A stretch of DNA of 64,000 bases, taken from NCBI RefSeq assembly GCF_964030865.1, contig NZ_OZ034984.1, forward strand, positions 992,001 to 1,056,000, written 5' to 3'. Shown piece by piece: positions 1 to 64,000 of this stretch. Below the pieces are notes generated by a model, which saw only the letters and a program-made list of their open reading frames with translations, was not told the DNA's origin and made no database searches. The position numbers and the translations under genes are program-made. Source of the DNA: Spiroplasma endosymbiont of Dioctria linearis (GTDB lineage: Bacteria; Bacillota_I; Bacilli_A; Mycoplasmatales; Mycoplasmataceae). Numbering within the stretch: position 1 is the stretch's first letter; every line of letters starts with the position of its first letter.

Positions 1-48
1 AAAAAATCTAGAGATTGGCCCCTAGAAATAATATTGCCTAGCAATATT
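1..48 (-). terminator. Two tandem hairpins, the second followed by U6
   Basis: Read on the minus strand, a perfect 8-bp hairpin (positions 48-30, loop of 3) is followed by a second hairpin (26-7: five Watson-Crick pairs, then G-U and G-C pairs, loop CCAA) and six U at 6-1. The second has the form of a rho-independent terminator. It lies downstream of the separate secA terminator, so it may be a back-up terminator or the end of a small transcript. No gene is visible in this stretch. Confidence 0.4.
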
Positions 49-63
49 TTACATAGATTAATT

Positions 64-89
64 AAAAAAACAAGACATTTGTCTTGTTG
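64..89 (-). terminator. secA rho-independent terminator
   Basis: A stem of ACAAGAC/GTCTTGT type is followed on the minus strand by seven T, 22 bases after the secA stop codon. Confidence 0.8.
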
Positions 90-110
90 TAAAAAATAGA
101 AAAAAATATT

Positions 111-3014
111 TTATCCAATTTTTGTTTTTGTTTGAACTTGTTCAGTGTCTTCAATATCATCTTCTGAAATTGAACCATCTGGGTTAGTTTTAAATGTTTT
201 TTTAACTTTACCATTTTCATCTAAAACTTTAAATTCTTTTTGTTTTTTTTCTAATTCAGTTGCTAGTGCCATTAATATCTGTGTTTCAATTAGTAGTTTT
301 GTTTTTTCAGCTTCATCAGTTTCTTTTTTAGCTAATTTTTCGTAACTTGCTTTAACATCTTTTGCAGTAAAGATTTTTTTCAACTTAAATTTAGTTACCA
401 TTCTTTCAACTTCTTCAAAAGGAATTTCAGCTGATTGTTTTTGTTGCTGAGAAAAAATTTCATCAAGTTTTTTCATTAGACCCTCAAGAATTGCATATTG
501 AAATTTAACTTTTTCTAACTCTTCTTTTTTGCCTTTTAATTCCTTTTTAAGTTCTTTAAATCTTTTATCAACATTTGCTCTTGCAAATTTTTCTTTAGGA
601 ATTTTTCATTCTTCTAGAATTTGATCGATATCTTTATCACTTATATTAATAGTTTTTGGTTCTTCATTATTAAATTCAATAGTTTTTTCATTTGGTCCAA
701 CTTCTCTTACAAATGATCCATATAGTTTAATGATTGTTTCTTCTGCAATCATTATTTTCATTTTATTGAATAGCCTAGCTGATTCTTCTACATATTCATG
801 CAATGGATTATTTTGTGCATATTGTTGTAAATAAATACCACTTCTCAATTTTTGATTTATATTAATGTGTTTTTGTCAATGATAGTCAAGTGATTGAAGA
901 ATAGTTCTTCTTTCCATTTCACTTATAACTTCTTGTGGTACAGAGTTTGTTTTGCTTAAATATAATTCCATCATACTTTCAGAGATCTTTTTTGCAATTT
1001 GTGCTTTTTCTAATCCACCAAAGTCTTTTTCACTTAATGAACCTTCAATAACAAATCTTGAGTTAATGTCTTTTATTAGAGAAGAAATATTAATTGTTCT
1101 TTCTCCTCTAACAAGCTCTGAGTTTCTTTCTACAATTTCATATGCAATTGTATATTGAAATCTTGCAATAACTCCCTTTAAAGTTTCTTGTTCTAGAATT
1201 GAATCTCTTTGTGAATAAATAGCTTCACGTTGTTGTGAAAGAATATTATCGTAATCAAGAACATTTTTACGTTGATCAAAATTTAACCCCTCAAGTTTTT
1301 TTTGAGCATTTGTAATTGCTCTTGTAAACAATCTTGATTTAATATGATCATCACCCAATTTTAAAAACATCTGTCTTAATTTAGGAGCTGAGAAACGAAT
1401 CATTAATTCATCTTCCATAGAAATATAAAATCTTGAACTTCCAGGATCACCTTGTCTACCAGCTCTACCTCTTAACTGATTATCAATACGTCTTGCTTCG
1501 TTACGTTCAATACCCATAACAAATAGGCCACCATTTTTTCTAGCTTCATCTGAGAGTTTAATATCTGTTCCACGTCCAGCCATGTTTGTTGCTAATGTTA
1601 TAGAACCTACTTGTCCAGCTTTTTCAACTATTTCAGCTTCTCTATGGTGATTTTTAGCATTAATCATTTCAAACTTTAAACCAGCTTTTTGTAAATAATG
1701 AGAAACTTGTTCAGAAGAATCAACTGATGTTGTTCCAATAAGTACTGGTCTTCCAGATTGGGTTACTTCTTCTAAGTCTTTTACTAAGTGTTTTAATTTA
1801 GCATTAATTGTTCCAAAAGTTAAGTCTGGTTCATCTACTCTAATAATTGGTTTGTTTGTTGGACAAACAATAACTCTTGTATTATATATTTTTAAGAATT
1901 CTTCTTCCTCAGTTTTTGCAGTTCCTGTCATTCCTGAAAGTTTATTATATAGTCTGTAAAAATTTTGATAAGTAATTGTAGCTAAAGTTGTTGTTTCTTC
2001 TTCAATTTCAACACCCTCTTTTGCTTGTAACGCTTGTTGCAAACCATCACTATAAGCTCTACCTGGCATTGTTCTTCCTGTAAACTGATCAATTAAAATA
2101 ATCTCATTACCTTGAACAGTATACTCAACTTCTTTTTTAAAAGTAAACATTGCTTTTAATGCGTTCATAATTAAGTGAAATACTTCAGTATTTCTAAAAT
2201 CAAATAGATTATCAATACTAAAGAATTTATGTGCTTTTTGAATTCCGGGTTCAATTAAATAAACTTGTTTTGATTCTAAATCAATTTCAATGTCTGTTTT
2301 TTCATCCAATGATTTAGAAAATGAATCAGCTGCTTTATATAAATTAATTCTATTTTGGCTTCCCCCAGAAATAATTAAAGGTGTTCTTGCCTCGTCAATA
2401 AGTATTGAGTCAGCCTCATCAATAATTGCAAAGTTAAGTTTTCTTTGAACTTTTTGATCTAAACGATATACCATATTATCTCTTAAGTAATCAAATCCCA
2501 ATTCTGAGTTTGTTGTATAAGTAATATCTTTAGAATAAGCACTTCTTTTTTGCTCTTTAGATAAATCTCTCCCATTTAATCCAACACTAATTCCTAGCAT
2601 GTCATAAACTTGACCATTAATTTCACTATCTCTTCTAGATAAATACTCATTAACAGTAACAACGTGAACTCCTAAACCAGATAAAGCATTTAGGTATGCA
2701 GGAAAAAGACCAGTTAAAGTTTTACCTTCACCCGTTCTCATCTCTGCAATATCACCTTGATGTAAAATAATAGCACCAATTAATTGAACTTTATAAGCTT
2801 TTAGTTTTAAAACCCTAAATGCAGCTTCTCTAACTACTGCAAAAGCTTCAACTAAAAGTTCATCTAAAGTTTCACCGTTTGCTAATCTATCTTTAAATTC
2901 TTGTGTCTTATTTGATAATTCTGTTTCACTTAATTTTTCATAGTCCGCTTCCAGTGAAATAATTTGCTCTGCTATTTTACCGTGCTTCTTAACTATTGAT
3001 TTGTCTCTTGCCAT
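111..3014 (-). CDS. secA: Preprotein translocase ATPase SecA
   Basis: SecA is the motor ATPase that drives preproteins through SecYEG at the membrane; it works with the SecE encoded at 31729. The protein is 967 residues once two TGA codons are read as Trp. Visible motifs are the Walker A segment at about 93-100 (RTGEGKT), the DEAD box at 199-202 followed by LIDEARTPLIISG, and the helicase motifs TNMAGRGTDIKL and QLRGRAGRQGD. The start is ATG 3014 with AAGGAG upstream. The tail after the scaffold domain is a charged, coiled-coil-like extension. The usual C-terminal CxCxSG...CH zinc/SecB motif is absent, which is common in Mollicutes. It is transcribed alone, with a TATAAT at 3061-3056. Confidence 0.97.
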
Positions 3015-3265
3015 TAAAAACTACTCCTTTTTTTGCTAAGTCAAAAATCTTAATCATTATACAATTATTATTGCCAAATAGAAAGTTATAAACGGAAAAA
3101 TATTTCATAAAAATTTTTTAATATATCAAATATACGGTTATTTAAAATTTTTGTATGTAAAATTTACTATTAAACTAATTATATTATTTTAATAAAAAAT
3201 AAATCCCAAATATAATTTAATTAGATTAAAATTTTAAATAAAATTCCAATTTCTATTATCCAATT
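3015..3265. other. Non-coding AT-rich region between secA and the tdh terminator
   Basis: No reading frame is supported on either strand. The part nearest secA holds its Shine-Dalgarno sequence and a TATAAT box (3061-3056). The rest is featureless A/T-rich sequence. Confidence 0.6.
3056..3061 (-). promoter_or_regulatory. Putative secA -10 box
   Basis: A perfect TATAAT lies 42 bases upstream of the secA ATG. The -35 region is weak (TTTCTA at 17 bp). Confidence 0.5.
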
Positions 3266-3295
3266 AAAAAAACCAGTAAATAAAAATTACTGGTT
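3266..3295 (-). terminator. Terminator of the tauE-kbl-tdh operon
   Basis: A 9-bp perfect stem (3295-3287 with 3279-3271) is followed by a T run on the minus strand. It lies about 130 bases downstream of the tdh stop. Confidence 0.8.
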
Positions 3296-3348
3296 AACTT
3301 GATTATAACTATAAATTATTTGATATATAAATGTTTTAGTAACTGAAA

Positions 3349-3376
3349 AACAACTCTACTATAACAACTCTACTAT
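3349..3376. repeat. 14-bp direct repeat, two adjacent copies
   Basis: AACAACTCTACTAT occurs twice head to tail at 3349-3362 and 3363-3376, in the trailer between the tdh stop and its terminator. It has no coding role. Confidence 0.75.
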
Positions 3377-3422
3377 TTTAAACTGCAAAGCTCCTCTAAT
3401 TTAAAAAGTTAAATGAACTTAT

Positions 3423-4391
3423 TTATTGAATTTTGCCCTCTGCTTTTAATTTCTCTTTTAATTTTTCTAGCATTTCTTTTGTCATTGCATCTAAATTATA
3501 CTTAGGATTAAAATCTCATTCTCTTCTTGCACAACTATCATCAATACTATTTGGTCAAGAATCTGCAATTTTTTGACGAGCAGTATCAACTTTATAATCC
3601 ATTTTGAAATTTGGAATATACTTTTTAATTGATTCAAAAATTTCTTCTGGTGCAAAAGACATAGCAGTTATATTAAATGAATTTCTATGAATTAATTTTT
3701 TTGGATCTGCATTCATTAATTGGACAATTGCATCAATTGCATCATCCATATACATCATGTCCATTTTTGTTCCTTTATCAATATAACTTTCATACTTACC
3801 AGTTAATAAAGCTTGATAATAAATATCAACAGCATAATCAGTAGTTCCTCCACCAGGTTCAACTTTATATGATATTAATCCTGGGAACCTTACTGATCTT
3901 GAGTCAACACCATATTTCTTATTATAATAATTTGCTAATAATTCTCCCGCAACTTTTGTTACCCCATACATTGTTGTAGGGTTCATAACTGTATCTTGAG
4001 GAGTATTATTTGCTTCTGCATCTGGTCCATAAGCTGCTATTGATGATGGAGCAAAAAACTTAGTATTTAATTCTTTAGCTATCTCCAAAGCATTCATTAA
4101 TCCAGTCATATTTAAATCTCAAGCAAATTTAGGGTTTTTTTCAGCAGTTGCTGACAATAAAGCTGCTAAATGAATAATTGTATCTACTTCATATTTTTTT
4201 GCCAATTTTAAAAATGATTCATAATTAGTGACATCTAATTTTTCAAAAATTCCCTCATCACAAATAAAATTATCTTCAAGTTTTCTTATATCTGTTGCTA
4301 TAACATTATCCTTTCCCAAATCTTTTCTTAAACGTAAAACTAACTCTGAACCTATTTGTCCTAAAGCTCCTGTAATTAAAACTTTTTTCAT
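3423..4391 (-). CDS. tdh: NAD-dependent epimerase-type L-threonine 3-dehydrogenase
   Basis: Predicted to oxidise L-threonine to 2-amino-3-ketobutyrate with NAD+; the next enzyme, Kbl, is encoded directly upstream. The protein has 322 residues with two TGA-Trp codons. The Rossmann motif GALGQIG is at 8-14 and the short-chain dehydrogenase YGVTK pair (Tyr142, Lys146) is present, so this is the extended SDR (GalE-like) form of Tdh and not the zinc medium-chain form. ATG 4391 starts 2 bases after the kbl stop, with GGAGAG upstream, so translation is probably coupled. A sugar epimerase is the alternative from domain alone, but the kbl neighbour strongly favours Tdh. Confidence 0.9.
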
Positions 4392-4393
4392 AT

Positions 4394-5584
4394 CTATTTC
4401 TCTCCTTTTGTTTTAATTTTCTCAAACTCTTCTGTAATAACTTTATAGACTTGATCTAACTGTTCTTTGGAATGTAATGATGAAATCATTAATCTTATTC
4501 TGGCTTTTCCTTTTGAAACTGTTGGATAAATAATGGGAGAAACTAAAATCTGTTTCTCAAATAATATCTTAGTTAATTCTGTAGCAACTGATTCTTCGCC
4601 TACCATAAATGGTGTAATTGGAGTTTTTGTATTACCAATTGAATAACCGTTATCAATAAATTTATTTTGAATATATTTTGTGTTTTCTCAAAGTTTCTTA
4701 ATTCTATCATTTGATTTTTTCATCTCTTTTATAATTTTTATTCCAGCATAACAAATTCCTGTTTGTAGTGATGATGAGAATAAAAAGACTCTTGATTTTT
4801 GCTTTAGATATTCAATTAGTATTGACTTACCACAAATAAAACCTCCAACAAGTCCATAAGCCTTAGATAATGTTCCAACTTCTATATCAATTTTTCCTTC
4901 CAGACCAAAGTGTGCAATTGAGCCTTGACCATTTGGTCCAAGTACTCCTTCACCATGCGCATCATCAACAATACTATAAGCATTATATTTTTTTGCTAAA
5001 TAGCTAATTTTATCTAATGGAGCAATATCTCCATCCATAGAAAAAACACCATCTGTGATAATAAAAATATTGCCTGTTACTTCATTAGAATTAATTTTTA
5101 ATATATTTTCTAAATCACTCATATCACAATGTTTATAAACAGCTCTTTTGGCTTTTGATAAACGAATTCCATCAATTATTGAAGCATGATTCAACTCATC
5201 AGAAATGATTAAATCATTCTCATTTGTAATAGTTGGTATTAGTCCAGTATTCGCTTGAAATCCACTTTGAACAACTAAAGCATCTTCAGAATTTTTAAAC
5301 TCTGCCAAAATTTTTTCAAATTCTCTATGAACAGAGTAACTACCAGAAATTGATCTTACAGCTCCAGGTCCCACTCCATATTTGTCTGCCGCTTCTTTAA
5401 TTGCTTGGACTGTAATTGGATCATTTGCAAACCCCAAATAATTATTTGAGCACATATTTAAAAAATCTTTATTATTAATTTTTACAATATCACTTTGAGC
5501 TCCCTCAAGTATTTTGATAATGTTATAAAGTTTATCTTCTTTTCTAATTTTTAATTCTTCTTCTAAACGATTATATAAACTCAT
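4394..5584 (-). CDS. kbl: Glycine C-acetyltransferase (2-amino-3-ketobutyrate CoA ligase)
   Basis: A PLP enzyme of the alpha-oxoamine synthase family. It cleaves 2-amino-3-ketobutyrate with CoA to glycine and acetyl-CoA, completing threonine breakdown with Tdh. It has 396 residues, the usual Kbl length. Visible are the substrate-pocket segment NNYLGFA near 47-53, the cofactor-binding DDAHGEG near 207-213, and the Schiff-base Lys241 in GTLSKAYG. The start is ATG 5584, chosen because AAAGGAG precedes it; an in-frame codon at 5635 lacks a ribosome site. The stop of the upstream permease ends one base before this ATG. BioF is the nearest alternative, but no biotin genes are nearby. Confidence 0.92.
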
Positions 5585-5585
5585 T

Positions 5586-6725
5586 TTATTCTCCTTTATT
5601 AACTTTCTGTCTTTTTTTAAGTAAATGAAACTCAACTAACATAGATATTGAGACATAAAATATAACAGCTATTGCTAATCATTTAAGAACTATATCAAAA
5701 GTTCTTTTGTCCATGCCTGCTCCCATTTGTAAACCTACAAAAATTAATAAAAAGGAACTTACAACACCAAAAATAGCTGATATTAAAATTAAATTGGACG
5801 TTTGCTGTAAATATTTCTTTCTTTTTATAAAAGTATAGGCTGCAGGCAACATGCATAAAGCTGATCCACAAGCCATTATAGGAAACACTACTTCTTGTTG
5901 TAATCCTAAAAAAGATAGTGTTGCCATTGCTGGTGCATATAGCCCAATTCCAAATGATTGAATCATTCCTAAAAAGAAGAATACAATTGTTCCAATAATA
6001 ATTCTTCAAGGTTTATCCATAAGTGATGTTTGATCTCCAATATTTGATGTACTAATTACGTTAACTTGAGGATGAGTTAAAATCATTAGTATTGCTACAA
6101 AAAATAAAACTACCCCCATAATAATTTTTATTGAAGTTTGATCTTTTATCTTTGATACGAATAAGGAACCTACAAAAGTTCCACAAATAATTGCTATAAC
6201 TAAAATTAATAGAGTTGCAATGTTTACTTGAATCGAACCAACAAATAAAGCTGACTCTATCAAAGCACTTACACCCAAAGCCACATTTAATGTGCCGGGT
6301 AACTTTGTATCATCTTTTATGGCTCTTGTTCCTTTTAATAAACCAGTAATAACTCCAAAAGAACCAACACCAATTGTATCTGTAAATCCTCCAGTAAAAC
6401 CTACTGCTAAAATTACTTTTTCCCTTTGATTTACATCTTCATATTTAACTTTTAATGTAAATCAAAAATAAATTAAGCTAAATACAACTGCGGATAATAA
6501 TAAAAATATGCAAATTATAAAAGCAACTAATTGCTCACCCTCTCAAATAACCTTCCCAGGATTTTGTCAAGGAAAAAAAACTAAATAATTAATTAAAATT
6601 GATATAATAGTTGCTACCATGGCAATAGAAAAAAATAACATCCATTTAGCAAATTTTTTCTTATGCTCTTGCTTTGATAATAGTAACTGTGATTCTTCTT
6701 TCACTATAATATTTTCCTTTCTCAT
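5586..6725 (-). CDS. TauE/SafE-family membrane permease
   Basis: A multi-pass membrane protein of 379 residues, or 391 if the in-frame GTG at 6761 is used. About 8-9 hydrophobic segments fall in two halves, each with the family's glycine-rich look (for example GFTGGFTDTIGVGSFGVITG). TauE/SafE proteins are thought to move organic or sulfur-containing anions. The substrate here is unknown. It is the first gene of an operon with kbl and tdh, so a link to threonine, glycine or a derived acid is possible but inferred. ATG 6725 is chosen by position; neither start has a strong Shine-Dalgarno site. Its promoter contains a T16 tract. Confidence 0.75.
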
Positions 6726-6755
6726 TCTTTTATTTTTTTGGCTATAAAAACTTAT

Positions 6756-6793
6756 AACCACTTATATAATATAAAAAAAAAAAAAAAACCAAT
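6756..6793 (-). promoter_or_regulatory. tauE promoter region with a T16 homopolymer
   Basis: On the minus strand TTGG is followed by 16 T (6788-6773) and then ATATTATATAAG. A -35 like TTGGTT and a -10 such as TATTAT or TATATA would be separated by the homopolymer, so its length sets the spacer. Confidence 0.45.
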
Positions 6794-6874
6794 ATTTTAT
6801 CCATTTTTTATTAAAATAATATAAATTTTTCCAATATAATATAATAAATTATTTTAATAAAAACTATTATTTTT

Positions 6875-6880
6875 TATAAT
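6875..6880 (+). promoter_or_regulatory. -10 box for the YigZ/exonuclease pair
   Basis: A perfect TATAAT lies 30 bases before the plus-strand start at 6910, in the divergent region shared with the tauE promoter. The -35 is weak (TTTTAA). Confidence 0.5.
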
Positions 6881-6909
6881 AAAAGAGTAAAATAATTGTT
6901 GGTAAAGTT

Positions 6910-7506
6910 ATGATAAGTTTAAATATATTAAGCAATAACAATATTGTGATAAGAAGCTTCTTAACTAAGAAATCAAGATTCACTACCTATATTTCAAAAG
7001 TAACAAATAAAACTGAATTAAAAAATTTTATAAAAAAGCATACTGATAAAGGAGCAACTCATAATTGCTATGCTTTTAAGTATGGCCATGATAATTTAAA
7101 TTATGGATACAACAATGATGGTGAACCAAAGGGAACTGCAGGTGAACCATTATTAAAACTAATCGAAGTAAGTAATGTTACTAATATTATAATATTTGTT
7201 AAAAGATATTATGGTGGAGTAAAGTTAGGAACAGGCGGATTGCAAAAAGCTTATACTAATTCAGCAATTGAAATAATGAAGGAAAGTGAATTTAAAAAAT
7301 TAAGACTTCTAAATAATATAAAAATAAATTTTAAAATAGCAGATATTAAAGCTATTAAATTATTTTTATTAAAACAAGCTGAAGACATTAATTATACGTA
7401 TACTAAAGATTTGGTTACGGTAGAATTCAATTTAGATAAAATTGAAAAAATGGACTCTATTAAAGATAAAATAAATATTTTAAAAATTAAGCAGGGGTAT
7501 TATTAA
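6910..7506 (+). CDS. YigZ/IMPACT (UPF0029) family protein
   Basis: This 198-residue protein has the family signature in its first half: THNCYAFKYG, then DGEPKGTAGEPLL, then VKRYYGGVKLGTGGL. The fold resembles domains of elongation factor G, and members are linked to translation stress, but the molecular role is not established. The C-terminal 70 residues form the variable second domain. ATG 6910 has only a weak ribosome site (GGTAAAG). It is one of two plus-strand genes in the window, and its TAA is followed directly by AGGAG for the exonuclease gene, so the two form an operon. Confidence 0.85.
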   Translation: MISLNILSNNNIVIRSFLTKKSRFTTYISKVTNKTELKNFIKKHTDKGATHNCYAFKYGHDNLNYGYNNDGEPKGTAGEPLLKLIEVSNVTNIIIFVKRYYGGVKLGTGGLQKAYTNSAIEIMKESEFKKLRLLNNIKINFKIADIKAIKLFLLKQAEDINYTYTKDLVTVEFNLDKIEKMDSIKDKINILKIKQGYY

Positions 7507-7518
7507 AGGAGAACAATA

Positions 7519-8448
7519 ATGGATAAGAAAAAAGTTGTGATTATAGATGGTTACCATCTTCTTCACAAAGGTTATTATGGAAGTTTAAAGAGAAAAAAAG
7601 TTGCTATAAATAGAGATGGAGTTTTAATAAATGCTGTATATGTCTTTGTAGCAAACGTCTATCAATTAGTTCAATCAAATGAATATCATACTGTACTAGT
7701 TACATTTGATGTAGGAAAAGAATGTTGAAGAAAAGAAATATATCCAGAATATAAAGCAACAAGAAAAGAAACACCATCAGATTTAATTCCACAAATGCAA
7801 TTAGTTAGAGATTTTTTAACAGCTGCAAATATACCATGATATGAAAAAGTTAAATATGAAGGTGACGATATAATGGGAACTATTTCTAGAATAGCTGTTA
7901 AACTTGGCTATCAAGTTGAAATAGTTTCAAATGATAAAGATACATATCAATTAATTTGTGATGATGTAAAGGTTGTTTCACAACAATCAAAAAAATGTAA
8001 ACAAGAAATAATAACGAAAAAAGAAGTTTTTGAAAAATTTGGTTGCAAACCTTGTCAAATACCTGATATAAAATCACTATTAGGTGATCAATCAGATAAT
8101 ATAAAGGGTGTTAGAGGAATGCATTATAATACAGCAACAAAATTAGTTGCAAAATATGGATGTGTTGAAAATATTTATAAAAACTTAACTGACTTTCCTG
8201 AAGAGCAAAGAAAAAAACTTGAGCTTTGTAAAGAAAAGGTTTTAATGAATAAGCAAATTGCAAAAATATTAAAAAATGTTGATATTGGTAGAATTAACTT
8301 TAAACCTTTAAGAATTAACTACATAAGATTTATGGGTTTTCTAAAAAGAGAGAAAATGTGAGCATTTACTAAAATGATTGAAGATAAAGTTAAACAACAA
8401 CTTACTTATAAAGAAAAAATAAAAACAGAGATACAAGAACTTTCTTAA
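7519..8448 (+). CDS. Stand-alone 5'-3' exonuclease (PolA N-terminal domain type)
   Basis: A flap/5'-nuclease of 309 residues, equal to the N-terminal domain of DNA polymerase I without a polymerase. It removes RNA primers and flaps. Acidic metal-site motifs are visible: VVIIDGYHLLHKGYYG near the N-terminus, VTFDVGKEC, YEGDDIMGT and VSNDKDTYQL. The helix-hairpin-helix region LLGDQSDNIKGVRGMHYNTATKLVAKYG follows. Three TGA codons are read as Trp. ATG 7519 has AAAGGAGAACAAT before it. The stop codon overlaps the convergent atpC stop by 3 bases, and the last codons lie in a bidirectional terminator. Confidence 0.9.
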
Positions 8449-8460
8449 ATCTCTGTTTTT
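8421..8460. terminator. Bidirectional terminator overlapping both convergent stop codons
   Basis: AAAAACAGAGAT at 8421-8432 pairs perfectly with ATCTCTGTTTTT at 8449-8460, giving a 12-bp stem with T runs on both strands. The stop codons of the exonuclease (8446-8448) and atpC (8447-8445) sit in the loop. Confidence 0.85.
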
Positions 8461-8737
8461 ATTTTTTGACCTTTTTCATCAACCTCATAAAGTCTTTGAG
8501 TTAGTATTCTAATTTGATCTTTTGAAACTCTTATTATTCCTCTATGAAGGTGAATATATTTTATAGTTCCATCAATTTCATATTTCATATCACCAATAAG
8601 AAGTGTTGAAACAATTGAAGTATGGTTAGCATAAATTGTTATTTGTCCATCAGAAGTTCTTACATTTGCATATTCTACCTCTAAATCATCTATATATACA
8701 CCCTCAGGAGTAATGATTTTTAATTTAGTTAGTTGCA

Positions 8738-8738
<1 letters not shown>
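8445..8738 (-). CDS. atpC: ATP synthase epsilon subunit, short form
   Basis: The central-stalk subunit of F1, 97 residues against about 130-140 in most bacteria. The N-terminal beta-sandwich is complete (LKIITPEGVYIDD, then YANHTSIVSTL, then RGIIRV). The protein ends shortly after it, so the C-terminal two-helix domain that inhibits ATP hydrolysis is missing. The reading frame closes where it meets the convergent exonuclease gene. ATG 8738 overlaps the atpD stop as TAATG, so it is translationally coupled. Confidence 0.92.
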
Positions 8739-10998
<2,260 letters not shown>

Positions 10999-10999
10999 A

Positions 11000-12574
11000 C
11001 TAACCTAAACTTTCATACTCATCTTTTTTACCATACTCATCAACTTTATAACCTTGTAACTTTGAAGTGATATTTTTTAAAACTAGTACCAATTGAGATT
11101 TTACAGAAGCATATAAACTATCACTAAACTCTTTTTCTGCTTCTAGCATTTTTCTAAGTGCTTTAGCATTTTTATCATTTTCAAAATGATAAAAAACTAA
11201 CTCTTTAAAATTAATCATTTCACTTAGTGGTAATCATTTTATTAATCTTTCTTTGATAGATAATAATAAAATTGCTTGATCAATTTGTGCTGCTGGTTTA
11301 TATTGTCTTTGCTTTAAAAGCTCAACAATTTTTTGACCATGATTTAATGTTTCTTTTGTAGTTTCATCTAGATCACTTCCAAATTTTGCAAATGCTTGCA
11401 ACTCATAATATTGAGCCAATTCCAATTTTAAAGTACTAGCTACTTGCTTAACTGCTTTAATTTGAGCAGCAGAACCTACCCTTGATACTGACAATCCAGT
11501 ATCAACAGCTGGTCTAATACCTGAATTAAATAATTGCTCTGATAAAAATATTTGCCCATCAGTAATTGAAATTACATTGGTTGGTATATACGCAGATATA
11601 TCTCCAGCTTGAGTTTCAACAATTGGTAAAGCTGTAATACTTCCTCCACCAAAATTTTCATTTACTCTTGCTGCTCTTTCAAGTAATCTTGAGTGTAGAT
11701 AAAAAACATCTCCTGGATATGCTTCACGACCTGGTGGACGTCTTAATAATAAAGCTAAAGTTCTATAAGCAATTGCATGTTTTGATAAGTCATCATAAAT
11801 AATTAAAACATCATCACCTTTAGACATTCATTCCTCTGCAATTGAAACTCCAGTATAAGGAGCTATATATTGAATTGGTGCTGATTCACTTGCTGATGCT
11901 GAAATTACTGTTGTATACTCCATTGACCCAGCTTGCTTTAATTTTTCAACAACTTGAGCAACTGTTGACTCTTTTTGACCAATAGCCACATAAATGCACT
12001 TAACATTTTTTCCTTTTTGATTAATAATTGCATCAATAGCAATTGCTGTTTTACCAGTTTGTCTATCACCAATAATTAATTCACGTTGCCCTTTTCCAAT
12101 AGGTATTATTGAATCAATTGACATAATTCCAGTTTCCATTGGTTGATTAACTGATTTTCTAGACATAACTCCTGAGGCAATTTTTTCTACTGGTGCAAAT
12201 TTTGTATTATTCAATGGTCCATTTCCATCAATTGGTGAGCCCATTCCATTTAAAACTCTTCCCAGAAGAGTATCACCAACTGGAGTTTCAACAACTTTGC
12301 ATGTTCTAACAACTTTATCACCCTGGCGAATTTTTGAATCATCACCCATAATAACTGCACCAACTGCACCCTCTTCTAAATTAAGAGCCATACCATAAAT
12401 ATCATTTGAGAAAATTAAAAGCTCACCCATCATAACATCTTCAAGTCCAAATAAAAGAGCAACACCGTCACCAATACTTGCAACAGTCCCTTCTTGTGAT
12501 TGAATAATATTTTTGCCATATTCTTTAATTTGCTTTTTTATAACCTCTGATATTTCATTTATTTTAAGTGACAT
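11000..12574 (-). CDS. atpA: ATP synthase alpha subunit
   Basis: Non-catalytic nucleotide-binding F1 subunit, 524 residues with two TGA-Trp codons. The P-loop GDRQTGKT is at 169-176. The segment [24 protein letters not shown] and the [10 protein letters not shown] and [18 protein letters not shown] motifs are intact. Its ATG lies 4 bases beyond the atpH stop. Confidence 0.98.
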
Positions 12575-12578
12575 ATCT

Positions 12579-13130
12579 TTACCTCTGCTCTCTATTTTCC
12601 AAAATAATATTTTTCATATCTTCAACTTTTCCCTTTAATGAAAAATCAAAAATATTATTAGCAACTTCAATTCTAATACCGGCAATTAAAGAGTTATCAA
12701 TTTTGTTTTCTAGTTTTATATTTTGATTTATTTTATTTTTAATTTTTTCTTCAATCGTAGAAATATATTTTTGGTCAATTTTTAAAGTTGAATAAATTAT
12801 TCCTTTTTTAATATCTAAACTCTCTCATAATTTAATTATTGCAGCATTTAAGATATATTCTATATATGAAAAAATCTCTCTTTCAACAATTAATTTTAAA
12901 CAATTTAGCACTAATGGCTCTAAATATTTTTTAAAAATATCTTCAATGAATTTTATTCTAGTTTTAACATCAATAAATTTATTTGATAAAAAGTATATCG
13001 CTTCTTGATTTAACTCAAAAATGTTTTTTAATTCTTCTAAAGTTTTTGTAAATGATTTAGCTTTTTTTTCTTCAACAATTAATTCACAAATTGCTGCTGC
13101 TCAATTATTAATTAAAGATTGTTTAATCAC
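12579..13130 (-). CDS. atpH: ATP synthase delta subunit
   Basis: Peripheral stator subunit joining F1 to the b subunits, 183 residues with TGA-Trp codons. The sequence is weakly conserved, but its place between atpF and atpA, its length and the C-terminal pattern ([28 protein letters not shown], the usual end of OSCP/delta) identify it. The start is GTG 13130, four bases after the atpF stop. No ATG nearby gives the normal N-terminus. Confidence 0.92.
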
Positions 13131-13134
13131 TTAA

Positions 13135-13659
13135 TTAATCCAAACTATTTATAAACTCTTTAATCATTTTTTCATTTTTATCTTTAGAAATATTTTCATT
13201 TAAAATTTTTTCAGCTGCTACAAATGCCAGGTCAATAACTTCTTGTCTCATTTGTTCATACATTTCATTTTTTTCAAGTTGAATTGTCTTTTGAGCATGG
13301 TTTTGAATATTTGCAGCTTCTGCTCTTGCATTTTCCATAATCTCTAACTTTAAATTATCAGCTGATAATTTTGCTGAATTCATTATCATTTTAGATTCTT
13401 CTTTTGCTGAATCTAAAATTTGAAAAGCTTCTTTATTATTTTTATTTGCTTTTGCCTGTTTTGAAACAGCATCATCCAACAACTCACTAATTTTTTTTCT
13501 ACGTTCTTTTATTGTTTCTCTAAAAGGTTTATAAACTAGCTTAGTTAATAATATTAATATAATTATTGTTGATAGAATATGAGCAATAAAATTTGCTAAG
13601 TTAGGAAATAAATTTCCAATAATATCTGGTATTCCAGCATCTAAAAACATAAAACTCAT
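13135..13659 (-). CDS. atpF: ATP synthase b subunit
   Basis: Membrane-anchored stator, 174 residues. One hydrophobic segment lies at about 19-42 (NLANFIAHILSTIIILILLTKLVYKPF), then a long charged coiled coil with the dimerising A/E/K-rich pattern. No lipobox is present, unlike the lipoprotein b subunits of some mycoplasmas. It lies 10 bases after atpE. Confidence 0.95.
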   Translation of the reverse strand: MSFMFLDAGIPDIIGNLFPNLANFIAHILSTIIILILLTKLVYKPFRETIKERRKKISELLDDAVSKQAKANKNNKEAFQILDSAKEESKMIMNSAKLSADNLKLEIMENARAEAANIQNHAQKTIQLEKNEMYEQMRQEVIDLAFVAAEKILNENISKDKNEKMIKEFINSLD

Positions 13660-13669
13660 CTCATCTTTC

Positions 13670-13996
13670 TTAAGCTACAAAAATTAGTAAAATTGCAATT
13701 ACAAGTGCGTATATAGCTCCTGATTCTGCAAAACCAGCAGTAATAATTAGTGTAGATGTAATTTTTGGTGCTGTTTCTGGATTTCTACCAATTGCGATAC
13801 ATGCTCCATATCCTACTATTCCTTGTCCAATTGATGCTCCAACCATTCCCATTCCTGTAAGTCCTGCCCCAAGAAGTTTTAATCCCTCTCCTATTTCTAT
13901 TTCCTTTACTTCAGCAAAAAACATTAATAATGTTGAGTATAAGGGCATAATTGAAATAAAGTTACCCCCTAGATTTGTAAGTATTTGTGCAAACAT
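13670..13996 (-). CDS. atpE: ATP synthase c subunit
   Basis: Proteolipid of the Fo rotor ring, 108 residues. Two transmembrane helices (about 40-66 and 80-107) flank the polar loop RNPE (71-74). A hydrophobic N-terminal extension of about 35 residues is typical of Mollicute c subunits. The ion-carrying acid is Glu91. Gln58, Ser92 and Tyr96 sit where sodium-type c rings have their extra ligands. AGGAG precedes the ATG. Confidence 0.96.
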
Positions 13997-14017
13997 ATTT
14001 TTTTCTCCTTTTATAAA

Positions 14018-14791
14018 TTATCTTTCAATTTTTTCTTCTCCATCATTAAGACCTTCACCTAGTTTAGCACCAGATCAATAAGAAAGAGTTAACATTGAAA
14101 ATACAACTGCTTGAATGGTTCCATCAAATAAATCAAAGTATAAATGTAACCATGGTAATGAAACTACTGAGAAAACGTTAAATCCTGCTCATCAGTAATT
14201 TAATTTATTATCTCAATCCATTCCAGGGCCATTTGGTCAAAATATATTACCTTGAAGTTGTATTAGACTTGCATAAAGCAATCCTAATAAAATACTACCC
14301 CCAAGCATATTTCCAAATAGTCTAAAAGAAAGAGATATTAAAGGGACAAACTGTCCTAAAAGCTCTATTGGATTATAATATCTTTTAAAAAAAGCTAACT
14401 TTTGATACCTTAATCCGTAATAATAAATTCCTATAAATGTTACAAATCCCATTGAGAATGTAACTGTATAAGAAGTTGTTAATGACTCTATTCCCAAAAT
14501 TGATACTACAGAAGAAACTATTATATACATAAAAATATACATTATGTATGGAGTTAATTTTCTGTATTTTTTACCCATGATTGTAATAACCATATTTTCA
14601 ACCTTAGTAATAAACATTTCTGTTAAAACTAAAAATCCAGTTAATTTTTTATCTTCTTTATAATTTCTAATTTTTACATTATAAACTATACAAAATGTAC
14701 AAATAATAATGCAAGTTATTAGTATTGATAAAAGTTGAGGGGTAATTGACAATAGAGCATCAACAAAACCTTTGTCATCTGCAAGGAACAT
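14018..14791 (-). CDS. atpB: ATP synthase a subunit
   Basis: Fo stator channel, 257 residues with several TGA-Trp codons near the end. It is a multi-spanning membrane protein. The essential arginine lies in SLSFRLFGNMLGG, and the last helix contains the family's GTIQAVVFSMLTL. AAAGGAG precedes ATG 14791. It follows the small AtpI-like gene. Confidence 0.95.
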
Positions 14792-14834
14792 ATATACTCC
14801 TTTCTCTTTTAATAGTTACCATATAAAAATTCAC

Positions 14835-15185
14835 TTACTTGGCTTTACTAAAATAAACTGAGGGAATTCAATTTACTATAAAAGCAATTACTAATCCATA
14901 TATATTAAATATGTTCGGTAAGTAAAAACTTATAAGGAATGGAACAATATAAAACCCTATTCGTAATGTTGTAATAAACATATAACTATAAGGATTTAAA
15001 TTATCGATCAAATTTTTTATTCCTAATTTCATAAAAAATAATGAAAAAAACAAAAAACAAGAACCTAAGAGATACCCATTAACTAATGAAAAATTTACTA
15101 ATTTTAAAATAAATAAAATTGTTAATAAGCATGTAATCATTGATATAAGAGATATTAATATAATTTTTCCTTTATTTTTAAACAA
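14835..15185 (-). CDS. atpI: Small AtpI-like membrane protein, first gene of the atp operon
   Basis: A 116-residue protein with about four hydrophobic segments, in the place of atpI (between upp and atpB, as in Bacillus). AtpI proteins help c-ring assembly or magnesium entry. Sequence similarity is too weak to judge by eye, so the name rests on position, size and topology. The start is TTG 15185, supported by AAGGAGAG eight bases before it. Confidence 0.65.
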
Positions 15186-15252
15186 ATTATACTCTCCTTA
15201 TTAAGTTCCATCTAATTAATAATACTCTTATTAATTTATAAAATCTAGGAAA

Positions 15253-15258
15253 ATTATA
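15253..15258 (-). promoter_or_regulatory. Candidate -10 box of the atp operon
   Basis: TATAAT lies 68 bases upstream of the atpI TTG, just after the upp terminator. No good -35 is visible. Confidence 0.45.
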
Positions 15259-15263
15259 GTCAT

Positions 15264-15298
15264 AATAAAAAAATAGATACGTGAAATATATCTATTTT
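15264..15298 (-). terminator. rpiB-upp terminator, overlapping the upp stop
   Basis: A 10-bp stem AAAATAGATA/TATCTATTTT (15298-15289 with 15279-15270) begins in the last two codons of upp and is followed by a T run. Confidence 0.8.
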
Positions 15299-15915
15299 GT
15301 TCCAAAAATTCTATCTCCAGCATCTCCAAGACCGGGTTCTATAAATCCACTTTCGTTTAAGATTGGGTCTAAACTAGCAGTATAAATATCTACATCTGGG
15401 TGATCTTTAATAATTCTGTCAACACCCTTTTGCACAGCAACTAAACAAACAAACTTTATTTGAATTGCTCCTCAAGATTTAGCTATTTCAATTGCCTTTG
15501 AAGCACTACCCCCAGTTGCTAACATTGGGTCAACAACAATAACATAACTACTTTCAATATCTTTTGTTGTTTTTGCAAAGTATTGTACAGGTTCTAAAGT
15601 TTCTTCATCTCTATAAAGTCCAATATGTGCAATTCTTGAAGTAGGTACTAATCTTTGTATTCCCTCTGTCATTCCTAATCCTGCTCTAATAATTGGTACT
15701 AAAACTACTGGAACATCTAATTTATATCCCTTTGTTAAAGTCACAGGTGTTTTGATATCAATTTCTTGTATAGGAACATCTCTAAAAATTTCATAAACCA
15801 TTAGTTGCCCTATTTCATTTAAGTTTTCTCTAAAGTCTTTAGATGATGTATCCTCTTTTCTCATTCTAGTTAATTTATCTAGAATAAGAGGATGTTTAAT
15901 AATTGTAAAAGCCAT
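15292..15915 (-). CDS. upp: Uracil phosphoribosyltransferase
   Basis: Salvages uracil to UMP with PRPP. The protein has 207 residues with one TGA-Trp. The PRPP loop [11 protein letters not shown] and the uracil-binding C-terminal stretch [13 protein letters not shown] are clear, as is PIIRAGLGM. It follows rpiB by 12 bases with GGGGG upstream of ATG 15915. The order upp then atpI-C matches Bacillus. Confidence 0.97.
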
Positions 15916-15927
15916 TTGATAACCCCC

Positions 15928-16353
15928 TTATTGATTATTTAGTTTTTCCACTCTATTTTTATGTCTTTCTTCAAATTCCGTATTTAAAAAAAAATCTACA
16001 AGTCTAACTGCTTTTTCATTTGCAATTATTCTTGCTCCAAGAGCTAAGATATTTGCATTATTATGTTGTCTTGCCAAGATTGTTGTTTGATCTTCATAAC
16101 ATAAAGCGGCACGCGCACCCTTTACTTTGTTTGCAGCTATTGATATTCCAATACCTGTCCCACAAATTATTATTCCATAGGTACTATTTTCAACAACTTT
16201 TTTTGCAACTTCTTTACCAAAAGCAGGATAATCTACTGAATGACTATCATCTGTTCCAATGTTTATCACTTCATGACCTTTTGTTTTTAAAAATTCCACT
16301 ATTTGATTTTTCATCTCAACACCTGCATGATCATTTCCGATATATATTTTCAT
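15928..16353 (-). CDS. rpiB: Ribose-5-phosphate isomerase B (RpiB/LacA/LacB family)
   Basis: Interconverts ribose 5-phosphate and ribulose 5-phosphate. It has 141 residues. GNDHAGVEMK near the N-terminus and the catalytic Cys in IICGTGIGISIAANK are visible, with ARQHNNANILALG further on. ATG 16353 is preferred over 16371 because GAGGGAGC lies at the right distance. Being paired with upp, it probably feeds PRPP synthesis for salvage. LacAB activity cannot be excluded, but no lac genes are nearby. Confidence 0.9.
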   Translation of the reverse strand: MKIYIGNDHAGVEMKNQIVEFLKTKGHEVINIGTDDSHSVDYPAFGKEVAKKVVENSTYGIIICGTGIGISIAANKVKGARAALCYEDQTTILARQHNNANILALGARIIANEKAVRLVDFFLNTEFEERHKNRVEKLNNQ

Positions 16354-16411
16354 AATTAAAAGCTCCCTCAAAATGAATATACACTATTTTAAAAATAAAA
16401 AAACCTAAAAT

Positions 16412-16431
16412 AAAAAAAGGCTTTCACCTTT

Positions 16432-16434
<3 letters not shown>
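16412..16434 (-). terminator. rpoBC operon terminator
   Basis: AAAAAGG/CCTTTTT stem with loop TGAAAG followed by seven T. The stem begins within the rpoC stop codon. Confidence 0.75.
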
Positions 16435-20181
<3,747 letters not shown>

Positions 20182-20199
20182 CTTAAAACTTCTCCTCTT

Positions 20200-24012
<3,813 letters not shown>

Positions 24013-24090
24013 TTAATAGTGTCCCCCGTTCAAATAAAACATACGCAAAAAAATTCTATCTTATTTTAAAGACTAAATCAATAGCAAATA

Positions 24091-24113
24091 GCAAAGAATA
24101 ATTATTTCTTTGC
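24091..24113. terminator. Hairpin between the acetyltransferase gene and rpoB
   Basis: GCAAAGAA/TTCTTTGC stem with an A/T loop. The T run lies on the plus-strand side, so terminator strength for the minus-strand transcript is doubtful. It might act as partial attenuation before rpoB. Confidence 0.35.
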
Positions 24114-24123
24114 ATTTTTTTAG

Positions 24124-24705
24124 TTATTTAGTTAATTTCTCTAACATAGTCTTAATTGATTCTATACTTTCATTTCATCATTGCAAGTCTTCCAGCTCTT
24201 TTATTTTATTTTCTTCAAATCTTTTTCTTTTTACTTTTGCTGGATTTCCAGCAACAATTGAGTAAGGTTCTACATCTTTTGTGACAACAGCCTTTGCTGC
24301 AATAATACTTCCATTACCAATCTTAACTCCTGGCATAATAGTTGCTCCATAGCCAATTCATACATCATGGCCAATAATTGTATCTCCTTTACTTTTAAAA
24401 GGTTTGATATTTTTTTTGTTTACTTCAAATTCATCAAACATTTCAAAAGGATATGTTGAAATTGAATTAATTCTATGATTTGCACCATTCATTAAAAATT
24501 TAACATCTTCTGCAATTGCACAGAAATTACCAATAACTAGCTTATCTTTATGAACATTTGGAAAATGATATAAAATATTTCTATTTTGAAACTCTTTTGC
24601 TCCTTTTTCATTTTGAAAACTATAAAAGTAACTATACTCTCCAACTTCAATAGCAGAATTAGTAACGTAATCTTTAAGTAAATATATTTTTGATGATTTA
24701 GACAT
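24124..24705 (-). CDS. Vat-like hexapeptide-repeat xenobiotic acetyltransferase
   Basis: A 193-residue left-handed beta-helix acyltransferase that uses acetyl-CoA. The arrangement KFLMNGANHR...STYPF, KGDTIIGHDVWIG, IMPGVKIGNGSIIAAKAVV and AGNPAK matches the streptogramin A acetyltransferase (Vat) group, and His77 sits where Vat enzymes have their catalytic base. CatB-type chloramphenicol or other acceptor specificity is possible. GAGGGAG precedes ATG 24705. It stands alone between the rplJL terminator and rpoB, an interval that in Bacillus holds a different gene. Confidence 0.85.
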
Positions 24706-24723
24706 ATAAAACTCCCTCTAATA

Positions 24724-24743
24724 AAAAATGACCTTCAAGGTCA
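24724..24743 (-). terminator. rplJL terminator
   Basis: TGACCTT-GA-AGGTCA type hairpin followed by six T on the minus strand, 15 bases after the rplL stop. Confidence 0.85.
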
Positions 24744-24757
24744 CTATAAATTAATTC

Positions 24758-25123
24758 TTATTTTAAATCTACTGAAGCTCCTGCTTCGATTAATTGTTTT
24801 TTCATTTCTTCTGCATCTTCAACTTTTACATTTTCTTTAATAGCTACTGGTAATGTTCCATCAACTAATTTTTTAGCATCCATTAATCCTAAACCAGTCA
24901 TTTCTTTAACTAATTTAATAACTGAAACTTTGTTTCCTCCAGCACTTGTTAACATAACACTAACTTCACTTGGTGCAGCTGCTCCTGCTGCTGCAGCTGG
25001 TGCTGCAACTGCTGCAGCTGCTACAACTCCGAAGTGATCTTCTATTGATTTAACTAAATCGTTTAATTCTGTTAATTTCATTTCTTCTAATGCTTTAATA
25101 ATATCGTCTTTTGTAATTGCCAT
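24758..25123 (-). CDS. rplL: Ribosomal protein L7/L12
   Basis: Stalk protein of the large subunit that recruits translation factors, 121 residues. It has an N-terminal dimerisation helix, a flexible Ala-rich hinge ([18 protein letters not shown]) and a C-terminal domain with [21 protein letters not shown] precedes the ATG. It is second in the rplJL operon. Confidence 0.98.
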
Positions 25124-25185
25124 TTTTGTTTTCTCCTTTTTTTCTTTCTTCTATTTTATTGCTATTTGTACACTTAATTGTTTTT

Positions 25186-25686
25186 TTATTCTGCTTTTGT
25201 ATTTGCTATTTCTTTTACAGTCAACATAAATTGACGTAATGGGTAAATAAGTGATGAAGCAAACATTGAGTATAACTCTTCTTTTGATGGAAGAGAAGCA
25301 ATTTCATTAATTGCTGCTGTATCCATAACATTTCCTTCATAAATACCTGCTTTAAGAACTAGATCTGAATTTAATTTTGCAAATTCAGAAACTAATTTTG
25401 CTGGAAATAAAGCTTCTTCATCTGAAAAAATATAAATATTTTGTTGTACTAAATATGAATCTAGTCCTTTAATTTTTAACTCTTCAGTTGCTCTTCTAAA
25501 TAATGAATCTTTATAAACTTTAATAAAAATCCCTTTTTCACGAGCCTTGTTTCTTAAGTCTGTCATTTGTGCTACAGATAAATTTTTATATTCAGCAATT
25601 ACCATACCTTTACAGTTTTGGATTCTGTCTGAAATTTCTTTAACTATCTCATTCTTTTTAGCATGAGCTGGTCTTGTGTTTGACAT
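25186..25686 (-). CDS. rplJ: Ribosomal protein L10
   Basis: Stalk base that anchors L7/L12 dimers, 166 residues. The N-terminal rRNA-binding domain (RPAHAKKNEIVKEI, KGMVIAEYKNLSVAQMTDLR) and the C-terminal L12-binding helix are present. ATG 25686 is chosen because AAAGGAGG lies 9 bases upstream. It is preceded by the L10 leader, through which L10 is known to repress this operon. Confidence 0.97.
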   Translation of the reverse strand: MSNTRPAHAKKNEIVKEISDRIQNCKGMVIAEYKNLSVAQMTDLRNKAREKGIFIKVYKDSLFRRATEELKIKGLDSYLVQQNIYIFSDEEALFPAKLVSEFAKLNSDLVLKAGIYEGNVMDTAAINEIASLPSKEELYSMFASSLIYPLRQFMLTVKEIANTKAE

Positions 25687-25728
25687 TATTAACAACCTCC
25701 TTTTTTTACTTTCGCATTTAAAATCAAA

Positions 25729-25872
25729 ATAAAAACCTCAGATAATTTCCGAGGTCAATTAAAAATACAATAAACATTGTAAGCATTCTTACAATTGGTA
25801 TATGTAGTTTCATTCCTCGGTAACAAATTAAGGGATAAAATCCCAGTTACTTTCTTCGGTACGAATAGCACT
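25729..25872 (-). ncRNA. L10 (rplJ) mRNA leader
   Basis: The 5' region carries the known L10 leader layout: conserved ACCGAAG and ACCGAGG blocks either side of an AACTGGGATTTTATCCC hairpin, an AATTGTAAGAATGCTTACAATG stem, then a CCTCGG...CTGAGG hairpin with a T run just before rplJ. In Firmicutes, L10-L12 binding to this leader gives feedback control. Confidence 0.85.
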
Positions 25873-25875
25873 TAT

Positions 25876-25884
25876 ATAATATCA
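25876..25884 (-). promoter_or_regulatory. Extended -10 promoter of rplJL
   Basis: TGATATTAT (TG-n-TATTAT) lies directly upstream of the L10 leader. No strong -35 is seen. Confidence 0.55.
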
Positions 25885-25923
25885 TATTTGTAGTGCTTGA
25901 TGAGAATTTTTATCTTTATATTA

Positions 25924-26445
25924 TTAATTATTTTTTATTGTATAAACTTGATCAAACTGTCTATATAAATCATCAATTTCAAACACATAGTCTACTATAA
26001 ATCTATTTGGAACCTTAAAGAAAAATTTAAAATTAGGATGACATCCCTGCTTATCTGCAAGAGTAATTATATCTATTGTCTTGGGTTTTAAGGAATCTAA
26101 ATATTCATAAACAGTATCTAAAGTTTTGCCTTTATCAATAATATCTTCAATTATTAAAACATGTTTATTCTCAAGAATTGGTTTTTTTACTTTTTTATAA
26201 AATTTTACTTCTCTTGTTGATTGAGTACATAAGTAACTTGATACAGAGATAGTACCTATTTTAATTGGCATATTCAACTTTCTTGATAAATCTGTAAAAA
26301 AGAAAAAAGAGCCATTAAGAGTAAATAATAGACTTATCTCATTTTCCTTAAATTGCTCATTCAACTCATTTGCTAATTTTGTTATTTATTGTTCTATCTC
26401 CTGTTTTGAAATTATTAATTTTAATTTATGCTCAATATTTATAAT
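25924..26445 (-). pseudogene. hpt: Hypoxanthine phosphoribosyltransferase with an in-frame TAA near the N-terminus
   Basis: Purine salvage enzyme making IMP/GMP with PRPP. The downstream part (TTG 26364 to 25924, 146 codons) is intact and has the family's LLFTLNGSFFFFTDL and the PRPP loop VLIIEDIIDKGKTL. The normal first 27 residues also exist in the same frame. They begin at ATT 26445 or ATA 26442 after AGGAG and read IEHKLKLIISKQEIEQ-stop-ITKLANEL, matching the family's EEIQKKVKEL with TAA at a Lys position. So one substitution has cut the gene, unless translation restarts at TTG 26364, which has no good ribosome site. A sequencing error would also explain it. Confidence 0.75.
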
Positions 26446-26477
26446 AGTTTTCTCCTAAAAGAAATTATAAATTAATT

Positions 26478-26509
26478 AAAAAAAGTTGTTTAATAAGAAA
26501 ACAACTTTT
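26478..26509 (-). terminator. Terminator of the merR-aldo/keto reductase operon
   Basis: An 11-bp stem AAAAGTTGTTT/AAACAACTTTT (26509-26499 with 26491-26481), loop of 7, followed by seven T. Confidence 0.85.
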
Positions 26510-26517
26510 AATTAGTT

Positions 26518-27510
<993 letters not shown>

Positions 27511-27527
27511 AATACTTATTACCTCTC

Positions 27528-27893
27528 TTATTTATTTAACTTTTCTAAATATAAACTTTTTTTATACTCAATAAATTCAATTTGCTCTTGAATATCTTTG
27601 AGCTTATTTAAAACAATCTCTTCTTGCTTCAATATCATTTCATATCTTTCTTTAATAGAGGAATCTCCTTTTTCAATAAAATCCAAATATTTCTTAATTT
27701 CTTTTAATGACATACCTGTCTTTTTTAAACATATAACTGTTTTTGGAAATATTAAGTCTTCTTCAAGAATAAAGCGATAGTTATTTTTATCTCTTTGTAA
27801 TTTTGTTATTAAACCTTGTGAGTCATAATATCTCAAAGCAGATTCATTAATTTTAAGAATGTTTGCAAGTTCATTTAAATATATCTTTTTCAT
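27528..27893 (-). CDS. MerR-family regulator, AdhR/NmlR-like
   Basis: A 121-residue transcription factor. The N-terminal winged helix-turn-helix (NELANILKINESALRYYDSQGLI) is followed by KKTGMSLKEIKKY and a long dimerisation helix (about 75-118). There is no metal-binding Cys cluster. The single Cys55 falls at the same spacing from the YYxxxGLI motif as the conserved sensor Cys52 of Bacillus AdhR, a regulator that responds to aldehydes by thiol alkylation. It is first in an operon with the aldo/keto reductase, behind a MerR-type promoter, so autoregulation is expected. Confidence 0.88.
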   Translation of the reverse strand: MKKIYLNELANILKINESALRYYDSQGLITKLQRDKNNYRFILEEDLIFPKTVICLKKTGMSLKEIKKYLDFIEKGDSSIKERYEMILKQEEIVLNKLKDIQEQIEFIEYKKSLYLEKLNK

Positions 27894-27945
27894 ATCCTTC
27901 TCCGATTTTCTAAAAGACTTACTTTTAAAGTGATTCCTTATTAAA

Positions 27946-27976
27946 ATTATAATTCATTAAAGTTACTTTAATGCAA
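27946..27976 (-). promoter_or_regulatory. MerR-type promoter with operator dyad in a 19-bp spacer
   Basis: TTGCAT (27976-27971) and TATAAT (27951-27946) are separated by exactly 19 bp. The spacer region carries a perfect 9-1-9 palindrome, CATTAAAGT-t-ACTTTAATG (27955-27973). Long spacers with a central dyad are the hallmark of promoters twisted open by MerR proteins. The core TTAAAG...CTTTAA resembles the AdhR operator. Confidence 0.85.
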
Positions 27977-27993
27977 TAGAGATTCTACTTTAT

Positions 27994-28782
27994 TTAAAAG
28001 TTTTTTATTTCAAAAACATTGCTTATAATATGTTTTGCAGCTTTATCTACTCCGTTTTGGTGATTTTTCATAGCAAAAGAGTTTTTTGTAAATTCTAGCA
28101 TTTCAATATCGTTTTCACCATCACCACTTGTATAAACGTCTTTAGGTGAAAAGTTGTTAAACTCTTGTATAACTTTAATACCATAGGCTTTTGAAACATC
28201 TTCTCTCATTATTTCAATAACATTTTTATGAGTTCTTACTGCTTTACATCCCTTTATTTTTCCTGCTAATATTTTTTTAACTTCTTCTATTTCTGATTCT
28301 GCTAAGAAAAAATATAATAAGTTTAAATCTTCTGAGTTTAAAATATCATAATTCCCTTGTTCAAAATTATTGTGTGTTGAAGCATATTTTTTTAAAAAAG
28401 CATTACCATAAACCTCAGGTTGATCAACTTTTGAGTAACTCATTCTTTTATCTTTTAAACAATATCCTAAAATATATTTTTCTTTTAGACTATCAAAAAT
28501 ATCTCTTATTTGTTTTCTTGATTCTTTTGGAATTGATGCATTTGCAATTACTCCTTTACCATTTTCATATATAACAGCACCATTATTGCAAATCATATAA
28601 TCATATGGTATTTTAGCTTTTTCCAGTACTGGTTGAATTTCATGTTCCATTCTTCCTGTAGCTATTGCAAACTTATTTCCCTCCTTAATTCAATTTTTAA
28701 TAAACTCTAAATCTCTTGGGTCAATATAATCATTGTGTGTTAAATTAATTGTTCCATCATAATCTGAAAATCATCATTTCAT
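27994..28782 (-). CDS. Cof-type HAD-superfamily phosphatase
   Basis: A 262-residue haloacid dehalogenase-like hydrolase. The nucleophile motif is DYDGT with Asp7 and Asp9, the second motif AIATGR, and the last motif TSGDGENDIEM. The large cap domain in the middle (type IIB) is typical of Cof/YidA sugar-phosphate phosphatases. The substrate is unknown. Residues 3-4 are two consecutive TGA codons read as Trp. ATG 28782 has AAAGGA upstream. No terminator separates it from the merR promoter. Confidence 0.9.
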
Positions 28783-28817
28783 AGTTTCATATTCCTTTCT
28801 TAATTATTATAAAATAA

Positions 28818-28847
28818 AAAAATAAAAATCTCACAAATGTGAGATTT
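28818..28847 (-). terminator. rplKA terminator
   Basis: AAATCTCACA-TT-TGTGAGATTT hairpin followed by a T-rich tract, just after the rplA stop. Confidence 0.85.
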
Positions 28848-28849
28848 TA

Positions 28850-29536
28850 CTAATTTTCAATAAGGACTTTAATTCCAGGTCCCATAGTTGTTGAAAGAGA
28901 TATATTTTTAATATATGTTCCCTTTACAACTGCTGGTTTTGCTTTTTTTATTACATCTAAAATAGCTGTATAATTTTTCATTAAATTATCTTCATTAAAT
29001 GAAACTTTTCCTAATATTGAGTGAACATTTCCCTCTTTATCAGTTCTATATTCAACTTTACCTTTTTTAATTTCATCTAATGCTTTTGCAATATCCATTG
29101 TTACTGTTCCTGTTTTAGGGTTTGGCATTAATCCTTTTGGTCCTAAGATTTTACCTATTTTACCTAATTCAGCCATCATTTCTGGTGTTGCAACAATAAT
29201 ATCAAAATCAAATCAGTTTTCTTTTGCAATTTTTTGAATTAAATCTTCTGCTCCTACAAAATCTGCTTTTGCATCTTCAGCTTCTTTAATCTTTGTTTTT
29301 GTTAGAACTAAAACTTTTTGAGTTTTACCAGTTCCACCAGGCATTACAATAGCCCCTCTTATTTGTTGGTCTGCATGTCTTGGATCTACATTTAAGTTAA
29401 ATGCAATTTCCACAGTTGAGTCAAATTTAGTAACTGAAGTTTCTTTTACTAATTTAATAGCTTCTACAATTGGGTATAGTTTAGTTTTATCAACTTTTTG
29501 GTTAACAGCTTTTAATTTTTTACTTAATTTTGCCAT
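28850..29536 (-). CDS. rplA: Ribosomal protein L1
   Basis: L1-stalk protein and translational repressor of its own operon, 228 residues with one TGA-Trp. The signature [15 protein letters not shown] and the two-domain pattern are clear. It follows rplK by 2 bases. Confidence 0.97.
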
Positions 29537-29538
29537 TA

Positions 29539-29973
29539 TTATTTACCTTCTTTTTCTGGCATTCCAGTAACTTTAATACCCATGTTTCTTGCTGAACCTT
29601 CAATAATTTTCATTGCTGCATCAATTGTATTTGCATTTAAATCAACCATTTTATACTCAGCAATTTTTTTAACATCTTCTGCTGTAATAGTTGCAACAGT
29701 TTCAGTTCCTGACTTTGATGATCCTTTAGAAATTCCTGCAGCCTTTTTTAACATAAATGCTGCTGGAGTAGTTTTTAAAATGAAATCAAAAGATTTATCA
29801 TCATAAGCTGTAATAACTACAGGTACTACTTCTCCAGCTCTATCTTTAGTGGCATCATTAAATTGTTGTGTGAATTGAGGCATGTTAATTCCAAGTGAAG
29901 CTAATTCTGCACCTGGTTTTGCTTGCATTGCCATAAATTCTAATTTTGCTATACGTGTGATTCTTTTTGCCAC
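29539..29973 (-). CDS. rplK: Ribosomal protein L11
   Basis: Protein of the GTPase-associated centre, 144 residues. The C-terminal pattern [40 protein letters not shown] is diagnostic. The start is GTG 29973 because AGGAGGT lies 7 bases before it; an upstream ATG at 30021 would sit in the leader. The N-terminal linker, usually [20 protein letters not shown], is here the diverged [19 protein letters not shown]. Confidence 0.95.
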
Positions 29974-29996
29974 GAACAACACCTCCTGTTTTCGCT

Positions 29997-30040
29997 GTGG
30001 TCCTAACGTAATGATATGCATTTGCTTATCTTACTTCCAC
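29997..30040 (-). promoter_or_regulatory. Probable L1-binding leader of rplKA
   Basis: In the rplK leader GTGG (30040-30037) pairs with CCAC (30000-29997). An asymmetric internal loop (AA against GTTAGGA) separates this from a second helix, GTAAGATA with TATCaTTAC, closed by a 10-base loop. Two short helices around an asymmetric loop are what L1 recognises in 23S rRNA and in its mRNA, and the element lies just upstream of the rplK ribosome site. Confidence 0.55.
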
Positions 30041-30061
30041 AATTAAAATCTGCCATAATTA

Positions 30062-30070
30062 ATAATAACA
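30062..30070 (-). promoter_or_regulatory. Candidate extended -10 promoter of rplKA
   Basis: TGTTATTAT (TG-n-TATTAT) lies about 20 bases upstream of the leader hairpin. Confidence 0.45.
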
Positions 30071-30100
30071 TAATTTAAAAGTAAAATAAATTTCTTTTTA

Positions 30101-30613
30101 TTAAATAAGATTTATGGTTTCTATAACAATTTGTTCTACTGGTACATCTTCATGAAAGTTATGTGTTGTTGTTTCACTCTTACTAATTTCCAATGCAACT
30201 TTCAAACTTTCTTCATTAGATAACTTTCCAAACGATGCATATTGTCCATCTAGAAAACTTGCGTCACCTGTTACAATAAAAAATTGACTATTTGCACTAT
30301 TCATATCATTTGTTCTTGCCATTGATAAAACTCCAGGAGTGTGCCTTAAAGAAGTTGTATTCTTATTTCATCCATTAATTGAGAACTCTCCCTTAATTGG
30401 TTTTAAACCACCTTTCTCATTCATTTCAATATCCATTCCCCCACCTTGAATCATAAAATCTTTTATAACTCTGTGAAAAACTAGACCATTGAAATATTTA
30501 TCTTTGATTAAACTTACAAAATTCTTAACTGTAATTGGTGCTAAATCTGGAAACATTTGCGCTTGCATTTTTCTACCATCCCTTAAAATTATTTCAAATT
30601 CTATTATTTTCAT
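30101..30613 (-). CDS. ppiB: Cyclophilin-type peptidyl-prolyl isomerase
   Basis: Catalyses proline cis-trans isomerisation in protein folding, 170 residues with one TGA-Trp. The segments [31 protein letters not shown] and [11 protein letters not shown] give the cyclophilin active site (Arg of FHRV, and the SQFFI strand). No signal peptide, so it is cytosolic. It lies between nusG and rplK, an insertion into an otherwise Bacillus-like order. Confidence 0.94.
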
Positions 30614-30647
30614 ATATTTTTACCTCATGAAATAATAATACAAGAAA

Positions 30648-30676
30648 ATAAAAGAACTTTGTATAAAACAAAGTTC
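30648..30676 (-). terminator. nusG terminator
   Basis: GAACTTTG/CAAAGTTC 8-bp stem followed by TTTTATTTT, next to the nusG stop. Confidence 0.8.
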
Positions 30677-30679
30677 AAA

Positions 30680-31306
30680 TTAATCAATATATGCTTTTTC
30701 TAAATTTGAAAATTCAAATTCTGTTTGTGTAATTCTTCCAAACAATTCAATATTAACAACGGCAATTCCTTTTTCGAAATCCATCTCCATCACTTGTCCT
30801 TCGGTACCTGCAAAAGGACCATCCTTTACTCTAACAACTTCTTTCGTATTGAATTTCGCAGTAAACAACACTTTTTCCTTTTTAGGCTGATTTGCATTAC
30901 CTTTTGATGTTTTTTCATTTTTATCTTGTTGACTATTTTGTTCTAACATTCTTGAAACTTCTTCAACTGTTAATGGTAAAGGTTTGGCACCTTTACCTGA
31001 TGAACCAATGAAACCAGTTACTCCTGGAGTATTTCTTACAATAAATCAAGTTTCATCAGTCATATTCATATTTATGAACAGATATCCTGGAAATTTATTT
31101 TTTTCATTAATTTTATTATTTTTTCCTACAACAGGTCCTTTTGAAATTCTAATATCGAATATTCTATCCTCTAATCCTGATGTTTCAATTTTTTGAAGTA
31201 AGTCAGTTCTAACACGATCCTCGTGCCCACTATTACAATTAATTACAAATCATTGTCCTTTATAAGATGCTAATTCATCTTCTAATTCAAATAAGCGTTG
31301 TTCCAT
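30680..31306 (-). CDS. nusG: Transcription termination/antitermination factor NusG
   Basis: RNA polymerase-binding elongation factor, 208 residues with TGA-Trp codons. The NGN domain has WFVINCNSGHEDRVRTDL and PGYLFINM. The C-terminal KOW domain has FNTKEVVRVKDGPFAGTEGQV. A charged, K/N/Q-rich linker of about 30 residues (about 125-150) lies between them. AAAAGGAG precedes ATG 31306. It is last in the rpmG-secE-nusG series. Confidence 0.96.
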
Positions 31307-31318
31307 GATAATCTCCTT

Positions 31319-31729
31319 TTAGATAATTTTAATAAGTTCAAATAAGCTTTGAAAACCTCAGTCAACAAAGAAAAAGAATACTCCAAAGATTGCAATAAAT
31401 ATTATAACTCATAGAAATTTAGTTCCCAAATTTTTTCTTGAAGATCATTGAATTTTATTTACTTCCTTCAAGAATTTAATAGGCGCTTCTTTTATAGCTA
31501 ATTTATAATTTATTTTTTCTTTTTCTTTTTTTACTTTTCTTTTTTTAGCTGCTTTGACTTTTCCTTCTTGTGTTCCATCATGCCCTTCAAACTCATTAAA
31601 TAATTTAGTAAATTCCTCTTTTTTTTGTTTTTTTTGAGTTTTTTTACTATCCTTTTGAGTTTTTTTGTCCTGAATTTTTTTCAATTTTTCCTGAGCTTTT
31701 TGCTCTTTAGAATTATTTTTATCAGACAT
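31319..31729 (-). CDS. secE: Preprotein translocase subunit SecE, with long charged N-terminus
   Basis: Membrane partner of SecY, 136 residues with TGA-Trp codons. The functional part is the C-terminal 50 residues (FLKEVNKIQWSSRKNLGTKF followed by one transmembrane helix, WVIIFIAIFGVFFFFVDWGF). The first 85 residues are almost entirely K/E/Q and look disordered, an extension common in Mollicutes. The ribosome site AAGGAG lies inside the end of rpmG. Confidence 0.93.
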
Positions 31730-31731
31730 GT

Positions 31732-31890
31732 TTATCTTGTCTCCTTATGTAAAACATGTGCATTACAAGTAATACAATGTTTTTTAATTTGTAGTCTTTC
31801 TCTCTGAGAAATAGTACTTTTTTGAATAGTATAATTTCTTGAAAGACATTCACTACAAACTAGTATAACCTTTTTTTTTGATTGTGGCAT
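31732..31890 (-). CDS. rpmG: Ribosomal protein L33, zinc-binding form
   Basis: A 52-residue large-subunit protein. The two CxxC pairs (Cys12/Cys15 and Cys39/Cys42) show the zinc-containing C+ type. The body SRNYTIQKS...RLQIKKHC is standard. It is placed between sigH and secE, as in Bacillus. Its 3' end contains the secE Shine-Dalgarno sequence. Confidence 0.95.
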
Positions 31891-31917
31891 GAAAACACTC
31901 TCTTCTTTTCCTACATA

Positions 31918-32549
31918 TTATATATTAGAAGTATCTTTAATAAAACCCTTAAAAAGACTTTTTAGTTTTTCTTTAAACTCTAAAAACTCTCTTCTTTTAA
32001 TCTTTAATTTCTCAATAATCTCTTTTTGGCTATATCCTTTATAAAGCATTTTTGCCATATTTGCCTCTGTTGCTACACACTCATATTTAATAAAATTTTT
32101 CAAAGTTTCTCTTATATAAAGATTTTTTTGCTCATCATTATATTTTTGTAAAGAAAATTTATCTATATCTCTATCTATAAAAGTTTGGCCTTCTTCTGTT
32201 AGTCCACTTCTAAATGAGTTTATTATCAATAGAGTTATTTTTCTTTTATCTCTTTTAAGATACTTTGCATAATCTAATATACGTCTTTTTATTATAAAAT
32301 TTGCATAAGCTAATAAAGGCACTTTTCTATTTATATCAAATTTATTTTTAATCTCTTTAAGAGCAAAAAAACATGAGATGTAAAATCATCTTTATCCAAT
32401 TGGAGATAACCTAACTTAATATGTTCTGTATTGATAATTTTTATTACGGATTTTTGAAAATGTACTAATTCCTTTTCAGAAATATCATTTCCAAATTCTA
32501 TTCTTATACTTTCTTTAATTGCGTCTACCGCGCCATATTGATTTGGCAT
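31918..32549 (-). pseudogene. sigH: Sigma-70 family factor at the sigH locus, split by a T7 frameshift
   Basis: An alternative sigma factor of about 200 residues if repaired. The N-terminal part (ATG 32549, AAAGGA upstream) runs through DKDDFTSHVF and then goes out of frame at seven T (32371-32365), ending at 32331. The +1 frame continues FALKEIKNKFDINRKVPLLAYANFIIKRRILDYAKYLKR, a clear region 2, then a region 4-like helix-turn-helix (MLYKGYSQKEIIEKLKIKRREF). One extra T would join them. The position between rlmB and rpmG is that of Bacillus sigH. It could be decay, a sequencing error, or expression through slippage on the T run. Confidence 0.7.
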
Positions 32550-32568
32550 TTGTTTTTCCTTTCAAAAT

Positions 32569-33288
32569 CTATTTTTTAGATAATTCAAAAAGGATTATTC
32601 CTGTTGCAACAGAAACATTTAACGAGTCAATCACGTTATTAGTTTCAATTTTAAAAGTAAAATCAGACATTTCTATGATTTTACTTCCAATTCCATTTCC
32701 CTCATTCCCTATAATTACTACTGACTTATTATCAAAATCAATTTCCCCAATGGATTTACTATTCTCACTTAAATGAGAACTATATATCCAAAATCCCCTG
32801 TCTTTTAGACTGCTTATTGCAGACTTAAGATTACTAACTTTGATGATCGGTACATTGTAAATTGTTCCTGCAGACGCTTTCATAACTGCTGGTGTAACTT
32901 GAACTTGATTGGATTCTTGTATAATAATCCCATCCACTCCAAAAAGACTAGCTGTTCTAATTATTGATCCAAAATTCTGTGGATCTTGTATTTTATCTAA
33001 AATTAAAACTTTTTGTTTTAATTTTGAATTATTATAGAAATCTTTTAATTCAAGATAATTGAAGTCTCTTACTTGTGCAATTAATCCTTGATGATTGACT
33101 CCCTCTTTTATTAGTGAGTTAAACTCTTGCCTTTCCAAAGAATGTCATTCCAAATTATTTTGTTTTATGATACTAAAGATCTCTGGATTAAATGAGTTTC
33201 CTTTTAAAATAAAAACTTGCTTAATTTCAATTAGGAAGTTTCTAATTGTATTTTCAACTGCATTTTTTCCATAAATATAGTTTTTCAT
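32569..33288 (-). CDS. rlmB: 23S rRNA 2'-O-methyltransferase, TrmH/RlmB type
   Basis: SPOUT-fold RNA ribose methyltransferase, 239 residues with one TGA-Trp. The N-terminal substrate domain begins YIYGKNAVEN. The knot motifs LDKIQDPQNFGSIIRTASLFG, VIIGNEGNGI and IDSLNVSVATGIILFE are intact. ATG 33288 overlaps the cysS stop as TAATG. RlmB methylates G2251 in E. coli; the exact target here is inferred. Confidence 0.92.
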
Positions 33289-34619
33289 TAAATGATATTC
33301 CCCTGTTTAAGAGTTTCTCTCAATTTATCTGCTTTGTCAAACTTTTTCTGAGATATTAATAATTTTCACTCTTTTATTTTCTCAATATCTTTTTTATCTA
33401 ATTTTTTAATATTAAAACTGAATCCCAAGACCTTTATTATTTTTAATAATTTTTTATAAGTTAAATCAACTCTTTTACTTTTAATTTGAATATTAATATT
33501 TTTACACATTTCATCAATAAGAGAAATTATCATAGGTGTGTTTAAGTCATCATCTAATAAAGACTCAAAATTTGTAATATATTTATATGAATTAAAATCC
33601 TCATCAATTGGAGTTTCATTTATTAATACTACCTCTCCAATTGCCGTACCTCAATTAACTGTTCTTAATAAAGATTCAACTTTCGTAACTCAATCAATTG
33701 ATTGGTTAATCAAATCTTGATTGATATTTAAAGGTTGTGTATAATTTGAGTTTAAAAAGATATATCTTAGTGAATTAACTCCATTTTCCTCTAAATAATC
33801 TTTTACAAGAATTGTATTATTTAGAGATTTAGACATCTTAATATCATCAATTGACAAATGACCATTGTGTAGTCAGATATTAGATAACTCTTTTGAGTTT
33901 TTTGCCATATATTGAATTCTTTCATTTTCATGATGGGGGAATTTTAAATCAATTCCTCCGACATGAATGTCAATTGTGTCTTTAAAAAAATCATCTATTA
34001 AAAGTGCACATTCAGTATGTCATCCAGGTCTTCCAAAACCTCATTTAGATAATCATTTTTTGCCAGTTTTAGTCTTTTTTCAAAGAATAAAATCCTGAGG
34101 GTTTTTTTTATTCTCATCGATTTCAATTCTTTCACCGATATTTAGATTATTAATATTTTGATTTGATAAAGCTCCATACTCATTGCTTCATTTACCAATA
34201 TCAAAATAAACATTTCCTTTTTTTTCATAAGCAAATCCTTTTTTTATTAAATCATCAATAAAAATTAGGATTTCACTTATTTTTGAAGAAATTGGTGTTA
34301 TTAAAGTAGGACTTTTTATATTTAGGTTTTTAAGGTCATTAAAAAAAGCATCCGCATATATTTGGGCATGCTCTTCTTCTGCAATATTTTGCTCAGCCGC
34401 CTTTTGAATTATTTTGTCATCAATATCTGTAATATTTAAAAGGTATTTATATTTTATTTCCTTATATTCCAAGTATCTAACAATAATATCAGTTAGAATT
34501 AATGGTCTTGCATTACCAATGTGAATATAATCATAAACTGTTGGTCCACAACTATAAATACAAAATTTAGGCACATTAATCTCAATAAATTCTCTTTTTA
34601 AAGAATCATATAATTTCAT
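33288..34619 (-). CDS. cysS: Cysteinyl-tRNA synthetase
   Basis: Class I synthetase, 443 residues with many TGA-Trp codons. The HIGH motif is HIGN at 33-36, the zinc Cys of CGPTVYD precedes it, and KMSKSLNN is present in the C-terminal half. The length is close to the family's 460-470. It heads the cysS-rlmB-sigH-rpmG-secE-nusG series; the mrnC gene found after cysS in Bacillus is absent. Confidence 0.97.
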
Positions 34620-34641
34620 TTACTTTTACCTCTAGGTTAAA

Positions 34642-35547
34642 TTATCTATCTCTCTTAATTAACGGAGCTACAGCTTTATAGGTTAAATATAAAACTGCTG
34701 AATTAAATATTATTTTTAATGGTGCTTGAATAAGTCTTCCAATAAACATAGCTGTATATCCACCTTCCGATGGTATTCCTAAAAAACCAGCATCTCCCCA
34801 AGCCGAAATAACAGCTGTTACAAGATATTCTGAAGCCGTTGCAAAAAGTATTATTGGGAGTAGTACATGTAACGTCTTCCTTTGTCCACGAATAAGAAGA
34901 ACAAAATAAATAACTCAAAATAAACCAAGACAAATAATTATTGAGCCTAAAAAAATTCACTTATAAACTTCCTTAGATACTTCAAAGTTTAAAATTTTTA
35001 TTGATTCACCCTCCGGATATGCGCTAATTACATATACAATAAAAATTGCAAACAATATTAAAAATAAATTAATTAAGGCTACTGGTACTCAATTATATCC
35101 TTTACCTAATCTTAAAAAACTTGACCCAATACCTGCAATAAAACCATAACAGATTATTACAATTATAAATGCAGGATGTATAAATGATGGAACAAAAATC
35201 ATTACTAAGACTTCTGTTATAAGTGCCACTAAAACTCCAATAATTGGTCCAAAAATAAAACCAGTTATTTTTACCATAACACCTTCAAAAGCAATTCTAA
35301 TTGGTGGAAATACAGTTATTGGCAGTGTTAATGAAATAACAACAGTAACACTTACATTTATAGCTGTAAACATTGTTATATAAGCAATGTTTTTTGTAGT
35401 AAATCTTATACCATGATATCTTTCTTTAAGAACTCAATATGATATTGCATTATAAAAGAAATAGACAGCAATAAAGAAACCTATAAATGCAGACATTGCA
35501 TAGGCCATATTATTTCCCTCTAATAACCATTTACTAATGTTATTCAT
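34642..35547 (-). CDS. ECF transporter S component-like membrane protein
   Basis: A 301-residue protein with about 7-8 hydrophobic helices and TGA-Trp codons. The stretch TMFTAINVSVTVVISLTLPITVFPPIRIAFEGVMVKITGFIFGPIIGVLVALITEVL is typical of S components of energy-coupling factor vitamin transporters (FolT/RibU/ThiT class). The substrate is not shown by the sequence. The shared EcfA and EcfT parts are not in this window, as expected for group II systems. The start is ATG 35547 with AAGGAG, which overlaps the stop codon of ung. Confidence 0.72.
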
Positions 35548-35558
35548 ATTAATGCTCC

Positions 35559-36227
35559 TTAGTCTTCTCAATAAATTTCTTCGTCGTTATTTTTTTTCAA
35601 CATTGAGTTTATTTTTGAAAATGGTTTACTATTTTCAAATCCGTTTTTAAAACTAAATGGTGAGGGATGAGCAGAAAAAATAATTTTCTCCTCATTTTTA
35701 AATACAAGACTATTATATAGTTTTTTTGCAAAATTTCCCCATAAACAATAAATAATATTTTCATTAAGATTATTTATTTCATTTAAAATTTTTAAAATTA
35801 CTTTATCTCATCCTAAATCTTTATGAGAATTTGGCAAACCCTTTTCAACAGTAAGAGAAGAGTTAATTAAAAAAACACCTTGTTTAACTCAATTTGATAA
35901 GTCATTATTTTGAAAATGATCAATGCCTAGATCACTTTTTAATTCTTTAAAAATATTCTTTAAACTTGGAGGAGTTCTAACACTATTTGATACACTAAAA
36001 GCAATCCCGTTTGCTTGTTTTTTGCCATGATAGGGATCCTGTCCTATAATAATGACCTTAATATCTTTTGGTTTAATTAATTTAAAAACTCTAAAAATAT
36101 CATCCTTTTTAGGATATATATATTCAAAACTTTCAATCTTATTAAGAATATTTTCAATATCTTTAATAATATCTTTATCTGAAAATAAATCAATTCACTC
36201 TTTTGGTAATTCTTTTAATATATTCAT
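35559..36227 (-). CDS. ung: Uracil-DNA glycosylase
   Basis: Removes uracil from DNA in base-excision repair. It has 222 residues with TGA-Trp codons. The catalytic water-activating loop GQDPYHG (Asp64) and the leucine-loop motif HPSPFSF are clear, and LWGNFAKK is the uracil-binding Asn segment. ATG 36227 overlaps the upstream stop as TAATG. Confidence 0.96.
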
Positions 36228-37966
36228 TATTTAAGTAGCTTTTCATATTTCTTTCTAGAACTTTCTTCTCTTCTTTTAATTCTTCTTAGCTCTTTTTTTT
36301 CTTTTTTTGAAAGAGAAATATTATCTAAATCTTCTAATTCTGCATCTTTTCTTGGAGTTGAAAATATTTCATCATCTTCATTAACAGGACCTAAGTCTAT
36401 TACATTTGGATCTCTCTTTTTCAATAGATTATTTTCAGGAATTAAATTCTTTTGGTATATTTCTGTTATTGCTTTTTTTTCAAATTCTTCAGAGTCATCA
36501 TCACCAATAGTAATATTTTTACTTGTTTCTGGTAAATCATCTAATCCAAATACTTTTTCCGGTTCAGGAATTTGATCAATTATTTCTTTTCCATTTTTTT
36601 GTTTTTGATGTTCTTTAATTAATTGACTAGCTACTTCACTTAAATATAAAGTTGGAGTTTCTTCAAAATCTGCATTTACTTCAGGTAAATCATCAAGTCC
36701 ATTAATTTTAGCTTTTTTATTTTGCTTATCAATAAAATCCTGATTAACTATGTTTAAGTCATCTTCTAAATTAATATTTTCTTGCTCAATTACACTTTCA
36801 TTATTATTTCTAAAACTATTAAAACTTGTTAAGTCTTTATATGCAGAAACTTCCCCTAAACTATCATCATCAGTATTATTAATAAAAACTTTATTTTCTT
36901 GAATAATGGCTCCTAATTTATCCTCTTCAAACAAACTTGAATCAATTGAAATAGTATTGTCATTAAATCCAAATTTAAAATCTTCTTCATTATTTTGTTC
37001 TACTTCCTGTTTATCTTCAAATTGAGATTTATTTTCAAATTCTTTTATATTTGCTGGATCATATCTATCTTCAAATTCACTTATTTTCTCTTGCTTATAT
37101 CTATCCTCAAAATTTTTATTAGTAAATAAATTATGTTTAGGATTTCCAATATCTTTATTCATACTCTGTTCATTAACATTTAAGAAGTTATTAATTTGTT
37201 CATTAGGTTCTTCAAAATATATGTTATTAATTTCAGATTCTCTATTATTTTCAATATTATTATTTTCATTATTTCTTAACTTATCAGAAATACTATTTAC
37301 CTGACCGCTTAAATTTAACAATTGATCAGAGAGATTATTTATCTGACCTGATAATATTTTAGAGTTAGAATCCTCATTATTATTTTTATTATACATTTGA
37401 TTATTAAAGTTTGAAGAATCAGCAATAAAACCCCCATTTTGAAATGGTACAAAAGGTCCACTACTTTGACCATTCATAATTCCAAAATTTTGTGTTGGTC
37501 CATTATATGTGGGATATGAAGGTTGTTGCATATTTGGATATCCATAAGTTGGTTGTTGCATATTTGGATACGGCGATTGAATAAAGTTTTGCACAATACT
37601 TGGAACTTGACTTTTTTCACAATTTTGTTGAGGAATCCCATTTTGTACATTGTTAACTGGTTGAGTATTTGACCCTCTATTTTCATTTAAATATTTATTA
37701 GAAACACCATAAGGAGCTGATTGTCCTAATTTTAATTGAAATGGATCTTCATGAATACCAATTTTTTTACTACTAAAATTATTATCATATAAAAAATTAT
37801 TTCTTTGAGGCTTTTGCCAGTTTGAGATAGTTCTATTAGTAGTTTTAATAAGAGATTGTATAAATTTATTTGCTTCCAATTCCCCAATAAAAGATGCCAC
37901 TACTTGATTTGTTCTTCCGTCAACTATATTAAAAAAATCATTTTCAAATTTTACATAATAATTCAT
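36227..37966 (-). CDS. Large acidic, Q/N/P-rich protein of unknown function
   Basis: I do not recognise this 579-residue protein. A short N-terminal region (about 1-55, YYVKFENDFFNIVDGRTNQVVASFIG) could fold. It is followed by a P/Q/N/Y-rich stretch with a repeated YPNMQQP unit near 135-150. Next come a heptad-like LSGQ/ISDKL segment, a long acidic region with repeated EFEDRY-type units, the motif GLDDLPE twice (about 420 and 473), and a very basic C-terminal helix (KKEKKELRRIKRREESSRKKYEKLLK). There is no signal peptide or membrane segment. GAGG precedes ATG 37966. It is coupled to ung by TAATG and lies behind a lipoprotein gene. Confidence 0.7.
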   Translation of the reverse strand: MNYYVKFENDFFNIVDGRTNQVVASFIGELEANKFIQSLIKTTNRTISNWQKPQRNNFLYDNNFSSKKIGIHEDPFQLKLGQSAPYGVSNKYLNENRGSNTQPVNNVQNGIPQQNCEKSQVPSIVQNFIQSPYPNMQQPTYGYPNMQQPSYPTYNGPTQNFGIMNGQSSGPFVPFQNGGFIADSSNFNNQMYNKNNNEDSNSKILSGQINNLSDQLLNLSGQVNSISDKLRNNENNNIENNRESEINNIYFEEPNEQINNFLNVNEQSMNKDIGNPKHNLFTNKNFEDRYKQEKISEFEDRYDPANIKEFENKSQFEDKQEVEQNNEEDFKFGFNDNTISIDSSLFEEDKLGAIIQENKVFINNTDDDSLGEVSAYKDLTSFNSFRNNNESVIEQENINLEDDLNIVNQDFIDKQNKKAKINGLDDLPEVNADFEETPTLYLSEVASQLIKEHQKQKNGKEIIDQIPEPEKVFGLDDLPETSKNITIGDDDSEEFEKKAITEIYQKNLIPENNLLKKRDPNVIDLGPVNEDDEIFSTPRKDAELEDLDNISLSKKEKKELRRIKRREESSRKKYEKLLK

Positions 37967-37993
37967 AGTGATCCTCACCCTTCTTATTTTTTA

Positions 37994-39358
37994 TTAATTA
38001 ATAGGATCTATCTCTAGCTTTGCCTTTTGTAAATCTTTAAATATATCATCATTTCCAGCTCTAAAAATTTCTTTTTCAGTAAACTGATAAATGCTTGGTT
38101 CATATCAATAGATAACTTCATCTGTTCTTTCTTTATTTTCGTTATCAAAACCCTTTTCTAATACTATTCCATTTAATTGATAACCCACAATCAAATTATC
38201 TAAAGTAAATTTTAATTTATAATTTCTACCTTCAGAATCTTTTTTATCCCCAGGGACACTAAATAAAAAATCAATGCTTAATTTTTGGTCATTATCCGAT
38301 TTTCCATAAATAAAAGTTCTTTTATCATTTTCCTTTGAACCAACAACTTGTGCTTGCATAGTTTTTCCATCATTTGCAGTATAAAAAGTAACTCCAGTTG
38401 ATATGTCATGTCTTGCTTCTATACAATCTTCACCATTACACTGTTCAAATTTTGCATCACTTTGAACAAAGTTATTATCAAATTTTCCAGGCATTAATAT
38501 ACCATTTCTAAATTTTTCATCGACTTTATTTAATTGTGTATGTAATGTTTTAAATTGTGCTTGAGTCAAATTGTTTACACCCAAAACCTTTTTCATTTCT
38601 TCACTTCCAAATTCCTTAATCTTTGAATAAAGATTATTTGCATCTTCATCAGTCATATTATAAATTTTTTTATCTTTGTAACTACTAAAATCACTATGAT
38701 TAAAGTATTCTTTGTAATGACTTTCTTCTCATTTAAGTTCAATATAATCTTTAAGATTCTTTTTATTTCCATCTTGATTTTCTTTAATTTTTTGAACCTT
38801 ACCATCTTTATATTCTATTTCTGTATTCATTGTTAAAGCATTCGATGCTTCATATACTGAAGCGTTTGATGCAGTTCACTTTTCATTTTCACTTAACTCA
38901 GATTTAGTAATACCTAAATTATAATTAATTTCAGTAAAGTTTGAATTTTTTGGAGCTTCATAATCTGATTGAAAATCTGATTTAAAATTTCCTTCTTTTG
39001 TTTTTGTATTATCAATAAATTCAATATATTCTTTTTCACCATCGATAAAAAGATTTTCTAGTGCCATACCTAATCCCTTTTCACCCAAAACTTTTTTTTG
39101 CTCTTCTCTTTTTTTAATGTTTGGATATTTAGTTTCACTAAAAGTTAAAGACTCCAAAATTAAATTAGCTAAAACGGGTAAAGTTGCTGCACTACCAAAA
39201 AGTTTTTGAAAGTTAACTTTATTATTAGCAATTTTAAATTCTTCCTTTTCATCAATTGTAATTTTTACTGGATTTGTTTCAATACCACAAGATACAACAG
39301 CTGATATACTTGGAGAAACAACTAGTAATGAACCTAAAACCGATAATAACTTTTTCAT
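37994..39358 (-). CDS. Surface lipoprotein, unknown function
   Basis: A 454-residue exported protein. The signal peptide MKKLLSVLGSLLVVSPSISAVVSC ends in a lipobox with acylated Cys24, of the form common in Spiroplasma lipoproteins. The mature part is hydrophilic, with no domain I can name. A Cys pair (QCNGEDC) lies near residue 300. It probably faces outward on the membrane. GAGG precedes ATG 39358. It lies downstream of dnaB without a clear terminator between them. Confidence 0.8.
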
Positions 39359-39419
39359 AATTTAAACCTCTTTTAAAAAAATCTTTACTCTATTTTACCT
39401 TATTTGAAAGAAAAAAGCA

Positions 39420-40772
39420 TTAGGAATTTTTAGACTGATCAATAAATTTACCATAACTTCTAAGGAAATTTACTTTAATAACTCCTGTAGCTCCATTACG
39501 ATGTTTTGATATTATTACATCTGTTTCATCAGTTGGATCTTCAGAAGCAAGATTATATTCTTTTGTTTTATAATACGCATCTCTATATAAAAACATAATT
39601 ATATCTGCATCTTGTTCAATAGCTCCACTATCCCTTAAATCAGACATTAATGGTGTTTTCTCTTCTCTCTTTTCAACACTACGAGATAATTGTGATAAAC
39701 AAATTATCGGCATATTTAACTCCCTAGCTATTTTTTTTAAATGTCTAGATATAGTTGCCACTTCATTTTGTCTACTATCAAATTTATTTGACATTGAAGA
39801 AATCAACTGTAGATAATCAATAAAACAAATTTCTACTCCAAAATCTCTTTTCATTTTTCTAAGTTTTGATTGTAATTGTAAAACAGTAATTCCCGGAGTA
39901 TCATCAATAACGATATTCATATTTTTTATTTGCTCACCGCTAGCTGTAATTCTAGACCATTTTTCTGTTGTTAACCCTTGAGCATTTCTTAATGAACTAG
40001 ATTCTATACCTGAAATTGAACTCAATATACGTTGAACTAATTGCTCTTTTGGCATTTCCAAAGAAAAAAATGCAACACCATTTTGTCTTTCTGCTGCATT
40101 CACGGCCAAGTTAAGAGCAAATGCTGTTTTACCCATTGATGGACGAGCAGCTAAAATTATAAAATCTCCTTTTTGTCATCCATTAGTAATTTGATCTAAA
40201 TCAGAAAACCCTGATGGGACACCATTTACTAAACCTCCATTTTTTTCTAAAGCCTCAATTTTTTTAATAACGTCAACTACAGTTTCTTTAACTTCGGTGG
40301 CATCATCTTTTTTAACATCAGTTTTTATATTAAGAATTTTTTGTTGAGCAATAACAAAAACTTCATCAATAGGTGATTTACTATCTCTTAATTGTTTAAT
40401 GTGTATTAAAGCTCTATCTAATTGTCTTCCAATTGAATTTTTAAAAACTATTTCTACATAATCTTCAAAACCCTCATCTGTATAAAAGTAACCTGATACA
40501 TCAGATAAATATGATACTCCTCCAACTTTTTCAAGGGACTTTTTATCTTCTAAATACTCAGCTAGTTTTGTAATAGTTATATTTTGACTATTAATTGAAA
40601 CTGTATTTATTGCTTCAAAAATAATTTGGTGCTTTTCTAAACTAAAATCTTCTGAGTTTAACTGCGTTAAAATATCAAAACTTGCTTTTGGTGAATGCAT
40701 TGCAATTGCTAAAACTGCTTTTTCTGAGTCAATTAAAACACTTTCAATACTAATATTCATATTTTCTTTCAT
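39420..40772 (-). CDS. dnaB: Replicative DNA helicase
   Basis: Hexameric fork helicase, 450 residues with one TGA-Trp. The N-terminal helical domain interacts with primase. The RecA-like domain has the Walker A segment RPSMGKT (Lys215), Walker B ICFIDYLQLI, and LSQLSRSVEKR. ATG 40772 overlaps the rplI stop as TAATG, the conserved rplI-dnaB pairing. Confidence 0.97.
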
Positions 40773-41218
40773 TATTCTGTACCCTCTACAAAGACTTTTA
40801 GTGTAGCAATAATTTTAAAATCAAGCTTAATTTTTAAATAAAATAAACCAAGCTTATTAATATTTTCATGCTTCTCAAATTTTCTTTTATCTAAATCAAT
40901 AAGAAATTCTTTTTTAATTCTATCTGTAATTTGAGAAAGTGAAATTGAGCCAAAGGGTTTTCCATCTTTTGTTTTTATTTTAAAGTTTAATTGAATATCT
41001 TCAATCTTTAACTTTAAATTATTTATTTCAATTTCTTTTTCTGCTTTAATTTTTTCTTCTTTTACTTTTCTAACATTTAAGTGGCTTAAATCTCCTTTTG
41101 ATGCAACAATTGCTAAACCCTTTGGAATTAAAAAATTTGTTGCATATCCATCAGACACATTTACAACATCATCTTTTTTGCCATAGTTTTTTACATCACT
41201 TAATAGAATTACTTTCAT
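40772..41218 (-). CDS. rplI: Ribosomal protein L9
   Basis: A 148-residue large-subunit protein. The N-terminal signature KVILLSDVKNYGKKDDVVNVSDGYATNFLIPKGLA is diagnostic. It continues into the long linker helix and C-terminal domain. ATG 41218 is preferred because AAGGTG lies 6 bases before it; the in-frame GTG at 41227 is part of that site. Confidence 0.96.
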   Translation of the reverse strand: MKVILLSDVKNYGKKDDVVNVSDGYATNFLIPKGLAIVASKGDLSHLNVRKVKEEKIKAEKEIEINNLKLKIEDIQLNFKIKTKDGKPFGSISLSQITDRIKKEFLIDLDKRKFEKHENINKLGLFYLKIKLDFKIIATLKVFVEGTE

Positions 41219-41241
41219 TTTTTTCACCTTAATAATTATAA

Positions 41242-41268
41242 CAAATAAAAAACACCTTGTTGGTGTTT
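41242..41268 (-). terminator. rpsF-ssb-rpsR terminator
   Basis: AAACACC-AACA-GGTGTTT type hairpin followed by a T tract, right after the rpsR stop. Confidence 0.8.
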
Positions 41269-41277
41269 GAAAAATTA

Positions 41278-41499
41278 TTATTGAACAACAAAAGGTAATA
41301 AACCCATTCCTCTTGCTCTTTTAATTGCAATAGCTAACATTCTTTGATGTTTAGGTGATGTACCTGTTACTCTCTTTGGTAAGATTTGTCCATTAGCTGA
41401 TATAAATTTTTTTAAAAGGTCTACATCTTTATAGTCAATATAATCAATATTGTTTTTTGCAAAGAAATTAACTTTTTTTCTTCTTACAAATTTTTTCAT
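41278..41499 (-). CDS. rpsR: Ribosomal protein S18
   Basis: A 73-residue small-subunit protein that pairs with S6. The pattern [41 protein letters not shown] is characteristic. It is the last gene of rpsF-ssb-rpsR, 16 bases after ssb. Confidence 0.97.
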
Positions 41500-41515
41500 T
41501 TTTTATTCTCCTCTT

Positions 41516-41968
41516 TTAGTCTTCTCATAAAATTGAATCATCATTCGATGATTTTGAATCGTCTATTAGATCAAAATCAAAATTATTTGATGTTTGTTGT
41601 GTAGATGATTTTGATTGGTTTGATTCAAATGAATTATTTGATCCAGGTTGGTTACTTGCAGTACCAGTGCCACTCAAAAATTCTATCCTATTAGCTCTCA
41701 CTGTAACTATTTGTAAAAATTGGCCATTAGTATTTTCTTGTCTAACATTAATAGCACCTTCAACAGAAATCTGAGCTCCCTTTTTTACAAACTTTGCAAG
41801 ATTTTCTGCTGTTTTTTCTCATGCAAAACAAGGTACAAATTGTGTAAATTGATTACCCCCAGAAAATTCATTAACAGCTAATGTGAACGGAACATAAGAT
41901 TTACCATTTGATGAACTTCTAAGTTCAGGATCTTTTGTTATTCTTCCAATTAAATTTACTGAATTCAT
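41516..41968 (-). CDS. ssb: Single-stranded DNA-binding protein
   Basis: A 150-residue tetrameric OB-fold protein with TGA-Trp codons. VNLIGRITKDPELR and FVPCFAWEKTAENLAKFVKKG define the fold. The linker is N/S/Q-rich. The tail DDSILWED stands in for the usual DDDIPF interaction peptide, with two extra residues after the hydrophobic pair. It lies between rpsF and rpsR as in most Firmicutes. Confidence 0.96.
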
Positions 41969-41989
41969 TTAAATTCTCCTTCAAATATA

Positions 41990-42556
41990 TTAAGCAGCTT
42001 CTTTTTCAACTTTTGTTACTTTTACTTCTTTATCCTCAGTTTTAACAGCAGCCTTTGGTTTTGTTGCTTTTACTTCTTTTACTTCTTTTACTTCTTTTAC
42101 TTCTTTTACTTCTTTTACTTCTCTATTAACTTTTGCTTCTCTAAATTCTTGTGAATTAGAATTTTCATCTCTTCTTGGCATTCTTCTATCAAATCCTCTT
42201 GAAGGCTTTTTCTCTTCTTTAAATTTAGACATATCAGTTTTTGATAATTTTGTTGATTGAATGTATCTTTTTTCATTTTCAGTATTAATCACTTGATATC
42301 TAACAACATTTTTATCAATTCTTGAAACACGTTCAAATTCATTAATATTTACAGAATCTGTTTCAACTATTACAACAGTATAATAACCTTTTTTCTTTTT
42401 CTTAATTACATATGCAAAATCTTTTAAACCTCAGTCTTCTGATTCTAAAATTTTTCCGCCATTATTAGTAAGTATGTCATGTAATTTTTTTTGTACAGAT
42501 TTAATATCTGTTACATCTTGATCAATGATATACATTATTTCGTATTTTCTAATCAT
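41990..42556 (-). CDS. rpsF: Ribosomal protein S6 with a repeat-bearing C-terminal tail
   Basis: A 188-residue small-subunit protein. The first 95 residues are ordinary S6 (RKYEIMYIIDQDVTD, DWGLKDFAYVIKKKKKGYYTVV, INEFERVSRIDKNVVRYQVI). A charged tail of about 90 residues follows, with a run of six EVK triplets encoded by a perfect 9-bp tandem repeat. ATG 42556 is preceded by AAGGAG, which is held inside a leader hairpin. Confidence 0.95.
42068..42121. repeat. 9-bp tandem repeat x6 within rpsF
   Basis: TTTTACTTC is repeated six times without a mismatch (54 bp), encoding (EVK)6 in the S6 tail. The unit keeps the frame, so copy changes would only lengthen or shorten the tail. Confidence 0.95.
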
Positions 42557-42563
42557 ATTCTAT

Positions 42564-42617
42564 CTCCTTGTGGTCTTTTGGCCTAGTTAAAGGCAAGGAG
42601 TTAATAAAAATTAACTC
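42564..42617 (-). promoter_or_regulatory. rpsF leader with SD-sequestering hairpin (S6:S18 leader position)
   Basis: CTCCTTG (42570-42564 on plus) pairs with CAAGGAG (42600-42594), so the rpsF Shine-Dalgarno AAGGAG is closed in a stem; an inner GCCT/AGGC helix lies within. Upstream, GAGTTAAT/ATTAACTC (42598-42605 with 42610-42617) forms a second stem using part of the same bases, so the two exclude each other. Known S6:S18 feedback leaders occupy this place. Confidence 0.65.
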
Positions 42618-42625
42618 GCTTATTT

Positions 42626-42655
42626 ATTATATAGTAAAAATTAATGTTTATTCAA
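42626..42655 (-). promoter_or_regulatory. rpsF promoter
   Basis: TTGAAT (42655-42650) and TATAAT (42631-42626) with an 18-bp spacer, about 10 bases before the leader hairpins. Confidence 0.65.
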
Positions 42656-42673
42656 GATAGATTCAATTTATAA

Positions 42674-43279
42674 CTAACCTTGTACATCTTTTCTAAAAGT
42701 AATTTTTATATTACTTTCTTCACCATCAATAAATTTAACTTTACTACTTTGTTTTTCAATCATTTGACAATCATCATAAGCTTTAAAATTTTTTTTCTCA
42801 TAGGCTTTTTTTATTATTTCAGTTTTAAAACCCTGAGGTGTTTGAGTTTGGATATAAAAATCTCTATTAACAGTTTTTATTTTATTTTTTTTAATTAACT
42901 TTAAACAGTTTATAACTTTTAATGTTGGAACTACGCAATCATACTTTTTTAAATTTTTTATAATTGATTTAATAAGTTCTTTAGACACAAAAGGTCTAGC
43001 ACCATCATGAATTAATACATAGTTTTCCTTGCTTAATTCTAAACCCTTTTTTACAGATTCAGCTCTTGTTTCTCCCCCTTGAACTAAAATGATTTTTTTA
43101 TCTTTAATTAAATTAAAAACTTCCTTATTTGATACTAAAATAATCTCTTTAATTTCTTTAATATTATAAAAACTACTTATTGTTTTATTTATTAATAATT
43201 CATTCCCAATTTTCACTAACATTTTATTTTGTCCAAATCTCTCACTAGAACCATTTGCAACAATAATTAAGGATATCAT
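42674..43279 (-). CDS. ispD: 2-C-methyl-D-erythritol 4-phosphate cytidylyltransferase
   Basis: Step of the MEP isoprenoid pathway that makes CDP-methylerythritol. It has 201 residues with no TGA-Trp needed. ANGSSERFGQNKM is the nucleotide-binding N-terminus, a diverged form of AAGxGxRMG. VQGGETRAESVKKGL, VLIHDGARPF and QTPQGFK are diagnostic. Other MEP genes are not in the window. Ribitol-phosphate cytidylyltransferase (TarI) is a related alternative. Confidence 0.9.
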   Translation of the reverse strand: MISLIIVANGSSERFGQNKMLVKIGNELLINKTISSFYNIKEIKEIILVSNKEVFNLIKDKKIILVQGGETRAESVKKGLELSKENYVLIHDGARPFVSKELIKSIIKNLKKYDCVVPTLKVINCLKLIKKNKIKTVNRDFYIQTQTPQGFKTEIIKKAYEKKNFKAYDDCQMIEKQSSKVKFIDGEESNIKITFRKDVQG

Positions 43280-43303
43280 TTTTTATCACCAATCTAATTA
43301 TAA

Positions 43304-43328
43304 ATAAAATCACAACAAAGTTGTGATT
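43304..43328 (-). terminator. Terminator after the AsnA-like gene
   Basis: AATCACAAC-TTT-GTTGTGATT hairpin followed by a T-rich tract. The stem overlaps the stop codon. Confidence 0.8.
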
Positions 43329-44333
43329 AAAAAATATTAATATTATTTATTTTGCAATATTCCATAAATTCCTTACCTCATATTGAAGAATGAATCTCTC
43401 CAATATGTTGCTTTTCAAGAATTGTCATAACAACTCTATTTATTAAAACACCAACTGATAAAGTTAAAGGTAGCTCATTTGACTTAATTAAATGATTATA
43501 CTCATTATTAATTTTGCTATTTTCTTTTAGTATTAAGTTTTGTTCCTTTAAGGTTTTTCTATCAACTTGAAATCCTGCATAAGAAACTGATATAGATTTT
43601 TCACATTCCCCATTATAAATATAAAGCTTAGAGTAAGTTTTTAAATTAAAAACATCTTCAGACAACTGACCAATATTTTTTTGATTAAAAATTTTATCTG
43701 CATAATTTTGAATTACAAAACTACCATTATCTTTACCAAATTTATTTAATCTTTCAGTAAAAGTTAATAAAGGATATAATTCTCTAAGTTTTTCGTAAGT
43801 TATAAATGTTAGAGTTTTTGAGTAGTGAAAGGTATTTAAATTTTGAAATTTTTGACTAATCTTTAAATCAATAAAACACAAAATTTTATAAATCTCTATT
43901 AATTTATTATTTAGAAATTCCATATCAACTTCATCAACAAGAATCTCTAAACCAATTTCTTCATATATTAAGGAACTTGTGTTATCTAAGTTAACATCTC
44001 TATTAACTGTAGTAAAATTAGTTATTATTCCACTTATAGTTCTATCATCATTCTCTAGATTTCTTAAAAAATATCTTCTTCATTTATTATTTGCTTGCAT
44101 TATTTCACCATACTCATTCTGACTTACAATATCAAAATCGATTGGTCTTTTTGTTTGCTGAAAATCATCATTTAATCATACTGATTTATTTGTGATTAGA
44201 CCACTGGACATATTCAATAAATTAAATTTGCTTTTCAAAGAAGAGAAAATATTTTCTTTAATAAATTCTATTCCCTCTATAGTATCTTTAAAGTTTAATT
44301 TAGATACATAACCTAATGCAATACCATATTTCA

Positions 44334-44334
<1 letters not shown>
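43327..44334 (-). CDS. AsnA-like protein (aspartate-ammonia ligase fold), probably not catalytic
   Basis: A 335-residue protein of AsnA length with TGA-Trp codons. Its end LPLTLSVGVLINRVVMTILEKQHIGEIHSSIWG aligns with the AsnA C-terminus [33 protein letters not shown], and ITYEKLRELYPLLTFTERLNKFGKDNGSFV with the middle. But the glycine-rich GGGIGQSR is reduced to SVGVLINR. The family's RPDE, RAPDYDDW and DQWDWE stretches are not recognisable either. It may be a regulator or a decaying synthetase. ATG 44334 overlaps the lysS stop as TAATG. Confidence 0.7.
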
Positions 44335-45845
<1,511 letters not shown>

Positions 45846-45849
45846 TTTC

Positions 45850-46836
45850 TTATTCTCCTAAGTTTCCATCTTCATAAAATTTAAATATTTTTTTTATATC
45901 TTCTAATGATTCTATAGTAGTTGCCATTTTTTTCATTTCTTTTATTTTATTATCTGAACCTAATGTTCCTAAATATCAAAGAAGTTGTTTTCTCATTTCT
46001 CTAATTGCAAATTCTTCTCCACGCATTTCAATTAAAATATTTGCATGTCTTGTCACTGTTGCTTTTCACTCTTGATAACTTGGTCCCTCTAAAAATTCAC
46101 CAGTATCAAGATAGTGTTGTATCTCTCTAAAAACTCATGGATTACCTTGTGCTGCTCTTGCAATCATAATTCCATCACAACCAGTTTCTTCAATCATTGC
46201 CTTTGCTGAAGGACCATCAAAAACATCACCATTCCCAATTACAGGAATTTTAACTGCCTCTTTTACTTTTCTAATTCAACTTCAATCTGCTTTACCATTA
46301 TAAAATTGATTTCTTGTTCTTCCATGTACAGCTATAGCACTTGCTCCATTTTTTTCAGCTATTTTTGCAAGTTCAACCACATTTCTGTTTTCATCATCTC
46401 AACCAATTCTCATTTTTACAGTTACTGGTTTAGAAGTGTTTTCAACAACTGCCTTAATTACTTCTCCAACTCTTTCTGGATATTTTAATAAATTTGCTCC
46501 TGCTTGACTTCTTAATGCCACTTTTGGTGCAGGACAACCCATATTTATATCTATAACATCACACTCAGAAAATTCTTCAACAATTTTTGCACCTTCAACA
46601 AATGAATCAGTATCAAATCCAAAAATTTGTAAAGTAATTGGATGTTCCAGTTCAGAAACCTCAATCATAGTTTTAGTTTTTTGATTATTATGAACTAAAC
46701 CTTCTGTACTAACCATCTCAGCATATACTAAAGACGCTCCTTTTTCTTTACAAATAATTCTGAAAGCTGCATTTGTAGTTCCTGCCATTGGACCCAAAAA
46801 TACTTTACCTTTTATAACTATATTTCTAATTTTCAT
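45850..46836 (-). CDS. dusB: tRNA-dihydrouridine synthase
   Basis: FMN enzyme that reduces uridines in tRNA, 328 residues with TGA-Trp codons. FLGPMAGTTNAAFR, IDINMGCPAPK and the catalytic Cys of NMGCP are visible, as are VTVKMRIGWDD and AVHGRTRNQFY. DusB type is by similarity; the target positions are not shown by sequence. It is next to lysS, as in Bacillus, and coupled to the DUF1904 gene by TAATG. Confidence 0.93.
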
Positions 46837-47150
46837 TAATTTTTATTTTCTCCATTTATATATAATAAATTATTTATTTCTTTAAATATAACGTATATAT
46901 TTTTTGATATTTTCGAAAAGAATTTATTAATATGATTAACAACCTCAGCTTGTTTTAAAGATCTTGCAATTCAATCAATATTTATTTGAATTACATCTTT
47001 TTCATAACCATTTGCAATTAAAGTACTAGGGTCATTTCAAAAAACTATTTTTTTAGAATCAGTATCCATAATTAAAGCTAATTCATCAATTTTTTTAAAA
47101 TATTCTTTAAGGTGAGTTTCATCCACACCTTTAAAACTAAAAATTGGCAT
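46836..47150 (-). CDS. DUF1904 family protein
   Basis: A 104-residue protein with two TGA-Trp codons. The opening MPIFSFKGVDETHLKEYFKKIDELALI and the phrase KIVFWNDPSTLI match the DUF1904 family of small Firmicute and Mollicute proteins, which may share the tautomerase-like fold with a leading Pro2. The function is unknown. There is no signal peptide. It shares TAATG with dusB, so the two are made together. Confidence 0.7.
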
Positions 47151-47207
47151 AATTTCTCCACCTTTAACAATTATAATTATATACTTTTTTTAAACCCATT
47201 TTAAGAT

Positions 47208-47237
47208 TAAAAAACTACAAATTATTCATTTGTAGTT
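47208..47237 (-). terminator. Terminator after the ABC ATPase gene
   Basis: AACTACAAAT-GAATA-ATTTGTAGTT 10-bp stem followed by six T. Confidence 0.85.
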
Positions 47238-47250
47238 TAGAGTTTTTGAA

Positions 47251-48243
47251 CTATGATCAGTCAATTTGAGCTGGTCTTTTTGGAGATTTATTATGCTTAA
47301 TTTCATCAATTAAGCCATTTCTTACGTGTATTACAGTATCTCCAATTTCACTAATATTTGGATTATGTGTAACAATGATTACAGTTGTATTATATTTTTC
47401 CTTTACATCAACAAGAATATCCAATACTTTTCTACCCATCTCTTCATCTAGTGCTCCTGTTGGTTCATCACCAAATAGAATTTCGGGGTTTTTTGCTAAT
47501 GCTCTAGCAATTGAAACCCTTTGTTGTTGTCCACCAGACATTTGATGTGGGTATTTATTCATTTGTTCTTCCATACCAATAGTTTTAAAGATTTCTTCAA
47601 TTGACATTTTATTTTCTTTTGATTTACTTAAGTTTTCTCCAACTTCTGCATTTTCTTTTGCAGTTAAGTTTGAAAGCAGATTGTATTGTTGGAATATAAA
47701 ACCAACATTTTCTCTACGAAATTTTGTTAAATGAGAGTCTTTCAATAAAGACAAATTATTACCTAGAACAAAGACATCACCCTCTGATGCCTTATCCAAT
47801 CCTGAGATTGTATTTAATAAAGTTGTTTTTCCTGAACCAGATGGTCCAAGTATTACAATAAATTTACCCTTTTCAAGTTTCAAGTCCACACCGCGTAACA
47901 CAGGAGTTAACATATCTCCAGTCACATATCATCTTTTTACGTTGTATAGCTCAATAACATTTTTATCTAAATCAGGATTATTACCTGTTGTAGATACTAT
48001 TTTACCTTCTAATATTTTTTTTGAATATTTTGAGGTATTTTGTTTTTGGACCTTATTTTTCAATTTTAATCCTTTAACACCTTCTTCAGTTACTAATGGT
48101 AACTGAACATGTTCAAATTCTCTTATAAGAGTTTGATCCATACCAACCGAAGTTTTTTTAGTTAGTTTTTTATTGTCAATCCTTTCAGATTGTTTTAAAT
48201 CTGCTTCAACCCTTTTTTGTTGTTTTAAATCTTTGTCTTCCAT
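47251..48243 (-). CDS. ABC transporter ATP-binding protein, LolD/MacB type, with N-terminal extension
   Basis: A 330-residue ATPase with two TGA-Trp codons. Walker A is GPSGSGKTT, the Q-loop FIFQQYNLL, the signature MSGGQQQRVSIARAL and Walker B EILFGDEPTGALDE, the MacB/LolD/FtsE group. The first 105 residues are an unusual charged, Lys/Gln-rich extension before the ABC domain. No permease gene is next to it, so its membrane partner must be elsewhere. It stands alone between its own promoter and terminator. Confidence 0.9.
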
Positions 48244-48282
48244 ATTAAACTCCTTAATATAGAACTTAAATACACCTATAAT

Positions 48283-48291
48283 AGTATAACA
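48283..48291 (-). promoter_or_regulatory. Extended -10 promoter of the ABC ATPase gene
   Basis: TGTTATACT (TG-n-TATACT) lies 40 bases before the ATG, just downstream of the hslO stop. Confidence 0.5.
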
Positions 48292-48297
48292 TAAATC

Positions 48298-49146
48298 CTA
48301 TTTAATCTCATTTGGTTTTACATTATATTGTTTTTTACAAAAATCACAAGTAACTTCTACCAGTTCTCCCTGTTCAATAATTTTTTTAATCTCTTTTTCT
48401 CCTAATAATTTAACTGAAGATATTACCTTATCAATATTACAAGTACATTCAAATTTTAACTCACTAATACCTAGGATTTTTGCATCACTACAAATATCTT
48501 TTATTAATGACTCATAGTTAGTTGTATTTATTAGAGTTTTAACTAAGTGATCTAATGTTCCTATCTTCTCTTCTACAAAATCAATATCTTCATCTTTAAA
48601 TCCAGGAAGTAATTGAATAATTATTCCACATGCCTTTTTAATGTTTGCATCTTCATCCAATTCAATTGTTGAAGTAATTAAAGAATTAATTTGGTCACTT
48701 TGTTGTAAATAGTACATAAAATCAAAATTAATCTCACCTGAAATTATTTCTACTCTTGAAGTATAAGGAGAAGTTTCCCCATTATCTCTAGATATTTGTA
48801 AAAATCCTTGTTTTCCAACTACTTGTGATAAAGCACTTCCCTCCTCAAGATTAATTTTATCAATTTCAAAGTTTGGGTTTTGAATATATCCTCTTACTTT
48901 TTTATCCTGAAATTCAGCAATTATTGATCCACCAAGACCCATTCCATTTAAATTAGTAGTCATTTTACTTCCATCTTTTATAGATAAGCTCAAAAGAGCA
49001 TTATCTATAATTGTTCTACCTAATGCTACTAAAGCAAGAGGATTTGCATTTTGCAATACTGCAATTTCTTTAAAACTTTCTGTAATATCAACTATTGATA
49101 TTTTGACATTATTTTTTTTACTTATAGCTCTAATTTCCATATCCAT
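48298..49146 (-). CDS. hslO: Redox-regulated chaperone Hsp33
   Basis: Holdase activated by oxidation, 282 residues. The C-terminal zinc switch is present as CTC, then CDFC about 30 residues later (CxC-n-CxxC). The N-terminal domain has LGRTIIDNALL and the Gly-rich MGLGGSII. ATG 49146 has AAGGAG 9 bases before it. It follows ftsH, as in Bacillus. Confidence 0.95.
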   Translation of the reverse strand: MDMEIRAISKKNNVKISIVDITESFKEIAVLQNANPLALVALGRTIIDNALLSLSIKDGSKMTTNLNGMGLGGSIIAEFQDKKVRGYIQNPNFEIDKINLEEGSALSQVVGKQGFLQISRDNGETSPYTSRVEIISGEINFDFMYYLQQSDQINSLITSTIELDEDANIKKACGIIIQLLPGFKDEDIDFVEEKIGTLDHLVKTLINTTNYESLIKDICSDAKILGISELKFECTCNIDKVISSVKLLGEKEIKKIIEQGELVEVTCDFCKKQYNVKPNEIK

Positions 49147-49177
49147 AATTTTGTTCTCCTTGAAATTCACTTATATT

Positions 49178-49183
49178 ATTATA
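49178..49183 (-). promoter_or_regulatory. Candidate hslO -10 box
   Basis: TATAAT lies 32 bases before the hslO ATG, just after the ftsH terminator. Confidence 0.45.
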
Positions 49184-49195
49184 CTTGTTTAAAAA

Positions 49196-49224
49196 ATAAA
49201 AAAACACTTTAAGATAAAGTGTTT
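49196..49224 (-). terminator. ftsH terminator
   Basis: AAACACTTT-ATCTT-AAAGTGTTT hairpin followed by a T run. It starts on the last base of the ftsH stop codon. Confidence 0.85.
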
Positions 49225-51140
49225 TACTTATCATCTTCATCTGGTTCAAACTCTAATATTGCACCAGATTCTTTTTTCTTATCTTCAACATCTTTTCTGT
49301 TTTTTTCTTCTACAACTTCTTTTGGTAATTTATTATGTTTATCAATGTAATCAATTTGCTCAGCAGTAATTGTTTCTAATACTCTTAAAGACTCTGCAAT
49401 TAATTCTAAAACATCTTTATGCTTATTTATAACTTCTAATGCAGTCTTGTAACATTTCTCTAAAATAGTGTTTATCTCTGTATCAATTTTAAATGCCACC
49501 TCATCTGAATAAACTCCTTTTGTTTGTCCATATGATTCCTCTTGCATTGTTAAATATTTTGTAAGTCCTAAAGTTGACATACCAAATTGTGTAACCATTC
49601 TTCTTGCAATATTTGTAGCTTTATCTAAATCATCATGTGCTCCTGTTGTAATTTTATTTTTACCAAACATAATTTCTTCAGCAGCTCTACCCCCAAGATA
49701 ACCAGCGATTGATGCAAATAAATCTTCTTTTGATGAAAAATTTGATTCATCCTTTGGAGTCATAATTGTATAACCCCCGGCATTACCTCTAGGAATTATA
49801 GTAACTTTTTGAACTTTTGATGCAGATTCTAATCTCAATCCCATTAATGCATGTCCTGCTTCGTGATATGAAACAATTTGCTTATCTTGCATTGTCATAG
49901 CTCTTGATTTTTTAGCTGGTCCACCAACTACTCTGTCAATAGCTTCATCTATATCTAAAATATTAATCATTTTTCTTTTATCTCTAACAACAAGAATTGC
50001 TGCTTCATTAAGAACATTTTCTAGTTGTGCTCCTGAAAAACCTGGCGTTCTTTCAGCAATACGCTTTCAATCAATTTCAGGTGATACAGATTTATTTCTT
50101 GAATGAAGTTTTAATATTGCTTCTCTCTCACGAATATCTGGTAATGATATTTGAATAGTTCTATCAAATCTTCCTGGTCTTAATAAGGCACTGTCTAAAA
50201 CATCAACTCTGTTAGTTGCTGCCATAACAATAACTCCAGTATTTGATGCAAAACCATCCATTTCAACAAGTAATTGATTTAATGTTTGTTCATTTGTTGA
50301 AGCTCCCATTCCACCACTACGTTTTCTACCAACAGCATCAATTTCATCAATAAAAATGATACATGGTGCTGCTTTTTTAGCATCACTAAAAAGATCTCTT
50401 ACTCTACTTGCTCCTAAACCAACAAACATTTCTTCAAACTCAGAACCAGCCATTGAGAAAAATGCAACGCCAGCTTCCCCAGCAACTGCTTTTGCTAATA
50501 AAGTCTTACCTGTTCCAGGAGGTCCCTCCATAAGAACACCTTTTGGTACTCTAGCTCCCATTAATGCATACTTATTAGGATTTTTTAAATAATCAACAAG
50601 TTCAACAAGTTCAATTTTTTCTTCATTAATACCTGCAACGTCTGAAAATTTAACATCTGATTTAATTTCTCTTGGTCTTGTGTTTTTGCCTGGTCCAAAC
50701 ATTCCACCACCCATTCCACCTTTTGACATAGATGAGAATATTCAAATATAAAAACCAATTAAAATTACCATTGGTAATAAATTAATTATTAAAGTCATAA
50801 ACGGTGAATTTCCTTGTGATATTGTTATTATGTTTTGAGTAAAATCCTTAAAAGCATTATTATCATCACGAAGTGAAGTATAAGATGAATTAGTTAAAGT
50901 TAAAACAAACTTCCTTACTACTCCAGAACTATTAGTATATGACCCAGATATAATGTGTAAACCACTGTATACCTGTTCCGTTGAATTTTTACTTATTTTA
51001 TTATTCATTAATAGCTCAACGAATTCTGATTCTGTTAGTTTATCTGATGTCCCTGCAATAAACTGTCAAATAACAATTCCTATTACTATTAACATAACTA
51101 TAAATAAAACCCATAATCATATAGATTTTTTCTTTTTCAT
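49224..51140 (-). CDS. ftsH: ATP-dependent membrane zinc protease FtsH
   Basis: AAA+ quality-control protease, 638 residues with TGA-Trp codons. Transmembrane helices lie at about 7-27 and 118-136. Walker A GPPGTGKT is at 206-213, Walker [13 protein letters not shown] follows, then the second region of homology ([20 protein letters not shown]). The zinc site is HEAGH at 426-430. The C-terminus is acidic. It lies between tilS and hslO, as in Bacillus. Confidence 0.97.
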
Positions 51141-51177
51141 TTTTTCACCGTTTTCTAATTTCTTTATAATTTTATCA

Positions 51178-52323
51178 TTATATGTTTATTTTATTTAAAA
51201 GTATTTTGTTTGTTTTATCAAAAATTAAAATATTTTCATATCTTTTAAGATAGTTTACCTTTTTATCTTTATATATTTTTGATAACAACTTAGCATTTAA
51301 AAAAATCTTAGATTGATATTTTTTTCAGTTATTTGTAACAATAATGTTTTGACTATCAACTATATTATTTTTAAATAGTTGTTCTTTAAAATATTTATTT
51401 TGCTTATCTTCAATTTCAAAAATATTTAAATCCTTAGATTTTAATACTCTAATAGTTTCATAATCTTTCATTAAAATCAGATTACCTTTTTTAATTTCAA
51501 TTAACCTTTTTTTAGATAATAGTTGTTTTAGGAATTCCTTAATAATTGCCTTTTTTGTTTTATATAAAAACTGTGCAAAGTCATTTTTCTCTAAAAAGTT
51601 AAATAAAAGATATTCATTTCAATCATTGTCCTTACAAAAGTTACTTAATTCTAACCGATTAGAGATAGACAAGTTTTTTATTTTTAACTGATAACCTGAT
51701 AATTGATTATTTTTATTCTTAATTTCTTTAATTAATTCATTAAAATCACTTTCACTAAGAGTTGACCTTATTCTATTTCTTTCATATATTAAATTAGAAT
51801 TTGTATAGTCAGTAATATAAGAAATTTTCATATTATCTAAATATTTTAAAATTTCAGACTTCTTAATTGATAATATTGGTCTTAATATTTTCTTATTCTT
51901 ATAAAGGGATTGATTATTTATACCAAAATAAGATACCTTTTTATTACTTTGTTTTTGCATCAAGTATGTTTCAATATGATCATTTAAATTGTGAGCTATC
52001 AATATTGCATCAGCTCCCTGATTCTCCAATTCTTTACAAAAAAAATCATATCTTACATTTCTTGCTCATGATTCAAAATTTTCTTTTAATTCATTATAAT
52101 TTTGCTTAATAGTTTTAATAAAAAAAATAATATTATTCTCCTTACAAAGTTTTTTAATAAGTTCTACATCTTTATTAGAATCTTTTCTAAAATTATAATT
52201 TACATGACAAACTACAAAATTTTTAAATTCATTTTCCAAAAGGTAATTAAAAAGAAAAACACTATCAGGTCCGCCTGATAATCCTAAAATATATTTCTCC
52301 TCTTTTTTTAGCAATTTAATCAC
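51178..52323 (-). CDS. tilS: tRNA(Ile)-lysidine synthase
   Basis: Modifies C34 of tRNA-Ile(CAU) to lysidine so it reads AUA. It has 381 residues with TGA-Trp codons. The PP-loop SGGPDS is at 16-21, with AHNLNDHIETYLM and RPILSIKKSEI further on. The C-terminal half is very Lys/Asn/Ile-rich. The start is probably GTG 52323 (TTG 52326 is also in frame), inside the last codons of the upstream methyltransferase gene. AUA codons are common in this genome, so the enzyme is expected to be essential. Confidence 0.92.
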
Positions 52324-53038
52324 CAAACATTTCTAATATTTCTTTTTTATAAGTTCCATCATCATTGTGAATATATAAAGGTTCTAAAATTTTCATTCCA
52401 TCATTACCATCATTAATTGCTTCAATAAGAACTCTTTTTGATTCTTGTTTTTCTTTAGAATAAACTATTTGTATTTTCTTTACTGAGAAATTATTTTGTT
52501 TCAATAAAATAATAATTTCATCCAACCTATTGCTTAAGTGAACCATAAGAAATTTACCACCATTTTTTAATGCTGTTTTTGCACTTTTTATTATTTCTTC
52601 TAAAGTTATTAATACCTCATGTCTTGCTGGAATTAAAAATTTACTTTTCTTATTAAGATTTGAGTCTTTATCTACTTTGAAAAATGGAGGGTTACAAAAT
52701 ATTAAATCATATTGGTTATTTTTATCCAAAACAAATTTTTTAATATCCATATTAACTATCTCAATTTGCTTTTCTAAATTATTTAATAATATATTTTTTT
52801 TTGCAATTTGACATGACTCTTCTTGAATCTCAATACCTGTAATTTTTGATTTAGTATATCTAGAGATTATTAATGGAATAATCGCATTATTTGTTCCAAA
52901 ATCCAAAATGTTTTTAAACTTATTTGAAGGTTTCCAAAATCTAGCCAACAAAATTGAGTCAATACAAAAATTAAACATTTTATTATCTTGAATTATTTTA
53001 AGTCTTTTATAATTTAAAATGTCATTTTTCACTTCCAT
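52316..53038 (-). CDS. yabB: tRNA1(Val) A37 N6-methyltransferase-like protein (YabB/TrmN6)
   Basis: A 240-residue SAM-dependent methyltransferase. The SAM loop ILDFGTNNAIIPLIISRY and the N6-adenine signature IFCNPPFF are clear. The position after holB matches Bacillus yabB. ATG 53038 overlaps the holB stop as TAATG. The RNA target is inferred from the family. Confidence 0.85.
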   Translation of the reverse strand: MEVKNDILNYKRLKIIQDNKMFNFCIDSILLARFWKPSNKFKNILDFGTNNAIIPLIISRYTKSKITGIEIQEESCQIAKKNILLNNLEKQIEIVNMDIKKFVLDKNNQYDLIFCNPPFFKVDKDSNLNKKSKFLIPARHEVLITLEEIIKSAKTALKNGGKFLMVHLSNRLDEIIILLKQNNFSVKKIQIVYSKEKQESKRVLIEAINDGNDGMKILEPLYIHNDDGTYKKEILEMFGD

Positions 53039-53784
53039 TAAATCACCTCATACATTTTTATAAAGAGATTTTCTAAAATCAAATTAATATAATTTGTTTC
53101 TTTTATTTCATTTATTGTATCTAATAAAAGCTCTTGTAAAAATTTTATATTTAAATTTATTGAGTTTTCAAAAGCTATATTCAGGTTTCTTATAATTTCT
53201 GGTCTTTCCATTTTTTTGAAAGTTATTAAATATTTTAATAACTTTGTCTTGTTCTTGTTTAAAAATAGATTAATAAGTTCTGAATCCATTTTTTCTTTTC
53301 TATTTTCATTTTCAATTGAGAATAGCTTGCATCTAGATTTAATAGTACTTAAAATTTTATTTCTATCTGTTGTTAATATAATTGCATATGTATTTTGAGG
53401 TGGCTCTTCCAAAAATTTTAGTAAAGCATTCGATGCACTATCACTTAAATTTTCACCATTTGATAAAATGTAAACCTTATTTTTATTATCTTCAATTCCT
53501 GAAGATGAAAATTTTATAATTAGTTCTTTAATATCTTCTTTTGATATTTTTGATATTGAGTCTCCAATATAAGAGATATTTAAATTATTTTTATTAACTG
53601 TTTTTAAACATCAATCACAATTATCATTTTCAAGCGAATTATTTAAACAATATATTTGTCTTAAAACCTCAGTTGAGATATTATCAAGATCAGTTTGATT
53701 TTCATTTGAGATTATTATTGAGTGATATAGTATTCTTTCCTTTATCAGTTCATTAATAATATTCAATACCTCCATTTTTTTCAT
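53038..53784 (-). CDS. holB: DNA polymerase III delta' subunit
   Basis: Clamp-loader subunit, 248 residues with TGA-Trp codons. SNALLKFLEEPP and the sensor region TTDRNKILSTIKSRCKLF are typical. Cys residues at CLNNSLENDNCDWC suggest a zinc site. The nucleotide-binding P-loop is not conserved, as is normal for delta'. ATG 53784 overlaps the tmk stop as TAATG. Confidence 0.9.
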
Positions 53785-54413
53785 TATTTTTTTGTTCTTT
53801 CATTAAGAGCATTATCGATTAAAAAATCTACTTGTTGCAAAACCTCATTAATTTGTTTTCTAGAATCCACAACTTTAATTCTATCTGAGTTTTCAGAAAT
53901 TAAGATTTGATATCCTTCATAAACTGCTTCATGGAATTTTTGGTTCTCTTGTTCCATTCTATCAGCACTTCTTTTTCTATTCATTAATCTTATCTGAGAT
54001 TCCTTTGGAGTTATATCAAAAAAAATTGTTAGGTCCGGTTTTGTTGAACCTAAAACAATGCTTTGTAATTCATTTACATCAGCCATACCTATATTTCTTG
54101 CATATCCTTGATAAGCAGATGTTGAATCCATAAATCTATCACAAACAACAATTGTTCCTTCTTTTAAAGCAGGTAGTATAATTGAGTCTAAATGCTGTTT
54201 TCTTGCTGCTACATATAAAAGAGTTTCAGCTCATGGATTAATTGAGTTTTTTTCATCTAGAATAATTCTTCTTAATTCCTCTGCCAATGGTTCTCCACCA
54301 GGTTCTCTTGTTAATAGAACTTTGTATCCCTTTTGAATTAAATTATCTTTAATCATTTTTGAAATTGTTGTTTTCCCTGAACCATCAATACCCTCTAATG
54401 AAATAAATAACAT
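53784..54413 (-). CDS. tmk: Thymidylate kinase
   Basis: Phosphorylates dTMP to dTDP. It has 209 residues with one TGA-Trp. The P-loop GIDGSGKTT is at 8-16, with REPGGEPLAEELR, VVCDRFMDSTSAYQGYAR and the lid segment near MNRKRSADRME. It sits between recR and holB. Confidence 0.97.
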
Positions 54414-54430
54414 ATTACAATTCCTCTAAA

Positions 54431-55003
54431 CTAATCATCTAGTTTCTTTCTATTTAAAATTGCATCATTTAACGTCTCTTGGTCAATATAATCTAAAACT
54501 CCACCTAACGGAATTCCTCTTGCAATTCTAGAAATTTTCTCGCTTATTCCTTTTGCCTTATTAGCTATATAGTTTGAAGTAACTTCTCCTTCAAATGTTA
54601 AATTTAAAGCTAGCAATAATTCTATACCTTTATTAATTCTAACAAATAATTCACTTATTTTTATTTTTTCGGGACCTATATTTTTATTTAAATTTATTTC
54701 ACCATTTAATACATGAATTATCCCGTTGTAATTACTTTTGGCAATTTTTATAGCATCAAACTTTGTAGAAACGACACAGATAATATTTGGATTTCTATTT
54801 TTATTATCACAAAAAGTACATTCTCCATTTTCTCTAAAGTAAAAACATATATTGCATTCACTATATGAATCCCTTATTTGAGATATTATAGATTCCAATG
54901 AGCTAATTTTATTTTTGTTAATTATTAAATCAAAAACAATTTTTTCAGCCGCTTTTTTACCAATTCCATCAATGGTTTTTAACTCTTCAATTATTTTATC
55001 CAT
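54431..55003 (-). CDS. recR: Recombination mediator RecR
   Basis: RecR helps load RecA with RecO. It has 190 residues. The N-terminal helix-hairpin-helix (LKTIDGIGKKAAEKIVFDL), the four-Cys zinc finger (CNICFYFRENGECTFC) and the Toprim domain ending GIPLGGVLDYIDQETL are present. ATG 55003 overlaps the dnaX stop as TAATG. The small gene yaaK found between them in Bacillus is missing. Confidence 0.95.
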   Translation of the reverse strand: MDKIIEELKTIDGIGKKAAEKIVFDLIINKNKISSLESIISQIRDSYSECNICFYFRENGECTFCDNKNRNPNIICVVSTKFDAIKIAKSNYNGIIHVLNGEINLNKNIGPEKIKISELFVRINKGIELLLALNLTFEGEVTSNYIANKAKGISEKISRIARGIPLGGVLDYIDQETLNDAILNRKKLDD

Positions 55004-56925
55004 TAATTCACAACCTTAATATTTTGATCTCCTAAAATTTCTTGAGCTCTTTTTAAATATTCATTTTCTTCATTATCATCTTTTGTTTTTAACATTTCAT
55101 AGAAAGACTCAGTGTTAATACTTTCAAAGTTAGCCAATTTATTGTTATCTTTTCTATCCATAAATTCAATTCTAATTTCAGATCATCTTTTTTTATCTAA
55201 GGAGATTATTTTTACTTCCTTACCAAAGTATTTATATATTAACTTTCTTATTTCCGAATTTTGAAGTCTATTATTAATTCATTTTGATATAGTTCTTTCC
55301 TCAGATACTAAGATAATAGAATCTTGACTAGACGCTGTTATTTTTGAACCATAAAACATAATAAAATTTTCTATAAATTTGGAACTATTATTAATTACAT
55401 CTTCATCAAAAATACGCTCAAATTTTTCTTCAAAATATTTTCTTGCTTCTTTATTAGCACCTACTAAAACATTAATAATCTGATCATTTGTAAAATCTAT
55501 AAAATTTTTATAAGTATTTGATTCTGAAATTAATAATTTCATTTGCAGTTTTAAGAATTTAGATTTTCCATTTTCTTTAAAAAAGTCTGCTATATTATTT
55601 TTAATTTCAAAGCTATTATCTTCTATATTTTCCTTTTGAATATTTTGAGATTTAACTTCCTCTATATTTTCCTTTTGAATATTTTGAGATTTAACTTCCT
55701 CTATATTTTCTATTAGTGTTTCAATAGGCTTATCAAATAAAATATCTTTGGAGTTATTTGATTCTTCTGCCTTTGGTTCCTCTCAATTTATTTTGGAGCT
55801 GTAGATAGAAGCAATATCTTCTTCTATATTATTAACACTTATAAGTTCATTAGTAGAAACTGTTTTCAATATATTTATTAATATATATTGAAAACTTATA
55901 TTTGAGTTTTTAGACTTTGTATAAGAGTTAGATATGTTATCTGCTAAATCAAACAATATTTTTATATTAGTTTCATTAAAACTATTAAATTCATCAATTG
56001 TTAAATTTTTCAAAAATGCATAATCTTGTGTAAGCTTAACTTCAATTATTTCTTTAATAATATCTAATAAACTTAAAGTCATTGTTTGGAAATCAATTCC
56101 TTGATTATTTGAAACTTCAAAATAGGATATTATTTCTTTTGTATTACCTTGAATTACATTTCTAATAATATTAATTTTTTCCATTTTTGTAGCAATATAA
56201 AATATTTTCTTAAGAATTTCAACGTTAACCTCTTGACTAGAAATTGTTAAGGCTTGCTCTAAGTAATTAAGAGCATCTCTTAAAGATCCATCTGACATGT
56301 AATAAATCTCGCTTAAAGCTTCTTTAGTTATTTGTTTTCCTTCTAAATTACATATTTCTTCAACTTTTTGTTCTAAATTTACTTGAGCAATTTTTTTAAA
56401 ATTAAACAGCTGACATCTTGAAATTATTGTTGCTGGAATTTTTGAAAATTCTGTAGTTGCCAAAATAAAGATTACATGTTTAGGAGGTTCTTCTAAAGTT
56501 TTAAGTAACGCATTAAAAGCAGAGTTTGATAGCATATGTACTTCATCAATTATATAAACTTTATACTTAGAAAAACTTGGTAATAAAGATATATTAGATT
56601 TTATATGTCTAATTTCTTCAACTCCATTGTTTGAAGCTGCATCTATTTCAAATATATCAGAGTGTGAATTATTATTAAATTCTTTACAACTAGTGCAATT
56701 ATCACACGGGTTATATCCATTTAAATTTTGACAATCAACTATTTTTGCAAATATTTTTGCAATTGATGTCTTTCCTGTTCCTCTTTGACCAGAAAATAAT
56801 AAAGCATGACCAAATGAATTTGAATTAATCTGAGATATTAATATTTCTTTAATTCCAGAATGCCCTGCAACTTGGTCAAAATTCTTTGGTCTATATTCTC
56901 TATAAAGTGACTTCTTATTCTCCAT
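55003..56925 (-). CDS. dnaX: DNA polymerase III gamma/tau subunit
   Basis: Clamp-loader ATPase, 640 residues with TGA-Trp codons. Walker A FSGQRGTGKTSIAK, the zinc module CQNLNGYNPCDNCTSC, Walker B VYIIDEVHML and the SRC sensor (IISRCQLFNF) are all intact. The C-terminal tau part is Asn/Glu/Lys-rich and contains a 13-residue unit twice (NIEEVKSQNIQKE). No programmed frameshift site for a separate gamma form is evident. Confidence 0.95.
55622..55710. repeat. 39-bp direct tandem duplication in dnaX
   Basis: A 39-bp unit is repeated exactly at 55622-55660 and 55661-55699, with the first bases of a third copy after it. It encodes a duplicated 13-residue linker segment in the tau region and keeps the frame. 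Confidence 0.95.
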
Positions 56926-56960
56926 TATTTTTACTCCCCTTGCATAAATATTTTACCTAG

Positions 56961-57386
56961 TTATTTCCTCAAATTTAAAAAGAATTCTTTTAATTCGCTT
57001 TCAAAAACTTTATATTCCTTATGATCTCCCATTTTTTCAAATTTTATATCAGTTGATATTCTATTATAATTGCACTTTATATTATCTAAATAATATAAAA
57101 CATTCTTTATATTGGCTTCTTCAATAACTGTAATACACATCAAACAAGGCTTTAATGTAGTTACTAACTTATATTCTCCCAAATTTTTAGTTCTCATTCT
57201 TTTATACATTTTATTTAAGACTCTAATTTCAGCATGATTTGAAAAATTATATTTCTTTTGCCTACTATTAAACGATTTTGCAACAATTTTATTATTAGTA
57301 TCAATTAATAAGGCTGATACTGGAACATCCTTATTCTTCTTACATTTCTTTAATTCTTTAACTAGTATATTAAAAATTAATTCCAT
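56961..57386 (-). CDS. tadA: tRNA adenosine(34) deaminase
   Basis: Converts A34 to inosine in tRNA-Arg(ACG). It has 141 residues. The zinc/catalytic motifs are HAE (His51, Glu53) and PCLMC (Cys81, Cys84) at the usual spacing. The TadA PVSALLID strand is present, with Ser in place of the more common Gly. It lies between the SRP RNA and dnaX, as in Bacillus. Confidence 0.92.
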   Translation of the reverse strand: MELIFNILVKELKKCKKNKDVPVSALLIDTNNKIVAKSFNSRQKKYNFSNHAEIRVLNKMYKRMRTKNLGEYKLVTTLKPCLMCITVIEEANIKNVLYYLDNIKCNYNRISTDIKFEKMGDHKEYKVFESELKEFFLNLRK

Positions 57387-57404
57387 AAAAAAGTTCTCCT
57401 AAAA

Positions 57405-57494
57405 ATAAAAAAAGTCACTGTACAAGGCACTAGATTCTTATGGCTGCTACCTTCCGGTCCTGACCAACTTCGAACGTCACCCTTACAATGACAT
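57405..57494 (-). ncRNA. ffs: Small SRP RNA (4.5S-like)
   Basis: The minus strand has the SRP helix 8 core GGTCAGGACCGGAAGGTAGCAGCC, with the GGAA tetraloop and symmetric and asymmetric loops. Flanking arms GTCATTGTAAGGGTGAC and GTGCCTTGTACAGTGAC pair to form the rest of the rod. A run of T at the 3' end terminates it. It is about 87 nt, the bacterial short form. It works with Ffh in co-translational targeting. Bacillus has scr at this same place between tadA and dnaX. Confidence 0.93.
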
Positions 57495-57496
57495 TT

Positions 57497-57504
57497 ATAT
57501 AATA
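57497..57504 (-). promoter_or_regulatory. SRP RNA -10 box
   Basis: TATTATAT lies about 7 bases before the predicted RNA 5' end. Confidence 0.5.
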
Positions 57505-57529
57505 ACATTTTTTGGACAAATTTATAGTC

Positions 57530-57581
57530 TTTTTATTTTTTCTAAATTGTTTCACGTGAAACAATTTAGAAAAAATAAAAA
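57530..57581. other. parS-like site 1 within a 52-bp perfect palindrome
   Basis: TGTTTCACGTGAAACA (57548-57563) is the bacterial parS consensus bound by ParB/Spo0J (Bacillus form TGTTNCACGTGAAACA). The symmetry extends outward without a mismatch to 26 bases on each side, with T/A runs at both ends. It lies between serS and the SRP RNA promoter, near the origin. Confidence 0.85.
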
Positions 57582-57582
57582 A

Positions 57583-58869
<1,287 letters not shown>

Positions 58870-58871
58870 TT

Positions 58872-61304
58872 TTATTCACCTTTATTTCATTCTAATGTAG
58901 TTGATGTAATAGTTTCATCCTCTTCTAAGTTAAACCCAATTACCCCAGCAGAGTTTCTTGATTGCAAGTTGATATCTTGAGCACCAATTTTTATTATTTT
59001 ACCTTTTGAAGAAATCATTAAAATTTCATCTGTTTCTCTAATTGCCAAAAGAGATTTAAATTTTCCTGTCTTATCACTAAGTTTCATTCCTAAAACACCT
59101 TTAGCACCTCTACCAAAAATATTATACTCACTTATAAGTGTTTTTTTAACAATCCCTTTTTCCGATATTGTTGCCACACTTTCATTTTTGTAACTTGAAC
59201 ATGAAGATACAACAAAATCATTTTTGTCTAATCCCATACCTTTTACTCCTCTAGAAGATCTAGACATTGGTCTGAAATTATCTTCATTTACTTTAATTAT
59301 TTTTCCATTCAATGATGCTATTAAAATTTCAGTACCTCCAATTGTTGGTATTACTGAAACTAATTTATCTCCTTCGTCTAAATTAATTGCAATTTTTCCA
59401 AAGTTATTAATTCTGTTAAATTCTTCTATTTCAACTTTTTTAACAACTCCTTTTCGAGTTACAAAAAGTAAATATTTAAAGATATTTTTTTTATTTTTTA
59501 AAGGTAGAATCGATGTTACTTTTTCAGATGAATTTATTCCAATAAAGTTAATTACTGGAACACCCCTAGCATTTCTAGAAAATTGTGTTATATTATAGGC
59601 TTTAATTCGATAAACTTTTCCTTCATCTGTAAAAAATAATACATCATCTTTTGTTTTACCAAATTTTGCAATAGAAATATTATCTTCATGATTATTATTT
59701 ATAATGACACCCTTACCACCACGTTTTTGAGTTTTAAACTCCTCATTAGAAAGTCTTCTAATATATCCATCTTCTGATAAAGTTATTAGCATTTGACTAT
59801 CTTGAATTAACTCTTCATCATCAATTTGAGTTTCATCCTCTTCAATAATTTTTGTTCTTCTTTCATCACCAAATTTATTTACTATTTCTTCAAGTTGACT
59901 AATAAGTAAATTATTTTGTTTCTCTTTTGAAGCTAAAATTTCTTCAAGTTCAGATATTCTTATTTCTATATTTTTAATATCTAATTCTACTTTTTCTCTT
60001 TCCAATCCTACTAATCTTTGTAATCTCATATCTAAAATTGCTTTGGATTGTTTTTCGTCAAATCCAAAAGCTTTAAATAATTTTTGATGTGCAATTTCAG
60101 TAGTTTTTGATTCCTTTATAATTTTTATAATTTCGTCAATATGATCTAATGTAATTCTAATTGCATTTAGAATATGTAGTTTAGAATTTAACTTATTTTT
60201 TTCAAAAATACTTCTTTTAACAATTATTTCAATTTGATGCTTTACATAAAATTTAATTATATCTTTAATGTTTAAAACAACAGGAATACCATTATTTAGA
60301 GAAAGCATATTTATTGCAAAGCTAGATTGTAGATTTGTATATTTATAAAGTTTTTTAATTATAAGTTGAGGGTTAGAGTTTTTAGATAATTCTATAACAA
60401 TTCTAATTCCTTCATAGTTAGATTCATCTCTAATATCTGAGATACCCATTATAATTTTGTTTTTATAAAGTTCTACAATTTTTTCAACAACCTTTAATTT
60501 ATTAGTTTGGTATGGAATTTCACTAACAACAATTCTTTGATTTTTGCTAGTTTCTTCAATATCAATTTTTGATCTTATTATTAAATTACCTTTACCAGTT
60601 CTGTAACCTTCAATCATACTTTTTCCATTTGTCATTAAAGCTCCTGTTGGAAAATCAGGACCTTTAATAAACTTTAAAATATCATCAATTGTCATTTGAT
60701 CATCTTTTATATATGCAATAGTTGCACCTATAACTTCTCTTAGATTATGAGGTGGAATATTAGTGGCCATACCAACAGCAATACCAGTTGCTCCGTTAAC
60801 TAAAAGATTTGGAAAATAACCAGTTAAATACTTTGGCTCTCTTTCAGAAGCGTCATAATTATCAACAAATGGAACTGTTTCCATATCAATATCTTTCAAT
60901 AATAAAGATGTAATTTTTGAAAGTCTTGCTTCAGTATAACGCATTGCAGCTGCACCATCACCATCAATTGAACCAAAATTCCCATGGCCTTCAACCAATG
61001 GATATCTGTAAGAAAAATCTTGTGACATTCTAACCATAGCTTCATAAACTGATGAATCTCCATGAGGATGATATTTACCAATAACTTCACCAACAATACG
61101 AGCAGACTTTTTATGAGGAGTATCTGATGTAATTTTTAAATCATTCATAGCATAAATAATTCGTCTATGTACAGGTTTTAATCCATCTTTTAAATCAGGA
61201 AGAGCTCTACTAACAATAACACTCATTGAGTATTCTAAAAAATCTTTTTCAACTTCACTTTTAATGTCCATTTCCAAAATACGACCGTGTTTTATTTCAC
61301 TCAT
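58872..61304 (-). CDS. gyrA: DNA gyrase subunit A
   Basis: Breakage-reunion subunit of gyrase, 810 residues. The catalytic Tyr123 is in [11 protein letters not shown]. The quinolone region [13 protein letters not shown] has the sensitive-type Ser, and Glu at the E. coli 87 position as in other Gram-positive lineages. The C-terminal beta-pinwheel carries the gyrase GyrA-box-like QKRGGKGV, which marks GyrA rather than ParC. It follows gyrB by 20 bases. Confidence 0.98.
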
Positions 61305-61324
61305 TTAGTTATACCTACCTATTT

Positions 61325-63229
<1,905 letters not shown>

Positions 63230-63240
63230 AATAAAAATAC

Positions 63241-63280
63241 CTCTCACTTACTTTAATTATATCATTTAAGTAAGTGAAAG
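63241..63280 (-). promoter_or_regulatory. gyrB promoter within an inverted repeat
   Basis: TGATATAAT (63264-63256), an extended -10, is flanked by arms TCACTTACTTTAA (63244-63256) and TTTAAGTAAGTGA (63265-63277), complementary at 12 of 13 positions. The symmetry puts the -10 in the loop. It could be an operator or a supercoiling-sensitive element. Confidence 0.55.
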
Positions 63281-63298
63281 GTATGTACATATAAGTTA

Positions 63299-64000
63299 TT
63301 AATTTGAAAACATAGGTAAAATAATTTGACTCAAATCCATATCTTCAGAAGAAGAAATAACAATTGGTTTTTTAGAATCAATTAAATTAATTTCTACATT
63401 TTTAGTTTCAAAAGTTTTTAATGAATCAATTAAATATTTTGAGTTAAAGCAAATATTTTGTTCATCCAATCCTTTTAATTCAAATTCCTTAAAAATTTCT
63501 TCAAAACTACCAATTTGATGAATATTAGATTTAATAAAAATACTATCATTATTTAAAATAAGATTTACAACTGTTGACGTATTTTCTTCACTTGGAATAT
63601 CTGCTCTTGATATTAGTTTAAAAAACTTTTTATTGTCCATATATAATGTTGTATTAAAATCTGTTGGAAATACTGCATTAACATCAGGAAATTGTCCCTC
63701 TAAGATTGTTGTTTGAAATAATGTATTATTAATTATAAAAGTTACATGACTATCAACTGAGACAATTTTACATTCTCCTTTTTCTGGTAATAATTTTATT
63801 AGTTCTAAAACACTTTTATGAGGTATATTAGTTTCAAACTTAGTTGGAATTTCATCAAACAACTTTATTCTTTTTCTTGATACTCTAAAACCATCAGTTC
63901 CAGTAATATAAAACATTGAATTGTCTATAGAAAAATTTAAACCTGCTAATACTATCTTTTGATTTCATTCATTTACAGAAATTATTGTTTGATTTAAACT
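63299..64000 (-). CDS. dnaN: DNA polymerase III beta clamp, C-terminal part
   Basis: Sliding clamp; only the C-terminal 233 residues are inside the window, and the gene continues past 64000. The visible part holds the end of domain 1-2 and domain 3, with FYITGTDGFRVSRKRI, EGQFPDVNAVFP and the terminal ILPMFSN that replaces the usual LPVR end. TGA is read as Trp (NEWNQK). The gene order dnaN-gyrB places dnaA and oriC just to the right. Confidence 0.95.

Follow-up and report, generated by a model that had tools for sequence, protein, structure and literature searches.

A sigma-70-family gene at the sigH locus of a Spiroplasma endosymbiont, split at a run of seven T and possibly inactivated in the recent past

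Can a sigma factor gene that is divided between two reading frames still serve its cell, and how did it come to be divided? This question is raised by a sigma-70-family gene of the Spiroplasma endosymbiont of Dioctria linearis (G000). The gene is located on the minus strand at 31918–32549 of the window, the 64,000-nt stretch of DNA that was analysed (992001–1056000 of a single contig of 1,230,581 bp), between rlmB and rpmG-secE-nusG. In the ORF reading of the window the gene order is cysS-rlmB-sigma-rpmG-secE-nusG-ppiB-rplK-rplA, with mechanical ORFs as the gene calls away from the sigma locus. This order is close to the neighbourhood of Bacillus sigH. The gap after rlmB is short (32550–32568, minus strand) and contains AAAGGA, a motif resembling a ribosome-binding site, before the sigma ATG. 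This arrangement suggests that the sigma gene may be co-transcribed with rlmB.

The 5' part of the gene (32331–32549, minus strand) is an ORF of 72 codons. Its first 60–61 codons are homologous and the remainder runs out of frame to a TAA. The 3' part (31918–32367, minus strand) encodes the rest of region 2 and the C-terminal helix-turn-helix region in another frame. One genus-wide profile recognises the two pieces, each in its own frame (G000:1024355-1024528 and 1023921-1024385). The change of frame falls at a run of seven T (32365–32371, minus strand), exactly where the initial annotation had placed the switch between the two sigma-70 halves. Translation table 4 (TGA=Trp) was used, as rlmB, cysS, nusG, secE and rplA are whole only under this table. 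Under table 4 the 5' frame still stops at 32331, while the 3' frame has no stop between a point upstream of the T7 run and 31918; the break is thus not an artefact of reading TGA as a stop. A separate protein made from an internal GTG at 32322 was also considered and set aside, as this start lies inside region 2 and has no clear ribosome-binding site.

Pfam and NCBIfam models match the 3' part only weakly, and family searches were performed with an alignment of 17 sigma homologues. The sigma-70 model TIGR02937 is matched by 16 of the 17 homologues (best 2e-12) and the Pfam region 2 model by 14 (best 7e-7). SigI models are matched by up to 16 of 17, at about 1e-10 at best, and these matches are far below the cut-offs in the one homologue with a full listing. 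The curated SigH model, spore_sigH (TIGR02859), is matched weakly by four of the 17 (best 0.0019). Searched against the PDB, the homologue profile has sigma-H 3mzy as its top match (E 1.1e-5, positions 48–205), spanning regions 2 to 4. The protein therefore shows the homology in both region 2 and region 4 that defines a sigma-70-family (SigH-like) factor, and the gene has the position between rlmB and rpmG-secE-nusG expected of a SigH orthologue. We describe the protein as a divergent member of the sigma-70 family encoded at the sigH locus, whose putative SigH orthology is backed by position and not by the curated model. It shares its chromosomal neighbourhood with Firmicutes SigH, the spo0H-type sigma factor at rlmB-rpmG-secE-nusG, and its closest solved relative is a sigma-H; however, the Spiroplasma factor is very divergent, and SigI models outscore spore_sigH in region 2.

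The placing of a sigma factor at the sigH locus in the initial annotation thus agrees with both the locus order and the sigma-70 profile matches. Its label of a competence-type sigma factor draws on the locus and on a weak similarity, but has no further support: a ComEC-like protein is encoded elsewhere in the G000 genome, and no ComGA-type ATPase was found above the cut-off there. The Pfam region 2 model has two matches in this genome, the broken gene and the main sigma factor. The alternative sigma factor MG428 of Mycoplasma genitalium sits at a different locus. It is likewise a secondary sigma factor in a mollicute. PMC5138195 cites regulation through an alternative sigma factor.

A survey of 20 Spiroplasma genomes including G000, one per species, found a sigma gene at the same locus in all 20 and an intact one in 17; the intact or broken state may vary between strains. 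The nearest relatives of G000 are G004 and S. cantharicola (G001). DNA identity of the window is about 96–97% to G004 and about 88–91% to S. cantharicola, and protein identity over the sigma 3' part is 97% and 89%, respectively. Both relatives carry eight T and a continuous sigma frame of 210 aa, and T7 occurs only in G000. This polarises the change: the window has lost one T. The initial annotation had called for a comparison with related genomes and had held that one extra T restores a continuous region 2; the two relatives carry just that T8 form and the whole gene. In the aligned 3.4 kb, the T7/T8 difference is the only coding indel between G000 and these two relatives. Scans of genome contigs found no second isolate, although near records may be left out of such scans.

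We consider it somewhat probable, at roughly 55%, that a one-T deletion in the eight-T run has very recently inactivated, in this strain, a conserved secondary sigma factor of Spiroplasma. Ordinary replication slippage would most likely have removed the base. Ribosomes would then stop after 72 codons, before the part of region 2 that binds core enzyme and promoter is complete, and functional sigma would consequently be absent or be present only at a leak level from occasional slippage. This reading has four components, all of which we infer: that the deletion is real, that slippage caused it, that function is lost, and that the T7 form is fixed or nearly so in the culture that was sequenced. 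A related case is that of the near-identical Spiroplasma TU-14 and NBRC 100390, in which 15 of 18 differences are one-base indels, all in homopolymers and all intergenic (PMC5347229); since they are intergenic, they do not demonstrate slippage in coding runs.

The age of the lesion can be judged from the downstream half. Over codons 63–210, dN/dS is 0.13 for G000 against G004 and also 0.13 for the intact pair G004 and S. cantharicola. The G000 branch carries six synonymous changes and two conservative replacements (K to R and D to E) in this half. Since nonsynonymous sites make up about 81% of the total (362 of 444), the chance of at most two replacements among eight changes would be roughly 1 in 1000 without constraint. 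Given so few replacements and this dN/dS, which mark strong constraint, the sigma frame was under selection for most or all of the G000 branch, so that the lesion is recent or not real, or some protein is still made. No further stop or indel was found in the 3' half of G000 relative to its relatives. Plain decay, which the initial annotation had named as an outcome that would tell against its proposal, should leave more stops, more indels and relaxed constraint, and none of these was observed; if the gene is a pseudogene, the lesion is therefore recent. An error in the assembly, reversible switching or rescue of expression would account for the intact downstream half equally well.

Homopolymer runs are the usual site of base-call and assembly errors, and an isolated error over a true, intact T8 gene would leave the downstream half without decay and with the same dN/dS as in the intact relatives, as is observed. 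This explanation was weighed against the background of runs and indels. In the coding DNA of the window, 83 homopolymers have a length of 7 and 30 a length of 8 or 9; over a further 188 kb, 100 A/T runs in coding DNA reach 8 or more. A run of seven or eight T is by itself not unusual for this coding DNA. The window differs from G004 by 23 indels; nine of these are in ORFs, and the one at the sigma T-run is the sole one that changes a frame. Protein comparison over about 250 kb shared with G004 found three of 202 G004 genes split in G000, and none of 203 in the opposite direction. The sigma gene is one of the three; the others encode a GNAT acetyltransferase and a protein of 179 aa that has no Pfam match. 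These 250 kb contain about 130 more A/T runs of at least 8 in coding DNA, none of which has split another gene relative to G004, and a general homopolymer sequencing error was ruled out as a genome-wide cause. Homopolymer errors are thus not rampant, and the 3/202 and 0/203 counts indicate that a few frame-breaking small indels are background in G000. The presence of three split genes in G000 and none in G004 favours an error; the unbroken long runs and the single frame-changing indel in the window speak against it. We regard an isolated error as unlikely, though it deserves serious consideration.

Both of the other split genes lie outside the window and are intact in G004. The 179-aa protein, of unknown family, is split by the loss of one base at a C-run (G000:C1 about 900811, L084), and the acetyltransferase gene by a two-base indel (G000:C1 about 856138, L082). 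The asymmetry in frame-breaking indels between G000 and G004 (3 vs 0) rests on small numbers and possibly reflects passage history or assembly quality.

The long T-run is limited to the three closest species (G000, G004 and S. cantharicola). Other homologues have T6, T5, T3 or no run at this place, with codons such as GTCTACACT, GTTTATCTT and ATATTTTTT. As the same codons do not form a long T-run in the other homologues, the run simply results from the Val-Phe-Phe codons that one clade uses and is not a conserved tract. Two other species have broken sigma genes. In G013 (L009 1291-1850), the gene is broken by a deletion that removes 142 nt between region 2 and the C-terminal part and also shifts the frame. 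In G005 (L022 1241-1960), the frame changes twice, each time at an A-run, and the first change lies about six codons downstream of the G000 break. These two further losses by unrelated lesions indicate that the sigma factor is dispensable, at least in sequenced cultures.

The T7 gene might still be expressed, by transcriptional slippage at U7 or by -1 ribosomal slippage on U_UUU_UUG. This heptamer is in register, having been created by chance by the T deletion, and the shift required has the right direction; the conserved downstream half is also in keeping with continued expression. Frameshifted A/T-tract genes of Blochmannia and Buchnera are reportedly rescued by transcriptional slippage (PMC3017870). 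Like the sigma gene, those genes belong to AT-rich symbionts and are intact except for one indel at an A/T tract. Unlike here, the emphasis there is on long tracts (9 or more), and some of the frameshifts are conserved between populations or species, whereas the sigma relatives are intact. Insertions during transcription occur mainly in A/T runs, but slippage climbs steeply with run length, and the same study found no instance in which a frame was restored by errors of transcription (PMC5574713). Large transcriptional slippage in published work concerns runs of about 9 or more, and selection against slippage usually becomes apparent no earlier than about nine (PMC1088944); T7 is short for transcriptional slippage. 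The RNA downstream of the run folds no better than shuffled sequences (z 0.19), that is, no stimulatory structure was found there. The relatives encode the intact frame directly, which means that nothing is programmed; with the heptamer in register but no unusual structure beside it, programmed -1 ribosomal frameshifting was rejected. Rescue of the T7 gene by slippage in general is considered very doubtful.

The initial annotation had read the T-run as an on/off switch. In such a reversible phase variation, replication slippage would move subpopulations between T7 (OFF) and T8 (ON). The T8 state does occur in G004 and S. cantharicola, and mollicutes offer a precedent for switching at a short run: in M. 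hominis, a tract of 8 A keeps vaa ON and one of 7 or 9 A turns it OFF, with switching at 1e-3 to 1e-4 (PMC524362). Like the sigma change, this is a one-base change at an 8-base homopolymer in a mollicute gene, with the 7-base form out of frame. Unlike the sigma T-run, the tract in vaa lies near the start of a surface gene, at its 5' end, and its variation was measured, whereas the sigma gene is represented by one fixed sequence and has no conserved tract. In Staphylococcus aureus, sigH is switched on reversibly in subpopulations (PMC7911514). This is also a sigH-locus sigma factor active only in part of a population, but it works by gene duplication and 5'UTR repression and not by a coding homopolymer. 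Contingency loci keep their repeat tract across homologues, and here the T8/T7 run is confined to three species and has a length ordinary for the coding DNA of the window. One allele was seen per genome, and the losses in G013 and G005 are irreversible or affect other positions in the gene. A literature search for a phase-variable sigma factor in Spiroplasma was without match. The proposed switch therefore gained no positive support from the distribution of the run, the RNA downstream of it or the differing lesions of other species, and we rate reversible variation as quite unlikely. A flip back to T8 over time is plausible by analogy with vaa and with the TU-14 and NBRC 100390 indels, without amounting to a selected switch. 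It would be a long shot that this short run flips a secondary sigma factor between T7-OFF and T8-ON and thereby makes a regulon phase-variable in a bacterium whose transcription regulators are very few. Should T7 and T8 prove mixed, the sigma factor would be phase-variable, a surprising finding for Mollicutes.

Recent inactivation by loss of one T is thus the reading that we prefer. If the deletion is real, G000 would have naturally lost the one secondary sigma factor that the Pfam region 2 search detects in its genome. Its intact sister species G004, so similar over the 3' part, would provide a ready comparison for the regulon of this genus-wide factor. Elsewhere in the window, a fast-evolving, Asn/Gln-rich low-complexity protein (36227–37978) shows in-frame gains and losses of 18 and 21 nt relative to G004.
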